Below, one piece after another: positions 1 to 64,000 of a stretch of 64,000 nucleotides of DNA (its first letter is position 1; the number at the start of each line of letters is the position of its first letter). Below the pieces are notes generated by a model that ran no database searches, was not told the origin of the DNA, and saw only the letters and a program-made list of their open reading frames with translations. This DNA is from Amycolatopsis sp. NBRC 101858. Its GTDB lineage: Bacteria > Actinomycetota > Actinomycetes > Mycobacteriales > Pseudonocardiaceae. Where the stretch lies: the NCBI RefSeq assembly GCF_030269325.1, contig NZ_BSTD01000004.1:102558-166557 (forward strand). The letters run 5' to 3'. A program made the translations under genes and the position numbers.

Positions 1-100
1 CCCCGAGCGCAGCACCGTCGGGCGGGCCTTGAAGCTGACCGGCCTGAACGGGGCGCTGGCCGTCGTCGGCACCCTGGCCGAGGCGCTTCCGGACCGCTAG
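1..100 (+). CDS. STAS-domain anti-sigma factor antagonist, C-terminal fragment
   Basis: The window opens inside this gene; only the last 32 codons and the TAG at 98-100 are visible. The tail contains STVGRALKLTGLNGAL and ends TLAEALPDR. That looks like the final helix of STAS-domain anti-anti-sigma factors, which bind and inhibit anti-sigma kinases through a phosphorylatable serine. The serine loop lies outside the window, so the family is judged from the tail only. Its stop overlaps the stop of the convergent gene on the other strand by two bases. Confidence 0.45.
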   Translation, partial: PERSTVGRALKLTGLNGALAVVGTLAEALPDR

Positions 101-585
101 CCGCGGACGGCTTTCTGGTACGCCGCAAGCTCTTCGGGGTGGTCGATGCTGCCGTGGTGGTGGACCTGCCGCCACTGCCCCGAGTCGTACCCGAACACCC
201 GCGAGGTCCGGATCGTCAGCGGGACCGTGGCGCCGTCGCGGTCGTGGTACTGGCCGAGCTCGCGGCCGGCGAACACGACCGCGTCCGCCCACCGGTAGGT
301 GGCCGCGTCGGCGAACGTGACGGTCAGGCGCAGGTCGCCGGCGAAGATGCGGCGGTACAGGCCGGTGACCGCCGCCCCGGAGCGGAGGATGCCGCCCACC
401 GGGTTGTTGAGCTGGGCCAGCTCGTCCTGCGACCACACGGCGGACAGCGCGTCGAGGTCGCGGCGGTTGAGGGCGTGGTAGAAGGTTTCCAGCGCCGCGA
501 CCGCGCCTTCCCGGCCCGGGTCGCGGGCTTCCGCCAGCCGCCGGCGTGCCTGCGGGCCGAACTGGTAGTCGACGAGCTCGATCAT
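97..585 (-). CDS. SnoaL/NTF2-like fold protein
   Basis: A 162-residue protein. The ATG at 585 is preceded by AGGAAGG at good spacing, so this start is preferred over upstream readings. The pattern AVAALETFYHALNRRDLDALSAVW at the N-terminus, a conserved Asp/Asn pocket region and VHHHGSID near the end fit the cone-shaped NTF2/SnoaL superfamily (polyketide cyclases, ketosteroid isomerase-like proteins). Many members have no known substrate and none is claimed here. It lies 17 bases downstream of the nitronate monooxygenase gene on the same strand, so the two are probably cotranscribed and it may act on a product of that enzyme. Confidence 0.75.
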   Translation of the reverse strand: MIELVDYQFGPQARRRLAEARDPGREGAVAALETFYHALNRRDLDALSAVWSQDELAQLNNPVGGILRSGAAVTGLYRRIFAGDLRLTVTFADAATYRWADAVVFAGRELGQYHDRDGATVPLTIRTSRVFGYDSGQWRQVHHHGSIDHPEELAAYQKAVRG

Positions 586-602
586 CGGAATGCCTTCCTG
601 GG

Positions 603-1631
603 TCAGAGGTTCGCGACGAGCCGGCCGAGGATGTCCGCCGCCGGTTCGGCGGACGCGTGCCGGAACCCGGTGCCCGCCCACAGGTGGAGCCGGCCCGCGT
701 CGCCCGCGGCGGCCGCCGCCTTGCGCAGGGGACCGGTCAGGTGGTGGAGCGCCGGGTAGCCCGCCGGCGCGAGCCGGTCGTAGCGGCGGGTGAACGCGTT
801 GACCAGCGCACGGGCCGGCCGGCCGGTGAACGCGCGGGTGACGACCGTCCGGCGGTCCCCGGGCGGATCCGCGAGCGCGGCCTGATGCGTCTTGGACGCG
901 CCGCTTTCGTCGGAGCGCAACAGCACGGTGCCGACCATCGCGGCCACGGCCCCGACCCGCAGCGCGTCGGCCACGGCGTCGGCGGTCGCGATGCCGCCGG
1001 CCGCGACGAGGGGCAGCCCGCTCACCCGGGCGACGGCGTGGACGAGCTCGCCGAGCGGGATGTCCGCGGGGGTCCACCCCGGGGTGAGCGTGCCCGAATG
1101 CCCGCCGGCCGCGGCGGCCTGCACGACGAGGAAGTCGGCGTTCGCGGCCCGGCGGGCCTCGTCGGGGGAGGTGACCGTCTGGCCGACGAGCGTGCCCGCC
1201 GCGCGGAGTGCCCCGATCACCGCCGGATCCGGGAGGCCGAAGGTGAACGTGACCACCGGGACCGGCGCGTCGAGCAGCAGGTCGATCTTGTCGCGCCAGC
1301 CGTCGTCGTCCTCGGTGCGGGGGATGCCGGCCAGGTCGAGGTCGTAGCGGTCGGCTTCCGGCTGGAGCAGGCGGGCGTACGCGGCGTAGCCGGCGGGGTC
1401 GATCGGCACCGGGTTGGGCGCGAACAGGTTCACCCCGAACGGGACGGACGCCGCCCGCACCTCCGCGATCTGCCGTGCCAGCGCTTCCGGGGACTGATAA
1501 CCGCCGGCCAGCAGCCCGGCCCCGCCGGCCGCCGCGGCCGCGATCACGAGCCGGGGTGTCGTCGCGCCGCCGGCCATGGGGGCCGCGAGGATCGGCGAGG
1601 AGAGCCCGAGTGCGGCCGGCCTGGTGGTCAT
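603..1631 (-). CDS. Nitronate monooxygenase family FMN enzyme
   Basis: A 342-residue TIM-barrel flavoprotein of the 2-nitropropane dioxygenase/nitronate monooxygenase family, which oxidises alkyl nitronates such as propionate-3-nitronate with O2 and FMN. Visible marks are the N-terminal loop AAPMAGGATTP, the strand VQAAAAGGHSG with the histidine expected near the flavin, and the phosphate-binding region VAAGGIATADAV followed by GAVAAMVGT. Length is normal for the family. It is divergent from a LysR gene, a usual arrangement in which the regulator controls the enzyme. Related sequences include enoyl-ACP reductases of the FabK type, but the small single-domain size and LysR context favour nitronate oxidation. 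Confidence 0.82.
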   Translation of the reverse strand: MTTRPAALGLSSPILAAPMAGGATTPRLVIAAAAAGGAGLLAGGYQSPEALARQIAEVRAASVPFGVNLFAPNPVPIDPAGYAAYARLLQPEADRYDLDLAGIPRTEDDDGWRDKIDLLLDAPVPVVTFTFGLPDPAVIGALRAAGTLVGQTVTSPDEARRAANADFLVVQAAAAGGHSGTLTPGWTPADIPLGELVHAVARVSGLPLVAAGGIATADAVADALRVGAVAAMVGTVLLRSDESGASKTHQAALADPPGDRRTVVTRAFTGRPARALVNAFTRRYDRLAPAGYPALHHLTGPLRKAAAAAGDAGRLHLWAGTGFRHASAEPAADILGRLVANL

Positions 1632-1668
1632 GGGTTCGAGGCTAAGCAGCGCGTGTCCGGTGCGGGAA

Positions 1669-1693
1669 ATGCCTGCTGGGGTGCATCTATGCT
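1669..1693. promoter_or_regulatory. LysR-box-like dyad and -10 for the divergent pair
   Basis: In the 70-base divergent gap, ATGC at 1669-1672 and GCAT at 1683-1686 form an interrupted dyad of about the size of a LysR T-N11-A box. TATGCT at 1688-1693 would serve as a -10 for the LysR gene, only eight bases before its ATG, which suggests a leaderless transcript. This is inference from sequence only. Confidence 0.4.
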
Positions 1694-1701
1694 TCCCGGG
1701 C

Positions 1702-2571
1702 ATGAGCGAGCTGTCGTCGGGCCGGGTGGAGCTTCGGCACCTGCGGAGCTTCGAGGCGGTCGCGCGGCTGAGGTCGTTCACCGGGGCGGCGGCCGACCTC
1801 GCGATCACCCAGCCCGCGCTGAGCCGCACGGTCCGGCAGCTGGAGGACGCCTTGGGCGTCACCCTGTTCGACCGCGACACCCGGCATGTCGAGCTGACCG
1901 CCGCGGGGGAGACCCTGCTGGCCCACGTCGAACGGGCCTTCGCGGAGCTGGAACGCGGGTTCGGCGCCGTCCGCCGGGCGTCGAACGTCCGGCTCGGGTT
2001 CAGCTGGCTGCTGCCGGACCCGTGGGCGCAGCGGACGGTCACGCGGTTCGAGCGGGACACCGGCCGGACCGTCGACCTGGTGCGCACCGACGACCCGCTC
2101 GCCGCCCTCCAGCAGGGCAAGGTCGATCTCGCCGTGGTGCGCGGGCCGGTGCGGTCGTCCGCGCTGCGCGTGGTGCACCTGTTCGACGAGACGCGGGTCG
2201 CGGTGTGTTCGGTGCGGTCTCCGCTGGCCGGCCGGGCGGAGCTGGCGTGGCGGGAGGTGCCGCGGTGGCCGCTGGTGGTGAACATCGTGAGCGGCACGAC
2301 CGGGCCGTGGTCGTGGCCGCCGGACGAGCGCCCGGAGACGGTCGTGGAGACGGCCAACTTCGACGAGTGGATCGAGAGCGTCGCCGCCGACCGCGGGATC
2401 GGCATCGCCACCGAGGTGGCCATGCGGCGGAACATCCACCCGGCGGTGCGGTTCGTCCCGCTGCGCGGTGCCCCGCCGAGCCCGGTGACGCTGGTGTTCC
2501 TCCCGCACGTCCACGAGGCGCTGCTGCGGCGGTTCGTCGAGATCGCGGTGCACGACGACGAGACCGGGTGA
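1702..2571 (+). CDS. LysR-family transcriptional regulator
   Basis: A 289-residue LysR regulator. The N-terminal winged helix-turn-helix reads LRHLRSFEAVARLRSFTGAA, then the recognition stretch ITQPALSRTVRQLEDALGVTLF and the wing RDTRHVELTAAGE. The remainder is a periplasmic-binding-protein-like effector domain. The ATG at 1702 places the helix-turn-helix at the usual distance from the start; a longer reading from 1576 would add unrelated residues and overlap the divergent gene. It probably regulates the nitronate monooxygenase gene 70 bases away. Confidence 0.88.
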   Translation: MSELSSGRVELRHLRSFEAVARLRSFTGAAADLAITQPALSRTVRQLEDALGVTLFDRDTRHVELTAAGETLLAHVERAFAELERGFGAVRRASNVRLGFSWLLPDPWAQRTVTRFERDTGRTVDLVRTDDPLAALQQGKVDLAVVRGPVRSSALRVVHLFDETRVAVCSVRSPLAGRAELAWREVPRWPLVVNIVSGTTGPWSWPPDERPETVVETANFDEWIESVAADRGIGIATEVAMRRNIHPAVRFVPLRGAPPSPVTLVFLPHVHEALLRRFVEIAVHDDETG

Positions 2572-2590
2572 AGGCGCTCGTCATCGAGGG

Positions 2591-3715
2591 CTAGACGGTC
2601 GCCGTCTTCCGGCCCGAGCTGCCGATGACGTCGAAGTCGCGGGCCTTGCCCGTCGTGTTGAGGTGGGCGATGTCGGCCTGCTCGAAGTCGACGTCCAGCA
2701 CCGGCGAGTCCTTCTCCAGGTCGCGCCGGTGCTCGCTCGGGATGCCCCAGTCGTAGCGCTTCTGGATCTCGACGTGGTACTCGACCTGGTCGCCGTGCTT
2801 CTCGCCGACCAGCCGGTACTGGAAGTGGTTGAACGAGTAGTACCAGTCCTGGCCGCCCTTGCCGTCGCGCTGCAGGTCCGGCGCCGTCGTCTTCCACTCG
2901 GTCGTGAACGGGCCGTCCGGGCCCTTTCCGACGTCGGCCACGGACTTGTCGACCTGCTCCTGAAAGGACGGCAGGTCGTCGAGCATGTCCTGCACCGGTG
3001 CCTCGACCGTCTTGCCGTCGCCGTCGAGGTAGTGCTGCAGCAGCCAGGCCGCGTGGTCGTTGCCCTGCTTCACCAGTCCCAGCAGGACGACGTTGTGCAG
3101 CTGGTTCCAGACCCGGCGGTCGTGCTCGGTGGGCGGGAGGACGCCGTAGCGGCGATCCTCGGTCTCGAAGTTGTCCTGCGTGCCGAAGACGACCTTGAGG
3201 TTGCGGGCGAGCTCCTCGTCGATTTCGGTGGCCCGCTTGAGATGTGCCTGGATCTGCTTCTCCAGGCCGTCCGCGATGTCGGCCTGCTCGCCGAGCGCGT
3301 CGAAGTACCCCGGCGACACGCCCGGGGTGTCGTCCCAGGTGACCTTGCCCGCGGCGGTGACCGTCATGCCCTGCTCGCGCGCCTGCCGCTGCAGGTCGAG
3401 CACGGCCCGCCGGTGGCCTTCGAGGCCCTTGAGGCCCGCGGTGCCCTCGCTGCCGTCGGCTTCGACGTCGATGTACTTGCGCAGCGCCTTCACTTCGGCG
3501 TCGACGGCGTCGAAGTCCCAGCGGATGCGGGCGCAGTACTCGGTCGCGGCGTCACCGCCCTTGCCGGCCCACTCGCCGTCCTCCAGCGGTGTCACGACGG
3601 CGGATTCGTAGGCGTCGCGGATCCGGTGGAGCTTCTGGTGGACCTGGGCCCACTGCTCGGCGAACGTCTCCAGCCCGGCGACGTCGAGTTCGGTGAGCTG
3701 CCGGAAATCAACCAC
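2591..3715 (-). CDS. Putative type VII secreted protein with WXG-like N-terminus
   Basis: A 374-residue protein starting at GTG 3715, inside the end of the upstream gene (8-base overlap), so the two are translationally coupled. Residues 1-110 are a helical hairpin like WXG100/ESX substrates, with GEWAGKGGDAA at the turn. Residues 110-250 remain helical. The last ~85 residues form a beta-rich domain with YYSFNHFQYR, IQKRYDWG and a closing HLNTTGKARDFDVIGSS, a layout I associate with unnamed C-terminal domains of secreted actinobacterial proteins. No signal peptide is present, consistent with ESX-type export. No nuclease or protease motif is evident and no secretion machinery genes are nearby. 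Confidence 0.6.
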   Translation of the reverse strand: MVDFRQLTELDVAGLETFAEQWAQVHQKLHRIRDAYESAVVTPLEDGEWAGKGGDAATEYCARIRWDFDAVDAEVKALRKYIDVEADGSEGTAGLKGLEGHRRAVLDLQRQAREQGMTVTAAGKVTWDDTPGVSPGYFDALGEQADIADGLEKQIQAHLKRATEIDEELARNLKVVFGTQDNFETEDRRYGVLPPTEHDRRVWNQLHNVVLLGLVKQGNDHAAWLLQHYLDGDGKTVEAPVQDMLDDLPSFQEQVDKSVADVGKGPDGPFTTEWKTTAPDLQRDGKGGQDWYYSFNHFQYRLVGEKHGDQVEYHVEIQKRYDWGIPSEHRRDLEKDSPVLDVDFEQADIAHLNTTGKARDFDVIGSSGRKTATV

Positions 3716-4157
3716 GGAGCCGCTCCCCGCCCGCCGAGTCGGTCTTCGTGTACGCGTCGGCGCTCAGCCGGAAGTTCTCCGCGCCCTGGGTGAGCCGGCG
3801 GTGCAGGAGGTCGGTGAGCCCGTCCCAGCGGGCCTGCATGTCGTCGATGCTGCCGACGAAGTCCCAGCCCGGCGCGGCGCGTCCCAGCGGGTCGAAGGTG
3901 TCGTCGGCCGCACCACTCAGGGCGTTCACGGCGACGGCGGTCTCGTCGCAGGCGTCGGCGCGGTGCCGCAGCCAGGGCGGCGTGACGCCGATGTCCGGCC
4001 CGCTGCCCCACGGCGGCACCGGTTTCGGCTGCGGCCCGGGGGAGGGCGAGGGAGTGGGCCCGGGTTCGGGTTTCGAGTCGTGGTCGCCCGGGGCGGGTGG
4101 CGGCGGGGTCACGCCGGGTGCAGGTTCGGACACCACTCGCCAGTTCGCTGCCACCAC
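3708..4157 (-). CDS. Small ESX/WXG100-associated helical protein with proline-rich N-terminus
   Basis: 149 residues from GTG 4157 (a second GTG follows directly), with GGAGGGA seven bases upstream. Residues 10-55 are low-complexity and rich in Pro, Gly and Ser. The rest is helical: ADACDETAVAVNAL, then FVGSIDDMQARWDGL and a second helix to the end, as in ESX secretion-associated EspC-like or type VII target proteins. It precedes and overlaps the larger WXG-like gene, so the pair may form a heterodimer like CFP-10/ESAT-6 or a substrate and partner. Function is inferred from architecture only. Confidence 0.5.
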   Translation of the reverse strand: MVAANWRVVSEPAPGVTPPPPAPGDHDSKPEPGPTPSPSPGPQPKPVPPWGSGPDIGVTPPWLRHRADACDETAVAVNALSGAADDTFDPLGRAAPGWDFVGSIDDMQARWDGLTDLLHRRLTQGAENFRLSADAYTKTDSAGGERLRG

Positions 4158-4267
4158 GGCTCCCTCCAGAAGATCTTCGGCCAGGGTAGGTGTTCCGACA
4201 ATCCGGTGGCCGCGGTCGTTCCTCCGCCCCTATCGTTTCGTCGTCAGGCGAAACGAGGAGGACGGCG

Positions 4268-4888
4268 ATGCGGCTCGCGGGAGTGCGGTGGCCCGCGTCG
4301 GTCAGCACCGCGCGGCTCGACGGCGTCGGCTATCGCGTGGTTCGCCCGCGCCGTCCGATCCGGGCCGCCGCGCTCGAGGAGTACCGGTACGGCGCGCAGC
4401 TGGCGGTCGGCAAGGCCGCCGCCGTCGACCTCGCCGTCGCCTGGTGGCTGGCCGCGCGTTCGCCGCACAGCCTCATCCACCTCCCCCTGCGCCCGGGCGG
4501 GCAGCTCGACCTGGTGCTGCTGCACCACAGTCTCGGGTTCCGGGTGTCGAGCTGGAAGCGGCTGCGGTCACGGCTGTCCCCGCCCGCGATGACCACGGTG
4601 ACGCTGCCGCCCCGGCCGTTCCCCGTCCTGGCGCGGGCCGACCACGAGCGGTTCTTCCACCAGGACTTCCGCGACCACCTGAAGTACGCCTTCGCCGCGG
4701 ACACCCTGTTCCTCGTCGGCAGCAGGCGCGCCTACGAACTCGCCGCCGAGGAGGTGCGCGCCCTCGCCGAAGACGGCCCGGCGCACCTGGTCGCGGGAAC
4801 CCACTTCTGCGCGGAAATCGGGCTGGGGCCCTGGAAGCCGCGCCACCGGCGGAACCCGGCGGCCATGCTGCACGCGTACCTCCGCTGA
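4268..4888 (+). CDS. Hypothetical protein, 206 residues
   Basis: ATG 4268 follows GAGGAGG at ideal spacing, so the longer reading from 4190 is not used. The product is soluble-looking, with no signal peptide or membrane segment. Noted stretches are a basic patch (VVRPRRPIRAAALEEYR), an internal hydrophobic strand (LDLVLLHHSLGF) and a C-terminal block with HFCAEIGLGPWKPRHRRNPAA. I do not recognise the family. It is divergent from the type VII-like pair, but no functional link is evident. Confidence 0.6.
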   Translation: MRLAGVRWPASVSTARLDGVGYRVVRPRRPIRAAALEEYRYGAQLAVGKAAAVDLAVAWWLAARSPHSLIHLPLRPGGQLDLVLLHHSLGFRVSSWKRLRSRLSPPAMTTVTLPPRPFPVLARADHERFFHQDFRDHLKYAFAADTLFLVGSRRAYELAAEEVRALAEDGPAHLVAGTHFCAEIGLGPWKPRHRRNPAAMLHAYLR

Positions 4889-4970
4889 CCGCCCCGGCGC
4901 GAACCGGTCCAGCGCACCGGGCCGGAAGTGGACCAGCCGGCGCCGCCGGGTTCTGCCTAGCGTGGAAACC

Positions 4971-5372
4971 ATGACCGACGCACCGCCGAAGACGAACTCC
5001 GTCCTCACCATGCTGGCCTCGCAGACTCCGTCCATTCCGGACGGTGCGCACGTGATGACGGCCACCGTCGAGCTGCCGCCCGGCGACTCGGGGACCCCGC
5101 CGCACCGGCACTCCGGGCCCGTCTTCGGGTACCTGCTCGAAGGCGAGATGATCTTCGAGCTCGAAGGCGAACCCGAACGGGTGATCAAGGCCGGTGAGGC
5201 GTTCTGGGAGCCCGGCGGCGACGTGATCCACTACCAGGCGGCCAACAACCTGGCCGGCAGCTGGAGCCGGTTCGTCGTGGTGATGCTCTGCGCACCGGGG
5301 CAGGAGATGCTGACCTTCGTCGGCGCGGACGAGCTGGCCGAGCGGGCCGGCCGCCGCGCGCCGCGGGACTGA
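4971..5372 (+). CDS. Cupin-domain protein
   Basis: 133 residues. A single cupin barrel: motif 1 is PPHRHSGPVFGYLLEGEMIFE with both histidines and the glutamate present, and motif 2 is spread over GEAFWEPGGDVIHYQAANN. A divalent metal site is therefore likely. TAGCGT at 4958-4963 lies seven bases before ATG 4971, which suggests a leaderless mRNA; the alternative GTG at 4962 would overlap that hexamer. The SDR gene starts 13 bases downstream, so they probably form a two-gene operon. The substrate is unknown. Confidence 0.78.
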   Translation: MTDAPPKTNSVLTMLASQTPSIPDGAHVMTATVELPPGDSGTPPHRHSGPVFGYLLEGEMIFELEGEPERVIKAGEAFWEPGGDVIHYQAANNLAGSWSRFVVVMLCAPGQEMLTFVGADELAERAGRRAPRD

Positions 5373-5385
5373 GCGGGAGAACGAC

Positions 5386-6237
5386 ATGCGGATCTTCCTC
5401 GCCGGCGCGTCCGGCGCCGTGGGCCGCCGGGTGGTGCCCGCGCTGCTCGCCTCGGGCCACGAAGTGGTGGGCCTGACCCGGAACCCGGCGTCGGCCGGCA
5501 AGCTCGAGGCGCTGGGGGCGGCGGCCGTCGTCGGTGACGTGTACGACGCGGGCGGGCTCGCGCACGCCGTGGCGGCCGCGCGGCCGGACGTCGTCATGCA
5601 CCAGCTCACCGACCTCGGCGCCGGCGACCGCGCGGCCAACGCGAAGGTCCGGGTGGCCGGGACGCGCACCCTGGTCGACGCCGCGAAAGCGGCCGGTGTG
5701 CGCCGGATCGTCGCGCAGAGCATCGCGTGGGCCTACGAGCCGGGTGACGCGCCTGCCGCCGAGGACACGCCGTTGGACCTGCACGGCGCACCCGACCGGG
5801 TGGCGACGGTCGAGGGTGTCTCGTCGCTGGAGACGGCGGTCGCGGAGCTGCCCGAGTGGGTGGTGCTGCGCTACGGCACGTTGTACGGCCCCGGAACGTG
5901 GTACGAGCCCGGGGCTCTGATGGCGCGGCAGGCGTCGGCAGGCACCCTGCCCGCGAACGCGGACGTGGCGAGCTTCGTGCACGTCGACGACGCGGCGTCG
6001 GCGGCGGTCGCGGCACTGGAGTGGCCGACGGGAGCGGTCAACGTGTGCGACGACGAGCCCGCGGCGGGGTACGAGTGGGTCCCGGTGTTCTGCGCGGCGG
6101 TCGGCGCTCCGGAACCGGCCCGAGTGGCGGGGGAGCGCACGGGCTGGGCCCGCGGGGCGGACAACGCCAGGGCGCGCAAGGAACTGGGCTGGGTGCCGGG
6201 CTTCGTGTCGTGGCGGGACGGCTTCACCAGGGCGTGA
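5386..6237 (+). CDS. NAD(P)-dependent epimerase/dehydratase-like (extended/atypical SDR)
   Basis: 283 residues. The dinucleotide-binding turn is FLAGASGAVGRRVVPALL at the N-terminus. The fold continues with the extended-SDR pattern: VVGDVYDAGGL, then QLTDLGAGDRAANAKVRVAGTRTLVDAA, and VVLRYGTLYGPGTWYEPGA near the substrate site. The YxxxK pair is not obvious, so this may be an atypical or regulatory member. The RBS is GCGGGAG before ATG 5386. It follows the cupin gene in an apparent operon, and its 3' end overlaps the convergent MocR gene by 14 bases. Confidence 0.78.
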   Translation: MRIFLAGASGAVGRRVVPALLASGHEVVGLTRNPASAGKLEALGAAAVVGDVYDAGGLAHAVAAARPDVVMHQLTDLGAGDRAANAKVRVAGTRTLVDAAKAAGVRRIVAQSIAWAYEPGDAPAAEDTPLDLHGAPDRVATVEGVSSLETAVAELPEWVVLRYGTLYGPGTWYEPGALMARQASAGTLPANADVASFVHVDDAASAAVAALEWPTGAVNVCDDEPAAGYEWVPVFCAAVGAPEPARVAGERTGWARGADNARARKELGWVPGFVSWRDGFTRA

Positions 6238-7600
6238 TCGCCGCGCCGCGGAGCACGTCGGTCAGCGCGTCCAGTGCCGGCCGCCACGCGTGCTGGGGCG
6301 GTGTCGCGTAGCCGATGATCAGCCCGGCCTTGCCGCCACGGGCGGCCTGCCAGTACCCCGCGGCGTGCACGCCCGCGAGCTGCAGACCGGCACCGAGACC
6401 CGCGTCGACCAGCCGCCGCTCCTCCTTCGCCGAGGCGAGCGGCAGGAGTGCGTGCAACCCGGCCGGGACGCCGTCGAGCGGCACCCCCGTCACCGAGGCG
6501 AGCCGGGTGGCCAGCTCGGCCCGCCGCTTCCGGTAGTGCTCTCGCGCGCGGCGGACGTGCCGGTCGTAGTCGCCGCGGTCGAGCAGGTCGGCCAGGGCGA
6601 GCTGGCCGGGGACGCCGACCGTGGCCCCGGTCGCCGCCAGCGCGTCGAGGACCGGGATCCGGAGCCGCCGCGGGACGACCAGCCAGCCGAGCCGCAGCCC
6701 GGGGGCCAGCGTCTTGCTCGTGCTCCCCGCGAAGATCACCCGATCGGGGTCGAGGGCCTGCAGTGCCCCGACCAGCCGCTTGCCGTACCGGAACTCGCCG
6801 TCGTAGTCGTCCTCGATGACGAACCCGTCGTGGTCACGAGCCCACGCGACGAACCCGGCGCGCGCCGCCGCGCTCAGCACCACCCCGCGCGGGTGCTGGT
6901 GGGCGGGCGTCAGCAGCACCGCGCCGGCCCGCGCGGGGATGTCCGCCGGTTCGGCGCCGTCCGGGCCGACGCGCAGCGGTGCGGTCTCCAGCCCGGCGTC
7001 GTGGATCAGCCGGCGGTGGTGCGCGAGTCCGGGGTCCTCCGTCGCGATCGTCCCCGCACCGCGCAACGCCCGGGCCAGCACCGCGAGAGCGTGCGTGAAG
7101 CCGCTGGTGATCACCACGGCCGAGGCTTCGGCCCGCACGCCGCGAGCCCGGGAGACGTACGTCGCGACCGCCTCGCGCAGCGCGCGCGAGCCCGCCGGAT
7201 CGCCGTAGTCCAGGCCGGCGGTGTCCGCCGTGGCCAGCGACCGCCGCATCGCGGCCGACCACCGGCCGTGCGGGAACAGGCTGAGGTCCGGCCTGCCGGG
7301 GCGCAGGTCGATGACCGGCCGCACCGGGGCGTCGCGCGGGGCACGGGGGAGCGTGACGTCGGCGACCCGGGTGCCGGACCCGGTTTCGCCGACCAGCCAC
7401 CCCTCGGCGACCAGCTGGGCGTACGCGGCGACGACCGTCCCGCGGGCGATCCCCAGGTCCTCGGCCAGCGAGCGGGTGCCGGGCAGCCGGGTTCCGGCGG
7501 GCAGCCGGCCGGTGGTGACGGCCTCGCGCAGCGCCGACTCGATCGACCGCGCCCGCGGTTCGCCGACGTCGAGGTGCAGGTCGATGCCCAGCTTGTCCAC
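6224..7600 (-). CDS. MocR/PdxR-family GntR regulator with aminotransferase-like domain
   Basis: 458 residues from GTG 7600, chosen because GGAGGTGA stands four bases upstream. Residues ~15-85 are a GntR winged helix (IESALREAVTTGRLPAGTRL, then GIARGTVVAAYAQL). The rest is a fold type I aminotransferase domain that keeps the PLP lysine region (FAGSTSKTLAPGLRLGWLV) and EDDYDGEFRYG. MocR proteins use PLP or an amino-acid adduct as effector and usually act on a divergent gene, here the one at 7770. Neither PLP synthesis nor GABA genes lie close by, so the true target class is open. Confidence 0.86.
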   Translation of the reverse strand: MDKLGIDLHLDVGEPRARSIESALREAVTTGRLPAGTRLPGTRSLAEDLGIARGTVVAAYAQLVAEGWLVGETGSGTRVADVTLPRAPRDAPVRPVIDLRPGRPDLSLFPHGRWSAAMRRSLATADTAGLDYGDPAGSRALREAVATYVSRARGVRAEASAVVITSGFTHALAVLARALRGAGTIATEDPGLAHHRRLIHDAGLETAPLRVGPDGAEPADIPARAGAVLLTPAHQHPRGVVLSAAARAGFVAWARDHDGFVIEDDYDGEFRYGKRLVGALQALDPDRVIFAGSTSKTLAPGLRLGWLVVPRRLRIPVLDALAATGATVGVPGQLALADLLDRGDYDRHVRRAREHYRKRRAELATRLASVTGVPLDGVPAGLHALLPLASAKEERRLVDAGLGAGLQLAGVHAAGYWQAARGGKAGLIIGYATPPQHAWRPALDALTDVLRGAAITPW

Positions 7601-7680
7601 CGCCGTCACCTCCGTGGCCCATTCTGCTGCACCGGGTGTCCGAATTGGACTCGTGGCCCGATCTGTTGCGTCCTCCGCAT

Positions 7681-7704
7681 CACCCCTAGGGATGCCTAGG
7701 GGTG
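7681..7704. promoter_or_regulatory. Perfect 10-bp inverted repeat in a divergent promoter gap
   Basis: CACCCCTAGG at 7681-7690 and CCTAGGGGTG at 7695-7704 are exact inverted repeats with a four-base centre. The element lies between the MocR gene and the gene at 7770, about 65 bases before the latter. It could be an operator or a short hairpin. MocR proteins usually bind direct repeats, so a different dimeric regulator may be involved. Confidence 0.5.
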
Positions 7705-7769
7705 CGCCGAAGACGGGAATGCCGGAGGTACGATCTGCCGATTCGCAGCTACTCCGAAGGGTTAGTCCG

Positions 7770-8288
7770 TTGACCGAAACCACAGCGCAGCGGGTGAAGT
7801 CGATCCGCATCGTCAACGGCCTTCGCCACCCGCTCCTGGCCGTCGTGGCCCGCTACCCGGCCGAGTTCCTGGTCCGGCCGGGCGGTGAGCTCGAAATCCG
7901 CGAAACGGCTCCTCGCGGCGGGTACGTCGAGCTCACCCTCGACAACGAGGACGAACCGGGCCTGCGGATCGACACGGGCGAGTCCGGGCGGATGGAGGTC
8001 CTCCTCGACGGGGAGCCGCAGCCGCTGCCGTCCGTCGTCCTGGGCGGGGCCCGCTCGCCCGAAGCCTGGCCGGACCTCGAGGCCGCTTTCGGCAGCCTGC
8101 ACGTGTTCGACACCCGTTCGGGGCCCCGGACGGTGCGGGTGGAGGAGAAGAACGGCACCACGACGCTGGTGGGCGCCGGCCGCGAGCCGATCCGGTTCGC
8201 CGGTGTCGGGGTGAACGACTGCCCGACGGAACTGATCATCGAGTCGGACGGCCTGCGCATCCGCGGCTCCCACGGATCGGCGCGCTGA
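7770..8288 (+). CDS. Hypothetical protein, 172 residues
   Basis: The frame is open far upstream. I place the start at TTG 7770 because it follows the divergent promoter region, with GAAGGG about nine bases before it; GTG 7793 is an alternative. The protein is acidic, soluble and beta-rich, with repeated short strands (LEIRETAPRGGYVELTL, RTVRVEEKNGTTTLVGAG). It has no signal peptide, membrane helix or catalytic motif that I recognise. Codon use is typical of the genome. The MocR neighbour may control it. Confidence 0.55.
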   Translation: MTETTAQRVKSIRIVNGLRHPLLAVVARYPAEFLVRPGGELEIRETAPRGGYVELTLDNEDEPGLRIDTGESGRMEVLLDGEPQPLPSVVLGGARSPEAWPDLEAAFGSLHVFDTRSGPRTVRVEEKNGTTTLVGAGREPIRFAGVGVNDCPTELIIESDGLRIRGSHGSAR

Positions 8289-8307
8289 AAGCTCGTAACC
8301 TGGGCGG

Positions 8308-8895
8308 ATGAGCGAACTGCCGGTGCGGACCGAGCGGCTGGTCGTGCGGCGGTTCGCCGGCGGGGACGTGACGGCGTTCGCGGCGTACCGCTCCGATCCC
8401 GAGGTGGCGCGCTACCAGGGGTGGGACGCACCGGTCCCGGAGGCGGCCGCCCGGCGGCTCGTGGCCGGGTTCGCGGCCGCCGAAGAGGGCAAGCCGGGGT
8501 GGTTCCAGTACGCCGTGGAGCGTGACGGCGTCCTGATCGGCGACGTCGGGATCTGCTGGGCCGGCAACCGGATGCAGGCCGAGGCGGGGTTCACGATCGC
8601 CCGGGCCCACCAGGGCAACGGCTACGCGTCCGAAGCGGTGCGGTGCGTGCTGGACCGGGTGTTCGCCACGGGCGTGCGCCGGGTGTCCGCGGAGTGCGAC
8701 GCGCGGAACACGGCGTCGGCGCGGCTGCTGGAGCGGCTCGGCTTCGGCATGGAGGGCCATCGCCGCCGGCACACGTGGCTCAAGGGGGAGTGGACGGACG
8801 ACCTCCTGTTCGGCCTGCTCGCCGAAGACTGGCGCGGTGCCACTCCGGGCCCGCGATCTTCACCCGCCGGACCCACCAGCTGGTCGCCGACCTGA
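8308..8895 (+). CDS. GNAT N-acetyltransferase, RimJ/RimL-like
   Basis: 195 residues. Starts TERLVVRRFAGGDVTAFAAYRSDPEVARY as in RimJ/RimL-type enzymes. The acetyl-CoA loop is IARAHQGNGYASEAVRCVLDRVF (Q-x-x-G-x-A pattern), followed by DARNTASARLLERLGF. TAACCT at 8296-8301 precedes the ATG by six bases, indicating a leaderless message. The last ~20 residues after GLLAEDW are unlike the family and run into a decayed VOC sequence, so the original stop may have been lost and the tail acquired. The acceptor substrate is unknown. Confidence 0.83.
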   Translation: MSELPVRTERLVVRRFAGGDVTAFAAYRSDPEVARYQGWDAPVPEAAARRLVAGFAAAEEGKPGWFQYAVERDGVLIGDVGICWAGNRMQAEAGFTIARAHQGNGYASEAVRCVLDRVFATGVRRVSAECDARNTASARLLERLGFGMEGHRRRHTWLKGEWTDDLLFGLLAEDWRGATPGPRSSPAGPTSWSPT

Positions 8896-8988
8896 GCCGC
8901 CATCGCCGAGCCGCCGTTCGTGCGGCCGTGGGGGATGTACGAGCTGCGCCTCGCGGACCCGGACGGCACCGTGCTCCGCGTGAGTTCG
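8847..8988 (+). pseudogene. Decayed C-terminal fragment of a VOC (glyoxalase/bleomycin resistance) gene
   Basis: Two frames together read like the end of a VOC protein: IFTRRTHQLVADL in one frame up to about 8893, then AAIAEPPFVRPWGMYELR and LADPDGTVLRVSS in another, directly after the GNAT stop codon. The closing W-G-x-x-E-x-x-L-x-DPDG-x-x-L pattern is characteristic of glyoxalase-fold C-termini. No start or N-terminal half is present, and a frameshift is needed to join the parts. Confidence 0.55.
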
Positions 8989-9022
8989 CCCGCGCCTTGG
9001 CTCCACACCGCCGATCGGAGCC

Positions 9023-9070
9023 TTGACACTCACGCGCGCTCATTCATACATTCGTCGTCACTTTGTATGA
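9023..9070 (+). promoter_or_regulatory. Sigma-70-like promoter with overlapping operator
   Basis: TTGACA at 9023-9028 and TACATT at 9047-9052 are separated by 18 bases, a good housekeeping promoter. TCATACA (9044-9050) and TGTATGA (9064-9070) form a perfect 7-bp inverted repeat with a 13-base centre that overlaps the -10 and start site. This placement would repress the operon that begins at 9094, and the TetR protein encoded at its end (11605) is the obvious candidate. Confidence 0.6.
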
Positions 9071-9093
9071 TTCGACGTGGGGAGTTGGTCCGC

Positions 9094-10545
9094 ATGCGGC
9101 TCGGCAAGACCGCCGTCGTCCTCGGGGGCAGTGCCGCCGGCCTGTGCTCCGCCGGCGCCCTCGCCCCGTACTTCGACCGGGTCCTCGTCCTCGAACGCGA
9201 CGAGCTCCCCGCCGGCGCCGAGCACCGCCGCGGGGTGCCGCAGAGCAAGCACCCGCACTTCCTCCTCAACTCGGGCCGCCGCGCGATCGGGGCGCTGTTC
9301 GACGGCTTCGAAGCCGACCTCATCGCCGCCGGCGGGCTGCACCTGATGCCGTCCATGGACGCCGCCTACCTCGACGGCGCAGGCTGGTCGGCCCGCAAAC
9401 GCAGCGCGATGACCATGGTCTACAGCTCGCGGATCCTCATCGAGCGCGTCCTGCGCGACAAGGTGCGCGAGCTGGCTGATGTCGAGATCCGCGAAGGCAC
9501 CGCGGTCACCGGCCTGACCACGCGCGACGGCGGGATCACCGGCGTCGCCTTCACCACTTCCGAAGGCGACGAGCACATCGACGCCGACCTCGTCGTGGAC
9601 GCGCTGGGCCGCGGCTCCTCCGTCAGCGCCTGGCTGGCCGCCGCGGGCTGGCCCGAACCGGAGACCCGGACGCTCGACGCCAAGGTCACCTACACCTCGC
9701 GCTGGTACGAGCTGCCGGCGCCGCGGCCCGCGACCTGGTGGTGGCGGCACCTGGTGATCATGCCGACGCCGGACAAGGGCGAGCACCCCGCCGAACACGA
9801 GTACCTGGTGAACTTCTTCCCGGTCGAGGGCAACCGCGTCATCGCCTGCATGGGGTCGTGGGGCCTGGACATGCCGCGCACGACCGACGCGTTCGTCGAG
9901 ACGGCCCGCCGGGTCCGGACGCCGATGTTCGCCGCCGCGATGGACCGGTGCGCGCCCACTTCGGAAGTCCACCTCACCCGCTCGACCGGCAACAAGTGGC
10001 GCCGCTACGACCGCCTGCGCACCCCGCCGAAGGGGCTGGTCTTCGTCGGCGACTCGATCTGCGCGTTCAACCCGTTCTACGCGCAGGGCATCAGCTCCGC
10101 GGCCGGCTCGGCCCTGCTGCTGCGCGACCACCTCGCCCGCGCCGGCCGGCTCGACGCCAAGTTCTCCGCGAAGTTCCTTGCTGCGCAACGCAAGCTGCTC
10201 GCCGTGCCGTGGAGCCTGGCGATGGCCCGAGACCAGGGCTACGCGTGCGCCGAAGGCACCGAGAAGCCGCGCGAGTGGAAACGCCGGATCCTCGCGGCGG
10301 TCTCCGCGCCCGCGTTCAGCCTCATCGTCGGGGCCGCGCGGGAGGACGAAGTCGTAGACGAGCACTTCGCCAAGGTGTTCAACCTCGACGAGTCGCTGGG
10401 CGACATGCTGCGCAACCCCCGGGTCATCGCGGGGCTCGTGCGCTACCGCGTCCGCGCGGCGCTCGGCCGGCACCGGGTCCCGTTCGATTTCGACGCCCAG
10501 GCCGAGCCGCCCGCCACGGACTATTCGACGGCGACCGCGCGATGA
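9094..10545 (+). CDS. FAD-dependent oxidoreductase/monooxygenase
   Basis: 483 residues. A Rossmann FAD motif opens the protein (TAVVLGGSAAGLCSAGAL), with RDELP at the end of the second strand. The ring and pyrophosphate contacts are VDALGRGS and LVFVGDSICAFNPFYAQGIS, the latter matching the GD motif of group A flavin monooxygenases and geranylgeranyl-reductase-like enzymes. ATG 9094 follows GGGGAG; an in-frame ATG at 9067 lies inside the operator and is disfavoured. The membrane-protein gene overlaps its stop (ATGA), so a lipophilic substrate handled at the membrane is plausible but unproven. Confidence 0.8.
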   Translation: MRLGKTAVVLGGSAAGLCSAGALAPYFDRVLVLERDELPAGAEHRRGVPQSKHPHFLLNSGRRAIGALFDGFEADLIAAGGLHLMPSMDAAYLDGAGWSARKRSAMTMVYSSRILIERVLRDKVRELADVEIREGTAVTGLTTRDGGITGVAFTTSEGDEHIDADLVVDALGRGSSVSAWLAAAGWPEPETRTLDAKVTYTSRWYELPAPRPATWWWRHLVIMPTPDKGEHPAEHEYLVNFFPVEGNRVIACMGSWGLDMPRTTDAFVETARRVRTPMFAAAMDRCAPTSEVHLTRSTGNKWRRYDRLRTPPKGLVFVGDSICAFNPFYAQGISSAAGSALLLRDHLARAGRLDAKFSAKFLAAQRKLLAVPWSLAMARDQGYACAEGTEKPREWKRRILAAVSAPAFSLIVGAAREDEVVDEHFAKVFNLDESLGDMLRNPRVIAGLVRYRVRAALGRHRVPFDFDAQAEPPATDYSTATAR

Positions 10546-11576
10546 GCGTGGCGTGCGGGCCGGACGCCGACGCCCTCACCCGCGGGCTCGGCTTCGACTG
10601 CCACGACGTCGCCCCGGTCGTCTCGGTCCGCCTCCCCTGGACGCTCGCGCACTGGACGATGCCGCTGCTCGAACTTCTCGTCGTCGGCGGCGCCGTCTTC
10701 GCGCTGGTGCACGCCGTGAAGCGCTACCGCGCGGGCGATCCCGTCAACCTGGCGCTGTGGTGGGCTTCGCTGGTCTACCTCTTCGTCACCGAACCGCCGC
10801 TGTACTTCCCGGAGTGGTTCGGCCTCGACCGGATCTACGGCTTCATCTTCGCCCACAACGAGTTCACCGTGCAGTTCATGGCGGACCGGCTGCCGCTCTA
10901 CATCGTGGCGTTCTACCCGGCCTTCAGCCAGCTCGCCTACGAGCTCGTGCGGGCGCTCGGGATCTTCCGCGGTCGGGGCCCGTTCGCGGGTGCGGTGGCC
11001 GTCGCGTTCGCCTGCCAGGTGTTCTACGAGGTCTTCGACCAGCTCGGCCCGCGGCTGCGGTGGTGGGCCTGGAACCCGGGCAACCGGATCGTCAACCACC
11101 CGGCGCTGGCGTCGGTGCCGATGACCAGCGTGCTGCTGTTCGCGTCCGTCTCGTTCGGTGCTCTCACCTACCTGGTCGTGCGGCTGGCCGGTGGTCCCCG
11201 GCGCGGGTGGCCGCTGGTGGTGCGGACCCTGGTGGCCGGTGTCCTCACCCCGCCGGCGATGGCGATCGCCGGGATCCCGTCGAGCCTCTTCGACGGCAAC
11301 ACCACCGCCCAGGCCTGGATCCTCGGCGCCGAGCTGGCGCTCGTCTGGGTGGCCGGCATCGCGATCCTCGTCACGAACCGGGCGGAACGCCCACCGCAGT
11401 CCGCTTTCGTGCGGATCTATCCCGCCGTATACCTGGGAGCGCTGGCGGTGTTCTGGATCGCCGCCGACGGCAGCGGCCCGGCCGGGAGCGTGCCGTATGC
11501 GCTCGCGTGCTTCGCCGCGGCCGGGCTGGTGCTGGTCGCGCTGTACCGGAAGGCGCGGGCCCCTGCCCCGGTCTGA
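10542..11576 (+). CDS. Polytopic membrane protein of unknown family
   Basis: 344 residues with about eight hydrophobic helices, for example TMPLLELLVVGGAVFALVHA, FAGAVAVAFACQVFYEVF and SVLLFASVSFGALTYLVV. Loops contain conserved-looking aromatic and acidic patches: YLFVTEPPLYFPEWFGLDR and WWAWNPGNRIVNHPAL. I cannot name the family with confidence. Its ATG overlaps the stop of the FAD oxidoreductase, implying joint function, and a TetR gene follows 28 bases later. Confidence 0.7.
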   Translation: MSVACGPDADALTRGLGFDCHDVAPVVSVRLPWTLAHWTMPLLELLVVGGAVFALVHAVKRYRAGDPVNLALWWASLVYLFVTEPPLYFPEWFGLDRIYGFIFAHNEFTVQFMADRLPLYIVAFYPAFSQLAYELVRALGIFRGRGPFAGAVAVAFACQVFYEVFDQLGPRLRWWAWNPGNRIVNHPALASVPMTSVLLFASVSFGALTYLVVRLAGGPRRGWPLVVRTLVAGVLTPPAMAIAGIPSSLFDGNTTAQAWILGAELALVWVAGIAILVTNRAERPPQSAFVRIYPAVYLGALAVFWIAADGSGPAGSVPYALACFAAAGLVLVALYRKARAPAPV

Positions 11577-11604
11577 GCCCGCCCGGTCGGGGAGGATGGG
11601 GCGC

Positions 11605-12204
11605 ATGGGGCACCACGGATGGCAGGGCAACCCGCCCGGCACGGAGGACGAGGCACGCCGCCGGATCGTCGAAGCGGCGACGGCGTGCCTGGACCGGGCC
11701 GGGCTCGCGAAGACCAGCCTGTCCGACGTCGCCGCCGAGGCCGGGGTGACGCGGCAGACCGTCTACCGCTACTTCCCGAGCCTGAACGACATCCTGCGTG
11801 CCGTCGCCCTGGCCGGCGTCGAGGAGTTCGCCGGGCGGATGGAACGCCACCTCACGTCGTTCGGCAGTCCCACCGAAGTCGCCGTGGAGTCCGTGGTGTT
11901 CGCGGTCCGGACGCTGCCCGGCGAGCGTCACCTGGGCCTGCTGCTGCAGGCGGGCGAAGCCGACTTCTTCACGGTCGGCGTGATCTCGCCGCTGGCGTTT
12001 TCCTACGGCGCAAGGATCCTCCGCAACGTCCCGGTGGACTGGGCCGCCGTCGGCGTCACCACCGACGACGACCTCCAGGGGCTGGCCGAGATCCTGATGC
12101 GCCTCTTCCTGTCGTTCCTGCAGTACCCCTCGACCCCGCCGCTCACCGACGACGGGATCCGGGCCCTCGTCCGCCGCTGGATCGGCCCCGCCCTGGGCGG
12201 CTGA
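11605..12204 (+). CDS. TetR-family transcriptional regulator
   Basis: 199 residues from ATG 11605, nine bases after GGAGG (11591-11595). The helix-turn-helix is AGLAKTSLSDVAAEAGVTRQ followed by TVYRYFPSLNDI, the standard TetR signature. The ligand domain is divergent as usual. It is the last gene of the 9094-12204 operon, so it probably autoregulates through the inverted repeat at 9044-9070. Its stop abuts the stop of the convergent HyuB gene with no gap. Confidence 0.85.
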   Translation: MGHHGWQGNPPGTEDEARRRIVEAATACLDRAGLAKTSLSDVAAEAGVTRQTVYRYFPSLNDILRAVALAGVEEFAGRMERHLTSFGSPTEVAVESVVFAVRTLPGERHLGLLLQAGEADFFTVGVISPLAFSYGARILRNVPVDWAAVGVTTDDDLQGLAEILMRLFLSFLQYPSTPPLTDDGIRALVRRWIGPALGG

Positions 12205-14496
12205 TCACCCGACCAGGTGACCGAGTGCCTGCAGGGAGTTCGGGTGGTCCGCCGGGACGACGCCCGAGTACACCGCCGTCCAGCAGGACGGGCAGCAGTA
12301 CTGGCGGAACACCACCGGCGCGTCCACGTAGTCGGCCGCCGTCGCGATGATCTGGGGGCCCGCGTCCGTCGGGGGTCCCTCGTACACCGCCACCGCCGGT
12401 TCGCCGTCCGCCGTGCCGAGGAGCTCGCCGCAGTGGCCGCACGCCAGGCCGCCGTCCGCGGGCTCGACCAGGTTGTCGTCGAGGCGGCGGGCGCCGGGGC
12501 CCGCCTTGCCCAGTGACGGCCCGGGCACGGTCGACCGCGACCGGCGGTGCTCACGCTGCCGGGAACGTTCGGCCGTCGTCGCGGTGTCGTCCACCACACC
12601 GTCGCGGACGACGACCCCGTAGACGTCGAGCGCCGCCTCCGGAGTGATCTTGGCTTCACGCAGGTCGCGAGCCACGGCGGCAGGATCGCGCGTGAGGGGG
12701 TCGCCGTAGCCGCCGCCACCCTGCCACGTCATCGCGAACACCTCGCCGGGCGCCAGGTAGCTCGACGCGTAGTTCTGCCCCGGCTCCAAAGAGGACCCCA
12801 GCTCGTCCATCGTGGACGGCATCCGGCCGGACGCGAGCAGGGACGCGACCGGGCTCTGCCGCGCCACGACGTCCAGGCCGCTGTTGCCCGGGTGCCCGCC
12901 GGCGAGGCCGCCGTTCTGCGCGATCGCCTTGCCCGCCGACGCCAGCACCAGGCCCATCGGGACGCTCGTGCCGTGCGGGGTCATCGCGATCGACGCGCCG
13001 AGCCCGCCGCGGTGCCGCCCGGGCCCGCCGGAGTCGGGGACCTCGCGCCGCCACAACGTCAGGACGGGGTAGAGGAACTCGGTCATCTCGACGTCGGGAA
13101 CCCGGCCCATCGGGATGCAGAACAGGCCGCCGGTGTCGATGCCGTCGGCGTCCGGGCGGGCGCCGTAGCCGCCGGCCATCGGTTCCATGATGATGCTGAG
13201 GAACGGCGCCGGTGCCTCGCCGCGCTCGTCCAGCCCGGCGATCACCGCGGTGTCCCAGGTGCCGCAGCACGTCGCCTGGACGCTCTTGCCCAGCTCCAGG
13301 TCCCGGTCGAGCATCTGCGCGAGGCACTCGGCGATGAGGTTGCCGGTGAGCCAGGCCGGGCCGATCGGGCCGCGGCCGACCGCGGCGGGGAACGTCGCGT
13401 TGTTGAGCGTCCCCTCCTCGGTCACCAGGTCGAAGCAGCGCATCAGCCCGCCCGCCGACCACGGGATGTCGCCCGCGAGGATCGGCAGCAGCGCCAGCAT
13501 GACACCGCCGCGCATGCCCGCGTACGTGCAGTTGATGACGCCGGCCTGCGGGTCGGTACCGGTGAAGTCGAACGTCAGGTGGTCGCCGGTCTTGGTGGTG
13601 GTGACCGTGATCTTGTGCAGGTTCCGGTCGCCCTCGTGGGACTGGTCCTGGTACCCGGTGGCCGACCAGCTGCCGTCCGGCAGCGCGGAAAGCTTGTCCC
13701 GCAACCGGCTTTCGGCGTCGGACATCATCCGCTTCATGACGGCCTTGACCGTGTCGGGGCCGTACTGGTCGATCAGCGCGTGCAGGCGTTCGGCGCCGAC
13801 GTTGTTGGCGCCGACCTTCGCGCGCAGGTCGAGCCCGACGAGCATCGGCACGCGCGAGCGGCGCACCCAGAGGTCCGCGACGTCGCGTTGCAGCTGCCCG
13901 CCGCGCACGACCTTCACCGGCGGCGTCGGCAGCGACTCGGAGAAGACGTCCTCGGCCGCGGGGGAGAAGGAGCCGAGCCCGACGCCGCCGAGGTCCGGCT
14001 GGTGGGCGATGGCGCTGGTCCAGGCGAACAGCTTCCCGTCGTGGAAGACGGGCTGGTAGACCATGACGTCGTTCTGGTGCAGCCCGCCGCCGACCCACGG
14101 GTCGTTGGTGAGGAACATGTCGCCGGCTTCGATACCCGGGTTCGCCGCGCGGTTGCGCAGCGTCCAGTAGATGGCGAGGTCGACCGCGCCGACGAGCATC
14201 GTGTTGTAGAGCCCGACCTGGACCTCCTGGCCGAGCTCGTCGGAGATGGCGAAGTCGAAGTCGTTGGCGTCGGTGACGATCGGCGAGCCGGACATGCGCT
14301 TGAGCGCCTCACCCATCTCGTCGGTGACCGACCACAGCCGGTGCCGGATGACCTCGTAGGTCAGCGGGTCGAGGGCGTCGATCTGGTCCTGGGTGACACT
14401 GTGGACGTCCAAAGAGGACGGCAGCGAGCGCCGGAGCTCGCCGAGGTCGACGGGACGGCTGGAGAACTGCTCCGAGCCGGGGATCGGCATGCTCAT
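12205..14496 (-). CDS. HyuB/AcxB-type hydantoinase-carboxylase subunit with acetone-carboxylase-gamma-like tail
   Basis: 763 residues from ATG 14496, overlapping the HyuA stop as ATGA, with AGGAG upstream. Residues ~40-590 are a hydantoinase B/oxoprolinase domain: LDPLTYEVIRHRLWSVTDEMG, FLTNDPWVGGGLHQNDV, HQPDLGGVGLGS and ending WQGGGGYGDPLTRDP. Unusually, the last ~85 residues add a cysteine module, CGHCGELLG and later FRQYCCPSCWTAVYSG, resembling the zinc-binding gamma subunit AcxC of acetone carboxylase. HyuAB pairs hydrolyse cyclic amides with ATP, while Acx relatives carboxylate ketones. The fused tail makes the carboxylase reading worth considering. Stop abuts the convergent TetR gene. 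Confidence 0.85.
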   Translation of the reverse strand: MSMPIPGSEQFSSRPVDLGELRRSLPSSLDVHSVTQDQIDALDPLTYEVIRHRLWSVTDEMGEALKRMSGSPIVTDANDFDFAISDELGQEVQVGLYNTMLVGAVDLAIYWTLRNRAANPGIEAGDMFLTNDPWVGGGLHQNDVMVYQPVFHDGKLFAWTSAIAHQPDLGGVGLGSFSPAAEDVFSESLPTPPVKVVRGGQLQRDVADLWVRRSRVPMLVGLDLRAKVGANNVGAERLHALIDQYGPDTVKAVMKRMMSDAESRLRDKLSALPDGSWSATGYQDQSHEGDRNLHKITVTTTKTGDHLTFDFTGTDPQAGVINCTYAGMRGGVMLALLPILAGDIPWSAGGLMRCFDLVTEEGTLNNATFPAAVGRGPIGPAWLTGNLIAECLAQMLDRDLELGKSVQATCCGTWDTAVIAGLDERGEAPAPFLSIIMEPMAGGYGARPDADGIDTGGLFCIPMGRVPDVEMTEFLYPVLTLWRREVPDSGGPGRHRGGLGASIAMTPHGTSVPMGLVLASAGKAIAQNGGLAGGHPGNSGLDVVARQSPVASLLASGRMPSTMDELGSSLEPGQNYASSYLAPGEVFAMTWQGGGGYGDPLTRDPAAVARDLREAKITPEAALDVYGVVVRDGVVDDTATTAERSRQREHRRSRSTVPGPSLGKAGPGARRLDDNLVEPADGGLACGHCGELLGTADGEPAVAVYEGPPTDAGPQIIATAADYVDAPVVFRQYCCPSCWTAVYSGVVPADHPNSLQALGHLVG

Positions 14497-16589
14497 GCGG
14501 CGCTCCTGATCGTGAGGTTGCCGAGGTGGTCGACGGTGCCGGTGCTGCCGGCGGGCACCACGACGGTGGTGGTCGGGACCTCGACGATGGCCGGGCCGGT
14601 CAGCACGTGACCGCTGCGGAGTTCCCGGTAGTCGTAGACGGCGGTGTCGACGTACCCGGCGGCGGCGTCGAGGCAGACGGGCCGGGTGCCGGCCGGAGTG
14701 GCGGGGGAATCCGCGGCGGGAACCTCCGGCAGCTTCGGGCTGAACGGCAGGATGCCGACGCCGCGGACCCGGAACGTGATGGCCTGGATCCCGGCCTCGC
14801 GGAACCCGGCGTCCTTGCCGTACAGCGCGGCATAACGCTCTTCGAACCCGGTGGCGGCTTCCTCGATCGCCGCCGTGTCCAGGGGTCCCTGGACGACCGG
14901 TGTGGTGACCTCGGCGAGCTGCATCGAATAGCGCATGTCGATTTCGCGATACAGCTCGACCTTCTCGAACTTCAGGCCCTGCCGGTCCAGGCCCTCGCGG
15001 ACGCGCTGTTCGAGCCGGTCGAAGTTGCGTTCGGCGCGCTGCGGGTCGAAGGGGACGTTCAGCGGGTCGGACAGCTCGGCCGCCAGCACGATGTCCGACG
15101 ACGCGAGCCCGAACGCGGAGAACGCCGACGCGACCGGCCCGAGCGGGACGACGACCTCGGTGCACCCGACTTCGGCCGCGTAGCCCGCGCAGTGCGCCGG
15201 GCCGGCGCCGCCGAACGCGTAGAGCACGAACCCGCGCGGGTCGTGCCCGGCTTCGACGACGGTCTTGCGCAGCAGGTCGCCGGTCTGCGCGTTCTGCACG
15301 GTGTAGATCGCGGCCGCGGCTTCTTCGACGGTGAGGCCGAGCGGCTTGGCGATGTGCGTGTCGATGGCCTCGCGCGCCAGCTCCAGCGACAGCGGCTTGC
15401 GGCCGCCGAGCAGCCCGCGTTCGGGCAGGATCCCGAGGACCAGGTTGGCGTCGGTGTTGGTCGGCTCGGTCCCGCCGTTGCCGTAGCAGGCCGGGCCCGG
15501 CACGGCCTGGGCGCTGTGCGGCCCGATCCGCAGGTTCCCGCCGGCGTCGAGCCAGGCGATCGCGCCGCCGCCGGACCCGATCGCGTCCACCCGCAGGGTG
15601 GGGACGTTGATCGGGTGGTGGTTGATCACAGTCGTGGTGTCGCGCACCGGTTCACCGTCGACCACCAGGCCGGCGAGGAACGTCGTGCCGCCGACGTCGG
15701 TGGAGATGATGTCCTGGTGGCCGAGCTGGCGGCCCAGCGCGACCGAGCCGATCACCCCGCCGGTGAGGACGGACCCGACGGTGCTGATCGCCGCGGCCGG
15801 CGCCTCGCGCGCGGCGACCGCGCCGCCGTTGCTCTGCATCACCAGCAGCGGCCCGGAAAGCCGGTTCTCGCGCAGCGTGTCTTCCAGGGTGGTGAGGTAG
15901 TCGCGCAGGCCGGGCCCGATCTGGGTGCTCATGATCGTGGTGGCGTTGCGGGCGAACTCGCGGATGCGCGGGCTCACCTCCGACGACAGCGCGACGAAGA
16001 CGTCCGGGTCCTCCTCGGCGATCAGCTCGCGGATCCGCTGTTCGTGCGCCGGGTTGCGGAACGACCACAGCAGCGAGACGGCGATCGCGCGGACGCCGTC
16101 GGCCAGCAGCGTGCGGATCGCGGCGCGGGCCTCGTCCTCGTCGAGCCGGACGACGACGGTGCCGTCGCGGTCGACCCGCTCGGTCACCTCGAGGGCGAGC
16201 CGCTTCGGGAGCAGCCCGTGGTCCTTCTTCTGGCCCAGCACGTTCTGCAGCTCGTGCGGCGAGCGCCCGAGGTAGCGGCCCTCGACGTTCATGATGAAGA
16301 TCGAGTCGCGGTGGCCCTTGGTGGTGAGGAAGCCGACCGGCGGCACGTTGCCGGTCACCAGCGCGTTGAGCGACGACGTCGTCCCGTGGGCGATGTGGTG
16401 GGTCTCGGCCAGCATCTCCGGCAGGGACTTCCCGAGCTGCTCGGCCAGCAGGCCGAGCACGTCGAGCACGCCCTGGGAGTAGTCGGGCGGGGTCGAGGGG
16501 GACTTCGCGGCGAGCACGGTCCCGGCGTCGTCGTCGAGAACGGCGTCGGTGAACGTGCCGCCCACGTCCACGCCGATGACATAGGCCAT
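14493..16589 (-). CDS. HyuA/AcxA-type ATP-dependent subunit (hydantoinase A/oxoprolinase family)
   Basis: 698 residues from ATG 16589, preceded by AAAGGAG. The ASKHA nucleotide-binding start is YVIGVDVGGTFTDAVLDDD. Further marks are AHGTTSSLNALV, the hydantoinase A core STDVGGTTFLAGLVVDG, AIGSGGGAIAWLDAGG and YAFGGAGPAHCAGYAAEVG. It supplies ATP-driven substrate activation to the HyuB partner downstream. The pair is divergent from the monooxygenase-ligase operon at 16729, and the 140-base gap carries two copies of a palindromic operator, tying both arms to one regulator. Confidence 0.88.
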   Translation of the reverse strand: MAYVIGVDVGGTFTDAVLDDDAGTVLAAKSPSTPPDYSQGVLDVLGLLAEQLGKSLPEMLAETHHIAHGTTSSLNALVTGNVPPVGFLTTKGHRDSIFIMNVEGRYLGRSPHELQNVLGQKKDHGLLPKRLALEVTERVDRDGTVVVRLDEDEARAAIRTLLADGVRAIAVSLLWSFRNPAHEQRIRELIAEEDPDVFVALSSEVSPRIREFARNATTIMSTQIGPGLRDYLTTLEDTLRENRLSGPLLVMQSNGGAVAAREAPAAAISTVGSVLTGGVIGSVALGRQLGHQDIISTDVGGTTFLAGLVVDGEPVRDTTTVINHHPINVPTLRVDAIGSGGGAIAWLDAGGNLRIGPHSAQAVPGPACYGNGGTEPTNTDANLVLGILPERGLLGGRKPLSLELAREAIDTHIAKPLGLTVEEAAAAIYTVQNAQTGDLLRKTVVEAGHDPRGFVLYAFGGAGPAHCAGYAAEVGCTEVVVPLGPVASAFSAFGLASSDIVLAAELSDPLNVPFDPQRAERNFDRLEQRVREGLDRQGLKFEKVELYREIDMRYSMQLAEVTTPVVQGPLDTAAIEEAATGFEERYAALYGKDAGFREAGIQAITFRVRGVGILPFSPKLPEVPAADSPATPAGTRPVCLDAAAGYVDTAVYDYRELRSGHVLTGPAIVEVPTTTVVVPAGSTGTVDHLGNLTIRSAA

Positions 16590-16629
16590 GACTCACGCTC
16601 CTTTGCGCGGAGAAAGCTGCTAACTGTGG

Positions 16630-16704
16630 CGTAGACTATTCAACGTATGTGACAAGAGTCAACCCTCTTGACGACGACTCGTCCGTATCGTCAAATAGTC
16701 GACG
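16630..16704. promoter_or_regulatory. Two palindromic operators between divergent catabolic operons
   Basis: CGTAGACTATTCAACG at 16630-16645 and CGTCAAATAGTCGACG at 16689-16704 are 16-mers with dyad symmetry; the reverse complement of the second matches the first at 13 of 16 positions. The first sits 41 bases before the HyuA start, the second 25 bases before the monooxygenase start. A third copy lies at 21324-21339. The TetR protein at 20593 is the likely binder, judged by position. Confidence 0.68.
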
Positions 16705-16728
16705 TACTGGTCAAACAAGGAGGTCGGG

Positions 16729-18204
16729 ATGCAGCCACGCCGGGTCGCGGTGCTGGGCGGAGGGCCTGGCGGGCTCTACGCCGCGCGACTGCTCAAGCTC
16801 GCGTTTCCGTCCAGTGAAGTCGCCGTGCACGAGCAGGGCGAGCCGGACACCACCTTCGGGTTCGGTGTCGGCCTGGCCGCCGGCACCCAGCGCAAGCTGG
16901 CCGCGGCCGATCCCGACACCCTGCGCGACGTCGTCGCCGCGGGCTGCCGGCACGACATGACCCTGCGGGTCGACGGCCACGTCGCCCGGGTCCGCAACGA
17001 CCGCCTGGTCGGGGTGGCCCGCACCGAGCTGCTGGCCATCCTGCAGCGCCACGCGGAGAAAGCCGGAGTGGAGCTGAACTTCGGCGCCCGCCGCTCGGCC
17101 GAAGACCTCGACGCCGACCTGGTGGTCGCCGCCGACGGCGTCGGCAGCGTGACCCGCGAGCAGGGGGCGTTCGGGGCGCGAATCGGCACCGGGCGGGGCC
17201 TGTACCTGTGGTGCGGGGCCGACTTCGCGCTGGACGACGCCCTGTTCGAACCGGTGCGGACCGAGCACGGCGTCTTCGTCACGCACGCCTACCCGTACGG
17301 CACGGGGAACAGCACGTTCCTCATCGAGACCGACGAAGCGACCTGGCGCCGGGCGGGCTTCGACCACGACGTCGAGGACGGGGAGTCGGACGAGATTTCC
17401 CTGCGGTACCTGCAAGACGCCTTCGCCGAGCCGCTGCGCGGGCACCGGCTGATCGGCAACCGCACGCGCTGGCTGCGCTTCCGGACCGTCCACTGTGCCC
17501 GGTGGTCGGCCGGGAACACCGTGCTGCTGGGCGACGCCGCGCACACCGCGCACTTCTCCATCGGCTCCGGCACGAAACTCGCCATGGAGGACGCGATCGG
17601 CCTGGTCGAAGCGCTGCGGGACGCGCCGGACGCCACAGAGGCGTTCGCCCGGTACGAAGCGGACCGGCGACCCGCCGTCGAGCGGTTGCAGGAGCTGGCC
17701 CGCCGGAGCCAGCTGTGGTGGGAGTCGTTCCCGGCGCGGCTGCACCTGCCGGTCGAGCGGCTGATGGTCGCCTACATGACCCGCGCCGGCAACGTGCCCC
17801 TGGACCGCTTCGCGGCCACCAGCCCGGACCTCGTCGCCACGGCATTGACCCAGTACGCCGGGACGCCGCCACCGGCGGACGGGCTCGTCGACTGGGTGCT
17901 CGAGCAGCAGGCCACCCCGCCCGCCGACCTCGTCACGATCGACGATGTCGTCACCGACCCGTGGGACGCCGCCGGAGACGCGGTCGTGGCTCGCGCCCGC
18001 GCGGCCCGGGAACGCGGCGCGCCGGGGTTCCGGTTCACCGGACCGGGTGATCGCGGCGCCCTGCTCACCCGGCTGGACCTCGCCGAGCGCGTCCGCCTCG
18101 AAGCCGGCGGCGTCATCCTGGTGGCCGGGCCCGCGGCGTTGCGGGACGACCTGGCCGCCGGCCTGGTCGGCGCCCGCACCGACCTGATCGAGGAGACCGC
18201 ATGA
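16729..18204 (+). CDS. FAD-dependent aryl-CoA monooxygenase, salicylyl-CoA 5-hydroxylase-like
   Basis: 491 residues with AAGGAGG before ATG 16729. FAD motif VAVLGGGPGGLYAARLLK (residues 6-23), DTTFGFGV, and the GD motif with D269 in LLGDAAHTAHFSIGSGTKLA. The blocks EHGVFVTHAYPYGTGNSTF and IETDEATWRRAGFD match the salicylyl-CoA 5-hydroxylase/anthraniloyl-CoA monooxygenase branch rather than free-acid hydroxylases. That fits the CoA ligase overlapping at its 3' end. The residues after ~390 are less conserved. Expected role: hydroxylation of an aromatic CoA thioester with NAD(P)H and O2. The exact ring substrate cannot be read from sequence. Confidence 0.8.
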   Translation: MQPRRVAVLGGGPGGLYAARLLKLAFPSSEVAVHEQGEPDTTFGFGVGLAAGTQRKLAAADPDTLRDVVAAGCRHDMTLRVDGHVARVRNDRLVGVARTELLAILQRHAEKAGVELNFGARRSAEDLDADLVVAADGVGSVTREQGAFGARIGTGRGLYLWCGADFALDDALFEPVRTEHGVFVTHAYPYGTGNSTFLIETDEATWRRAGFDHDVEDGESDEISLRYLQDAFAEPLRGHRLIGNRTRWLRFRTVHCARWSAGNTVLLGDAAHTAHFSIGSGTKLAMEDAIGLVEALRDAPDATEAFARYEADRRPAVERLQELARRSQLWWESFPARLHLPVERLMVAYMTRAGNVPLDRFAATSPDLVATALTQYAGTPPPADGLVDWVLEQQATPPADLVTIDDVVTDPWDAAGDAVVARARAARERGAPGFRFTGPGDRGALLTRLDLAERVRLEAGGVILVAGPAALRDDLAAGLVGARTDLIEETA

Positions 18205-19847
18205 GCTGGGGTGACAAGGTCGTCGCCTACCCGGCCGACGCCGTGCGCGCCTACCGGGACGGCGGCCTGTGGGACACCCGCACGATCGCCGGCCAGCTGC
18301 ACCGCGTCGCCCTCGCCCACCCGGACCGCGACGCCGTCGTCGCGTTCGACGGCCGGGTCACCTTCCGCGAGCTGGACGAGCGCACCGATCGGCTGGCCGC
18401 AGGGCTGGCGGGGCTCGGCCTCGAACCCGGCGACCCCGTGCTCTTCCAGGCCGGCAACCGGCTCGCCACGGTGCTCGCCTGGTACGGCGTGCTCAAGGCC
18501 GGCCTGGTGCCGGTGTGCACCCTGGCGGCCCACCGCGGGCACGAGATCGGGGAGATCAGCCGTCGGGTGGGTGCCGTGGCGCACCTCGTCGAGACCGGCG
18601 GGTTCGACCTCGTCGGGTTCGCGCTCGAGCAAGGCCGCGACCACCCGACCCTGCGGCATGTGCTGGTGCTGGGTGACGACCCGCGCGGCATCGCCGTCGA
18701 CGGTCTCGGCCGGGACGTCGACGCCGAGGCCGCGCGCAAGACCGTCGAGGAGATCCAGGCGGGCATCGACCCGGACGACGTCGCGGTGTTCCAGCTCTCC
18801 GGCGGCACCACCGGCGTGCCCAAGGTGATCCCGCGGCTGCACGCCGAGTACTGGTACAACGCCCTCGCCTACGCGAAGTCCTGGGGCTGGTCCCCGGAAA
18901 CCCGCGTCGCCCACCTGATCCCGATCGTGCACAACGCCGGGATCGTCTGCGCGTTGCACGCTTCGCACAGCGTCGGTGCTTCGCTGATCCTCGGCACCGC
19001 CGACCTGGACGTGTCGCTCCCGTTGCTGGCGCGCGAAGCGGCCACGCACGTCTTGCTGGGGCACGGGCACTTCCGGGCCGTCGGCCACCCGGAGTTCGCC
19101 GCCGCCGCGGCCGCCCTGACGCAGGTGGTGCTGTCCGGCAGCAAAGTCCCGCCGGCGTTGTTCGACGACCTCGAACGCCGTGGCCTGTGGTCGGGACAGC
19201 TGTTCGGCATGGGGGAGGGCCTGTTCCTGACGACGCGGCCGGGCGCACCCCGGCTCGCGCGCGCCACGACGGTCGGCACCCCACTGTCCGAACTGGACGA
19301 AGTGCGCATCCTCGAACCGGGCCTGGACGACGAAGTCCCGGACGGTGAGGTCGGCGAGCTGTGCTGCCGCAGTCCGTACACGCTGCGCGGCTACTTCGAC
19401 GCCGAGGAGCACAACGCCCGCGCGTTCACCGCCGACGGCTTCTACCGCACCGGCGACCTCGCCGCGGTGCGCGTCATCGACGGCGAGCGGTACGTGTCGA
19501 TCGAAGGCCGGATCAAGGACGTCATCAACCGCGGCGGCGAGAAGATCAACGCCGAAGAGGTCGAGCTGCTCCTGCTGCGCCACCCGCTGGTCACCGCGGC
19601 CGCGGTCGTGGCGATGCCCGACCCGCGCCTCGGCGAGCGCACCTGCGCGTTCGTGGCCGGCGGGCCGCTCGACCTGCCCGAGGTCCAGCGGCACTTCGCC
19701 GAGCAGGGCGTGGCGAAGTTCAAGTGGCCCGAGCGCGTCGAAGTCGTCGCCGAAATCCCCCGCACCCTCGTCGGAAAACTGGACAAGAAGCGCCTGCAGG
19801 CGGAGATCGCCGCGAAGCTCGCCGCCGAACAAGGAGGAACCCCGTGA
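18201..19847 (+). CDS. AMP-forming aryl/acyl-CoA ligase
   Basis: 548 residues starting in an ATGA overlap with the monooxygenase gene. ANL-superfamily marks: P-loop LSGGTTGVPK (S200-K208), adenine region GMGEGLF, hinge GRIKDVINRGGEKINAEEVE and catalytic lysine in RTLVGKLDKKRL. The N-terminal pattern and SGGTTG loop are like 2,3-dihydroxybenzoate-AMP or salicylyl-CoA ligases. In this context it would activate an aromatic acid for the CoA-dependent monooxygenase. A pure AMP ligase feeding a carrier protein is unlikely because no carrier gene is present. Confidence 0.85.
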   Translation: MSWGDKVVAYPADAVRAYRDGGLWDTRTIAGQLHRVALAHPDRDAVVAFDGRVTFRELDERTDRLAAGLAGLGLEPGDPVLFQAGNRLATVLAWYGVLKAGLVPVCTLAAHRGHEIGEISRRVGAVAHLVETGGFDLVGFALEQGRDHPTLRHVLVLGDDPRGIAVDGLGRDVDAEAARKTVEEIQAGIDPDDVAVFQLSGGTTGVPKVIPRLHAEYWYNALAYAKSWGWSPETRVAHLIPIVHNAGIVCALHASHSVGASLILGTADLDVSLPLLAREAATHVLLGHGHFRAVGHPEFAAAAAALTQVVLSGSKVPPALFDDLERRGLWSGQLFGMGEGLFLTTRPGAPRLARATTVGTPLSELDEVRILEPGLDDEVPDGEVGELCCRSPYTLRGYFDAEEHNARAFTADGFYRTGDLAAVRVIDGERYVSIEGRIKDVINRGGEKINAEEVELLLLRHPLVTAAAVVAMPDPRLGERTCAFVAGGPLDLPEVQRHFAEQGVAKFKWPERVEVVAEIPRTLVGKLDKKRLQAEIAAKLAAEQGGTP

Positions 19848-20596
19848 CCCCGCACCGGATCGGGCTCGTCGTCCCGAGCTCGAACGTCACCGTCGAGACC
19901 GAGATCCCGGCGCTGCTCGCGCGCCACCCGTCCGCCGCGTTTTCCTTCCACAGCAGCCGGATGCGCATGCACCAGGTGTCGCCGGAGGAGCTGCGGGCGA
20001 TGAACGCGCAACGCGAACGCTGCGTCGACGAGCTGGCCGACGCGGGCGTCGACGCGCTGCTCTACGCCTGCCTGGTCGCGGTGATGGCGCAGGGGCCGGG
20101 GGAGCACGAGCGGACCGAGAAGGCCGTCACCGCTCAGCTGGCGGGCCGTGACGCGCACCCGGCCGTGCTGTCCAGCGCCGGGGCGCTCGTCGAAGGACTG
20201 CGTGCGCTCGGTGCGCGGCGCATCGCCCTCGTGACGCCGTACCTGCGTCCGCTCGCCGAAGAAGTCGTCTCCTACCTGCGGGCCGAGGGCTTCGACGTGG
20301 TGGACTGGGTCGCGCTCGAAGTCGCGGACAACGCCGAGGTCGGGTGCATCCCCGGCGACCGGGTGCTGGCCGCCGCGCGCGGGCTGGACCTGGCCGACGC
20401 CGACGCGCTGGTCATCTCGGCCTGCGTCCAGATGCCGTCGCTGGACCTGGTCGAGCCCGCCGAAACGGAGTTCGGGCTGCCGGTGCTGTCGGCCGCCACC
20501 GCGGGCGCGTACGTGCTGTTGCGGAGCTTGAACCTCGCGCCGCGGCTGCCGGGAGCCGGGCGGCTGCTCGCGGGACCTCTACCATCACTGGGATGA
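19844..20596 (+). CDS. Maleate cis-trans isomerase (Asp/Glu racemase superfamily)
   Basis: 250 residues from GTG 19844 (GTGA overlap), with AAGGAGG upstream. The opening IGLVVPSSNVTVETEIPALL is the family signature. Two catalytic cysteines are present, C76 in LLYACLVAV and C194 in ISACVQMPSLDLV, at the positions I recall for the Nocardia farcinica maleate isomerase. The enzyme converts maleate to fumarate without cofactor through a cysteine adduct. This places maleate as a likely end product of the island's pathway. Arylmalonate decarboxylases belong to the same superfamily but have a different cysteine pattern. Confidence 0.85.
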   Translation: MTPHRIGLVVPSSNVTVETEIPALLARHPSAAFSFHSSRMRMHQVSPEELRAMNAQRERCVDELADAGVDALLYACLVAVMAQGPGEHERTEKAVTAQLAGRDAHPAVLSSAGALVEGLRALGARRIALVTPYLRPLAEEVVSYLRAEGFDVVDWVALEVADNAEVGCIPGDRVLAAARGLDLADADALVISACVQMPSLDLVEPAETEFGLPVLSAATAGAYVLLRSLNLAPRLPGAGRLLAGPLPSLG

Positions 20597-21306
20597 GCGG
20601 CAGCACACCGCGGGGCGGGTCCCGCGAAAAGGGGACCACCGCGCGGCGGGAACTGGTGGAGAACGAGCTCTACGAGCACGCCACCCGGCTCTTCGCCGAG
20701 CGCGGCTTCGCCGGCACGAGCCTGCAGGACATCGCCGACGCGCTCGGCATCACGCGGCCCGCGCTCTACTACTACGTCAAGAGCAAGGAAGAGCTGCTCG
20801 CGAAGCTCGTCACCGAGGTCACCAACGGGCCCCTCGAGGAGCTGACCGAGCTGGTGGCCCGCGACCTCGACCCGGAGCGCAAGCTGCGCGGCATCGTGGA
20901 GATCATCGTCGGCCGCCGCGCCCGGCAGCCCGAGCGGTTCCGGCTGCTCATCCGGTCGGAGGCCGAGCTGCCCGCGGCGCTCACCGAGGCCTACGACGAG
21001 GGTCGCCGCGCGGTGCTCAAGACGATCGCCGGCGTCATCGAGGAGGGCGTGCGCGCGGGCCGGTTCCGGCCGGTCGACGCGCGCGTCGCGGCGCTGGGCG
21101 TGCTGGGCATGTGCAACTGGGTGGCGTGGTGGTTCCACCCCGGCGGGCGGGACGGCGCCGAGGCCGTGGTCGAGCAGCTCGCCGACATGGCTGTGGGTGC
21201 GCTGCAGCGTGCTGACCAGCACGTTCTCGACGGTGAGGGTCCGGCGGCGGCGTTGAAGATGCTGCGTCAGGACCTCGACCACCTGGAGCGCATCCTCGAC
21301 GTCTGA
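20593..21306 (+). CDS. TetR-family regulator, probable local repressor of the catabolic island
   Basis: 237 residues, ATGA overlap with the isomerase gene. The helix-turn-helix is FAERGFAGTSLQDIADALGI and TRPALYYYVKSKEELL. The ligand domain contains ERFRLLIRSEAELPAAL and a conserved CNWVAWWFHPGG block, as in KstR2/FadR-like TetR proteins that often sense acyl-CoA compounds. It is cotranscribed with the ligase operon and lies 15 bases before the palindrome at 21321-21342, so it probably represses both operons and the VOC operon, with a CoA thioester as a reasonable inducer. Confidence 0.86.
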   Translation: MSGSTPRGGSREKGTTARRELVENELYEHATRLFAERGFAGTSLQDIADALGITRPALYYYVKSKEELLAKLVTEVTNGPLEELTELVARDLDPERKLRGIVEIIVGRRARQPERFRLLIRSEAELPAALTEAYDEGRRAVLKTIAGVIEEGVRAGRFRPVDARVAALGVLGMCNWVAWWFHPGGRDGAEAVVEQLADMAVGALQRADQHVLDGEGPAAALKMLRQDLDHLERILDV

Positions 21307-21320
21307 GTGGCGTTTGGCAC

Positions 21321-21342
21321 ATGCGTCAGAATATTGACGCAT
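21321..21342. promoter_or_regulatory. Perfect inverted repeat, third copy of the island operator
   Basis: ATGCGTCA at 21321-21328 and TGACGCAT at 21335-21342 are exact inverted arms around GAATAT. The inner 16-mer CGTCAGAATATTGACG shares the CGTCA/TGACG half-sites and spacing of the operators at 16630 and 16689. It stands about 50 bases before the VOC gene at 21394 and marks a second promoter of the island under the same regulator. Confidence 0.68.
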
Positions 21343-21393
21343 CCGTTGACTCCCGCGTACCGTGAACGTCACGAGACCACGCGGGAGGCAGTC

Positions 21394-22023
21394 ATGACCG
21401 AGCTGGACCACCGGGTGCGGGGCGTCGACCACGTCGCGTTCCCCACCTTCGACCCCGCCGCCACGGTGCGCTTCTACCGGGACGTGCTGGGGTTCCCGGT
21501 CGTGCACTCCATCTGCGCGGCGGGCTGGGGCCCGGAGAACCACCCCGACTTCATCCACTTCTTCTTCGACATCGGCAACGACGACCGGATCGCGTTCTTC
21601 TACTACTTCGGCACCGAGCCGGAAGTCGGCGGCGAGCCGGGCGTCAAGGGGGATGTCTACGCGCGGTTCGGCGCCGACGTGCCCGAGTACTTCGTGCGGT
21701 CGCGGCACTTGGCCATCCACGTGAACGACGAAGCCGACCTGCTGGAGTACCGCCGCCGGCTCGACGCGAGCGACTGGCCGGTCGAAATGCAGATCCAGCA
21801 CGAGACCATCGAGTCGATCTACACCCACGACCCGAACGGCTACATGTTCGAGATCACCCGCGCGATGCGTCCGGTGACGCCCCAGGAAGACCTGGACGCG
21901 AACCTCACCATCGACGCCCTGCTCGACGTCGTCGGCGAGCCCGAGCCGTCGTTCGGGAAGCTGCTGGCACGCAAGGCGGAGCTGATCGTCGAGCGCGCGG
22001 CGGACTGGGAGCCCGCGCGATGA
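21394..22023 (+). CDS. VOC-superfamily metalloenzyme, possible ring-cleavage dioxygenase
   Basis: 209 residues with GGGAGG before the ATG. Two glyoxalase-fold modules are recognisable: VDHVAFPTFDPAATVRFYRD with a first metal histidine, and RHLAIHVNDEADLLEYRRRL with a second histidine. The glutamate ligand is in GYMFEITRAM. The complete 2-His-1-Glu set is shared by extradiol dioxygenases and glyoxalases. In an aromatic-degradation island, ring opening is a fair guess, but the protein is shorter than typical two-domain extradiol enzymes. It heads a three-gene overlapping operon. Confidence 0.72.
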   Translation: MTELDHRVRGVDHVAFPTFDPAATVRFYRDVLGFPVVHSICAAGWGPENHPDFIHFFFDIGNDDRIAFFYYFGTEPEVGGEPGVKGDVYARFGADVPEYFVRSRHLAIHVNDEADLLEYRRRLDASDWPVEMQIQHETIESIYTHDPNGYMFEITRAMRPVTPQEDLDANLTIDALLDVVGEPEPSFGKLLARKAELIVERAADWEPAR

Positions 22024-22268
22024 CGACGTTGTACGTCCTCGACGTCCCGGAGAACACCGCCGTGGCCAAGATCGCCGCCGAGAACCCCGCCGTCGCGGTC
22101 GGCCGGATCGGGCCGTACTTCGAGATCAGCGCGGCCGGGGCGATCGTGGTCGACCGGCGGGCGACCGGCTGCCGCCACGCCGTCTGGTACTCGTGCATCG
22201 CCGGGGTGGCCCGCGGCAGCCGGATCACCCAGCACGACAAGGACGCACTGCGCGTGGAGCCGGTGTGA
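22020..22268 (+). CDS. Small conserved-looking protein, 82 residues
   Basis: Start ATG 22020 overlaps the VOC stop and its own stop overlaps the next GTG, so it is embedded in an operon and must be translated. The product is a compact alpha/beta protein: TLYVLDVPENTAVAKIAAEN, an AVGRIGPYFEISAAG strand pair, and a histidine/cysteine cluster CRHAVWYSCIAG. I do not recognise the family. The invariant placement suggests an accessory subunit or small partner of the VOC enzyme or hydrolase. Confidence 0.62.
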   Translation: MTTLYVLDVPENTAVAKIAAENPAVAVGRIGPYFEISAAGAIVVDRRATGCRHAVWYSCIAGVARGSRITQHDKDALRVEPV

Positions 22269-23482
22269 GCGAGCGCCTGGGCGCCGGCCGGTACGTCGCG
22301 GCGGGGGAGCGGCCGGCCTCCACGCTGCACGAGCTGACCACCGCGGACGGCGCGACCGTGCGGGGCATCCTGTCCACTGTGCCCGGTGCGCGGACGGTCG
22401 TGTCGCTGATGCACCCGCGGCAGGACCTGACGCACCACCCGCTCGTCCCGCTGCTGCTGCGCGCCCGCGTCGCGGTGTGGACGCAGCACACCCGCTCGGT
22501 CAACAACGACCTGAACCTGGTCCACGAACAGGCGCTGCACGACGTCGCCGCCGGCCAGGTCTTCCTGCGGCAGCAGGGTTTCGAGTCCCGGGTCCTGCTG
22601 GGCCACTCCGGTGGCGGCACGCTCTTCGCGTACTACTGCGAGCAGGCGGCCCGCACCGACCGCGTCGAGACCACTCCCGGCGGACGGCCGACCCGGCTGG
22701 CCGAGGCGGAGATGCCGGTGCCCGACGGCGTCGTCTTCCTGGCGCCGCACCCCGGTCAGGGCAAGCTGCTGCTCGCCTGCATCGACCCGTCGGTCGCCGA
22801 CGAGACGGACCCGCTGTCGGTGGTCCCCGAGCTCGACCCGTTCTCCTTGGCCAACGGCTTCGCCGAGCCACCCGGGAGTTCTTGCTACACCACGGAATTC
22901 CTGGACCGCTACCGCGCGGCGCAACGCGACCGCGTCGCCCGCGTCGACGCGGTGGCCCGCGCGCACCTGGCCGAGACCGCGGCCGCGCGCAAGGAGTTCA
23001 AGGCCGGCGGCCGGGCCGAAGACCGCCGTCGTTCGCTGGCGCCCCGGGTCATCACGGTGTTCCGCACCGACGCCGACCCGCGCACGGTCGACCTGACCCT
23101 GGATCCCAGCGAACGCCCGTACGGCTCGTTGTTCGGCAAGCGCCCCGACCTCATCGACTACGGCCTGGTCGGCTTCGGCCGGCTCGCGACGCCGGAAGCG
23201 TGGCTGTCGACGTGGTCCGGGCTCAGTTCGAACGCCGACTTCGTCCGGTGCGCGCCGGGCGTCACGGTCCCGACGTTGTTCGTCGAGCTGACCGGCGACC
23301 AGGCGGCGTTCCCGGCGGACTCCCGGCGCATGATCGGCGCCCTCGGCGCCGCGGACCTGACGACGGCGACCGTCCGCGGCCTCCACTTCGGCGGCCCCAT
23401 CGCCGACGGTGAACCGACCGGCAACGAGCTCGCCGCCGCCGAGATCGCCGAGTGGCTGGGCAAGCGCTTTCCCCTGGCCTGA
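22265..23482 (+). CDS. Alpha/beta hydrolase, thioesterase or C-C hydrolase candidate
   Basis: 405 residues from GTG 22265, overlapping the previous stop. The nucleophile elbow is LLGHSGGGTLF with S115. Earlier VVSLMHPRQDL gives the oxyanion strand, a late acid is in FVELTGDQAAF, and H in LHFGGPIADG completes a triad. The protein is larger than a minimal hydrolase because of an inserted lid (residues ~140-290). In this pathway it may release an aromatic acid from CoA or hydrolyse a ring-cleavage product. Sequence does not separate these. Confidence 0.72.
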   Translation: MSERLGAGRYVAAGERPASTLHELTTADGATVRGILSTVPGARTVVSLMHPRQDLTHHPLVPLLLRARVAVWTQHTRSVNNDLNLVHEQALHDVAAGQVFLRQQGFESRVLLGHSGGGTLFAYYCEQAARTDRVETTPGGRPTRLAEAEMPVPDGVVFLAPHPGQGKLLLACIDPSVADETDPLSVVPELDPFSLANGFAEPPGSSCYTTEFLDRYRAAQRDRVARVDAVARAHLAETAAARKEFKAGGRAEDRRRSLAPRVITVFRTDADPRTVDLTLDPSERPYGSLFGKRPDLIDYGLVGFGRLATPEAWLSTWSGLSSNADFVRCAPGVTVPTLFVELTGDQAAFPADSRRMIGALGAADLTTATVRGLHFGGPIADGEPTGNELAAAEIAEWLGKRFPLA

Positions 23483-23483
23483 C

Positions 23484-23903
23484 TCACTTCCGCACGACGG
23501 TCGTGCCGCTGGTCAGCGGTGATCCGTCCGGGGCGGTGGGGACGACGGGCGGGACGACAGCGCCGTGTTCGTCGACCAGGACCGAGTGCGGCTCGCCGGC
23601 CTCGAAGGCGTGCCGCTCACCCCACTGCCGCAGCGTCACGATCACGGCGAAGAGGTCCTGGCCGGCCGCGGTGAGCGCGTACTGCCGCCGCTTGCCCGAC
23701 GGTGCCTCGACCTGCTCGATCACGTCGTGGGCGGCCAGCTTGCGGAGCCGGTCGGCGAGGACGTTGCGGGCGATGCCCGTGCGCTGCTGGAAGTCGGTGA
23801 ACGAGCGGGCGCCGTCCATCGCGTCCCGGACGATCAGCAGGCTCCACCGATCGCCGATCAGGTCCACGGTCCGCGCGACCGGGCAGTTCGGGTCCGTCCA
23901 CAT
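23484..23903 (-). CDS. HxlR-family transcriptional regulator
   Basis: 139 residues from ATG 23903, preceded by GGAGGTGA. The family signature is complete: DPNCPVARTVDLIGDRWSLL with the redox-type cysteine, then ARSFTDFQQRTGIARNVLADRLRKL and VEAPSGKRRQYALTAAG. The upstream in-frame ATG near 23972 would run across the operator. It is divergent from the MFS gene, which it probably controls through the dyad at 23958-23974. Its stop lies one base beyond the convergent hydrolase stop. Confidence 0.88.
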   Translation of the reverse strand: MWTDPNCPVARTVDLIGDRWSLLIVRDAMDGARSFTDFQQRTGIARNVLADRLRKLAAHDVIEQVEAPSGKRRQYALTAAGQDLFAVIVTLRQWGERHAFEAGEPHSVLVDEHGAVVPPVVPTAPDGSPLTSGTTVVRK

Positions 23904-23957
23904 CGCGTCACCTCCGATGAGTTGCGTTATGAAACCATTCTGACCTACCCTCCGAAG

Positions 23958-23974
23958 GGTTGCAAATCGCAACC
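23958..23974. promoter_or_regulatory. HxlR-type operator candidate
   Basis: GGTTGC at 23958-23963 and GCAACC at 23969-23974 form a perfect 6-bp inverted repeat around AAATC in the gap between the HxlR and MFS genes. The Shine-Dalgarno of the MFS gene follows seven bases later, so binding here would block the MFS gene directly. Confidence 0.5.
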
Positions 23975-23989
23975 AATCAGGGAGGCGTG

Positions 23990-25336
23990 GTGGAACGCGG
24001 GACGAGACTGCTGCCGGCCGTGGTGTGCGGGGTCGCGGTCGCCGGGGTCTACGCCGGGCAGCCGGTCCTCGGCCCGATGGGCGACGACCTGGGCGTGCCC
24101 CGCGACTCCGTCGGCTGGTTCGTGGCGGTGGGCCAGTTCGGCTACCTGATCGGGCTGGTGCTGCTGGTCCCGCTGGGCGACCGCCTCGACCGGCGGCGCC
24201 TGATCGCCGCGCACCTGGGCCTGGTGGCGGTGGGCCTGGCGGTCACGGCGGCCGCACCCACGGCCGGGGTGGCGTTCGGCGGCCTCGCGGTCGCGGGCCT
24301 GTTCGCGGTGGTGGTGCAGACGACGGTCGCGTACACGGCGTCGCTGTCGCCGCCGGACGAACGAGGGCGGAACATCGGTGTGGTGACGTCCGGGGTGGTG
24401 GCCGGCATCCTCGGCGCCCGGGTGGTCACGGGAGCGCTGGCGGACCTGTGGGGCTGGCGCGGCGGCTATTTCGCCCTGGCCGCGCTGGCTTCGATGCTCT
24501 GCGTGCTGTGCCTCGTCGCGCTGCCGCCCGACGTCCGGACCGGCGCCGAGCCCTACGGGCAGATCCTCCGCTCCTTCTTCGGGCTCTTCACCCGGCCGCT
24601 GTTCCTCGGCCGCGGACTGATCGCGTTCTTCCTGTTCGCCTCCTTCGGCACGCTGTGGAGCGGCCTGGCGCTCCCGCTGGCCGGCGAGCCGTGGCACCTG
24701 AGCGAGACGCAGATCGGGCTGTTCGGCATCGCCGGGCTGGCGGGTGCCGTGGGGGCGGCGCGGGCCGGGCGCTGGGGCGACGCCGGCCACGCGGGGCGCG
24801 TCACGGGTATCGCGCTGGTCCTGCTCTTCGGCTCGTGGCTCGCGATCGGCGGGCTCGGCTGGTCCCTGGTGCCGCTCGCCGCCGGCGTGGTGGTGCTCGA
24901 CTTCGCGGTCCAGGTCGTGCACGTGGGCAACCAGCACGCCCTGACGACGGCGTTCCCCGAACGCACCAGCACGACGATCGGCGCGTACATGGTGTTCTAC
25001 TCGCTGGGCTCGGCATCCGGCGCCGCGGCGACGACGAGGACGTTCGCCGCGGCGGGCTGGCCGGGCTCGACCGTCCTGGGCGCGGGGCTGGCTTTCGGCG
25101 CCCTGGCCGTCTGGTGCACCACGGCGGCGTATCACCGCGCTTCCTCGCGGCTCCGAACGCCGAGGAGGTACCGCGATGAACCTGTTCCGCACCAGCAGTC
25201 TCGCCCTGGTCGCCGTGCTCGCCGTCGGCTGCTCGGACCCCGCCGGTCCCCGTGCCCCGGACTCCGGCACCGCGGAGCCGTCGATGTCGGCCCCGAGCAT
25301 GGAGCCCACCGGGCCGGAGACGCCGAGATCCGGTGA
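23990..25336 (+). CDS. MFS transporter, DHA-type, with overrunning C-terminus
   Basis: About 448 residues from GTG 23990 (GGAGG four bases upstream; GTG 23987 is possible). Twelve hydrophobic segments are readable, with the loop-2-3 motif GDRLDRRRLIAAH. The sequence resembles the AraJ/YbcL-like efflux group often paired with HxlR. The frame runs past the expected end: after AAYHRASSRL the last ~50 residues are basic, non-membrane and overlap the lipoprotein gene by 161 bases. In another frame a TGA at 25177-25179 would give a neat ATGA overlap, so a frameshift near 25130-25175 is likely. Confidence 0.78.
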   Translation: MERGTRLLPAVVCGVAVAGVYAGQPVLGPMGDDLGVPRDSVGWFVAVGQFGYLIGLVLLVPLGDRLDRRRLIAAHLGLVAVGLAVTAAAPTAGVAFGGLAVAGLFAVVVQTTVAYTASLSPPDERGRNIGVVTSGVVAGILGARVVTGALADLWGWRGGYFALAALASMLCVLCLVALPPDVRTGAEPYGQILRSFFGLFTRPLFLGRGLIAFFLFASFGTLWSGLALPLAGEPWHLSETQIGLFGIAGLAGAVGAARAGRWGDAGHAGRVTGIALVLLFGSWLAIGGLGWSLVPLAAGVVVLDFAVQVVHVGNQHALTTAFPERTSTTIGAYMVFYSLGSASGAAATTRTFAAAGWPGSTVLGAGLAFGALAVWCTTAAYHRASSRLRTPRRYRDEPVPHQQSRPGRRARRRLLGPRRSPCPGLRHRGAVDVGPEHGAHRAGDAEIR

Positions 25337-25745
25337 CGACGGCGTCGCCATCTCGATCCCGCAGCTGCCGATCGGCGGCGGCGCCGACGACACGACCGCC
25401 GTGAACCAGTGCGTCACCGTCAGCTGGCTGCAGTCCGACGTCTCGCCCGGCCCGGGCGTGAAAGTCACCGCGATCCGGCTCGAGCGGCCGGGGGTCTTCC
25501 GCCTGGGCGGTGGCTGCGGTGGGACGGACGCCTGCACGGGATTCACCTTCCACGCCAACGGCGACACCTGTTCGGTCGCGGTGACAGCGCTCGGGACCGG
25601 CGGCGACACGCGGCTGACCGTCGCGGGGAAAGCCGAGTGCTCGTGCGAGGACCTCCGCAGCCGGGTGCAGCCGAACTCGATCCGCCTGACCCAGCCGGAC
25701 GAGAGCGCTGAACCGCCGACGCCCGAAACCACCGCGTCCGAGTGA
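25176..25745 (+). CDS. Secreted lipoprotein of unknown function
   Basis: 189 residues with GAGGAGG before ATG 25176. Signal peptide LFRTSSLALVAVLAVGC carries a lipobox with C19. Residues 20-55 are a Pro/Ser-rich linker, and the rest is a small domain with paired cysteines (NQCVTVSW, GGCGGTDACTGF, GDTCSVAV, ECSCEDL) suggesting disulfides. No known family is recognised. Its stop overlaps the GTG of the next membrane-protein gene, so the two form a unit. Confidence 0.68.
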   Translation: MNLFRTSSLALVAVLAVGCSDPAGPRAPDSGTAEPSMSAPSMEPTGPETPRSGDDGVAISIPQLPIGGGADDTTAVNQCVTVSWLQSDVSPGPGVKVTAIRLERPGVFRLGGGCGGTDACTGFTFHANGDTCSVAVTALGTGGDTRLTVAGKAECSCEDLRSRVQPNSIRLTQPDESAEPPTPETTASE

Positions 25746-26599
25746 CACCGGAGCCTGGCCGCTTCGAGCGCTTCGTCGAGGCGGGCAAGTCCGTCATCCC
25801 GCCGCTGACCCTGGTCAGCACGCTGCTGTTCTACTTCGGGTACGTCTCCGCGCGCTCGCAGTACGAGTACTTCGGCGTGGACGTCGACACGGTCGGGCTG
25901 GGGACGCAGGACTACATCATGCGCAGCCCGCAGCCCCTGCTCACGCCGCTGCTGGTGTTCGCCGCGGCGGGTGCCGGCGCGGTCGCGGTGCACGCCGCCG
26001 TCCGCCGGCGGACCCGGGCGGCGACCCGGCTGGGCCGCGCCGGCCAGGTGACGGGCCTGGCCGCGCTGTCCGCCGGGCTCCTGCTGCTGGCCGGATACTC
26101 CTTCCTGCGCGACTGGCGGCTGTACGGGCTCGTCACCCCGCTGCTGATCGCCGCCGGCAGCACGCTGGTCCGGTACGGCTCCTTCGTCCGGCGGCTCACG
26201 CGGGAGCCGCCGGACCCGACGCCGCTTCGCCGGGTTTCGACGGCCCTCGGGTACGTCGTGATCGCCGTCAGCGCGTTCTGGCTGACGGCGACCGTGGCGC
26301 AGTGGTCGGGCCGCGGGCTCGCGATGTACGAGGCGAGCCGCCTGGACAAGCTGCCCAGCGTCATCCTCGACACCAAGGAAAGCCTGTTCCTCCGCAGCCC
26401 CGGCGTCCAGGAGACCAAGCTGCCGGCCTCGGACGGACAGACCTTCCACTACCGCTACCGGAACCTGCGCCTGCTGATCCACGGCAAGGACCGGATGTTC
26501 CTGGTGGCCGACCGGTGGTCGGCGGGCAGCGCGACGGTCGTCGTCCCGCTCGACGGCTCGGTGCGCGTGCAGTTCCAGTTCCAGAACCAGCGCCCGTGA
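25742..26599 (+). CDS. Membrane protein, four to five helices, unknown family
   Basis: 285 residues from GTG 25742, in GTGA overlap with the lipoprotein gene. Hydrophobic segments are at about residues 20-38, 62-82, 100-120, 125-140 and 170-190, followed by a ~90-residue soluble C-terminal domain (LPSVILDTKESLFLRSPGV, LLIHGKDRMFLVADRW). The first helix is followed by YEYFGVDVDTVGLGTQDY. I do not recognise it. The lipoprotein may be its extracytoplasmic partner. Confidence 0.65.
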   Translation: MTPEPGRFERFVEAGKSVIPPLTLVSTLLFYFGYVSARSQYEYFGVDVDTVGLGTQDYIMRSPQPLLTPLLVFAAAGAGAVAVHAAVRRRTRAATRLGRAGQVTGLAALSAGLLLLAGYSFLRDWRLYGLVTPLLIAAGSTLVRYGSFVRRLTREPPDPTPLRRVSTALGYVVIAVSAFWLTATVAQWSGRGLAMYEASRLDKLPSVILDTKESLFLRSPGVQETKLPASDGQTFHYRYRNLRLLIHGKDRMFLVADRWSAGSATVVVPLDGSVRVQFQFQNQRP

Positions 26600-26609
26600 A
26601 CCCGGCGTA

Positions 26610-27212
26610 TCAAGCAGCCCCTCGCTCGCTCCGGAGAGCATGACCACCCGAGTCGCCCGCATCGCCGGCGAGCAGCGCCGCGATCGCCGGCATGCGCCGC
26701 ACCCGGGCCAGGCAGCGCGCCCGCGACGGCCCGATCGAGCCGACCGGGATGCCGAGCGTCGCGCTGATCTCCCGGTAGGACTTGGGCGGGTCGCAGAACA
26801 GCAGCGCGAGCAGCTCGCGGTCGCGCACCGGCAGCCGGGCGCAGGCGCGGCGGGCGGCGGCGCGGCGTTCGGCCCCGATCAGCCCGGCGTCGAACGCGGG
26901 CTCGGTCAGCTCGCCGAGCAGCGGGTCGTCGGTCGGGACCTGCCGGTTCTGGTGACGCAGCAGCCGCAGGCACTCGTGCCGGGTGGTGGTGCGCAGCCAG
27001 CCGGGCAGCGCCTCCGGTTCGCGGATGTGCGTCAGGTTCGCGACCAGCCGCAGCCACACCGCGCCGCTGACGTCCTGGGCGTCGGCATTGCCGAGCCGGT
27101 ACTGCGCGCACACAGACAGGACCAGCGAAGAATATCGTTCGACGATATCGCGCCAGGCCCATTCGGCACCTCGAGCGGCATTTTCCAGCAATGGCACCGG
27201 CGACTCGTGCAT
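26610..27212 (-). CDS. ECF-type sigma-70 family factor
   Basis: 200 residues from ATG 27212 with GAGGAGGGG upstream. Region 2 is ERYSSLVLSVCAQYRLGNADA and WLRLVANLTHIREPEALPGWL; region 4 is LPVRDRELLALLFCDPPKSY followed by REISATLGIPVGSIGPSRAR. No anti-sigma gene adjoins it. It is divergent from the SARP regulator of the RiPP cluster and shares its promoter region, so it may belong to that cluster. The 5' third is AT-richer than the rest, as in the neighbouring SARP gene. Confidence 0.84.
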   Translation of the reverse strand: MHESPVPLLENAARGAEWAWRDIVERYSSLVLSVCAQYRLGNADAQDVSGAVWLRLVANLTHIREPEALPGWLRTTTRHECLRLLRHQNRQVPTDDPLLGELTEPAFDAGLIGAERRAAARRACARLPVRDRELLALLFCDPPKSYREISATLGIPVGSIGPSRARCLARVRRMPAIAALLAGDAGDSGGHALRSERGAA

Positions 27213-27232
27213 GGCCCCTCCTCGGACTGGGA

Positions 27233-27246
27233 TGTTCCCGGGAACA
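27233..27246. promoter_or_regulatory. 14-bp perfect palindrome between sigma and SARP genes
   Basis: TGTTCCCGGGAACA is fully self-complementary. It lies 20 bases upstream of the ECF sigma start and about 100 bases before the SARP start. It does not match the actinobacterial LexA box. It could bind a dimeric regulator acting on both genes. Confidence 0.4.
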
Positions 27247-27261
27247 CGATTTCGCCACGCC

Positions 27262-27300
27262 CTGCTCGCCGACCTTGCAGAGACCTTGCGGGGCGAGCAG
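27262..27300. promoter_or_regulatory. SARP-type direct repeats nested in an inverted repeat
   Basis: GACCTTGC occurs at 27271-27278 and 27282-27289, an 11-base period, which is the spacing at which SARP proteins bind heptamer repeats on one DNA face. CTGCTCGCC at 27262-27270 and GGCGAGCAG at 27292-27300 flank them as perfect inverted arms. The element ends 47 bases before the SARP start and suggests autoregulation. Confidence 0.55.
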
Positions 27301-27347
27301 CATCGACGTGGCCGGTCGTGGCGCGTCGAACGCGGGGAGTCCGCCGC

Positions 27348-30128
27348 ATGGAGTTCCTGCTGTTCGGGGAGGTACAGCTACGCGTCGCGGGAAAGCCGCT
27401 GGACGTCGGGACGCCGCGGCAGCAGGCCGTCCTGGCCGCGCTCGTGGTCGACGCCGGGCGCCCGGTCCCGATGGAGACGCTCATCGACCGCGTCTGGGGT
27501 GACGATCCACCGGGTGAAGCGCGCAATGTGGTGTATTCCCACCTGAGCCGAATTCGGCAGGTGCTCGCCGAGGTCACCGAGCTGACCGGCACAAAGACCG
27601 GCATAACCCGGCGCCCGGCGGGATACGTGCTGGAAATCGATTCCGATGTGGTTGACCTGAATAGGTTCGCACGTTTGGTCGAGCGCGGAAATGACGCCGG
27701 TGAAACCGATCAGGAGCGGGCCGCGGCGTTGCGCGAGGCGCTGCTCTGCTGGCGGGGTGCGCCGCTGGCCGGCGTGCCGGGGGACTGGGCCGACGGGGTT
27801 CGCGCGGCCTGGCACCGGCGCCGGCTCGACGCGGCCGTGCACTGGGGCGAGCTCGAACTGCGGCTCGGCCGGGCCGACGCCGTGCTCGCCGCGATGTCCG
27901 ACCTCGCCGCGGAGTACCCGCTCGTCGAGCCCCTCGAAGTCTTGCTCATGCGGGCCCTGCACAGTGCCGGGCGCGACGCCGAAGCCGTCGAACGCTACGC
28001 CGTCGTGCGGCACCGGCTCGCCGACGCGCTCGGCACCGACCCGGGCCCCGAGCTGCGCGCGCTGCACGAGGCGATCCTGCGGGGCGAGCTGCCGGTGGCG
28101 GCTCCGGCGGCGTCGCCACCACCGTCGTCGCCGGCCCAGCTGCCGCCGGACACCCCGGGGTTCGCGGGCCGCGAGAACGCGTTGCGGCGGCTCGGCGAGG
28201 TGACCGGCGGGCCGTCGCCGGCCGCGCGGGTCGTCGTCCTCTCCGGGACCGCCGGGGTCGGCAAGACGACGCTGGCCGTCCACTGGGCACACTCGGCCGC
28301 CCGCGGTTTCCCCGGCGGGCAGCTGTACGTCAACCTGCGCGGGTTCGACCCGACCGGGTCGCCGATGACGCCGGCCGCGGCGGTGCGCGGGTTCCTCGAA
28401 GCGCTCGAAGTGCCGGGCGAACGGATCCCGACCACCTTGGACGCGCAGGTCGGCCTGTACCGGACGCTGCTGGCGAACCGGCGGGTCCTGGTCGTGCTGG
28501 ACAACGCCCGCGACGCCGGGCAGGTGCGGCCGCTGCTGCCCGGCGCGCGGGCGTGCGTGGTCGTCGTGACCAGCCGCGACCAGCTCGCCGGCCTGGTCAC
28601 CGAGGGCGCGCACCCGCTCGTCGTCGACCTCCTCGACGACGCCGAGGCGCACGCGGTGCTGCGCCGCCGGATCGGCACCGCCCGGATCGCGGCCGACCCC
28701 GCCGCGGCCGAGGAGATCATCGGGCTGTGCGCGCGCCTCCCGCTGGCACTGGCCGTGGTGGCGGCCCGCGCGGCGACGTACCCGGCGTTCAGCCTGGCGG
28801 CGCTGGCCGGGCAGCTGCGGGACGCGCGCGGCGGCCTCGACGAGTTCGCCGGCGCCGACCCCGCGACCGACCCCCGCGCGGTGTTCTCCTGGTCGTACCT
28901 GCTGCTGGACCCCGCGGCCGCCCGCCTGTTCCGGCTCCTGGGGCTGCACCTGGGGCCGGACATCGGCACCCGCGCGGCGGCGAGCCTCGCGGGCCTGCCC
29001 GCCGCGAAGGTGCGGCCGCTGCTGTCCGAGCTCGCGAACGCGCACCTGGTCGCCGAGCACGCCCCCGGCCGCTACACGATGCACGACCTCCTGCGCGCGT
29101 ACGCCGACGAGCTGGTGCACGAGACGGACTCTCCCGCCGACCGGGAAACCGCGGCGCACCGCATGCTCGGCCACTACAGCCACACGGCCTACCACGCCGA
29201 CGGGTTCCTCGATCCCCGTCTCGAGGTCCCGCCCGCGCTGACCCCGTTGCCACCGGGGGCGGAGGCCGAACGGATAGTCGACCGCGGTCGGGCGCTGGCG
29301 TGGTTCGAGACCGAGCACCGGGTGCTCCTCCAGGCGGTCGCCACCGGGGCCGAGTTCGACGCGCGGGTGTGGGAGCTGGCGTGGGCGATCCAGCGGTTCC
29401 TCGCCATGCGTGGCCACTGGCACGACGAGAGCGCCGCGCTCACGGCGGCACTGGCCGCCGCACGCCGCCTCGGCGACCAGCGCAAGCAGGCGTTCGCCCA
29501 CCTGCACCCGGGCGGCACCCAGGTCCGCTTCGGCAGGCACACCGAAGCCGGCGACGACCTCAGGGCCGCGTTGAGCTTGTACAGCGCGAGCGACGATGTC
29601 GTGGGCCAGGCCTACGCGCACCGCCAGTTCGCCTGGCTGCTCGACCGGCAAGGGGCGGTGGCCGACGCGCTCACGCACGCCGAGCAGGCCCTGGAGCTGT
29701 TCCGCACGGCGGGCCACCTGGCCGGCCAGGCGACGGCCCTCAACGCGGTCGGCTGGTTCCACACCCTGCTCGGCAAGCACGAGTCGGCCATCGAGTACTG
29801 CCGGCAGGCCCTCGACCTGCAAACGCAGCTCGGGGACTTCATGGGGGCGACGCAGAGCTGGCACAGCATCGGCCACGCCCACCAGCAGCTCGGCGACCAC
29901 GACCGGGCGATCGCCTGCTACGAGAAGGCGCTGGAACTCGTGCACCGCAACGGGAACCTGGTGATCGAGGCCCGGATGCTCATCGACCTCGCGAACCTCC
30001 GCCGCGACCTCGGCGACCTCGAAGCCGCCCGGGCCGGGTGGCAGCGAGCCCACGACATCCTCGCCCGCCTCGCGCACCCGGAGGCCGACGAAGTGCGGAC
30101 GAGACTGGCGAAAGTACACAAAGGATAG
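27348..30128 (+). CDS. SARP-type regulator with NB-ARC and TPR domains (AfsR-like)
   Basis: 926 residues from ATG 27348; an upstream reading would cross the divergent sigma gene. Residues 1-95 are an OmpR-type winged helix (EFLLFGEVQLRVAGKPLDVG, PRQQAVLAALVVDAGRPV). Residues ~97-240 are the bacterial transcriptional activation domain. A Pro-rich linker leads to an NB-ARC ATPase with P-loop GTAGVGKT at 300-307 and LVVLDNARDAG, and residues ~690-920 form TPR repeats. Such proteins are cluster-situated activators of secondary metabolism. Codons in residues ~50-125 are AT-richer than the genome norm, a sign of mosaic origin. It heads the putative RiPP operon. Confidence 0.9.
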   Translation: MEFLLFGEVQLRVAGKPLDVGTPRQQAVLAALVVDAGRPVPMETLIDRVWGDDPPGEARNVVYSHLSRIRQVLAEVTELTGTKTGITRRPAGYVLEIDSDVVDLNRFARLVERGNDAGETDQERAAALREALLCWRGAPLAGVPGDWADGVRAAWHRRRLDAAVHWGELELRLGRADAVLAAMSDLAAEYPLVEPLEVLLMRALHSAGRDAEAVERYAVVRHRLADALGTDPGPELRALHEAILRGELPVAAPAASPPPSSPAQLPPDTPGFAGRENALRRLGEVTGGPSPAARVVVLSGTAGVGKTTLAVHWAHSAARGFPGGQLYVNLRGFDPTGSPMTPAAAVRGFLEALEVPGERIPTTLDAQVGLYRTLLANRRVLVVLDNARDAGQVRPLLPGARACVVVVTSRDQLAGLVTEGAHPLVVDLLDDAEAHAVLRRRIGTARIAADPAAAEEIIGLCARLPLALAVVAARAATYPAFSLAALAGQLRDARGGLDEFAGADPATDPRAVFSWSYLLLDPAAARLFRLLGLHLGPDIGTRAAASLAGLPAAKVRPLLSELANAHLVAEHAPGRYTMHDLLRAYADELVHETDSPADRETAAHRMLGHYSHTAYHADGFLDPRLEVPPALTPLPPGAEAERIVDRGRALAWFETEHRVLLQAVATGAEFDARVWELAWAIQRFLAMRGHWHDESAALTAALAAARRLGDQRKQAFAHLHPGGTQVRFGRHTEAGDDLRAALSLYSASDDVVGQAYAHRQFAWLLDRQGAVADALTHAEQALELFRTAGHLAGQATALNAVGWFHTLLGKHESAIEYCRQALDLQTQLGDFMGATQSWHSIGHAHQQLGDHDRAIACYEKALELVHRNGNLVIEARMLIDLANLRRDLGDLEAARAGWQRAHDILARLAHPEADEVRTRLAKVHKG

Positions 30129-30149
30129 TCGCCCAACGGGAGGAATGCG

Positions 30150-30437
30150 ATGACCGAAGAATCAATGGAATTCGTCGAACTTTGGCAAAAGGTCAAGGCG
30201 CTGACAGCGAGCCTGTCGAGTGCGGAGCGGGATCTGGTGCGCGCCAGCCTCCTGGTCGCCTGGATTCTCACCACGAAGGTGAGCGAACTCGAGAAGGGGT
30301 TCCAGGGCTCGTTCACGCCGGACCAAGCGGCGGTACTCACGCAGTATGCGTCCGGGAGCGCACCGGTCCACGTGGTACCCCACCTCACCAGTGGCTCCAT
30401 CCAGTCGGTCATCGAGAATTCCATCCGGTCGAACTGA
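30150..30437 (+). CDS. Candidate RiPP precursor peptide, 95 residues
   Basis: ATG 30150 has GGGAGG upstream and lies 21 bases after the SARP stop; one base separates its stop from the radical SAM start. Residues 1-55 are helical and leader-like (FVELWQKVKALTASLSS, RASLLVAWILTTKVSELEK). Residues ~66-95 are small, Ser/Val/His-rich and lack cysteine (SGSAPVHVVPHLTSGSIQSV), a plausible core for C-methylation. Codons are AT-richer than in surrounding genes. There is no Nif11 or nitrile-hydratase leader motif and no GG cleavage site, so the precursor role rests on size and context. A non-modified partner protein is the alternative. Confidence 0.6.
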   Translation: MTEESMEFVELWQKVKALTASLSSAERDLVRASLLVAWILTTKVSELEKGFQGSFTPDQAAVLTQYASGSAPVHVVPHLTSGSIQSVIENSIRSN

Positions 30438-30438
30438 C

Positions 30439-32256
30439 ATGACCGCGCCGCCGGTGGTGCTCGTTTCCATGCCGTTCCTCGAAGCCGATCGGCCGTCCAT
30501 CCAGCTCGGGCTGCTGAAGGCCATCGCGCAGCAGCACGGCTTTCCCGTGCGCACCCTGCACGCCAACCTCGACTTCGCGGTCCGGATCGGGCTCGACCAC
30601 TACCGGCGGCTCGCCGACCACCGGGGCCGGCAGATCGGGGACTGGCTGTTCTCCGTCGAGGCCTTCGGCGACGCCGCGCCGGACCCCGACGGGAAGCTGC
30701 TCGACGAGATCGGTGCCGAACTGTCCTACCTGGACGGTCCGGACCGGCTGCTCGCGATCCGGCGGCAGGACGTTCCCGCCTACCTCGACGCCGTCGCCGA
30801 GGAGCTGGCGGGTGTCCCGGTCGTCTGCTTCAGCTCGACGTTCCAGCAGAACACGGCGTCCTTCGCGCTCGCCCGGCGGCTCAAGGAGCGCGATCCGGAC
30901 GTCGTCACCGTGTTCGGCGGGGCCAACTTCGAGGGGGAGATGGGCCGGGAACTGGTCCGGTCCGTCGAGTGCATCGACTTCGCCGTGCTCGGCGAGGGTG
31001 ACGTCGCCTTCCCCCGCCTGCTCGAAGCGCTCGCGAACGGCGCGGATCCGGGCGCGATCGCCGGCGTTGCCCGGCGGGGTGGCGACGACGTCGTCGCCAC
31101 CCCGGCCGAGCCGCCGCACGAGCGGCTCGACGAACTGCCCGTGCCGGACTACGGCGAGTACTTCGAGCGCGCGACGCGGCTCGGGCTGCCGACCGAGCAC
31201 GTCGCGCTCCCGTTCGAGTCGGCCCGGGGGTGCTGGTGGGGTGCCAAGCACCACTGCACGTTCTGCGGGCTCAACGGCACCACCATGCGCTTCCGCGCCA
31301 AGTCGCCGTCGCGGGTGCTCGGCGAGCTGGACGAGCAGGCGCGCCGCCACCGCACCTTCCGGTTCGACGCCGTCGACAACATCCTCGAACCGGGCTACCT
31401 CAAGGACCTGCTGCCGGCGCTCACCGACGCGCGCCGGGACTACCGGATCTTCTACGAGGTCAAGGCGAACCTGACCCGCGCCCAGCTGAAGCTCCTCGCC
31501 GCGGCCGGCGTCACGCAGCTGCAGCCGGGCCTGGAGTCGCTGAGCTCCGCCGTGCTCCGGCTGATGGACAAGGGCGTCCGCGCCGCCCAGAACGTCAACC
31601 TCCTGCGCTGGGCCCGGTACTACGGCATCGGCGTCGCCTGGAACATCCTGTGGGGGTTCCCGGGCGAGCCCGCCGAGGAGTACGCCGCCCAGGCGGCGGC
31701 CGTCCCGCACCTGGTCCACCTCCAGCCGCCGGCCGGCGCGAACCGGCTGTGGCTGGAGCGGTTCAGCCCGCTGTTCACCCAGCCCGCGCGGTTCCCCCTG
31801 CGGACGCGCGAGCCCGAGGCGAGCTACCGCCACGTCTACCCGTCCACTGTGGACATCGACCGGGTCGCCTACTTCTTCGACTACGACCCGGAAGACGAGT
31901 TGCCGCCCGAGGTCTACGCACCCCTGAAGGACGCGGTGTCGGCGTGGTCCGCCGCCTGGGAGGCGAAGCAGCCGCCGGTGCTGGTCTACCGCTGCGCCCC
32001 CGGTTTCCTGCAGATCTACGACGGCCGGCACTCCGAGACCCACGGCACCTACACCTTCCACGACACCCTCGCGGACATCTACCTGGCCTGTGTGGACCGG
32101 CCGCGCACCGCCGCTGCCGTGCACCGCGAACTCGGCCTGACCGTGCCGGTTTCGGCCGTGGAAAAGGCTTTCCGGGGTTTCGGGGACCGCGGGCTGATGT
32201 TCCTCGACGACACTCTGGCCCTGTCGCTGGCGCTGCCCGCGACACCCGGCCGCTGA
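30439..32256 (+). CDS. RiPP maturation radical SAM C-methyltransferase (rSAM_ocin_1-like)
   Basis: 605 residues. The N-terminus, VVLVSMPFLEADRPSIQLGL, is the B12-binding-type domain of this group, with FGGANFEGEMG and DFAVLGEGDVAFPRLLEAL further on. The radical SAM cluster is C265-x7-C273-x2-C276 within ESARGCWWGAKHHCTFCGLN, the unusual spaced motif of ribosomal-peptide maturation radical SAM protein 1. A C-terminal ~120-residue domain may bind the leader. Known relatives methylate unactivated carbons of ribosomal peptides. No other cobalamin or radical SAM gene is nearby. Confidence 0.88.
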   Translation: MTAPPVVLVSMPFLEADRPSIQLGLLKAIAQQHGFPVRTLHANLDFAVRIGLDHYRRLADHRGRQIGDWLFSVEAFGDAAPDPDGKLLDEIGAELSYLDGPDRLLAIRRQDVPAYLDAVAEELAGVPVVCFSSTFQQNTASFALARRLKERDPDVVTVFGGANFEGEMGRELVRSVECIDFAVLGEGDVAFPRLLEALANGADPGAIAGVARRGGDDVVATPAEPPHERLDELPVPDYGEYFERATRLGLPTEHVALPFESARGCWWGAKHHCTFCGLNGTTMRFRAKSPSRVLGELDEQARRHRTFRFDAVDNILEPGYLKDLLPALTDARRDYRIFYEVKANLTRAQLKLLAAAGVTQLQPGLESLSSAVLRLMDKGVRAAQNVNLLRWARYYGIGVAWNILWGFPGEPAEEYAAQAAAVPHLVHLQPPAGANRLWLERFSPLFTQPARFPLRTREPEASYRHVYPSTVDIDRVAYFFDYDPEDELPPEVYAPLKDAVSAWSAAWEAKQPPVLVYRCAPGFLQIYDGRHSETHGTYTFHDTLADIYLACVDRPRTAAAVHRELGLTVPVSAVEKAFRGFGDRGLMFLDDTLALSLALPATPGR

Positions 32257-32323
32257 CGCGTATCAGGACCGCCGCCGGAGTCTCCGTCCATCGCCAGGAC
32301 GAGTTCGACGAAAGGCGCGTGAC

Positions 32324-32719
32324 ATGGACCCGTCGGTCATCGTGGCGACGGCGAACGCCGCGGCGGAGCGGCTCGCCGGCCGGACGCCGCGGGCGTTCAC
32401 CTGGGGGCCGCTCGAGAGGGGGACCTGCACGATGTTCGCGGGCGCCCGGTGGACGCTCTTCCCCGGCGGGACCGCCACCTTCGACGGCACCGTGGCCGGC
32501 GAACCGGGCCGCACCTGGGTGATCTGGCACGTCGACCTGCTCGACGCGCACGGGACCGTCCTGGGTTCGCTGGCCACCGAGCACCCGGTCGAGGGCGACT
32601 GGCGCAGGTTCGTGACCACGCCGGGCGGCGCGCGGCACCACCGGTTCCGCGCCCGGGCGAACTTCGACGCCGGCCTGTGGGACGACCTCGCCGCCCTGCG
32701 GATGCACTGGAGCTGCTGA
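32324..32719 (+). CDS. DUF6294-like small protein
   Basis: 131 residues from ATG 32324, with AAAGGC about 15 bases upstream. The beta-rich domain reads FTWGPLERGTCTMFAGARWT, LFPGGTATFDGTVAG and VIWHVDLLDAHGTVLGSL, then ends LAALRMHWSC with a C-terminal cysteine. This matches my memory of DUF6294, whose function is unknown. It has no signal peptide. It sits 67 bases after the maturase on the same strand, so it may be part of the RiPP operon. Confidence 0.68.
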   Translation: MDPSVIVATANAAAERLAGRTPRAFTWGPLERGTCTMFAGARWTLFPGGTATFDGTVAGEPGRTWVIWHVDLLDAHGTVLGSLATEHPVEGDWRRFVTTPGGARHHRFRARANFDAGLWDDLAALRMHWSC

Positions 32720-32817
32720 CCGGAATGCCCGGGTGAGCGGCGAGCCCGAGCGACGAAGATCACTTCGCGCCGGTCCCGTGCCGGGCCGGCCACTTCCGTC
32801 CCGCATGATGCACGGAC

Positions 32818-34029
32818 ATGGTCGAAGAGTTCCGCTTGCGTTCGGTCGCCGCGGCGGCGTACGGGCCGGCCGCCCTGTTCGGGGTGTCGGAGGGTGCCGT
32901 GCTGCCGGTCATCGCGCTGAGTGCGATCGACCGCGGGGCGAGCACCTCGACGGCCGCGCTGATCGCCGCGTTGCTCGGGATCGGGTCGCTGGCCGCGAAC
33001 ATCCCGGCCGGCGTGCTCGCGACGCGGTTCGGTGAGCGCCGGTCGATGCTGGTGGCGGCGGCCGTCATGGTCGCGGGCCTGCTGATCTGCCTGGTGGACC
33101 TGGGGCACGGACCGTGGTCGCTCGTGCTCTACGGCTGCGGGGTCACCCTGATCGGCGTGGCGAGCGCGGTCTACGGCCTGGCCCGCCAGACGTACCTGAC
33201 CGAGATCGTCCCGGAGCACATGCGGGCCCGGGCGCTGTCGACGCTGGGCGGCAGCATGCGGATCGGCGTGTTCCTCGGGCCGTTCGCCGGTGCCGCCGCG
33301 ATGCGGTTCGCCGGGCTGCCCGGCGCGTACTACGTGAGCCTGGTGGCGATCTTCGCGGTGGGTGCCCTGGTGCTGCGGGTACCCGACCTGGAGGTCACCG
33401 CGGACGACCGGGCGGCCGCGTCGGCGGTCACGACGCGGGGCATGCTCAGGCAGCAGTGGCGGGTGTACGCGACCTTGGGCGTCGGAATCCTGCTGTTGTC
33501 GGCGATCCGCCAGACCCGGCAGACGGTGGTGCCGCTGTGGGCGGCGCACATCGGCCTGTCGCCGACGACGAGTTCGATCATCTACGGCGTCGCCGGAGCG
33601 GTCGACGCGCTGACGTTCTACCCGGCCGGGAAGGTGATGGACCGCTACGGCCGGCGCTGGGTGGCCGTGCCGGCGACGCTCGTGCTGGGCGTGTCGTTCC
33701 TGGTGATGCCGCTCGCCGGCGGTGCGACGCTGCTGACGGTGGCGGCCATGGTGATGGGCTTCGGCAACGGCATCGGCTCGGGCATCGTGATGACACTCGG
33801 CGCCGACGTGTCCCCGAAGGTGGGGCGGCCGACGCACATCGGGATCTGGAACGAGCTCGCGGACATCGGCACCGGGGTGGGGCCGCTGGTCCTGGCGGCG
33901 GTGACCGCACTGGCCGGCCTCGGCGCGGGGATCGTGGCGAGCGGCCTGATCGGGTTCGCGGCGGCCGGGGCGCTGTGGCGGTGGATCCCGAGACCACGCC
34001 GTGCCGGCGCGGACTGCCCGGCGGGCTGA
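32818..34029 (+). CDS. MFS transporter, putative exporter of the RiPP cluster
   Basis: 403 residues with twelve predicted helices, e.g. STAALIAALLGIGSLAANIP and VAAAVMVAGLLICLVDLG. Loop 2-3 has the short motif TRFGERRSM; the second half carries KVMDRYGRRWVAVPA. The start ATG 32818 has only a weak RBS. It follows the DUF6294 gene by 98 bases and precedes a small hairpin at 34050-34064, marking the probable cluster end. Substrate is inferred from position only. Confidence 0.82.
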   Translation: MVEEFRLRSVAAAAYGPAALFGVSEGAVLPVIALSAIDRGASTSTAALIAALLGIGSLAANIPAGVLATRFGERRSMLVAAAVMVAGLLICLVDLGHGPWSLVLYGCGVTLIGVASAVYGLARQTYLTEIVPEHMRARALSTLGGSMRIGVFLGPFAGAAAMRFAGLPGAYYVSLVAIFAVGALVLRVPDLEVTADDRAAASAVTTRGMLRQQWRVYATLGVGILLLSAIRQTRQTVVPLWAAHIGLSPTTSSIIYGVAGAVDALTFYPAGKVMDRYGRRWVAVPATLVLGVSFLVMPLAGGATLLTVAAMVMGFGNGIGSGIVMTLGADVSPKVGRPTHIGIWNELADIGTGVGPLVLAAVTALAGLGAGIVASGLIGFAAAGALWRWIPRPRRAGADCPAG

Positions 34030-34049
34030 CGCCGCCCGCTCACGGCCTT

Positions 34050-34092
34050 CCGGACAAAGTCCGGCGCAACTGCAACAAGCCGCCCGGGCGGC
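34050..34092 (+). terminator. Short hairpin after the MFS gene plus a palindrome before the sigma gene
   Basis: CCGGAC-AAA-GTCCGG at 34050-34064 is a six-pair hairpin without a T-run, a weak terminator for the operon ending at 34029. GCCGCCCGGGCGGC at 34079-34092 is a separate perfect palindrome 15 bases before the GTG of the SigE-type sigma gene and could be an operator. Confidence 0.35.
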
Positions 34093-34107
34093 GGCATCTT
34101 TAGGGGT

Positions 34108-34602
34108 GTGCAGTTCGAAGAGTTCTCCCGTGAGCAACTGCCGGGCCTGGTGCGGTTCGCCGCCGTGCTGACCGGTGACCGTGAGCTGGCCCAGGACGTC
34201 GTGCAGGACGCGCTGGTGCGTGCGCACCAGGGCTGGCGGCGGATCGCGGTGGTGGACCGGCCCGACCTGTACATGCGGAAGATGGTCGTCAACGGCTACC
34301 TCGGCTGGCGCCGCCGCTGGTACCAGCGATCCGTGCGCCCCACCGCCGACGTCACCCGGTTCCGCGAGCCGGTCGCGCCCGATCCGGCGTGGCGGATCAC
34401 CGACGCCGACCAGCTCGCCGGCCCGCTCGCCCGGCTGAGCCGCGCCCAGCGAGCGTCGATCGTGCTGCGGTTCTACGAAGACCGCGACGACGCCGACATC
34501 GCCGCGGTGCTCGGCTGCGCGCCCGGGACGGTGCGCAGCCACATCTCGCGCGGCCTGAGCGCACTGCGGGTCGAGCTCAACGAAGGCAAGGAGAGTGTGT
34601 GA
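34108..34602 (+). CDS. SigE-family ECF sigma factor
   Basis: 164 residues from GTG 34108. Begins FEEFSREQLPGLVRFAAVLTG, DRELAQDVVQDALVRAHQGW, the typical start of the SigE-like sigma-70 group of actinomycetes. Region 4 is LSRAQRASIVLRFYEDRDDA then DIAAVLGCAPGTVRSHISRGLSAL is the helix-turn-helix. CATCTT at 34095-34100 lies seven bases before the start, so a leaderless mRNA is plausible. The next gene's ATG overlaps the TGA by one base, so the membrane protein downstream is its likely anti-sigma partner. Confidence 0.86.
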   Translation: MQFEEFSREQLPGLVRFAAVLTGDRELAQDVVQDALVRAHQGWRRIAVVDRPDLYMRKMVVNGYLGWRRRWYQRSVRPTADVTRFREPVAPDPAWRITDADQLAGPLARLSRAQRASIVLRFYEDRDDADIAAVLGCAPGTVRSHISRGLSALRVELNEGKESV

Positions 34603-35468
34603 TGACCGACCTCGACGAACTGCGCCGCGCCCTGCGCGCCCAGGAGTCCCTGGCGCCCGACCCCGACGAGGTGCTCGCCGCCGCGACCCGCCGGATCCGG
34701 CGCCGCCGCACGACGAGCGTCGCCGCGGTGACGCTCACCGTGGCGGCCCTCGCCGCGGGGGCCATCGCCGTCCTGAACCGCGGTACCGAGGTGGTGCCAC
34801 CGGCCACCCTGGCGAGCCCCGCGTCCGCCGCGCCGTCGGCCACCGTGCCCCCGGCCGCGCCGGCGATCAGCCTCGAGGACCGCTCCTGGGACTTGATGAT
34901 GTGGTCCACCCGGCCGGGCTTCGCCGCCCTGCACTACGCGCAGGGCCACCAGTACGCGTTCGAGATCGACGTCCACGACGGCGCCGCGCCCCGCAGCGCA
35001 CTGCCCGCGAAGCCCACGGCCGCCGGTCAGCTCGCGAACCCGAAGTCGGTCATGTGGCAGGACGGGCCGGGCCGATGGATCTGGGCGCGGACCACGAAGC
35101 CGGTGCCGGCCGCGGAAATGCTCGCCCTGCTCGCGAAGATCGGGACCACGCCGCCGGTGGTCGCGTCGCCGCTCAAGTCGGTGCAGGTCCCCGGCGGGCA
35201 GGAGGTCGGCGCGTTCACCAGCGAGCCGGAGACCAACACCCTGGTGCTCTGCCCCGGCGCTGTGCTGGGGAAGACCCCGCTCGACAGCCGGTGCTTCTCG
35301 CTGACCGTTTCGCTGACGAGCCACTTCGCGGACAGCCCGTTCCCGGAGGACCCGCTGCCGGTGCACCAGCACCGCAGGCTCGGCGCCTACACCATCGAAA
35401 TCGACAGCTCACCCGCCAACGAACGGGCGGCGTTGACGGTGCTGAACTCCGTCCAGCTCGACCGATGA
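34602..35468 (+). CDS. Single-pass membrane protein, putative anti-sigma partner
   Basis: 288 residues. A cytoplasmic N-terminus of ~36 residues (TDLDELRRALRAQESLAPDP) is followed by basic RRIRRRRTT and one transmembrane helix (SVAAVTLTVAALAAGAIAVL), a Pro/Ala linker and a ~190-residue extracytoplasmic domain. The HxxxCxxC zinc motif of ZAS anti-sigma factors is absent. The cytoplasmic part is like those following SigE-type sigma genes. The outer domain has two cysteines (LVLCPGAV, DSRCFSLTV) that could form a disulfide. Confidence 0.7.
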   Translation: MTDLDELRRALRAQESLAPDPDEVLAAATRRIRRRRTTSVAAVTLTVAALAAGAIAVLNRGTEVVPPATLASPASAAPSATVPPAAPAISLEDRSWDLMMWSTRPGFAALHYAQGHQYAFEIDVHDGAAPRSALPAKPTAAGQLANPKSVMWQDGPGRWIWARTTKPVPAAEMLALLAKIGTTPPVVASPLKSVQVPGGQEVGAFTSEPETNTLVLCPGAVLGKTPLDSRCFSLTVSLTSHFADSPFPEDPLPVHQHRRLGAYTIEIDSSPANERAALTVLNSVQLDR

Positions 35469-35475
35469 GCCGGCG

Positions 35476-36312
35476 ATGCGTACCTGCGTGGTCGTCGTCC
35501 TGGCCGGCGCCATCCTCGGGGCACTCGCCGTGGTGGTCTGCACCCGGCCCGTGAAGGTGACCGCGGCAGCGGCGCAGCCGGTTTCGTACGTGCAACCGAG
35601 CGCCGCTCCGCAGTCGCTGGGTGCGCGGCCGGCCGAAGTGGCGGTCGACGTCCGGGGCGAGTGGTCCTGGGCGTTGCGCGAGCTCGACACCGGTGCCGTG
35701 GTCGGCGGCGGAAGTCTGCGCAACTCGGCCGAATCCATGATCAAGATCTGGCTCGCGGTGGACTACCTCGCCGCCCGCGGGTCGCGGATTCCGGCCGACG
35801 ACGAGGCCCGGGTGACCCGGATGATCCAGGCCGGCGACGACCGCGCCGCCCAGACGCTGTACCTCCGGCTCGGCGAGGACGCGTCGATCACGCGGATGAT
35901 CCGGACCTGCGGGCTGCGGGACACGCTGGTCCACCCGCACTGGTGGTCCAGGACGACGATGTCCGCGGCCGACGCGAGCCTGCTCGGCCAGTGCGTGGCT
36001 CGCGGCCCGGGCTTGAGCCCGCAGTGGCGGAGCAAGCTGCTCGACCTCATGCGGTCGGTCGCGCCCGCCGGCGCCTTCGGCATCCCGGAGGCCCCGGCGC
36101 TGGCGGGCCGCCACCCGGCGGTCGAGAACGGCTGGACCCGCCACGGGAGCCGGTGGACGGTGAACTGCCTGGCGATCTGGGACCACTGGGTGCTCGCGGT
36201 GCTGGTGCACTACCCGGACCGCGGCGACGGGCACCGGTACGGGGCCGGAGTGTGCAAGACCGTGGCCCAGCAGCTGTTCGGCCGGGTCGACGCCGGGTTC
36301 GCGCCGAGGTGA
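35476..36312 (+). CDS. Secreted beta-lactamase/PBP-fold protein with incomplete motifs
   Basis: 278 residues, seven bases after the previous stop. An N-terminal hydrophobic segment (VVVVLAGAILGALAVVVC) is a signal or membrane anchor; a lipobox is not clear. The domain resembles class A beta-lactamase-like serine hydrolases: SMIK in NSAESMIKIWLAVDYLAARG fits S-x-x-K, GDDRAAQTLYLRLG takes the place of the SDN loop, and ENGWTRHGS stands where KTG is expected. The missing KTG argues against a real beta-lactamase. It may sense or bind peptidoglycan for the sigma system. Confidence 0.65.
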   Translation: MRTCVVVVLAGAILGALAVVVCTRPVKVTAAAAQPVSYVQPSAAPQSLGARPAEVAVDVRGEWSWALRELDTGAVVGGGSLRNSAESMIKIWLAVDYLAARGSRIPADDEARVTRMIQAGDDRAAQTLYLRLGEDASITRMIRTCGLRDTLVHPHWWSRTTMSAADASLLGQCVARGPGLSPQWRSKLLDLMRSVAPAGAFGIPEAPALAGRHPAVENGWTRHGSRWTVNCLAIWDHWVLAVLVHYPDRGDGHRYGAGVCKTVAQQLFGRVDAGFAPR

Positions 36313-36342
36313 GGACTCGGCGGCCGGCGGTAGTGTCGGCGG

Positions 36343-36903
36343 ATGGGGTTCGGGGAGCGGGCGCGCAGGGTGCGTGACGGGCGCCTGGCGTACGGCCGGC
36401 GGGTCGCGGCGCTGTGCTCGTGCGTGAGCCTGTACCACCCGATCGGTCACCGGGCCACGCTGAGCTTCCTCGCGGAGCTGGCCGGGCCGTACCAGCGGCA
36501 CGAGCGGGCGCTGCTGCGTGCGCTGGAGGAGCTGGAGGCCAGTCGTGCGGTGTGGCGCGCGGAGGCCACCGCCTACGCGAGTGCGCGCGTAAAGCAGAAG
36601 CGGCTCGGCCGGCGGGTGCCGTCACCGAGTGATCCACCGCCGCGGGGCAGGATGGGTGGCCACTGGTACGCGGCGGCGCCGGAGGTGTCGCGCCGCGCGG
36701 CCGTGCACGCGCTGAAGCTCTGGGAGCGCGACCTCCAGCCGGGCTTCGCGAACGACGAGGTGCGGTCCGTCGTGCGGTGCTGCATCGCCGCCGGTGGCCG
36801 GCTCGGCGAGGAGCAGGGGGACATCGTTTCGCGCCTGCGGACACAGGCCGAGAGCGAGGACGTTCGCTGGGCGATGGTTCTCATCCATCCCGGCAAGAAT
36901 TGA
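36343..36903 (+). CDS. Hypothetical protein, 186 residues
   Basis: TAGTGT ends seven bases before ATG 36343, suggesting leaderless transcription. The product is helical and basic: GERARRVRDGRLAYGRRVAA, a long amphipathic helix around residues 60-90 and EVSRRAAVHALKLWERDLQP. Five cysteines are scattered (LCSCVSLY, VRCCIAAGG). No membrane helix, signal or known motif is visible, and I do not recognise it. Confidence 0.5.
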   Translation: MGFGERARRVRDGRLAYGRRVAALCSCVSLYHPIGHRATLSFLAELAGPYQRHERALLRALEELEASRAVWRAEATAYASARVKQKRLGRRVPSPSDPPPRGRMGGHWYAAAPEVSRRAAVHALKLWERDLQPGFANDEVRSVVRCCIAAGGRLGEEQGDIVSRLRTQAESEDVRWAMVLIHPGKN

Positions 36904-36969
36904 AGCGTCCATCCGGTTGCCCGAAGCGGAATTTTATGGCTCCCACGGCAGGTCGCTAGCTTCGGATTC

Positions 36970-38463
36970 ATGGAATGGAGCTTGCACACCGCCGAAGAAC
37001 TCATGACCGCGATGCGGGCCGGTGCGGTGACATCGGGGGAACTGACCGACGAGGCGATCGCCCGGATCGAGCGCGACGACGAGGTGACCAACGCGATCTG
37101 CGTGCCGGACTTCGACCGGGCGCGGGCCGCCGCACACCGGGCCGACGAGGCACGCGCCCGCGGTGAGGACCGGCCGCTGCTCGGCGTTCCGGTGACGGTC
37201 AAGGAGTGCTACGACATCGCCGGGCTGCCCACGACCTGGGGCATGCCGCCGCACCGGGACTTCCGGCCGGCCGAGGACGCGGTCCAGGTGGCGCGGCTCA
37301 AAGCCGCGGGCGCGGTGGTGCTCGGCAAGACCAACGTGCCGCTGGGGCTGCAGGACATCCAGAGCTTCAACGAGATCTACGGCACCACCACCAACCCGTG
37401 GGACCACAGTCGCACGTCGGGTGGCTCGTCCGGCGGGTCGGCGGCGGCCCTGGCGTCCGGGTTCGGCGCGCTGTCCCTCGGTTCCGACCTCGCCGGGTCG
37501 CTGCGCACCCCCGCGCACTTCTGCGGCGTCTACGCCCACAAGCCGACGCTCGGGCTGGCGGCCGGCCGCGGCATGGTCCCGCCGTCCGAGCCGGCCTGGC
37601 CGGTCGACCTCGACCTCGCCGTCGTGGGTCCGATGGCGCGGTCCGCCCGCGATCTCTCGCTCCTGCTCGACGTCATGGCCGGACCGGACCCGCTGACGCA
37701 CGGCGTGGCGTACCGGCTGGCACTACCGCCCGCCCGCCACGAGCGGCTCGGCGATTTCCGCGTCCTGGTCCTCGACGACCATCCGCTCATTCCGTCCGGG
37801 TCCGCCGTGCGAGCGGGGGTGAACCGGGTGGCCGACGCACTCGCCGACGGCGGCGCCCGCGTCGAACGGCACAGTCCGCTGTTACCCGATCTGACCGAAG
37901 CGGCGACGCTCTACATGCAGTTGCTGATTTCGGGTTCCGTCGCGCGGTTTCCCCTCGAATCGGACGAGCAATTGCGGGCCCGCGTCTCCGGACTGGATGC
38001 GGACGACCGCAGTCTCGACGCCGTGCGGCTGCGAGCCCTGCTGTTCAGCCACCACGACTGGCTGGCGGCGAACCACCGCCGCGAGGTCCACCGCCACGGC
38101 TGGCGGCAGCTGTTCGCCGAGTTCGACGCCGTCGTGTGCCCGATCACGCCGACGCCCGCGTTCCCGCACGACCACGCTCCGAACCCGATGGAACGGCGCA
38201 TCGACGTCGACGGCGTCGACTACCCGTACTTCGACCAGCTCGTCTGGGCCGGCCTGGCCACCATGCCCGGCCTGCCCGCGACCGCCGTCCCCGCGGGCCG
38301 GTCTCCCGAGGGCCTGCCGGTCGGGGTGCAGCTCATCGGCCCGATGTTCGAGGACCGCACCCCGCTGCGGCTCGCCGAACTGCTCGAGCGGAAGCTCGGC
38401 GGCTTCCAGGCCCCGGAGCAGAGCGTCCCGGCGCGCTCGTCGGCGGCATCGTCCGTGGCATGA
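36970..38463 (+). CDS. Amidase-signature family amidase
   Basis: 497 residues. The catalytic triad of the family is present: K78 in VTVKECYD, S153 in SGGSSGGSAAALASG and nucleophile S177 in GSDLAGSLRTPAHF. The C-terminal LPATAVPAGRSPEGLPVGVQ block is typical. TAGCTT at 36957-36962 lies seven bases before the ATG, a leaderless pattern. Enzymes of this family hydrolyse amides of many sizes; the substrate cannot be read here. It stands alone, with no operon partner. Confidence 0.87.
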   Translation: MEWSLHTAEELMTAMRAGAVTSGELTDEAIARIERDDEVTNAICVPDFDRARAAAHRADEARARGEDRPLLGVPVTVKECYDIAGLPTTWGMPPHRDFRPAEDAVQVARLKAAGAVVLGKTNVPLGLQDIQSFNEIYGTTTNPWDHSRTSGGSSGGSAAALASGFGALSLGSDLAGSLRTPAHFCGVYAHKPTLGLAAGRGMVPPSEPAWPVDLDLAVVGPMARSARDLSLLLDVMAGPDPLTHGVAYRLALPPARHERLGDFRVLVLDDHPLIPSGSAVRAGVNRVADALADGGARVERHSPLLPDLTEAATLYMQLLISGSVARFPLESDEQLRARVSGLDADDRSLDAVRLRALLFSHHDWLAANHRREVHRHGWRQLFAEFDAVVCPITPTPAFPHDHAPNPMERRIDVDGVDYPYFDQLVWAGLATMPGLPATAVPAGRSPEGLPVGVQLIGPMFEDRTPLRLAELLERKLGGFQAPEQSVPARSSAASSVA

Positions 38464-38676
38464 CTCGCACCGGACTTCGTCGTCTCGGGGGATGATGGCC
38501 GGTCCTCTTCGGCCGTACGGTCCGCCGCCGGGGCGGGGCTGCACCACCACCGGTTCTCCGGCAACCCGTGGGCCGGGGCGGTGCCGGGCGGCCGTTACGG
38601 GCGGAGATCGCCGGCGCCGGCGTGCCCTCGGACCACTGCGGGGTGCTTGCCGAACTGCGTTGCTGAACCGCAGGAG
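38464..38676. other. Short gap between convergent genes, no gene supported
   Basis: This 213-base stretch separates the amidase from the convergent gene at 38677. One frame ends with a coding-like string (PLRAEIAGAGVPSDHCGVL) up to a TGA near 38665, but there is no start, no RBS and no recognisable family, so it may be a gene remnant or chance. Confidence 0.3.
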
Positions 38677-39186
38677 TCACAGGGGGTCGTACTCGTCACC
38701 GTTTTCGTTGAGCAGCAGGTAATCGGGCGACAGGTCCGTGAGGCACCTGCTCAGCTCCGCCAGCAGCTCTTCGACGGCGACCGGGCCGAACCCCAGCTCC
38801 GCGGACACCTCGGAGCGGTGCTGGCCGATCAGGGGCTCGTACTCGGTCATCTCCGCGTAGGAGGATTCGAAGGCGGCGCGCATCGCGTCGCGGTCGGGTG
38901 CGTGCGGCACGACGTCTTGCCAGGTCGGCACCCCGACGATCAGGCGGATCGCCGCGTCCAGATCGGGGGCGATGATCCCGGCCGAGCCTTCGGAGCCGGC
39001 GTAGAGCACGGGCCCGTCGCCGCACACGAAGAACGTGCCGCCCGCGGCATCGCCGGCGACCACGCGCAGCTCGCCGCCCGAGGCCAGCCGCACCGGTTCG
39101 ACGGGGTCGAGGCGGGCGATGTCGAAGTCGAACACGCTCGCCAGCAGTTCGGCGGCGCGGGCGTTCGTCCGGAGGCGATCGAGCAT
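38677..39186 (-). CDS. Hypothetical protein, 169 residues, SUKH-like layout
   Basis: Start ATG 39186. An acidic, soluble alpha/beta protein: MLDRLRTNARAAELL, then TFFVCGDGPVLYAGSEGSAG and AIRLIVGVPTWQDVV, ending in an acidic NENGDEYDPL. The middle strand pair followed by a helix recalls SMI1/KNR4 (SUKH) immunity-like proteins, but the match is weak and no toxin gene is adjacent. I give no function. Confidence 0.55.
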   Translation of the reverse strand: MLDRLRTNARAAELLASVFDFDIARLDPVEPVRLASGGELRVVAGDAAGGTFFVCGDGPVLYAGSEGSAGIIAPDLDAAIRLIVGVPTWQDVVPHAPDRDAMRAAFESSYAEMTEYEPLIGQHRSEVSAELGFGPVAVEELLAELSRCLTDLSPDYLLLNENGDEYDPL

Positions 39187-39220
39187 GGCGGAACGATAGC
39201 CGCGCCGGGCGGCCGGGAAG

Positions 39221-40000
39221 TCACGGCCCGGTCTTCCGGCCGACGATCAGCACGGCGTGCCCGAGCACCTTCGGGTGCCGCAGCGGGAACGGCAGCGGCA
39301 GGAACCCGGCGAGGCTCTCGAACTCGGCGATCGAGGCTCCCGCGCCGCGGATTCTCTCCCGGAGGTGGTCGGCCGACGGGTAGCAGGCCGGGTCGCCGAA
39401 CAGGTCGAGGAAGACGTACCGGCCGCCCGGCCGCAGGACCCGCAGGGCCTCGACCACCCCGTCGGACTTGCGCTCGACATCGCCGATTTCGTGGAAGGTC
39501 AGGCAGCTGACCACCGTGTCGAAGCTGCCGTCGGCGAACCCGAGGGCGGCGCCGCTCCGCTCGAGGAAGGTCGTGCGGGCGGAGACTCCTTCGAGCCGCG
39601 CGTTGTCTTCACACAGCTGCTTCGAGTACGCCCAGTCCCGTCCCCACGAGTCGACGCCGGTCACGGTGCCGTCCGGCGTCGCTTTCGCGAGCTTGACGAC
39701 CAGGCTCCCGCTGCCGCAGCCCACGTCCAGGGTCGTGCCGGAGGTCGCCGGCCCGGCCCGGGTGACGATCAGGTCGTGGATGCGACGCTGGAAGTCACCG
39801 CCGCGCGGGGCGAACCGGTGGATGGTGAGCGCCAGGATCGTCGCGATGTAGCCGGACACCGCGAACGGGACCAGGAACAGCAGGAACCACGGCGAAAGCG
39901 GCGCCAGCGCGCTCCCGGCCAGGCACACGCCGCTCACCGCGGCGAACACCGCGAGCCGGGTGCTGCGGATCCAGGTGCGGTAACGCGGTCGATGAGCCAC
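39221..40000 (-). CDS. Membrane-anchored class I SAM-dependent methyltransferase
   Basis: 259 residues. Two N-terminal transmembrane helices (VFAAVSGVCLAGSALAPL, FLLFLVPFAVSGYIATILAL) precede a Rossmann methyltransferase domain. Motif I is TLDVGCGSGSLVVKLAKATP, motif II VTGVDSWGRDW, and post-I FDTVVSCLTFHEIGDV, then ALRVLRPGGRYVFLDLFGD. Start is ATG 40000. The membrane anchor suggests a lipid or quinone-like substrate. It ends 34 bases before the next gene on the same strand. Confidence 0.82.
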   Translation of the reverse strand: MAHRPRYRTWIRSTRLAVFAAVSGVCLAGSALAPLSPWFLLFLVPFAVSGYIATILALTIHRFAPRGGDFQRRIHDLIVTRAGPATSGTTLDVGCGSGSLVVKLAKATPDGTVTGVDSWGRDWAYSKQLCEDNARLEGVSARTTFLERSGAALGFADGSFDTVVSCLTFHEIGDVERKSDGVVEALRVLRPGGRYVFLDLFGDPACYPSADHLRERIRGAGASIAEFESLAGFLPLPFPLRHPKVLGHAVLIVGRKTGP

Positions 40001-40169
40001 AGGTCTTCCCGCCCGCCAGTCGCGACGACACAGTCGGTCGGCATCGATGCTGCCCGCCCCGCCCGGCCGGGTCGATCCGGCAGGCCACCCGGAAGAAGGT
40101 GAGGAGAGCCCTACGACGGCCGGAAAGCGGGCCGTCTCCCTCGGTCCGGGGGAGACGGCCCGCCGGAGG

Positions 40170-41318
40170 TCAGCCGCGGGCCGCGGCCACCGCCGCCGCG
40201 GCCGGCTGGTCGGCGGCCGGCGGCATCAGCTTCGGGTACTCCTTCTGGAACTTCTCGATCATCGTGGCGGACGGGACGATCCGGTTCGGGTTGCCCTGGC
40301 TCGTCGCCTGCTTCTCGCCCCACGCGCCGGCGGCCTTGCGCTGGTCGGGGGTGCCGTGGCTGTGGAAGCAGTCACCGATGGAGGCGTCCAGGTAGGTGAC
40401 CTCCTGCTGGGTGCGGGCGTTCCACCCGAAGCCCTTGGCGTGCGCGACGAAGTAGCCGCCGTAGGCATCCGGGCCCATCTCGGAGGACTCGTTGCGCGGG
40501 TAGTTGTCGTGGGCGAAGTCGACCTGGTGGCCGTACTCGTGGCCGACCACGGACTCCACCGAGACGTCGTCGAACCCGAGGAGGTTGACGGTGTCGAGCA
40601 GGCCGTCGCCGAGCGCCACGCGCTTGCCGCCGAGGCTGCCGGCCGGGGCGGAGAACGCGTTCAGGGTGAGCAGCGGGTTGCGGCCGCCCTGCAGGGCCGG
40701 CACTTCGTAGAGCACCTTGGCGGCGAGCGCGGCGGCGTCCTTCACCTTGGCCGGCGCGAGGCCGAGGCCGAAGGTCTGCGCCATCTTCGCCTGGCTGCCG
40801 AGGTCGGTGCCCTTCCAGGCGACGAGCTGGATGTTCCAGCTCTCGATGTCCCAGAAGCCGCGCAGCTTGTCGATCGTGTCGGTGGCGCGCGGGGTGTACT
40901 GGCCGTCGGTGCCGAAGACCTGCGGGGTCTTGTCGGACGCGACGCCCTGGACGTAGAGCTGGCCGAGCCCCGACAGCGCGTCGAGCGCCTGACCTTCGAG
41001 CGGGGTGAGCTGGGACGCGAGCTTGTTCGCGTAGGTCAGCAGCGAACCCTCGGTGCAGCCCGGGATCGGGCCGGCCGCGGCCCGGCTCCGGGGGCCGATC
41101 TTCTGGACGGGCGAGTCGATGAGCCGGTCGACGCCGCGCAGCGCGCTCGCGGGCAGGCCGTTGTAGAGGTCGATGACGTCCTGGTACAGCTGCGCGACGT
41201 CCTGCTCGACGGTGGACGGTGCGGCCGCGGCCGCGGGAACGGCGGTGGCGAGCGCGAGCGCCGCCACGGTGCCCGCCGCCGCGAGTGTCCTGCCGAGGAA
41301 TCTGGTCCGGTTGGGCAA
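40170..41318 (-). CDS. Secreted neutral zinc metallopeptidase
   Basis: 382 residues from TTG 41318, chosen because GAGGGG stands eight bases upstream and a clean signal peptide follows (RFLGRTLAAAGTVAALALAT to AVPAAAAA). The zinc site is H260-E-Y-G-H264 within VVGHEYGHQVDFAHD, and E in the ASIGDCFHSHG region or nearby may be the third ligand. Surrounding blocks (AFSAPAGSLGGKRVALGDGL) are typical of secreted actinobacterial metallopeptidases. Its role is extracellular protein breakdown. It is divergent from the L,D-transpeptidase gene. Confidence 0.78.
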   Translation of the reverse strand: MPNRTRFLGRTLAAAGTVAALALATAVPAAAAAPSTVEQDVAQLYQDVIDLYNGLPASALRGVDRLIDSPVQKIGPRSRAAAGPIPGCTEGSLLTYANKLASQLTPLEGQALDALSGLGQLYVQGVASDKTPQVFGTDGQYTPRATDTIDKLRGFWDIESWNIQLVAWKGTDLGSQAKMAQTFGLGLAPAKVKDAAALAAKVLYEVPALQGGRNPLLTLNAFSAPAGSLGGKRVALGDGLLDTVNLLGFDDVSVESVVGHEYGHQVDFAHDNYPRNESSEMGPDAYGGYFVAHAKGFGWNARTQQEVTYLDASIGDCFHSHGTPDQRKAAGAWGEKQATSQGNPNRIVPSATMIEKFQKEYPKLMPPAADQPAAAAVAAARG

Positions 41319-41548
41319 GGTGGTTCCCCTCGTTCTGGTCCGGTTCAAGATCACGAAGCACCGCCACGTTAGGGCGGTGACCGGCGGCGGAACCGGCGCC
41401 AGGGCAAGAACCCCGGAATGGTCCACGTCTTTCGGAGGGTTTTCGCCGGGCCGGCATCGGCCGAAAGTACTAGGAGCCGCTTCGTCCTCGAGTGATCGAA
41501 TCGTGACGCAACTCGGGACGGGGGTGGAACGTCTTGAGGGGCGTGAGA

Positions 41549-42751
41549 ATGATCCGTATCGCCGGGTTCGGCCTGGTGACCCTGCTGCTGGCCGCCTGTA
41601 GTGGACAGACCGACGGGACCGCGCAGGCGGTCGGAGCCGCCGGGGCGACCGGGACGGCGGCGGAGCCCGGGGTACCGGCCGCGACGGTGGCGTTCGAGGG
41701 CGGGGACAAGCTGAGCCCGAAGGACCCGATCGTCGTCCGGGCGTCGGGTGGCACGCTGCAGGCGGTCACGGTCACGAACCCGCAGACCGGCAACGCGGTC
41801 AAGGGTGAGCTCTCGCCGGACAAGACGACGTGGACCAGCAACGACCGCCTCCGGTACGCGGCCACGTACCAGGTGGCCGCCACCGCGGTGAACCAGGCGG
41901 GTGCGGCGACCGAGCAGCACGGGGAAGTGCACACGCTCAAGCCGGCCGGGGTCGCCACGGCGTCGCTGTTCCAGCCGGCCTCGGGTGACTTCGGCGTCGG
42001 CCTGATCATCGGGCTGAAGTTCGACCACGACATCACCGACAAGGCCGCGGTGGAGAAGTCCTTCAAGGTGACGTCCTCGCCCGCCCAGGGCGGCGGCTGG
42101 TACTGGGTCGGCAAGCGCGAAGTCCACTTCCGGCCCCAGGAGTACTGGAAGGCCGGCTCGACCGTGAAGCTCGAGACCACGACCTTCGGCATGCCGATCG
42201 GGGGCGGCGTGTACGGCGGCCAGGACGTCTCGGCCACCTACAAGGTGCACGACTCCTGGGTCGCCAAGGCGGACGGCAAGACGCACCAGATCAAGGCGTT
42301 CCACAACGGCCAGCTGGTGAAGACCGCGCCGACCAGCATGGGCAAGACCGCCGACACCCCGCCGCGGGGTCCGACGCCGACCTTCAACGGCACGCACACC
42401 GTGCTGGGGAAGGAAGAGCACAAGATCATGGACTCCTGCAGCTACGGCGTGTGCGAGGGCGACCCCGGCTACTACAGCGCACCGGAGAACTGGAACGTCC
42501 GGATCTCCAACGACGGTGAATACCTGCACGAGAACCTGAAGACGGTCGGGGTGCAGGGCAGCGCCAACGTCTCCAACGGCTGCCTCAACATGAACACCGA
42601 GAACGCCAAGTGGTTCTTCGACACCTTCAACGTCGGCGACGTCGTCGAGGTCACCAACTCGGGCGGCCCACAGCTGTCCATCAACAACGGTCACGGGGAC
42701 TGGGGCATCAGCTGGAGCGCCTGGCAGGCCGGCAGCGCCCTGCACGGCTGA
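41549..42751 (+). CDS. L,D-transpeptidase lipoprotein (Ig-like plus YkuD domains)
   Basis: 400 residues from ATG 41549 with GAGGGG upstream; GTG and TTG codons just before are alternatives. Lipobox TLLLAAC with C17. Two Ig-like domains (~40-250) are followed by a YkuD catalytic domain with HENLKTVGVQG and the active site SNGCLNM (C345). This is the arrangement of mycobacterial LdtMt2, which makes 3-3 cross-links in peptidoglycan and is carbapenem-sensitive. A strong hairpin follows directly. Confidence 0.9.
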   Translation: MIRIAGFGLVTLLLAACSGQTDGTAQAVGAAGATGTAAEPGVPAATVAFEGGDKLSPKDPIVVRASGGTLQAVTVTNPQTGNAVKGELSPDKTTWTSNDRLRYAATYQVAATAVNQAGAATEQHGEVHTLKPAGVATASLFQPASGDFGVGLIIGLKFDHDITDKAAVEKSFKVTSSPAQGGGWYWVGKREVHFRPQEYWKAGSTVKLETTTFGMPIGGGVYGGQDVSATYKVHDSWVAKADGKTHQIKAFHNGQLVKTAPTSMGKTADTPPRGPTPTFNGTHTVLGKEEHKIMDSCSYGVCEGDPGYYSAPENWNVRISNDGEYLHENLKTVGVQGSANVSNGCLNMNTENAKWFFDTFNVGDVVEVTNSGGPQLSINNGHGDWGISWSAWQAGSALHG

Positions 42752-42752
42752 G

Positions 42753-42782
42753 CCGCGGCCACCGCTGCGGCGGTGGCCGCGG
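42753..42782. terminator. Bidirectional terminator hairpin
   Basis: CCGCGGCCACCGC at 42753-42765 pairs perfectly with GCGGTGGCCGCGG at 42770-42782 around a TGCG loop. It lies between the convergent ends of the L,D-transpeptidase and GH75-like genes and probably stops both. There is no T-run, as is common in high-GC actinomycetes. Confidence 0.7.
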
Positions 42783-42806
42783 TCGACTTCGTTGCCTCGC
42801 GGGAAT

Positions 42807-43577
42807 TCAGAGGCCCATGCTGCTGCCGAGGCTGTCCAGAGCCTTCTGCACCAAGGCCTGGGCGTTGGCGTTCAGGGCGGAGTTCGCGCCGTTCACGACC
42901 CAGGACGAGCCGGAGAAGATCACCACGGTCACGCCGTTGTCGACGCCGCCGGTGGTGCCGCTGCTGGGGATGCCGAGCGACGAGGCCGCTTTCACCGACG
43001 CCTCACCCAGTTCGCGGGAGTCGTTGTCCGAAGTGGTCTGGTCGTTCCCGGTCTGCGTGTCGCCGAAGATCGCACCGATCACCTTGCTCTTGTAGAACAT
43101 CAGCGCGAACTGCCGGCCCTTGATGCCGTGCTCCTTGTAGAAGAAGTGCGGGCACGGGCTCTTGCGGTCGTAGCAGTCGTCACCCAGCACGTAGAACGGC
43201 ACGTGGTGCGCGGCGAGCTGCTTGCCGTTGCTGTCCTGGAACGTCGTCTCGCCCTGGTGGTCCGGGTCGGGATCGGGGTCGCTGCCGTCGTCGTCGACGG
43301 CCAGGGAGGAGCTGTAGGCGTAGACGCCGGAGGACACCTGGAACACGTTGACGTTCTGGGACCGCGTCATGGTGTTGATGTGGGGCTTGGAGTTGACCTT
43401 GTTCGCGGTGGTGCTGTTCTTCTTGACACCGGCCAGCACCTCGGCGGCGGTGTACGTTTTGTCCGCCGAGGCGGGGGTGGTCGTCGTGGCCGCCTCGGCG
43501 ACTTTGACACCGAGCGGGGGAGCGATGAGCGTCAGAGCCGCGGCGGCTACCACAGCGAAGCGCTTGCGGGATGACAT
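42807..43577 (-). CDS. Secreted GH75 chitosanase-like protein
   Basis: 256 residues from ATG 43577, with GGAGGG eight bases upstream. Signal peptide KRFAVVAAAALTLIAPPLGV. The mature part contains VYAYSSSLAVDDDGSDPDPD, TTFQDSNGKQLAAHHVPFYV, KGRQFALMFYKSKVIGAIFG and ELGEASVKAASSLGI, matching GH75 chitosanases as I recall them, including the catalytic aspartate region. It would cleave chitosan outside the cell. A palindrome upstream (43600-43618) suggests carbon-source control. Confidence 0.72.
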   Translation of the reverse strand: MSSRKRFAVVAAAALTLIAPPLGVKVAEAATTTTPASADKTYTAAEVLAGVKKNSTTANKVNSKPHINTMTRSQNVNVFQVSSGVYAYSSSLAVDDDGSDPDPDPDHQGETTFQDSNGKQLAAHHVPFYVLGDDCYDRKSPCPHFFYKEHGIKGRQFALMFYKSKVIGAIFGDTQTGNDQTTSDNDSRELGEASVKAASSLGIPSSGTTGGVDNGVTVVIFSGSSWVVNGANSALNANAQALVQKALDSLGSSMGL

Positions 43578-43599
43578 GGGCGAGGACCCTCCACTGTTC

Positions 43600-43618
43600 G
43601 TTAGGAAAGTTACCTAAC
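43600..43618. promoter_or_regulatory. Palindromic operator before the chitosanase-like gene
   Basis: GTTAGG at 43600-43605 and CCTAAC at 43613-43618 are inverted arms around AAAGTTA. This resembles the TTAGGAAAGTTTCCTAA-type dyads seen before many secreted glycoside hydrolase genes of actinomycetes. The bound regulator is not assigned here. It lies 23 bases before the start codon. Confidence 0.5.
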
Positions 43619-43962
43619 AGAGGGAACCACCTGTGAGGCCGATCACGTGAAAGTTTTACCAACATTTTGGAGAAATGTCCCGGTCGCCGGGGCAAGCCGG
43701 GTGCGACTGGGTAGGGGTGCCTGAACTGTGGCAAGCTCGCGCATCAGCGCCATGGCCTCCTGTGGGCAAGCGGTGCCCGTCGGAGCGGCGCGGGACCAGT
43801 CGCCCGGCAGGGAATCCACTCGGCATCTCGCAGGCGCGTCCCAGGTGACGCGGGGGTGCGCTGCTCGCCGTCCGGCCCGTGGAACCGAACCCCGCGGGCC
43901 GGACGGTCAGTGTCGTCCAGCGCGGCATCGTGCCCGTCCGCGCCGCGTACGCCGGCAAGGTG
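43619..43962. other. Gene-free stretch with one large hairpin
   Basis: About 340 bases between the chitosanase-like promoter and the DinB gene end. Frames crossing it show no RBS or family resemblance. It holds the upstream promoter region of the chitosanase-like gene and the inverted repeat at 43868-43906. Confidence 0.5.
43868..43906 (-). terminator. Terminator hairpin after the DinB gene
   Basis: CCGTCCGGCCCG at 43868-43879 and CGGGCCGGACGG at 43895-43906 are exact 12-bp inverted arms around a 15-base loop. The hairpin lies 57 bases past the stop of the minus-strand gene at 43963 and is a likely transcription end. Confidence 0.6.
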
Positions 43963-44730
43963 CTACTGCGGTTCGGACACGCCTGCCTCGAGCACCGCGA
44001 GGTCGCGCACCGCGTAACGGTGGTGTTCGGCTTCTTCCTTCAACACGACCTTCAGACACCGGCGCACGACGTACTCCTGGTCGGGATACGGGTCGGCCGG
44101 CTTGCGACCGCACACCCGGTCGAGCTCAGCTGCCGTCAGGCCGTCGACGACACGTCGCATCGCGGCCATGCGGGCGAGCCGCGGAGCGAGCACCTCGTCG
44201 AGTGTCGGGGTGGCGTCGAGGGTGACGCCGAGCTTCGCCGCCTCGTCGGGCGTCGTCCCGCCGTGGGGGATGCCCAGTGGGTGGTAGGGCGCTTCCTCTT
44301 CGAGCACGGCGTTGCCGAGCCAGGCATCGGAGGCGAGAAGCAGGTGCCGTTGCGTCTCGACGAACGACCACTCGCCGTCGACCCGCTCGTGGAGTTTCGC
44401 GTCGGGCAACAGCCTCGCCCGGTCGAGCGTCGCGCTCCAGAGGGTTTCGACGGCGTCCCAAGCGGCCCGGTAGTCCTCGGGGGACGCCGCATTCCGCGCC
44501 AGGGCCCGTGCGGGATGGCGGCGGTCGAGTTCGGCTTCGACGTAAGCGGTGACGTCGACGTCGTTGACGACGACGCGCTCGAAGTCGCCACCCAGGTAGA
44601 CGTCGCTGCCGTAGCAGTCGACGATCTTCAGGCCGTTCACCTCGCAGTCGCGGATTTCGAGGCCGTCGAGGGTGCACAGGTGGATGCGAGCGCCGCGGAA
44701 CTGGTCGCTCTGGGCGTATTCGGAGACCAT
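43963..44730 (-). CDS. Pentapeptide-like plus DinB-like domain protein
   Basis: 255 residues from ATG 44730; GTG 44745 is an alternative. The N-terminal ~55 residues have short parallel-strand repeats (FRGARIHLCTLDGLEIRDCE, VNGLKIVDC) like pentapeptide-repeat starts. The remainder is a DinB-type four-helix bundle with metal-site histidines in FVETQRHLLLASDAWL and EEAEHHRYAVRDL. DinB-like bundles include thiol-dependent S-transferases (bacillithiol and mycothiol enzymes). Substrate unknown. Confidence 0.7.
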   Translation of the reverse strand: MVSEYAQSDQFRGARIHLCTLDGLEIRDCEVNGLKIVDCYGSDVYLGGDFERVVVNDVDVTAYVEAELDRRHPARALARNAASPEDYRAAWDAVETLWSATLDRARLLPDAKLHERVDGEWSFVETQRHLLLASDAWLGNAVLEEEAPYHPLGIPHGGTTPDEAAKLGVTLDATPTLDEVLAPRLARMAAMRRVVDGLTAAELDRVCGRKPADPYPDQEYVVRRCLKVVLKEEAEHHRYAVRDLAVLEAGVSEPQ

Positions 44731-44826
44731 CGGAGCAGTCTTGCTCACCCGTCCTGCCCGCGCCACGCCCGCACCGGCATGGCCGTCGCGCGGATGTCAC
44801 GGCCCAGGTGTGTAGCGTCGGCTGTT

Positions 44827-45324
44827 ATGAGCTGGCTGCCCGACGATTTCGTCCACCCCGTCTCCGTGCCCGTGCCCGACACCGGGCTTCACCTGCGGCC
44901 GATCCGGGAGGCGGACACCGCTCTCGATTACCCCGCTGTGATGGGCTCGCGGGAGCGCCTGTGGGGAATCTTCGGCCCGGCCTGGTCTTGGCCCAAGGAG
45001 ACGATGACGTACGAGGAGGACCGCCTCGACCTGTTGCGGCACGAGAAGGAGATAGCCGCGCACCAGTCGTTCAACTACGCGCTGCTGGACGAAGAGGAGA
45101 CCGCGATCCTCGGGTGCGTGTACATCGACCCGCCCGAGCGCACCGGTTCCGACGGCGAAGTGGCGTGGTGGGTGGTGGACGACCTCGTCGGCAGCGAAGT
45201 GGAGCACGCGCTCGACGCGCTGGTGCCGCAGTGGATCGCCGCCGACTGGCCCTTCAGCCAGCCCCGCTTGCTGGGGCGCGACATCACCTGGCAGGACTGG
45301 CTCGCGCTGCCGCCCAGCAGCTGA
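44827..45324 (+). CDS. GNAT-fold protein
   Basis: 165 residues. Opens LHLRPIREADTALDYPAVMG as in N-acetyltransferases and has NYALLDEEETAILGCVYIDP and EVAWWVVDD, but the classical acetyl-CoA Q/R-x-x-G-x-A loop is replaced by a less clear DDLVGSEVEHALDALV segment. It may be a degenerate GNAT. TAGCGT at 44814-44819 lies seven bases upstream of the ATG, a leaderless pattern. Confidence 0.65.
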   Translation: MSWLPDDFVHPVSVPVPDTGLHLRPIREADTALDYPAVMGSRERLWGIFGPAWSWPKETMTYEEDRLDLLRHEKEIAAHQSFNYALLDEEETAILGCVYIDPPERTGSDGEVAWWVVDDLVGSEVEHALDALVPQWIAADWPFSQPRLLGRDITWQDWLALPPSS

Positions 45325-45375
45325 CGGCCACGGAACGGCGTTGCCGACGGAGGCCGGCTGGGTCATGATCGCGTC

Positions 45376-46185
45376 GTGGAACTCGAGTGGGGGTACTTTC
45401 GGCAGCTGTACGAAGGCTTGCTCGATCACGATGACCGTCGGGCTTATCTGAGCCGTCATCAGTCGACCGCTGCTGATCACCTGGCCGAGTTGGAGCCGTT
45501 GCGCAAACGGGAACCGATACCTGCCGGCGGGGACGACGAGCAATCGTGGCGGATCATGAAACTCTACGGGCTCAGCCGGGTCAGCGACTACCTGATCGAA
45601 CGGTTCTGCGCGCAGGGAGAGCCGCTCGCGGTGTACGGGGAGTTCTTCTCGGGCCTCGGGCTGGCTCCGTTCGAGCACGCCGAGGCGTTCTCCCCGTTCC
45701 ACCACGAGATCTTCGCCGTCGTGCAGGACCCGTCCGCGACGACCGTGACCGTGGAAGAGGTGTTGTGGCCCGGCTGGTGGTTCGGTGACCTGCTGTTCAG
45801 CCGCGCCGGGGTGCGGGTGCGGGCGCCTCGGCAGCTCGTCGATGCCGCTGTCGCCACGACCTCGACCTTGTACTTCACCTTCCGTCGCGGGCCGCGCCGG
45901 ACCGCCGACCTGTCGCATGGCTGGGGTTCGAACTCCCAGTGGCGAACGTCCTTCAGCCGGTTCTACTCCGACGAGGACGGGCTGCACTTCAACTGGGATG
46001 GCGAGGTCGACATCGGCGACGATTCGCCGGCGCCGCGGGCCGGTTGGCCCGAACACGAGGTGGAGCCGCTGGAGCAGCGCCGGGAACTGCTGCTGCACCG
46101 CTGTTTCGTCCGCGGGCCGCTACCCGCAGACGAAAGTGACCGGTTCCCCTACGGCGACCGGATCAGCCTCGCCGCCGCGGAGTGA
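45376..46185 (+). CDS. Hypothetical protein, 269 residues
   Basis: Starts at GTG 45376 with no clear RBS. An acidic soluble protein with many aromatic residues: ELEWGYFRQLYEGLLDHDD, PFEHAEAFSPFHHEIFAVV, LWPGWWFGDLLFSRAGV and SRFYSDEDGLHFNWDGEVD. No signal peptide or membrane segment. I do not recognise the family. Its codon use is normal for the window, supporting a real gene. Confidence 0.6.
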   Translation: MELEWGYFRQLYEGLLDHDDRRAYLSRHQSTAADHLAELEPLRKREPIPAGGDDEQSWRIMKLYGLSRVSDYLIERFCAQGEPLAVYGEFFSGLGLAPFEHAEAFSPFHHEIFAVVQDPSATTVTVEEVLWPGWWFGDLLFSRAGVRVRAPRQLVDAAVATTSTLYFTFRRGPRRTADLSHGWGSNSQWRTSFSRFYSDEDGLHFNWDGEVDIGDDSPAPRAGWPEHEVEPLEQRRELLLHRCFVRGPLPADESDRFPYGDRISLAAAE

Positions 46186-46221
46186 TTCGCGTTCGGGGGC
46201 GGCACCTGACACAGTGGACCG

Positions 46222-46980
46222 ATGCTGAAGCAGGTGGCCGACGGGGTCTGGGTGCGGCAGAGCGAGTGGGTCCGGAGCAACGCCGTCGTCGTGCGGGGGG
46301 ATGAGGGGCTCGTCCTCGTCGATCCCGGGATCGACGGCTCCGATCTGAACCAGCTCGCCGATGACGTCGAGCGGCTCGGGGTGCCGGTCGTCGCCGGGTT
46401 CGCCACCCATCTGCACTGGGACCACCTGCTCTGGCACTCCCGGTTCGGCGACGTCCCGCGGTACGCCACCGCGGCCTGCGCGCAGGCCGCCGGTGCCGTC
46501 CGGGAACGGGCGCAGGCCATGGCCGCCGAGAGCGCCACCGGTATTCCGCTGGAGCTGATCGGCCTCGTCACCCCACTGCCCGAAGACGGGGGACCCGTGC
46601 CGGGGGAGCTCGTCGCGCACGAGGCGCACGCCGTCGGGCACGCCGCCGTCCTGCTCGCCGATCGGGGGGTTCTGCTCGCCGGGGACATGCTCTCCGACGT
46701 CCTGATCCCGATGCTCGACCCCCACCGTCCCGGTCAGGTCGACGCCTACGGGACCGCGCTCGACCGGCTGGGCGAGGCCGCCCGGCACGTCGAGGTCGTG
46801 GTCCCGGGCCACGGCTCCGTCGCCGAGGGGCCCGAGGTGGCGGCCCGGCTCGCCGCCGATCGCGCCTACCTCGACGCGCTGCGGCGCGGGGAAGACCCCG
46901 TCGACGCTCGGCTCGAGCAGGACTGGCTCGACGGCCCCCACCAGGCGAACCTGGCGCAGGCCCGGAACTCAGCCGGCTGA
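46222..46980 (+). CDS. MBL-fold metallo-hydrolase
   Basis: 252 residues. The zinc-binding motif is FATHLHWDHLLWH (HxHxDH), with later histidines in HEAHAVGHAAVLL and VVVPGHGSVAEGP and the aspartate in LLAGDMLSDVL. This is the usual set for the metallo-beta-lactamase superfamily. It could be a lactonase, glyoxalase II-like thioesterase or similar. Its 3' end overlaps the convergent PAP2-type gene by 12 bases. Confidence 0.84.
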   Translation: MLKQVADGVWVRQSEWVRSNAVVVRGDEGLVLVDPGIDGSDLNQLADDVERLGVPVVAGFATHLHWDHLLWHSRFGDVPRYATAACAQAAGAVRERAQAMAAESATGIPLELIGLVTPLPEDGGPVPGELVAHEAHAVGHAAVLLADRGVLLAGDMLSDVLIPMLDPHRPGQVDAYGTALDRLGEAARHVEVVVPGHGSVAEGPEVAARLAADRAYLDALRRGEDPVDARLEQDWLDGPHQANLAQARNSAG

Positions 46981-47739
46981 ACTCCGGCCGTCGAACCCCT
47001 GCGCGGCAACGGTTCGCCGGGCGACGCGGTCCCACAACGACGCCGCGAGGATCGACACGGCCAGCAGCGTGACGCTGCCCGCGATGTCGAGCACATAGTG
47101 GTTCGCCGTGGCCAGCACGTCCGCCGTCATGAGCAGCGGGAACGCCCACGCCGCCAGCGCGGCCCGCGGATGGCTGCCCCGGAGCGCCGTCCACACCGCG
47201 TACGCGCACCAGAGCGACCAGCCCACGTGCATGCTGGGCATGGCCGTGTAGTGGGTGGGACTCGTCCAGCTCGGCTGGTCGAAGATGTCGTACCTGGCCA
47301 CGATGTCGACGGCACCCGGCAGGGCGAACCGCGGTGGTGACATCGGCACCGCCCAGTAGACCGGCAGGACGAGGGCCATCATCGCGACCATCGTCCGGCG
47401 GACCCGGCGGTACACCTCGGCGTGCCGGACGAACACCCACAGCAGCGTTCCGGCCACCACCACGTAGTACAGCCGGTACAGGTACACGGCCAGCCGGCCG
47501 AGGAACGGATTCCCGGCCAGCCGGCCGTTCATGCTCCGCTCGATGTCGAGGTGCACCGCGTGTTCCGCGGACTGGAGAGCCAGCGCATGGGCGTTGGCCG
47601 CCGCGAAGTCCTTGCCCACAGCGGCGTCGAGGCGCGCGAAGAGCAGGAACCAGGCCACCAGGAAGATCAGCTCGGCGAGCACGGCCGGCCGCTCGCCGAC
47701 GCTCCGGAAGAGCGCGAGCACTCGGCGGTTGCGCTGCAC
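46969..47739 (-). CDS. PAP2/inositolphosphotransferase-like membrane enzyme
   Basis: 256 residues from GTG 47739 with about six helices (ELIFLVAWFLLFARL, VVVAGTLLWVFV, MALVLPVYWAV). The catalytic motifs of the PAP2_3 group are SMHVGWSLW (PSMH) and TANHYVLDIAG (H-x3-D). These enzymes act on phosphatidyl or polyprenyl phosphate substrates at the outer face of the membrane, for example inositolphosphoceramide synthases and mycobacterial homologues. Exact substrate unknown. Confidence 0.8.
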   Translation of the reverse strand: MQRNRRVLALFRSVGERPAVLAELIFLVAWFLLFARLDAAVGKDFAAANAHALALQSAEHAVHLDIERSMNGRLAGNPFLGRLAVYLYRLYYVVVAGTLLWVFVRHAEVYRRVRRTMVAMMALVLPVYWAVPMSPPRFALPGAVDIVARYDIFDQPSWTSPTHYTAMPSMHVGWSLWCAYAVWTALRGSHPRAALAAWAFPLLMTADVLATANHYVLDIAGSVTLLAVSILAASLWDRVARRTVAAQGFDGRSSAG

Positions 47740-47786
47740 GCGGTCACCCTAGCCGAGGGCGTTCTCCGCCGGGCCGTGTTCGGGTA

Positions 47787-48809
47787 TCAGACGGTCGTGC
47801 GCTTCAAGGCGAGCAGGCTTTCCGCCGTCTCGGCGATCGTGGTTTCGATCGGCCGCGGCGACCAGCCGAGCACCCGCTGGGCCTTCTCCGAAGTGGCGTC
47901 GTAGTTGTGGCCCAGCCGGGGGCCGAGGATGCGCAGCCGGGGGTTGACCCGCGCGAGGGCCCGCGCCGTCCACACCGGCAGTTCGCGCGTGGGCACCTTC
48001 GACGCCCGGTCGCCGAGGCGGTCGCGCAGGACCGCCGCGATCTCGCGCACCCACAGGCTGTGCCCGGAGATCGCGAGGAACCGCTCGCCCGCCGCGGCCG
48101 GGTCGGTCATCGCCCGCAGGTGCAGGTCCGCGACGTCGCGGACGTCCACGTACCCCATCGCGAACTTCGGCAGCACGGGCAGCTCGCCGTCCAGCATCCG
48201 CTGGATCAGTCCCAGGGACGGCGAGTAGTCGGTGCCGAGCACCGGCCCGAACACACCCACGGGATTCACGACGGCCAGCTCGATCCCGCCGTGCTCGGCC
48301 ACGAACTGCCAGGCCGCCTTCTCGGCGAGCGTCTTGGACTTCTGGTACGGCGGGATCCCGGCGTCCACATCGGACCAGTCCGCTTCGGTGAACACCCGCG
48401 ACTTCTCCGGGTGCCCCATCCCGACGGCCCCGAACGCCGAGGTCAGCACGACCCGCTTCACCCCGGCCTCGCGCGCCGCCCGCAGCACGCGCAGCACCCC
48501 GTCCCGGGCGGGCACGACCATCTCGTCGTCGTTCTTGGGCACGCTGGTGAGCGTGGGGGAGGCGACGTGCAGCACGTAGTCGCAGCCCTCGACCGCGTCG
48601 CGCCAGCCGGCGTCCTGCTGGAGATCCGCCTGCAGCACGGTCAGCTTGGCGTCTTCGGGCGCTCCGCCGGCGCGGAGCATCTCCCGCACCGCGGGCTCCT
48701 TCTTCAGGTCGCGCACCGTCGTGCGGACGGAGTGCCCGTCCGCCAGCAACGCGAGCACGCACCAGCTGCCGAGGTAGCCGGAGCCGCCGGTGACCAGTAC
48801 TTCGGACAT
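47787..48809 (-). CDS. NAD(P)-dependent aldehyde/ketone reductase (DFR-like extended SDR)
   Basis: 340 residues. Nucleotide-binding turn EVLVTGGSGYLGSWCVLALL, then CDYVLHVASPTL, the serine region KRVVLTSAFGAVGMG and catalytic YQKSK in GIPPYQKSKTLAEKAAW. AVVNPVGVFGPVLG is typical of dihydroflavonol reductase-like aldehyde reductases. It is divergent from a TetR gene across a 114-base gap with two palindromes, so this reductase is that regulator's likely target. Confidence 0.85.
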   Translation of the reverse strand: MSEVLVTGGSGYLGSWCVLALLADGHSVRTTVRDLKKEPAVREMLRAGGAPEDAKLTVLQADLQQDAGWRDAVEGCDYVLHVASPTLTSVPKNDDEMVVPARDGVLRVLRAAREAGVKRVVLTSAFGAVGMGHPEKSRVFTEADWSDVDAGIPPYQKSKTLAEKAAWQFVAEHGGIELAVVNPVGVFGPVLGTDYSPSLGLIQRMLDGELPVLPKFAMGYVDVRDVADLHLRAMTDPAAAGERFLAISGHSLWVREIAAVLRDRLGDRASKVPTRELPVWTARALARVNPRLRILGPRLGHNYDATSEKAQRVLGWSPRPIETTIAETAESLLALKRTTV

Positions 48810-48869
48810 GGAAGAACCTCACAAGGTAGGAGTGACTTGGCGTGGCCAACAGCGCTCGGATAGACTTCC

Positions 48870-48905
48870 GGAGAGCTCTCCACATACGGTAGTGGAGAGT
48901 TCTCC
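48870..48905. promoter_or_regulatory. Twin palindromic operator between reductase and TetR genes
   Basis: GGAGAGCTCTCC at 48870-48881 is a perfect palindrome and GGAGAGTTCTCC at 48894-48905 a near copy, 24 bases apart centre to centre. Each is flanked outward by CCGG, so the whole block is itself an inverted repeat. Position and symmetry fit the TetR protein at 48924 controlling both directions. Confidence 0.65.
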
Positions 48906-48923
48906 GGATAGCAAGGACGGTGC

Positions 48924-49481
48924 ATGGTTCGCTCGGACGCGCGGGAAAACCGGGCGCGCATCCTGGAGGTCGCTCGCGAGGCCTTCGCGGAAGGAAGCGA
49001 CGTCTCGATGAACCGGATCGCGCAACGCGCCGGCGTCGGGCCCGGCACGCTGTACCGCAACTTCCCGACCCGCGAGGCGCTCGTGCTGGCCGTCTACCAG
49101 CACGAAGTCGACCGGCTCACCGAGTCCGTCCCGGAGCTGCTCGGCGAGCTGGCGCCGCTGGAGGCGCTGCGGCGGTGGACCGTCGACCTGGTGGCCGCCA
49201 TGCGGAAGAAGCACGGCCTCGGCGACGCGCTCAGCCCCGGCGGGCACCAGGCGATCACCGAGCAGACCTACGGCCCGGTCATCGCCGCCATCACGCGGCT
49301 GCTCGACGCGGGCAAGGCCGACGGCACCATCCGCGCCGACGCCGACCCCCGTGACTTCCTGCAGCTCACCGGCGCACTCTGGCGGGCCGCCATGGGGCCG
49401 GAAGACCGGTCGGCGTCGATGCTCGCGCTCATCCTCGACGGCCTGCGCGCGCCGGTGAGCCCGCTCACTCGAAGAACTTGA
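48924..49481 (+). CDS. TetR-family transcriptional regulator
   Basis: 185 residues; AAGGA precedes ATG 48924. The helix-turn-helix is GSDVSMNRIAQRAGVGPGTL and YRNFPTREALVLAVYQHEVD. This N-terminal form with the YRNFPTREAL turn is common in TetR proteins next to short-chain reductases. It shares the operator region with the divergent reductase gene. Its 3' end overlaps the convergent GH43-like gene by 17 bases. Confidence 0.87.
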   Translation: MVRSDARENRARILEVAREAFAEGSDVSMNRIAQRAGVGPGTLYRNFPTREALVLAVYQHEVDRLTESVPELLGELAPLEALRRWTVDLVAAMRKKHGLGDALSPGGHQAITEQTYGPVIAAITRLLDAGKADGTIRADADPRDFLQLTGALWRAAMGPEDRSASMLALILDGLRAPVSPLTRRT

Positions 49482-50505
49482 GGCCCCAGCCGGTGTCGGT
49501 GGTCGCACCCGGGACGTTGGCGCGGTGGTACGTCGTCGAGCCCCACCAGCAGAACGTGCCCGTGTACCAGTAGCGGTTGGCCCACGAGTACGGCGTGCCC
49601 TTGGGGACGGCGTGGAACGCCAGCGGGAACCTCGGCCCGGCGGGCGGGCTGGTCGCGATGTCGCCGTTGAGCAGGACGAAGCTGTGGCTGCCCGGCCCGT
49701 CGACGTAGAGCGTCGGGTCCCAGCCGGCCATCATCGTTTCGCGGTGGGAGCCGAAGAGGCAGCCGTTCGACTTGTACCAGTCCCAGACGTACGTCGGGTC
49801 GCCGCCGGCGCGCAGGCGGACCTCGGCGATGCAGTACTGGTCGCTCCAGCTGCCGTTGGCCGAGTAGGTGATGTGCAGCTGCCCGTTCGGGTCCTTGATC
49901 GGCGCGGGTGCCTCGTTGATGAACGGGCTGCCGACCACGCGTTCCCAGCTTTCCCGCGGCTGGGAGATGATGTACCGGCCGCCGGTCGGCGTCGTCGGGG
50001 TGCTCATCCGCGCGAGGTAGAGGTTCTGCTCGACGTTGGTGTCCCCGGCCCAGCCCGACCAGACGAACCACCGCTGCCCGCCGAAGGTGAACATCGTGCC
50101 GTCGATGGCCCACTTGCCGTCGGGCAGCGCCAGCTGGGTCTCCGCCGTGTAGCCGCTGTCGGCGACGGCGGAGCTGATCACGTACATCCGGTGCGCCGCA
50201 CCGGTTCCGGCCGAGAAGTAGACGTAGTACCGGCCGCCGTCGAGGACGATTTCGGGGGCCCACACCTCGCCGAGGCCCCGGCTGTCCGACCAGATCCGGC
50301 GGGCGGGCGCGCTCGCCAGGCCATCGGGTGAGGTGGCTTGCCGCGCGACGATCCCACCCCCGGACGACTGCACGGCGACGTAGGTGGAGCCGACGCGGAG
50401 CACGCTGGGATCGGCGGCCCGCAAGGACGTCTGCCCGGCCGCCGCGGTACCGGCGGCGACGAGCAGGAACACGACTGCGCAGCTCAGGAGCCGGAAGAGC
50501 TTCAT
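49465..50505 (-). CDS. Secreted GH43-like five-bladed beta-propeller glycosidase
   Basis: 346 residues from ATG 50505 with GAGGGA seven bases upstream. Signal peptide KLFRLLSCAVVFLLVAAGTA. The propeller begins RAADPSVLRVGSTYVAVQSS, where the aspartate in ADPSV is the usual GH43 base, followed by GEVWAPEIVLDGGRYYVYF and FINEAPAPIKDPNGQLHITY with the acid/base glutamate. GH43 enzymes release arabinose or xylose from plant polysaccharides. The C-terminus has cysteines (GTFCWWG) and no binding module. Confidence 0.65.
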   Translation of the reverse strand: MKLFRLLSCAVVFLLVAAGTAAAGQTSLRAADPSVLRVGSTYVAVQSSGGGIVARQATSPDGLASAPARRIWSDSRGLGEVWAPEIVLDGGRYYVYFSAGTGAAHRMYVISSAVADSGYTAETQLALPDGKWAIDGTMFTFGGQRWFVWSGWAGDTNVEQNLYLARMSTPTTPTGGRYIISQPRESWERVVGSPFINEAPAPIKDPNGQLHITYSANGSWSDQYCIAEVRLRAGGDPTYVWDWYKSNGCLFGSHRETMMAGWDPTLYVDGPGSHSFVLLNGDIATSPPAGPRFPLAFHAVPKGTPYSWANRYWYTGTFCWWGSTTYHRANVPGATTDTGWGLKFFE

Positions 50506-50716
50506 GACCACATCCCTCGCTCGAGCGGGACCGAGCGCAGGATCACCCGTGATCGGGTTCGCGCGGTAGGGCCGCGGGTGCTTGCTCGATCCAGACCGGG
50601 CGAAATTGGTCTGAACCGGTGAGGTTCCGCTCAGCGGAGCGGAGGCTCGGCGACGTCCCGCCGCGGCGAGGTGCGATCATCCTCCGGTCGCCCATCCTGC
50701 CCCGCGGAGGACATCG
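50506..50716. promoter_or_regulatory. Divergent promoter gap, no gene
   Basis: About 210 bases between the GH43-like gene and the gene at 50717. I see no convincing -35/-10 pair or operator. CCCCGCGGAGG at 50700-50710 is too close to be anything but the Shine-Dalgarno of the downstream gene. Confidence 0.3.
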
Positions 50717-51232
50717 ATGACTGCCCCGGCTCGTGACGCGCTCGTGGCCGTCGCCACCCTGCTGGCGCCGGACGCCCCGGAGGTGGCCGCCCGCGCGGCG
50801 GCCGCCCTCGACGACCAGGACGCCTACCTGCGCGAGCACGCCGACCGGCTCGACGACCGCGGCATCGACGAACCCTTCCCGCTGCTGCCGTGGATCGCGC
50901 TGGTGGACGCGCTCACCGAGCACGGCCTGCTGGCCGAGGTCGACTGGAAGGAAGCGCCCGACGAGATCGCCGGGCAGTTGCGGGCCTTGCGGTCCGCGCC
51001 GCGGGCGGACGAGCTGTGGACGTCGCTGGGGGAGAGCGAGCTGCCGACGTACGAATTCCTCGAGACGGCGGGCGACCGGCTGCGCGAGACCGGCACCGCC
51101 CTCGCGGTGCTCGACATCGAGTCCGACTGCTACCCGCTCGTGCTCCTGCCCGCCGCCCGTGCCGGCGACCTCGTGGCGCTCGCCGAGGCCGCCGGGTTCA
51201 CCGCCGCACCGCTCGGCACCGTTGAAACGTAG
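50717..51232 (+). CDS. DUF6630-like protein
   Basis: 171 residues, ATG 50717 preceded by GGAGG. Sequence blocks AYLREHADRLDDRGIDEPFP, IALVDALTEHGLLAEVDWKE and EIAGQLRAL resemble DUF6630, a domain of unknown function, as far as I recall. Acidic and soluble. It lies 84 bases upstream of lutA, but the lut promoter starts within its end, so it is probably a separate unit. Confidence 0.6.
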   Translation: MTAPARDALVAVATLLAPDAPEVAARAAAALDDQDAYLREHADRLDDRGIDEPFPLLPWIALVDALTEHGLLAEVDWKEAPDEIAGQLRALRSAPRADELWTSLGESELPTYEFLETAGDRLRETGTALAVLDIESDCYPLVLLPAARAGDLVALAEAAGFTAAPLGTVET

Positions 51233-51244
51233 AAATCGACCGCG

Positions 51245-51302
51245 TTGACTTGAGCAACGCTCGCGTAGTAGCTTCGCCGGACGGGAATTGAAACGTTTCG
51301 AT
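51245..51302 (+). promoter_or_regulatory. lutABC promoter with LacI-type operator
   Basis: TTGACT at 51245-51250 and TAGCTT at 51269-51274 are 18 bases apart. ATTGAAACGTTTCGAT at 51287-51302 is a 16-base near-perfect palindrome with GAAACGTTTC as its core, just beyond the expected start of transcription. TTGAAACGTAGAAAT at about 51221 looks like a degenerate second site in the end of the upstream gene. A LacI-family repressor is the natural binder, but none is encoded nearby. Confidence 0.6.
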
Positions 51303-51315
51303 CCGGAGGGCACGC

Positions 51316-52041
51316 ATGAAGGTCGCCGTGCTCGTCACCTGCATCAACGACTCGCTGTTCCCGGACACGGGCAAGGCGGTGTTCCGGCTGCTGCGCCGCC
51401 TCGGCGTCGACGCGGACTTCCCCGAGGCGCAGACCTGCTGTGGCCAGCCGATGGTCAACACCGGCTACCTCGACGAGGCGGTGCCGGTGGTGCGCGCCTT
51501 CGCGCAAGCGTTCGCGGGCTATGACTACATCGTCACGCCATCCGGTTCCTGCGCGGGCTCGGCGCGTCACCAGCACGGCCTGGTCGCGCGCCGGGCCGGT
51601 GATCCGCGACTGGCCGAGAGCGGGCCGAAGGTCTACGAGCTGAGCGAGTTCCTCGTCGACGTCCTCGGCGTCACCGACGTGGCCGCCTACTTCCCGCACC
51701 GCGTCACCTACCACCCGACCTGCCACTCGCTGCGCATGCTCGGCGCCGCCGACAAGCCCCTGCGGCTGCTGCGCGAAGTGCGCGGGCTCGACCTCGTCGA
51801 GCTGCCCGCGGCCGAGGAGTGCTGCGGCTTCGGCGGCACGTTCGCGGTGAAGAACGCCGAGACGTCCACCGCGATGGGCGCGGACAAGGCCCGGCACGTC
51901 CGGGACACCGGCGCCGAGGTGCTGGTCGCGGGTGACAACTCGTGCCTGCTGCACATCGGCGGCCTGCTGTCGCGGCAGCGGTCCGGCGTCCGCGTGCTGC
52001 ACATGGCCGACGTGCTGGCTTCGACCGAGGAGGACGCGTGA
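51316..52041 (+). CDS. lutA: L-lactate dehydrogenase complex subunit LutA
   Basis: 241 residues, GGAGGG before ATG 51316. Two CCG domains bind the iron-sulfur or heterodisulfide-type cofactor: AQTCCGQPMVNTGYLDEA and EECCGFGGTFAVKNAETSTA, with PSGSCAGSARHQHG between. LutA works with LutB and LutC in the LutABC (LldEFG) complex, which oxidises L-lactate to pyruvate. The next gene starts in a GTGA overlap. Confidence 0.92.
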   Translation: MKVAVLVTCINDSLFPDTGKAVFRLLRRLGVDADFPEAQTCCGQPMVNTGYLDEAVPVVRAFAQAFAGYDYIVTPSGSCAGSARHQHGLVARRAGDPRLAESGPKVYELSEFLVDVLGVTDVAAYFPHRVTYHPTCHSLRMLGAADKPLRLLREVRGLDLVELPAAEECCGFGGTFAVKNAETSTAMGADKARHVRDTGAEVLVAGDNSCLLHIGGLLSRQRSGVRVLHMADVLASTEEDA

Positions 52042-53501
52042 GCGCCACGTTCGTCGGCATGCCCGCGTTCCCGGCCGCGGCCCGGGAGGCGCTCGCCGAC
52101 ACGCAGCTGCGCCGCAACCTCGCCCACGCCACCGGCACGATCCGCGCCAAGCGTGCGGCGGTCGTCGGCGAGGTGGCCGAGTGGGAGGAGCTGCGCCTCG
52201 CGGGCGCGGCGATCAAGGACAACACCCTGCGCCGCCTCGACGAGCACCTGCTCACGCTCGAAGCGGCCCTGCAGGCCAGGGGAGCGACTGTCCACTGGGC
52301 CCGCGACGCGCGGGAAGCCTGCGACATCGTGGCGCGCATCGCGAAGGACCACGACGTCGACGAGGTCGTCAAGGTCAAGTCGATGGCGACGCAGGAGATC
52401 GGCCTCAACGAGGCCCTCGCCGAACACGGCGTCACCGCCTGGGAAACCGACCTCGCCGAGCTCATCGTGCAGCTCGGCGACGACCTGCCCAGCCACATCC
52501 TGGTGCCGGCGATCCACCGCAACCGCGCGGAGATCCGGGAGATCTTCCGCCGCGAGATGGCCGCGGCGGGCCGGCCCGCGCCTGACGGGCTCACCGACGA
52601 CCCGGCCGAGCTCGCCGGCGCGGCCCGGCTGCACCTGCGGGAGAAGTTCCTGCGGGCCGAGATGGCCGTCTCGGGCGCGAACTTCGCCGTCGCCGAGAGC
52701 GGCACCCTCGTCGTCGTCGAATCCGAGGGCAACGGCCGCATGTGCCTGACGCTGCCCGAGGTGCTCGTTTCGGTGGTGGGCATCGAAAAGGTCGTGCCCA
52801 CGTGGGCCGATCTGGACGTCTTCCTCCAGCTCCTGCCGCGCTCCAGCACGGGGGAGCGGATGAACCCCTACACCTCGACGTGGTCGGGTGTCACGCCCGG
52901 CGACGGGCCGCAGGAGATGCACGTGGTGCTGCTCGACAACGGCCGTACCCGGGCGCTCGCCGACGAGGTCGGCCGGCAGGCGCTGCGCTGCATCCGCTGC
53001 TCGGCGTGCCTGAACGTCTGCCCGGTGTACGAGCGGACCGGCGGGCACGCCTACGGCTCGGTCTACCCCGGCCCGATCGGCGCGATCCTCAACCCGCTGC
53101 TCAAGGGCGTCGGCGTCGACGAGCAGACCGACTCGTTGCCGTACGCGTCCAGCTTGTGCGGCGCCTGCTTCGAGGCGTGCCCGGTGCGCATCGACATCCC
53201 CGAGGTCCTGGTGCACCTGCGCTCCCAGGTGGTGGACGCGCATCGCGGCGGACCGCCGAAACCCGAGGCGGTGGCGATGAAATCGGCGGCCTGGGTGCTG
53301 TCCGACGCGCGGCGGCTGGGCCTGGCCGAACGCGGGCTCGGCATCGCGAACCGCGTGCTGACCCGCTTCGGCCGGCGGGTGCTGCCGGGCGGCCGTCGTG
53401 GCGTCTCCCGGCTGCCGTGGCCCGGTTCGGTGTGGACGAACGCCCGTGACCTCCCGGCCCCGCCGCGCGAGTCGTTCCGCGCCTGGTGGCGGAAGCGGTG
53501 A
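52038..53501 (+). CDS. lutB: L-lactate dehydrogenase complex subunit LutB
   Basis: 487 residues from GTG 52038, overlapping the lutA stop. An N-terminal LUD domain (residues ~60-290, including VVKVKSMATQEIGLNEAL and GANFAVAESGTLVVVESEGN) is followed by two 4Fe-4S motifs, CIRCSACLNVCPVY and LCGACFEACPVRI, and a LutB C-terminal helix block ending FRAWWRKR. It passes electrons from lactate in the LutABC complex. Confidence 0.93.
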   Translation: MSATFVGMPAFPAAAREALADTQLRRNLAHATGTIRAKRAAVVGEVAEWEELRLAGAAIKDNTLRRLDEHLLTLEAALQARGATVHWARDAREACDIVARIAKDHDVDEVVKVKSMATQEIGLNEALAEHGVTAWETDLAELIVQLGDDLPSHILVPAIHRNRAEIREIFRREMAAAGRPAPDGLTDDPAELAGAARLHLREKFLRAEMAVSGANFAVAESGTLVVVESEGNGRMCLTLPEVLVSVVGIEKVVPTWADLDVFLQLLPRSSTGERMNPYTSTWSGVTPGDGPQEMHVVLLDNGRTRALADEVGRQALRCIRCSACLNVCPVYERTGGHAYGSVYPGPIGAILNPLLKGVGVDEQTDSLPYASSLCGACFEACPVRIDIPEVLVHLRSQVVDAHRGGPPKPEAVAMKSAAWVLSDARRLGLAERGLGIANRVLTRFGRRVLPGGRRGVSRLPWPGSVWTNARDLPAPPRESFRAWWRKR

Positions 53502-54070
53502 CCGCACGCGAGGAGATCCTGGCCGCGGTCCGTGGCGCACTGCGCGACGCGGACCGGGCCGAAGCGGCGGTCCCGCGCGGCTACCGGTCCGTCGCGGCCG
53601 CGGACGTCGTCGAGCTGTTCGCCGAGCGCGTGGTCGACTACCGCGCGGCCCTCACCCGCTGCACCACCGCCGAGCTGCCCGGCGCCGTCCGCGCCGCGCT
53701 GGGGACGGCGCGGAAAGTCCTGGTGCCCGAAGGGTTTCCGGTCGACGTCGGCGGCGGCGAAGGGGAGCTCGCCGAGTTCGACGCCGTCGTCACCACGGCC
53801 GCGCTCGGCATCGCGACCACCGGCACGATCGTGCTCGACCACGGCCCCGGCCAGGGGCGGCGCGCGCTGAGCCTGGTGCCGGACGTGCACGTGTGCGTCG
53901 TGCGCGAGGACCAGATCGTGCCGGGCGTGCCGCAGGCCGTGGCCGCCCTCGACCCGGCGCGCCCGCAGACGTGGATCAGCGGGCCGAGCGCCACCAGCGA
54001 CATCGAGCTGACCCGGGTGGAAGGCGTGCACGGGCCGCGGACCCTGCACGTCATCGTCGTCGCCGACTGA
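53498..54070 (+). CDS. lutC: L-lactate dehydrogenase complex subunit LutC (LUD domain)
   Basis: 190 residues from GTG 53498 in GTGA overlap with lutB; GTG 53486 would add four residues. The LUD domain is visible as VVTTAALGIATTGTIVLDHG, ALSLVPDVHVCVVREDQIV and GPSATSDIELTRVEGVHGPR. It completes the three-gene lut operon. No lactate permease gene is adjacent. Confidence 0.92.
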   Translation: MTAREEILAAVRGALRDADRAEAAVPRGYRSVAAADVVELFAERVVDYRAALTRCTTAELPGAVRAALGTARKVLVPEGFPVDVGGGEGELAEFDAVVTTAALGIATTGTIVLDHGPGQGRRALSLVPDVHVCVVREDQIVPGVPQAVAALDPARPQTWISGPSATSDIELTRVEGVHGPRTLHVIVVAD

Positions 54071-54101
54071 ACCTCACCGGCGGTCCGCGCGTCTCCTGTT
54101 C

Positions 54102-55016
54102 ATGATCACCAAACCGCGTTCCCGGGTCGCCGCTTCACTCGTCGCCGTCGCCGTCGCCACCGCGCTGGTGGTGGTGGCCGCCCCGGCGAGCGCGGCCGAC
54201 GACCTGGTGGTGACCCGGGTGAGCGCCGCGGACCGGGCCGCCGCGCTCGCCCACTGGACGCCGGAGCGGATGCGGCAGTGGGTGGGCGACGACTCCCTTC
54301 CCCCGGCCGAGAAGATCGGCCGGGAATGGCCGGGGCCGGTCCCGGCGGGCGTCGGGCGGCTGTTCTTCACCGCCGTACCCGGCGTCGACGAGTCCTGCAC
54401 CGCGACCGTGGTTCCCAGCGCCACCAAGGACGTCGCGCTCACCGCCGGGCACTGCGTCAACGGCGGCCTGGACCGGTTCGACAACCCGATCAAGATCGTC
54501 AACGTCGTGTTCGTCCCGGGCTACGACCACGGGAAGGCGCCGCACGGCGTGTTCCCGGTCCGGGCCTTCGCCTGGTCGAACACGTATTCCGGCCCCACGA
54601 GCGGCACGGACGACGACGCGGTGCTCGCCTTGGACCCGGTCGATGGCCGGCACGTCGCCGACGTCGCGGGCACCCAGGACGTCTCGTTCGAGCGGCCACC
54701 GTCCCCTGTGGACACCACGATGCTCGGCTACCCGGTTTCCCGGGCGGCCGGTGGCGAGGCGCTGTTCTCGTGCGCCCGGCCGGCCACGCTCGAGGCGAAC
54801 TCGGTCACCACGACCTGGAACACCGACTGCGACCTCGCCGGCGGCTCCAGCGGCGGCCCGTGGCTGCGCGGCTTCGACCCCGCCACCGGCCGGGGCACGA
54901 TCTTCAGCGTCACGAGCCGGGGGACGATGACCGAGGACGGCGTGACCACGGACCTCAGCGGGGCCGCGTTCACCGATCCCGTGCGGGCGCTGTACGAGCG
55001 CGCGGGGGAACTCTGA
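54102..55016 (+). CDS. Secreted trypsin-like serine protease
   Basis: 304 residues. Signal peptide RVAASLVAVAVATALVVVAA with cleavage after ASA. The triad is H117 in TAGHCVNG, an aspartate among D170-D172 in SGTDDDAVLALD and S250 in LAGGSSGGPWLRG. Cysteines ESCTATVV/GHC and FSC/DCDLA could form two disulfides. Length and motifs fit the V8/trypsin-like peptidases of family S1. The last third lies opposite the over-long reading frame of the helicase gene on the minus strand. Confidence 0.86.
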   Translation: MITKPRSRVAASLVAVAVATALVVVAAPASAADDLVVTRVSAADRAAALAHWTPERMRQWVGDDSLPPAEKIGREWPGPVPAGVGRLFFTAVPGVDESCTATVVPSATKDVALTAGHCVNGGLDRFDNPIKIVNVVFVPGYDHGKAPHGVFPVRAFAWSNTYSGPTSGTDDDAVLALDPVDGRHVADVAGTQDVSFERPPSPVDTTMLGYPVSRAAGGEALFSCARPATLEANSVTTTWNTDCDLAGGSSGGPWLRGFDPATGRGTIFSVTSRGTMTEDGVTTDLSGAAFTDPVRALYERAGEL

Positions 55017-56995
55017 GCAGCTCGGCCGGGGGGTTCGCCGGGGTGCACGATCCCGAGGTGGCGGGTGGCCCGGGTCATGGCGACGTACAGGTCGTGGCGG
55101 CCGAGGGGGGCTTCGAGGATCGCGGCCGGGTCGGCGATGAGGACCGAGTCGAACTCCAGACCCTTGGCCTGACCGGGGGTGAGGACCACGACCCGGCCGG
55201 TCAGGTCCGGGTGCGGAGTGATCCGCATCTCCGCGCCGAGGCTCTCCGGGGTGATGATCGCGAGCCGGCCGGTGGTGTGCGCCGCGGCGAGTTCGGCGAC
55301 GACGGCGGGCAGCTCGGCGCGGGTGGTGCCGAGGCGCCAGGGCGGCTCGCCGGTCGAGCGGACCGACCGGGGCGGCGTCACGCCCGTGACCAGGTCGGTG
55401 GTGGCGGCCATGATCTCGGCGGGCGTGCGGTAGTTGACGCTGAGCCGGGCGAGGTGCCAGCGGTCCCGCACGTGCGGCCGCAGCACGTCGTCCCACGAGC
55501 CGGCGCCGGCCGGGCTCCCGGTCTGGGCGAGGTCCCCGACGAGGGTCATCGACCGGGTGGGACACCGGCGCACCACCATCCGCCAGTCCATTTCGGACAG
55601 TTCCTGGGCCTCGTCGACGACGACGTGCCCGTACACCGCGGTGCCGTCGCCGAGCAGGGCGGCGGCTTCGTCCAGCAACGGGACGTCCGCGGCGCTCCAG
55701 CCGGGCTGCTCGCCGAGGACGTCGGCCACCACCTGCTCCGGGGTCAGCGGCGGCCACAGCGCGTCGAGGGTCGCCTGGACGGCGGGGTCGGCGAGCAGGG
55801 ACTGCCGCAGGCCGGTGCGGGCGGTCTCGTCGAGCACGGTTCGCGGTCCGTCGTGGTCGTCGACGATGACACCCGCGGCGGCCAGCGCGCGCAGGTCGGC
55901 TTCGCCGAGCCGGCCGTCCGGGCTGCCGCCGTCGATCGCTTCGCCGGTGTCGGTGAGCACGATCGCCTCCAGGTCCTCGACGAGCCGCCGGGCGAGCACC
56001 TCGACGACGTGGCGCTGGAAGACCAGCCGGGCCGGGTTGTGCGGGAGCCGGGTCCGCCCGGCCTCGGCCGCGGCGCGGGCGCACGTGGCCGGGTCGAGCC
56101 GTAGCGTCTGCTGCTCGAACTCGACGTCGATGGGGTTGTCCGGGGTCCGGACCCGCGCTCGCACCGCGTCGGCCAGCCGTCCGGCCATGACCGCCCGCCC
56201 CTTGCCCGCGGCGATCTCCGGCGGGTCCGATCGGCTGACTTCGGTGCCCGGCCGCAGCTCGGCGAGGGTGGCCGTGACGACGCTGTGCTCGCCGAGGCCG
56301 GGGAGGACCTGGCCGATGTAGCCGAGGAACAGCCGGCTGGGCCCGACGACCAGGACACCGCGGGTGCGCAGGTGCGGCCGGGTGTAGAGCAGGTAGGCGA
56401 CCCGGTGCAGGGCGACGGCGGTCTTGCCGGTGCCGGGACCGCCCTCGACGACGAGCACGCCGCCGGTCTCGTGCCGGATGACCCGGTCCTGTTCGGCCTG
56501 CAGGGTGGTGACGACGTCGTGCATCCGCCCGGTGCGCTCCGCGGTGACTGCCGCCAGCAGCGCCGCGTCGCCGACCAGGGCGTCGTCGCCGGCGTCGCCG
56601 GCCAGCAGTTCGTCGTCGAGCGCGACGACCGTGCGGCCCCGGGTGGTGATGCGCCGCCGTCGCCGCACGCCCTGGGGAGCGGCGGCCGTCGCGGTGTAGA
56701 ACGCCCGGGCGGCCGGGACACGCCAGTCGACCAGCAGCGGCTCGCCGTCGTCGTCGCGGAACAGGCCGAGCCTGCCGATGTAGGCGCGCCGGCCGTCGTC
56801 CAGATCGAGCCGCCCGAAGCACAGCCCCTGCTCGACCGAGCCGAGCCGGGCCACCTCCGCCCGCCAGACGGCGGCCGCCTCCTGATCATCGGTCGCCGAG
56901 CGCGCGACCGCCGTCTCGCGCAGGGCGTCCACCCGGGCGTAGAGGCCCGCCACGTGGTCACGTTCGCGTTCGAGCTCACGGTCTTCGCCGGTCAC
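54728..56995 (-). CDS. HelD-like UvrD-type ATPase, C-terminus probably frameshifted
   Basis: Open for 755 codons from ATG 56995. Superfamily 1 marks: Walker A GGPGTGKTAVALHR (K191), Walker B HVVVDEAQELSEMDW, motif III LVGDLAQTGSPAGAG, VNYRTPAEIMAATTDL, GLEFDSVLIADPA and LYVAMTRATRHLGIVHPGE. The long coiled N-terminus is typical of HelD, which removes stalled RNA polymerase and in actinomycetes can give rifampicin tolerance. After HPGEPPG the frame enters 95 residues antisense to the protease. One base fewer in the G6 run at 55028-55033 would give a normal-looking end and a stop about 50 bases on. Confidence 0.82.
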   Translation of the reverse strand: MTGEDRELERERDHVAGLYARVDALRETAVARSATDDQEAAAVWRAEVARLGSVEQGLCFGRLDLDDGRRAYIGRLGLFRDDDGEPLLVDWRVPAARAFYTATAAAPQGVRRRRRITTRGRTVVALDDELLAGDAGDDALVGDAALLAAVTAERTGRMHDVVTTLQAEQDRVIRHETGGVLVVEGGPGTGKTAVALHRVAYLLYTRPHLRTRGVLVVGPSRLFLGYIGQVLPGLGEHSVVTATLAELRPGTEVSRSDPPEIAAGKGRAVMAGRLADAVRARVRTPDNPIDVEFEQQTLRLDPATCARAAAEAGRTRLPHNPARLVFQRHVVEVLARRLVEDLEAIVLTDTGEAIDGGSPDGRLGEADLRALAAAGVIVDDHDGPRTVLDETARTGLRQSLLADPAVQATLDALWPPLTPEQVVADVLGEQPGWSAADVPLLDEAAALLGDGTAVYGHVVVDEAQELSEMDWRMVVRRCPTRSMTLVGDLAQTGSPAGAGSWDDVLRPHVRDRWHLARLSVNYRTPAEIMAATTDLVTGVTPPRSVRSTGEPPWRLGTTRAELPAVVAELAAAHTTGRLAIITPESLGAEMRITPHPDLTGRVVVLTPGQAKGLEFDSVLIADPAAILEAPLGRHDLYVAMTRATRHLGIVHPGEPPGRAAQSSPARSYSARTGSVNAAPLRSVVTPSSVIVPRLVTLKIVPRPVAGSKPRSHGPPLEPPARSQSVFQVVVTEFASSVAGRAHENSASPPAARETG

Positions 56996-57086
56996 AGGCG
57001 TTCTCCCCCAGGTCGGTGCCGTCGAGGGTGCCCGGCGAAATCGCCGAAGAACAGTCTTGTTCTTTCCCGGCGCGAGGACGCGGTGC

Positions 57087-58064
57087 TTAAGCGGTGGTCA
57101 GGTCTTCGGGCGGGACCCACAAGGGCGCGGTATCCGCGCGTTCGGGGTGCAGCCAGCCGCGCTGCTCGGCGGTTTCCCGCGCGATCCGCAGGTAGGCCTG
57201 GACGGTTTCCGGCGGCTCGCCGTCACGCCACGCGAGTGACCACGGGTAGACCGGCTGCAGCTCCCGGGGCCGGTGGATCGGCAGGCCGCGGTCGGCGTAG
57301 CGGCGGGCGTAGCTGTCGAATTCGAGCAGGAAGGCGCTGTCGCGCGCGCGGCTGACGGCGGCGTGGCAGGTGTCGAACGTGCCGGGGTTGCCCAGCCAGC
57401 GCAGGGCGACGCCGGTGTGCTGCTCCCACGAGCTCAGGTACCGGCCGTGCACGTTGTACAGCGCCGTGCCGGGCCCGTCCGCGAAGACCTCGAGGGGCCG
57501 CTCGTGCACCGACGCCGCCGGCCGGCTCGGGTCACCCGGGCGCCCGACCAGCCAGAACGGCTCGAGCCGGAGCAGGGCGTGGCGCCAGCCGGCCGGGAAG
57601 TCGGCCTTCAGGGCGGTGGTGACGCGGAGGACCGCGACGTCGAGGTGGTCCTCGAGCAGCGCGCCGAGCTGGCGGGCGCTGTCCATCTGGCTCTGGACGA
57701 GCCGGACGCCGGGATGGGCGGCGACGAACGCATCGGCGACGACCCGGCTGGTGTCCAGTTCGAAGATGTGCGCGATCCGCAGGTGATCCGGCGCGGGTTC
57801 GCGCAGCATCTGGTCGGCGGTGGCCAGCAGCTGCCGGGCGTGGTGCAGGAACCGCTCGCCCCGCGGGGTCAGCGCGACGTGCCGGCTGTCACGCACCAGC
57901 AGGGGCGCGCCGACGTCGGCTTCGAGCCGGCGGATCTGCTTGGACAGCGCCGGCTGGCTGATGAAGAGCTTGGTGGCGGCGCGCCCGAAGTGCAGCTCGT
58001 CGGCGACAACCACGAATCTTCTGATGCGCTCAAGATCAAGCGCTGACCTGCCGTGATCCGTCAT
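57087..58064 (-). CDS. LysR-family transcriptional regulator
   Basis: 325 residues from ATG 58064 with GGGAG five bases upstream; GTG 58070 is possible. The helix-turn-helix is RIRRFVVVADELHFGRAATK, LFISQPALSKQIRRLEADVG and the wing RDSRHVALTPRGERFLHHAR. The effector domain (IAHIFELDTSRVVADAFVAA) is less conserved. There is no divergent partner gene; the 5' side opens on the low-GC patch. The target is unknown. Confidence 0.87.
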   Translation of the reverse strand: MTDHGRSALDLERIRRFVVVADELHFGRAATKLFISQPALSKQIRRLEADVGAPLLVRDSRHVALTPRGERFLHHARQLLATADQMLREPAPDHLRIAHIFELDTSRVVADAFVAAHPGVRLVQSQMDSARQLGALLEDHLDVAVLRVTTALKADFPAGWRHALLRLEPFWLVGRPGDPSRPAASVHERPLEVFADGPGTALYNVHGRYLSSWEQHTGVALRWLGNPGTFDTCHAAVSRARDSAFLLEFDSYARRYADRGLPIHRPRELQPVYPWSLAWRDGEPPETVQAYLRIARETAEQRGWLHPERADTAPLWVPPEDLTTA

Positions 58065-58468
58065 AGCCACTCCCAGCCCCGTCGTGGCCAGCCGACGCTG
58101 GCGAAACGATCACCAGAGCGGACAGGCTTGCTGTGCCACTCCATCCTGCCGTGCGCCGCCACGGGTCAGGGCATCTGCTCCTTGTGATTCCGCCGATGCC
58201 GGGCGCCCGTTACGCAGGGCGGCGACTTTCAGCACCGCATGAGGAGCGCTCGTCGACAGCCCTGGTTGCTGGGGATCTGCCGCTTGCCGACCGGGAGGAC
58301 GCAGCGTCACGCCAGAGTGAGGTAGCGGTGGCGGCGGCTCGGATTCGTACATGTCGACCATGCCTGGCGGGCACTTGGGAACTCGAATCATCGGCGGGCG
58401 CAGAACGGTTGCCCGCCGACTCTCATCACTTCCGCGCAACCTGAGTACCGGAGAGCAACACGCACCAT

Positions 58469-58502
58469 GCCGGGGCTACCGATCAACATCGGTGGCCCCG
58501 GC
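58469..58502. terminator. Long stable hairpin, 15-bp stem
   Basis: GCCGGGGCTACCGAT at 58469-58483 pairs with ATCGGTGGCCCCGGC at 58488-58502 around CAAC, with one G-T wobble pair. No gene ends directly upstream, so it may be the terminator of a lost gene at the edge of the foreign patch. Confidence 0.5.
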
Positions 58503-58528
58503 CTGCTCTAATGCGCAGCAGTGAACGT

Positions 58529-58609
58529 TGATCTTGAATGGATTCAGCGAGCCGACGCAAGATGTAAACCGCCGATTAGGCTAACCGGTTCACTGGTGAT
58601 TCAAGATCA
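58529..58609. repeat. 11-bp perfect inverted repeat, 59-base spacer
   Basis: TGATCTTGAAT at 58529-58539 and ATTCAAGATCA at 58599-58609 are exact inverted arms. The spacing is too wide for one regulator dimer. Such repeats occur as ends of small mobile elements (for example MITE-like sequences) or recombination sites. No transposase or integrase is visible. Confidence 0.45.
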
Positions 58610-58989
58610 GTACTTCTGGCGTACACTCTCCTTCAGGTGTCAAGGCTGACAAATTCCGCAAGAAAAGGAGTTTCGGCCAAAGGTTAGGGACTTGTATCTA
58701 CCTGCGATCCTTTTGAGTAAAGGAAGTTGGACGTTGGGTTGCTGCCATTTGGTCGTTTCGACACTCTTGCCTTTTGTTGCAGTGATCGACCTGGGCTTCA
58801 GTGAGAAACATGTGGCGCGCCGCGCTCAGCTGGCGTGCACGGTTTCAACTCGGGGTGCGCGCCTGTGCCTATAGCGAGAGTCGAGATTGGAATCATCAAA
58901 AGGTCTGCTTCAGGTGGGCACTCCTATTGCCAGGTGTTGCCGTTCGGGGTGTCGGCACGAGGTGGCGACAGAATGGAAGGCTAGATAAA

Positions 58990-59397
58990 GTGTTCGAGAA
59001 CAAGGACTTGGGTAAGTTTGCCAATAGGGCAAGTTTGGTTGGGCAGTGGAGGCTTGTAAACGACAAAGAAGGCGAGTTCTTTTTCGACCTAAACGAGGAC
59101 TGCTCCTTCTCGGGGGCATGGTTGAGCGCGCCGAAGAGGTATGCCCTATTTCGCGCACTGCTGCCTCGTACGGCAGGCTTGTGGTTCATAGAGAATGAAG
59201 GCGATAAGATACTATTCAAGCTCCAATTCGGGCGCGCGGAGAACGGCGTTTCGAATGTTCTCGATAAGGTGTACACTCAGATGATGTCGATCGTTGGCTC
59301 AAGTTACACGGGCGTTGTAACAGGGATGGGGCGCAATACGGTTACGATCTATTGGCCGCATAACAAGAGCACTGACATTTGGACTCGAGTTGAATGA
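58990..59397 (+). CDS. Orphan low-GC gene, lipocalin-like beta-rich protein
   Basis: 135 residues from GTG 58990, chosen because GGAAGG stands about ten bases upstream; the frame is open back to 58801 and an earlier start is possible. Codons are unlike the genome (many TTT, GTA, CTA, AGG, TTG, AAA). The sequence has SLVGQWRLVNDKEGEFFFDL, GLWFIENEGDKILFKLQFG and a GxW-type opening with later beta strands, recalling lipocalin or META-like barrels, but I cannot assign a family. It lies in the foreign patch. Confidence 0.5.
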   Translation: MFENKDLGKFANRASLVGQWRLVNDKEGEFFFDLNEDCSFSGAWLSAPKRYALFRALLPRTAGLWFIENEGDKILFKLQFGRAENGVSNVLDKVYTQMMSIVGSSYTGVVTGMGRNTVTIYWPHNKSTDIWTRVE

Positions 59398-59425
59398 TGT
59401 GTTCAAGGAAAGAAAGGACCGATCG

Positions 59426-59872
59426 TCACGTCATGGCCACTGCACGGCCGTTTGACTCAGCATGGGCGATGGCCGACGATCGGGTGCCCTTGCCCGTTGC
59501 TGCGCAAGCGTCAACCACCCGATCTGTGGCCCGGGTTTGCGTGTAGTCGCCCGCTGCCGTCACCTCTGCGGCCATCGCACGAATCGCGGCCGGACAGTCC
59601 GGCACGTGTCGAGCGTCGGCGAGTTGCGGTGGGGCGAAGACGAAACACGCGTCGGCGATGGCGGCCGGTGACGGTCGGGCGATGCGTTCGACCAGGAAGT
59701 TGACCATACGCGTCGGAGTCCGGGGCAAGATCCGGGCCACCGCTTCATCCAGTTCCTGCTGCCTCTGGCGTGCATGCCTGGCGGAATCCACCGCCAGCAT
59801 TACCCACCCTGCCGTCACCATCACCATGCCGAGCGCCGGCGCCCGTCGGAGCCGGACGCGTAGCCGCAACAT
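59426..59872 (-). CDS. Possible small membrane-associated protein
   Basis: 148 residues if started at ATG 59872; the open frame continues upstream to 60232 but that part looks like noise. One hydrophobic helix (ALGMVMVTAGWVMLAVDS) is followed by a basic amphipathic segment (ARHARQRQQELDEAVARIL) and a soluble tail with cysteines (IADACFVFAPPQ, HVPDCPAAI). No clear Shine-Dalgarno site and no recognised family. It borders the low-GC patch but has normal GC. Reality as a gene is uncertain. Confidence 0.4.
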   Translation of the reverse strand: MLRLRVRLRRAPALGMVMVTAGWVMLAVDSARHARQRQQELDEAVARILPRTPTRMVNFLVERIARPSPAAIADACFVFAPPQLADARHVPDCPAAIRAMAAEVTAAGDYTQTRATDRVVDACAATGKGTRSSAIAHAESNGRAVAMT

Positions 59873-60176
59873 CCCCAGCGCGGCCACCCCGTCACCGGTC
59901 ACCGCGACACCCGCCACCACGGGCCCACGTACGTCAGCAGCCTCACCCCGACCACCAGCAGCGGCATTGTCAGCCGCCGTACCGGCGGAAATCGGCGAGC
60001 AAAGATCAGCACGGCCACGAGACCAGAGATCCTGCCGACCAGCCGCGGCCGCGAAGGGAGTGAGGCAGTGCGCCAACGATGCCACCACGGCTATCGATGC
60101 ACACCCAACGGGTCTTGGACGCCGGGGCCGCGGTTCGTGTTGGCTTCGGGAAAGTCCCCGTGAACTGGAGGATCCG
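59873..60176. other. Gap without a supported gene
   Basis: About 300 bases between the possible minus-strand gene and the hydrolase. Both strands are open in several frames but lack starts with RBS and sensible composition. The hydrolase RBS (GGAGG at 60168-60172) closes the region. No promoter is convincing. Confidence 0.4.
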
Positions 60177-60977
60177 ATGGCCGACCCGGGCACCCCTGTC
60201 GTGTTCATCCACGGCCTGTGGCTGCACGCCACCTCGTGGAACCCCTGGATCGACCACTTCCGGGCGGCCGGCTACGAGCCGGTCGCCCCGGGCTGGCCGC
60301 ACGAGCCCGAAACCGTCGAACAGGCCCGCGAAAACCCCGACGCCGTCGCGGACATCAGCATCGACGACGCCACCGGCCACTTCGCCTCGATCATCGCGGA
60401 CCTGCCCCGGCCGCCGGTGCTCATCGGCCACTCCTTCGGTGGCCTGATCACCGAGAAGCTGCTGGGCCAGGGCATCGGCCTCGCCGGCGTCGCCATCGAC
60501 CCCGCCCAGATCAAGGGCGTCCTGCCGCTGCCGCTGGCACAGCTGCGCGCCGGGCTGCCGGCGCTGGGCAATCCCGCCAACCTGCACCGGGCCGTTTCGC
60601 TGACCGAGAAGGAGTTCCGGTTCGGCTTCGGCAACGCGCTGCCCGACGAGGAGTCGTCGGAGCTCTACCGGCGCTGGACGATCCCGTCGCCGGCCCGGCC
60701 GCTCTTCCAGGCCGCGGCGGCCAACTTCGTGATGCACTCCCAGGCGAAGGTCGACACCGACCGCGAGGACCGCGGCCCGCTGCTGCTGATCTCCGGCACC
60801 GCCGACCACACCGTCCCGGACGTGGTCACCCGCTCGACGCTCAAGCAGTACCGGGACTCCACCGCCGTCACCGAGCTGAAGCAGTTCGAGGGCCGGGGCC
60901 ATTCGCTCACGGTCGACAGCGGCTGGCGCGACGTCGCCGACGCCGTGCTCGGCTGGCTGCGCGAGCAGGGGATCTAG
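60177..60977 (+). CDS. Alpha/beta hydrolase
   Basis: 266 residues from ATG 60177. Oxyanion loop VVFIHGLWLHATSW, nucleophile elbow LIGHSFGGLITEKL with S86, acid in LISGTADHTVPD and histidine in EGRGHSLTVD complete the triad. The family includes esterases, haloperoxidase-like and C-C bond hydrolases. Four bases separate its stop from the SDR start, so the two probably form an operon. Confidence 0.85.
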   Translation: MADPGTPVVFIHGLWLHATSWNPWIDHFRAAGYEPVAPGWPHEPETVEQARENPDAVADISIDDATGHFASIIADLPRPPVLIGHSFGGLITEKLLGQGIGLAGVAIDPAQIKGVLPLPLAQLRAGLPALGNPANLHRAVSLTEKEFRFGFGNALPDEESSELYRRWTIPSPARPLFQAAAANFVMHSQAKVDTDREDRGPLLLISGTADHTVPDVVTRSTLKQYRDSTAVTELKQFEGRGHSLTVDSGWRDVADAVLGWLREQGI

Positions 60978-60981
60978 GCGG

Positions 60982-61776
60982 GTGGACCTCGGGCTGGACG
61001 GCGCGGTCGCCGTCGTCACCGGGGCCGGCCGGGGCATCGGGCTGGCCGTCGCGCAGACCCTCGCCGCCGAGGGGGTGCACGTCGTGGCCGGCGCCCGCGA
61101 CCCCGGGCCGGACCTCGACGTCCTCGTCCGGGCCGGGAAGGCGCACACCCTGGCGGTGGACCTCGGCACCGCCGACGGGCCGGGGCGGCTCGCGGAGCTG
61201 GCCCTGACCGAGTTCGGGCGGATCGACATCCTGGTCAACAACGTCGGCGCGGTCACGCCGCGGACGAACGGGTTCCTGCTGGTCACCGACGACGAGTGGG
61301 CCCGGTCGCTGACGCTGAACCTCGTCAGCGCGGTCCGGGCCACGCGCGCCGTGCTGCCGGCGATGGTGACGGCCGGCCGCGGCAGCATCGTCACGATCGC
61401 CTCGATCAACGCGAGCCTGCCCGACCCCGGCGTCATCGACTACAGCGCGGCGAAAGCGGCGCTGGTCAACTTCACGAAGTCGGTGTCGAAGGAGTTCGGC
61501 CCGCACGGCATCCGCGCCAACGCGATCAACCCGGGCCCGGTCGCGACGAAGCTGTGGCTCGGCACCGGCGGCGTCGCCGAAACGATCGCGGCCACCACCG
61601 GCGCGAACCCGGAGTCGGTCGCCGAAGAAGCCGCGGCCCACGCGGTCACCGGCCGCTTCACCCAGCCCGCCGAGGTCGCGAACCTCGCGGTCTTCCTGGC
61701 CAGCGACCGGGTGGCCGGCAACATCACCGGGGCGAACTTCGCGATCGACGGCGGGTATTCCACCGAGACGCACTGA
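60982..61776 (+). CDS. Short-chain dehydrogenase/reductase
   Basis: 264 residues from GTG 60982. Classical SDR: AVVTGAGRGIGLAVAQTLA (TGxxxGIG at 13-20), LVNNVGAVTP, SIVTIASINASL with the catalytic serine region and Y154-SAA-K158. The C-terminal GNITGANFAIDGGYSTETH block is usual for fabG-like enzymes. Substrate unknown; probably coupled with the hydrolase just upstream. Confidence 0.88.
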   Translation: MDLGLDGAVAVVTGAGRGIGLAVAQTLAAEGVHVVAGARDPGPDLDVLVRAGKAHTLAVDLGTADGPGRLAELALTEFGRIDILVNNVGAVTPRTNGFLLVTDDEWARSLTLNLVSAVRATRAVLPAMVTAGRGSIVTIASINASLPDPGVIDYSAAKAALVNFTKSVSKEFGPHGIRANAINPGPVATKLWLGTGGVAETIAATTGANPESVAEEAAAHAVTGRFTQPAEVANLAVFLASDRVAGNITGANFAIDGGYSTETH

Positions 61777-61799
61777 GGGCGTCGTGCGAGGCTGGCGGC

Positions 61800-62147
61800 A
61801 TGACCGATCGGGCCGGACCGCGGCGGGAACTGGAGCGGACCCGCGACGGCGGCGGCCCGGGCGCGGAGCAGGCCCGCGTCGCGTTGACCGCCGAGACCTC
61901 GGCCGACCGGCTGCGGGCGGCGATCCTCGCGCTGGCCACGGCGCGCGGTGCGGACCGCAGCACCTGCCCGTCGGACGCGGCGCGAGCGGTGGCCACCGAC
62001 TGGCGTCCGCTGCTGCCGGACGCGCGAGAGTCGGCCCGGGAGCTCGCCCGGGCCGGCCGGGTGGAGCTCACCCAGCGGGGCCGGCCGCTCGACCCGGACG
62101 GCGCGTGGCGAGGGCCGATCAGGATTCGCCTGCCCCGCGGCGAGTGA
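61800..62147 (+). CDS. DUF3253-like protein
   Basis: 115 residues from ATG 61800. After a disordered N-terminal ~25 residues comes ADRLRAAILALATARGADRS, CPSDAARAVATDWRPLLPDA and ARELARAGRVELTQRGRPL, ending in the characteristic RGPIRIRLPRGE. This matches DUF3253, a small winged-helix-like domain of unknown function found in many actinomycetes. GAGGC nine bases before the ATG is a weak RBS. Confidence 0.72.
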   Translation: MTDRAGPRRELERTRDGGGPGAEQARVALTAETSADRLRAAILALATARGADRSTCPSDAARAVATDWRPLLPDARESARELARAGRVELTQRGRPLDPDGAWRGPIRIRLPRGE

Positions 62148-62163
62148 CGGCACTGCCCTTGCC

Positions 62164-62193
62164 TTGACCCGAGGACGACGGCCTCGCTACCGT
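62164..62193 (+). promoter_or_regulatory. Promoter of the VOC gene
   Basis: TTGACC at 62164-62169 and TACCGT at 62188-62193 are separated by 18 bases, a good match to the housekeeping consensus. Transcription would begin near 62200, giving a leader of about 40 bases. Confidence 0.5.
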
Positions 62194-62238
62194 GCCGGAA
62201 CGGTCCGGTAATGCCGTCCGCAGAACGGAAACCCCGTC

Positions 62239-62580
62239 ATGACAGCGATCCACCACGTGGCGGTCGTCGTCGACGACCTCGAAGCGGCGGTCGGCTTCTA
62301 CACCCGGGTGCTCGGCTTCCGGCTCTCCGAAGCCCGTCCCGGGAACCTCGGGCCCGGGGCCTGGCTGGACGTCGGCGACCAGCAGCTGCACCTCGTCGCC
62401 GGGGCGCCGGGACCTTCGCGGGGCCAGCACTTCGCCGTGCTCGTCGACGATCTCGACGCCGAGGTCCGGCGGTTGCGCGACAGCGGGTTCGAGGTCAGCG
62501 ATCCCGCGCCGGTCGGCGCGGCGCGCCAGTCCTTCCTCGCCGATCCCTCGGGCAACGCCATCGAGCTGCACGAGAAGTAG
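62239..62580 (+). CDS. VOC-superfamily (glyoxalase-like) protein
   Basis: 113 residues: a single glyoxalase module, IHHVAVVVDDLEAAVGFYTR, then LDVGDQQLHLVAG, FAVLVDDLDAEVRRLRDSG and closing DPSGNAIELHE. Metal-site candidates are the N-terminal H and the final E. The family includes lyases, thiol transferases and antibiotic-binding resistance proteins. It converges on the flavin monooxygenase gene with only two bases between. Confidence 0.82.
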   Translation: MTAIHHVAVVVDDLEAAVGFYTRVLGFRLSEARPGNLGPGAWLDVGDQQLHLVAGAPGPSRGQHFAVLVDDLDAEVRRLRDSGFEVSDPAPVGAARQSFLADPSGNAIELHEK

Positions 62581-62582
62581 CG

Positions 62583-63854
62583 TCACGGCAGTTCGAGGTG
62601 CTCCCGCAGGGTCGTGCCTTCGTACTCCGTCCGGTACACGCCGCGCTCCTGCAGCTCCGGGACCAGCCGGTCGACGACGTCGTCCAGCGCGGCCGGGACC
62701 AGGTGCGGGCTGAGGTTGAACCCGTCCACCGCCCGCGTCCGCACGTACCGCGCCCATTCGTCGGCGACCTGGCCCGGCGTGCCGACGAAGCCGTGCTGCC
62801 GCGGCTGGACCTCGAGGACGAGCTGGTGGATCGACAGGTTCTTCGCCTCGGCCAGCTCGCGCCACCGGCGGATCCGGTCGAGCTTGCCCGTCCGGTCCGC
62901 GATCGAGATCGTCCCGCGTGACGGGTCCAGCTCGCCCTCGGCGGGCTCGACGTCCGGCAGCGGGCCGTGCGGGTCGTACGCCGACAGGTCCTGCCCCCAG
63001 TACTGCTCGAGGAACGCCAGCGCGCGCTGGGGCGTGATCTGCCGGCGCCGGATGTCCTCGGCGCGTTCGGCCGCGTCGGCCGGCGTGTCGCCCAGGACGA
63101 CGGTCGCGCCCGGCAGGATCCGCACCGCGTCGGCGGGCCGGCCGTGGCGGGCAAGCCGCGCACGGAGGTCCTCGGCGTAGGCGACGGCCTTGTCGTAGGC
63201 GGTGTTCGCCGAGAAGACGACGTCCGCGTACTTCGCCGCCAGTTCGCGGCCGCCGGGGGAGTCCCCGGCCTGGAACAGCACCGGCCGGCCCTGGGGGCTC
63301 GGCGGCACCGTCGGCGTCGCGCGCAGGCTCACCAGGTCGGTGTGGCGGGCCACGAGGCCGGTCCCGGACCACAGCGCCAGCGCGGCCTCGACGAACTGCT
63401 CGGCCCGCTCGTAGCGGCGCTCGTGTGCCAGCCAGCCGCCCCGGCGGAAGTTGGCGCCGGTCCAGGCGTTGTCGGTGGTGACGATGTTCCAGCCGGCCCG
63501 GCCGCCGGACAGGTAGTCCAAAGAGGACAGCCGGCGGGCGAGGTCGGCGGGGAAGTTGTACGTGGTGTTCTGCGTGGCGACCAGCCCGATCCGGGTCGTG
63601 GCCCCGGCCAGCGCGCTCAGCTGGGTGATCGCGTCCGGGCGGCCGGCGACGTCGAGGGCGTGGACGCGGCCGCGGTTCTCCCGCACCCGCAGGCCTTCGC
63701 CGAGGAAGAAGGCGTCGAACAGGCCGCGTTCCAGCGTCCGCGCGACGGAGACGTACGTCTCGATCTCGGTGTGCGGCGCGTTCGACGGGTCGTCCCACAG
63801 GTAGTGCGGGCCGACGCCGGTGTAGAACACGCCCAGGTGCAGCCGCGCGCTCAT
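62583..63854 (-). CDS. NtaA/SnaA/DszA-type FMN-dependent monooxygenase
   Basis: 423 residues from ATG 63854, overlapping the stop of the upstream gene. A luciferase-like TIM barrel: HLGVFYTGVGPHYLWDDPSN, DAFFLGEGLRVREN, RIGLVATQNTTYNFPADLAR, SGGRAGWNIVTTDN and QAGDSPGGRELAAKYADVVF. These blocks are typical of two-component monooxygenases for nitrilotriacetate, dibenzothiophene sulfone and related C-N or C-S substrates, which need a separate flavin reductase. Close downstream sequence ends TLREHLELP, a usual terminus for the family. Confidence 0.88.
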   Translation of the reverse strand: MSARLHLGVFYTGVGPHYLWDDPSNAPHTEIETYVSVARTLERGLFDAFFLGEGLRVRENRGRVHALDVAGRPDAITQLSALAGATTRIGLVATQNTTYNFPADLARRLSSLDYLSGGRAGWNIVTTDNAWTGANFRRGGWLAHERRYERAEQFVEAALALWSGTGLVARHTDLVSLRATPTVPPSPQGRPVLFQAGDSPGGRELAAKYADVVFSANTAYDKAVAYAEDLRARLARHGRPADAVRILPGATVVLGDTPADAAERAEDIRRRQITPQRALAFLEQYWGQDLSAYDPHGPLPDVEPAEGELDPSRGTISIADRTGKLDRIRRWRELAEAKNLSIHQLVLEVQPRQHGFVGTPGQVADEWARYVRTRAVDGFNLSPHLVPAALDDVVDRLVPELQERGVYRTEYEGTTLREHLELP

Positions 63855-64000
63855 GCGGCACCGCCGGCCGCGAACAGGCTCGCCGGCCGGGCGAGACCGA
63901 GCGAGGTGCGCAAGGTGGCGCCCGGCTCCGGCGGGGTGAGCAGGCCTTCGGTGCGCAGCGCGGGCAGCACTTCACCGGCCAGCACCGGCAGGTCGGTCGC
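63851..64000 (-). CDS. Luciferase-like flavin monooxygenase, C-terminal fragment
   Basis: The window ends inside this gene; 49 codons before the TGA at 63851-63853 are present. The tail EVLPALRTEGLLTPPEPG ATLRTSLGL is the same type of ending (LVPELQERG... TLREHLELP) seen in the adjacent NtaA-like gene. It probably encodes a second LLM-class flavin monooxygenase, translationally coupled through the ATGA overlap. Confidence 0.6.
   Translation of the reverse strand, partial: ATDLPVLAGEVLPALRTEGLLTPPEPGATLRTSLGLARPASLFAAGGAA

Follow-up and report, generated by a model that had tools for sequence, protein, structure and literature searches.

A putative RiPP cassette in Amycolatopsis that pairs an FxxxF small ORF with a TIGR03975 radical SAM maturase

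Genes at the locus

The locus lies in a window of 64,000 nucleotides from Amycolatopsis sp. NBRC 101858, the window being the whole stretch of DNA that was analysed; the host genome of 11.16 Mb contains a single TIGR03975-type maturase gene. An ECF sigma factor gene (26610..27212, minus strand; sigma70-ECF, 63.7 bits) is divergent from the gene for an AfsR-type SARP activator (27348..30128, plus strand), which was recognized by its BTAD, NB-ARC and TPR domain matches. After a gap of 21 bp, and preceded by the ribosome-binding site GGGAGGA, follows a small ORF of 95 amino acids (30150..30437, plus strand), the putative RiPP precursor, with a leader of about residues 1-66 and a core of about residues 67-95. 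One base lies between its stop codon and the start of the maturase gene (30439..32256, plus strand), which encodes a B12-binding radical SAM protein of 605 amino acids. The plus strand further carries the genes for a DUF6294 protein (32324..32719; 38.4 bits, cut-off 34.9) and, 98 bp behind it, for an MFS protein (32818..34029). The structural model of the DUF6294 protein is beta-rich and of moderate confidence (pLDDT 78.2, with 41.0 to 78.2 over the five models), and no PDB entry matched it at E 0.001 or better.

All six genes named in the preliminary description of this DNA are thus present at the positions it gave, and its rSAM_ocin_1-like maturase starting one base after the small ORF is borne out by a TIGR03975 score of 638.8 bits, where the cut-off is 281.85. 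The AT-richer codons it ascribed to the SARP gene and the small ORF hold for the latter (GC3 0.79 versus 0.87-0.98 in seven other genes measured), but in the SARP gene they are confined to the start (0.71 over codons 55-110, 0.93 overall).

The maturase and its association with the small ORF

TIGR03975 denotes RiPP maturation radical SAM C-methyltransferases. The maturase also matches PF04055 (53.2 bits), while PF02310 scores 28.3 bits, under its cut-off of 32.1. The cysteines of the cluster-binding motif Cx7Cx2C (C265, C273 and C276; 31231..31266, plus strand) are invariant in all 60 aligned maturases. A structural model built with these 60 sequences (pLDDT 93.0, pTM 0.90) has as its best Foldseek matches among solved structures TokK (E 3.1e-16), TsrM, OxsB, CysS and MgmA, all of them cobalamin radical SAM enzymes. 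Its domains, three-cysteine motif and fold fit a class B (cobalamin) radical SAM methyltransferase. The C-terminal 98 residues, represented by a profile of 54 of the 60 rows, align to a PqqD profile (23 of 25 family matches) with a probability of 93% and an E-value of 4.8e-8 in a single comparison, whereas four other parts of the maturase reach 0.1% or less. In the model this domain consists of three strands followed by three helices, in agreement with an RRE. An RRE in the RiPP enzyme or in a partner protein is common, if not universal; by profile and model, the maturase carries a predicted PqqD/RRE-like domain of its own (residues 523-587; 32005..32199, plus strand).

The preliminary description had required that the small ORF recur beside homologous maturases, and it does. 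Among 390 genomes of the host's family, 21 encode a close maturase (E 1e-150 or better), at 23 loci, and a precursor adjoins the maturase at each of the 23. A profile of 20 precursors matched 22 of the 390 genomes, i.e. the same 21 and G286; the extra match (E 0.0087) lies inside a frame of 1268 amino acids and was taken as chance. As 20 of the 23 paired precursors are rows of the search profile itself (L097, L106 and L107 are not), the strength of the pairing rests on absence elsewhere: the other 369 genomes gave one marginal match.

A scan of named genomes returned 300 stretches that fit the pattern, of which 164 encode a relative; the best 80 of these 164 gave 79 loci. The working set drawn from them comprises the 39 actinobacterial loci with a maturase identity of at least 53% (L001-L025, L028, L029, L031, L032, L034, L036, L045-L047, L052, L053, L056, L069 and L071). 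Three profiles together found a precursor in 34 of the 39, in every case ending within about 210 bp upstream of the maturase start or overlapping it, and gave no match in the other five (L025, L031, L047 at a contig edge, L053 and L071). Overlaps of four bases between precursor and maturase genes occur in L001, L019, L023 and L053. Among all 79 loci, further matches were obtained in L027 (Mesorhizobium, upstream) and L041 (weak, downstream); the upstream matches in L014, L020, L027, L029 and L045 were in no training set.

The association extends to the Micromonosporaceae, the family of the Actinoplanes locus L014, where 35 of 354 genomes encode the maturase. Thirty of these loci were read: 22 have a small ORF bearing FxxxF, or the same motif with Y for the second F; five (L161, L164, L170, L171 and L184) have a related-looking small ORF that lacks the strict motif, of which L161 and L170 alone match a profile; and reading revealed no candidate small ORF in the remaining three (L157, L185 and L186). 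The association of small ORF and maturase is not a matter of chance. Its distribution is patchy, since in a phylum-wide sample of 396 genomes a close maturase was found in the host genome only.

A midpoint-rooted tree of 65 maturase rows, which leaves out seven of the 39 loci, places the window's enzyme in a group of 33 rows with 100/100 support, 30 of them accompanied by a precursor. The precursor-bearing loci L027 and L045 fall just outside this group, together with rows linked to Nif11 leaders.

Leader, tail and proposed modification

Pfam and NCBIfam hold no family for the 95-residue ORF. A known leader class was considered for the precursor and rejected, as none of the NCBIfam and Pfam leader models (NHLP, Nif11) matched any of 35 precursors; in this set the L082 row was truncated and the L093 row began too early. 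The most constant element is the FxxxF motif, FQGSF in the window (residues 51-55; 30300..30314, plus strand): all 35 rows have F55 and at least 90% have F51, and a second alignment has both in 20 of 20, while some small ORFs at the same position lack the motif. Eleven columns are conserved in at least 14 of these 20 rows; the tail contributes a single one (P77), residues 1-66 the other ten. The putative core (residues 67-95; 30348..30434, plus strand), whose boundary with the leader is a guess, contains the repeat SIQSVIENSIRS.

No other gene of the cassette is as poorly conserved as the small ORF, which is 28-46% identical to seven Amycolatopsis homologues, whereas the maturase reaches 80-86%. 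Over the 20 rows, identity at aligned positions is 29.1% for residues 1-66 and 22.8% from residue 67 to the end, or 25.6% and 10.0% if gaps are counted. Tails measure 18-63 residues counted from residue 60, or 12-66 after the FxxxF motif. In eight Amycolatopsis rows leader and tail are 38.8% and 34.7% identical at aligned positions, and in three of eight homologues (L019, L087 and L088) the aligned tail is closer to that of the window than the leader is. The expectation of an ORF that varies at the C-terminus, instead of being conserved throughout like an enzyme subunit, is upheld in part: the tail exceeds the leader in variation mainly through length differences, but fast change affects the entire ORF, and the contrast is modest. 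With its recurrent N-terminal part, its FxxxF motif and a tail that varies above all in length and repeats, the small ORF resembles a RiPP precursor.

Apart from their length, the tails differ mainly in repeats in which Ile or Val precedes Lys, Arg, Asn or Gln, for example SIQSVIENSIRS in the window, SINASINDSINAAIRP in L082, FIKADFIKPHFIR in L003 and IIRS, which occurs twice in L069. Counted in 35 of 37 precursors (all but L082 and L093), the pattern phi-[IV]-[KRNQ], which was picked after inspection of the sequences, occurs 25 times in tails versus 5.5 after shuffling (none of 2000 shuffles reached this count), and nine times in leaders versus 8.9. Ten held-out actinobacterial cores, for which the phi class also took T and C, unlike in the first count, show no enrichment of this pattern (4 versus 2.7; 524 of 2000 shuffles as high). 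They do show an excess of the looser form [IV].?[KR] (16 versus 8.2; 0 of 2000), and also of the reverse order [KRNQ][IV] (13 versus 7.3; 7 of 2000). The held-out set omits near-copies of training rows (L167 and L173) and of L175 (L180), the non-convincing L185 and seven further Micromonosporaceae loci with no strict-motif candidate. Because held-out tails keep only the looser form, and the reverse order is also raised, we take the motif to be characteristic of the lineage and a hint at which residues are modified; it does not amount to proof.

Our preferred reading, to which we assign roughly two chances in three, is that of a RiPP cassette in which the small ORF is the precursor, an RRE-fused B12-type radical SAM maturase C-methylates its tail, and release and export are provided by unlinked genes. 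Judged from their positions, the SARP and the ECF sigma factor would control expression of the cassette. The small ORF would be translated, probably coupled to the maturase in view of the one-base gap here and the four-base overlaps in relatives. The PqqD/RRE-like domain, assigned by profile, may then bind the leader, and the cobalamin/radical SAM core would methylate tail carbons, with the beta-carbons of Val or Ile before Lys, Arg, Asn or Gln as the likeliest sites. We infer this chemistry and target from the Cx7Cx2C motif that PoyC also has, the fold and the recurrent tail residues; for PoyC, methylation at Ile3 and Val5/10/21 has been reported (PMC11285071). An unlinked peptidase and exporter, neither of which is encoded in the cassette, would release the product, and the DUF6294 protein, an accessory of one sub-branch, might at a guess serve there as an optional tailoring or immunity protein.

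An improbable, if the best surviving, alternative keeps precursor and maturase as a pair but lets the enzyme cross-link the tail or introduce another change that is not a methylation. PbsB, which belongs to another RiPP pathway and is also a B12-dependent radical SAM enzyme, is reported to cross-link ortho-tyrosines, and some tails do contain Cys, Tyr, Trp or His; residues 67-95 in the window, however, are free of Cys, Tyr, Trp and Phe, and the Cx7Cx2C spacing is reported for methyltransferases, namely PoyB/PoyC and those of bottromycin (PMC5682303). The small ORF could also be an accessory or scaffold protein of the maturase whose substrate is encoded elsewhere, which we hold to be slightly less probable still. 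The modestly better conservation of the leader relative to the tail would suit such a role, as would a leader-like part that recurs in the Mesorhizobium locus and that inspection by eye also places downstream of a Kitasatospora maturase. The wide variation in length and sequence of the tail argues against it, as do the leader-binding-type domain within the maturase itself and the presence, at the same position beside other maturases of the family, of small ORFs with Cys-rich repeats or Nif11 leaders.

Borders of the cassette

Neighbouring genes were sought by tblastn in the 79 loci, which cover at most 10 kb to either side of the maturase gene. Within the working set, 36 of the 39 loci have a SARP gene upstream and in the same orientation (it is downstream in L031, was not found in L028, and L047 is at a contig edge), a divergent ECF sigma homologue is present in 14 (a short match in L014 was not counted) and a DUF6294 homologue in six. 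The MFS gene has no homologue in the flanks of any of the 79 maturases, nor does any peptidase or exporter recur beside the cassette.

Alignment of the window with cassette-bearing relatives by blastn locates the right border at 32719-32722, behind the DUF6294 gene, in six of six relatives. At the left, beside the ECF sigma gene, homology ends at 26601-26603 in two (L189 and L188) and continues into the neighbouring gene in the other four. The gene neighbouring the cassette at the left is inverted in L188. The alignment is interrupted at the small ORF in L187, L188 and L002, and runs through it uninterrupted in L189, L003 and L019. Computation thus shows the borders of a cassette of 6.1 kb, from about 26601 to about 32722, in place of the unit of 26610-34029 delimited before, which had counted the MFS exporter as a member.

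The MFS gene was rejected as a member on the basis of its absence from the 79 loci, the right border, and its distance from the maturase where both occur. It is found in 13 of 80 genomes of the genus, including the host; 11 of the 12 other Amycolatopsis genomes have no close maturase, the two genes are 1.73 Mb apart in the twelfth (G061), and in G066 the MFS region aligns on its own. That the whole set, MFS exporter included, forms one export-linked cluster has in its favour the position of the MFS gene close behind the DUF6294 gene on the same strand, and against these observations it is very improbable.

Related systems and variants

Clavusporins are reportedly the subject of work on C-methylated peptides by Zhang et al. 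(2025, Nat Chem Biol). Pairs of a B12-type radical SAM enzyme and a DUF5825 protein have been linked to the C-methylation reported for clavusporins (PMC12257519), and the radical SAM enzyme of these systems belongs to the same family as the maturase described here. In the genus, DUF5825 is found in eight of 80 genomes, at nine loci, all nine with an adjacent radical SAM gene whose product is 38-45% identical to the maturase over the stretch compared. Profile comparison likens the C-terminal half of DUF5825 to the C-terminal domain of the maturase (hhalign 90.9%, E 1.2e-6, with 0.2-2.8% for four other parts), while DUF5825 did not match the PqqD profile (0.2%). In the maturase tree, three DUF5825-linked rows form a 100/100 group of their own on a long branch, whose position relative to the other families has weak support. 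Membership of the clavusporin type was rejected, since DUF5825 is absent from the host genome (G000) and a profile of nine Amycolatopsis sequences found no separate DUF5825 protein in the 79 loci; this distinction is drawn from the enzyme and its partner protein.

Proteusin precursors have nitrile-hydratase-like leaders, and the 35 precursors here have no NHLP leader. As far as descriptions of the polytheonamide enzymes PoyB and PoyC go, their B12-type radical SAM C-beta methylation of Val and Ile and their Cx7Cx2C motif liken them to the present maturase. The bottromycin enzymes BotRMT1-3 are likewise reported to be radical SAM C-methyltransferases with this motif, yet the bottromycin precursor is described as having an N-terminal core and a C-terminal follower, whereas the variable part here is C-terminal. 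Other TIGR03975-like systems also have a small ORF just upstream of a homologous maturase. Their leaders and tails are unrelated to those described here and they occupy other branches of the maturase tree; the small ORFs have Nif11-type leaders in Chloroflexota and are Cys-rich, of the TLEMRVAELEDKL type, in Paracoccus, Acidobacteriota and Solirubrobacter. Of the 79 loci, a two-sequence Nif11 profile matched none but L026 and L037, the two from which it was built. In eight Cys-rich small ORFs, which are repetitive and related, the [IV]-then-polar order occurs 46 times versus 6.9 with a wider phi class.

The preliminary view that the set fits no nameable RiPP class was too strong, given the pairing of the enzyme family with DUF5825 in clavusporin systems and the Cx7Cx2C motif common to PoyC; its RiPP precursor-maturase pair is supported. 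We regard the FxxxF small ORF paired with one TIGR03975 branch as a new precursor family, and the RiPP system as well supported. TIGR03975 serves as an antiSMASH RiPP rule, and in one study (PMC9426513) its matches were inspected by hand and discarded as probable false positives. Our literature search found the family named in passing only, and nothing under its descriptive names. A precursor family for one large branch would make such clusters testable by co-expression and give a searchable handle for their products, and the maturase is a one-enzyme, RRE-fused candidate for methylating unactivated peptide carbons.

Eight precursors (L011, L013, L016, L021, L022, L024, L032 and L036) have a hydrophobic N-terminal segment, with a best 19-residue hydropathy of 1.76-2.25 as compared to 0.44-1.42 in the other rows, except L046 (1.99). 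RR precedes the segment in four of the eight, the TIGR02811 formate_TAT model weakly matches three of 35 precursor rows (best E 0.00048), and the L011 precursor combines a signal-like segment with the usual leader part. Tentatively, the cassette may represent an undescribed, widespread class of actinobacterial RiPPs, defined by a SARP, an FxxxF precursor and a single B12-type radical SAM enzyme with built-in RRE that C-methylates Val and Ile in short cores; the signal-peptide-like, sometimes twin-arginine N-terminus of the Actinoplanes-type precursor might then allow the modified peptide to be exported on its own leader with no dedicated transporter. Eight loci have a GNAT gene, assigned to PF13302 in L016, downstream of the maturase; seven of these loci have a precursor of the signal-like type, and the eighth is L046.

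Genes flanking the cassette

The cassette of sigma factor, SARP regulator, small ORF, maturase and DUF6294 genes is bordered at 25742-26599 by a gene encoding a protein without family assignment, for which Pfam gave no matches and NCBIfam nothing better than E 0.026. A homologue of this gene adjoins the cassette in several Amycolatopsis genomes, with inverted orientation in one of these (G061), and three genomes (G029, G054 and G055) carry it without a close relative of the window maturase. Beyond the cassette, directly after the MFS gene, lies a second sigma factor gene, of the SigE family (34108-34602).

Copy number and strain naming

Two different maturase-precursor pairs per genome are found in G008 and G123 (loci L093 and L107). 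The maturase of locus L056, recorded under Rhodococcus rhodnii, is nearly that of Kibdelosporangium aridum (tree branch lengths 0.031 and 0.035); the strain name on the record may be wrong.

Small ORFs beside other maturases

Directly 5' of the maturase, nine loci (L059, L060, L061, L063, L065, L070, L073, L076 and L079), from several phyla, harbor Cys-rich small ORFs with TLEMRVAELEDKL-type starts and Gly-rich ends, many of them containing CTIRACTIIQ-type repeats. Two Chloroflexota maturases are adjoined by ORFs (L026:9569-9835 and L037:4172-4435) composed of a leader, which we take to be of the Nif11 type, and a very short tail rich in Ile, Val and Thr (ISITVTIKF and KVTITIEF, respectively).

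In one Kitasatospora locus, a small ORF that appears leader-like by eye lies 3' of the maturase (L038:11959-12270) and is followed by longer ORFs, the final one ending like another maturase; visual comparison suggests a similar leader in a different gene order.
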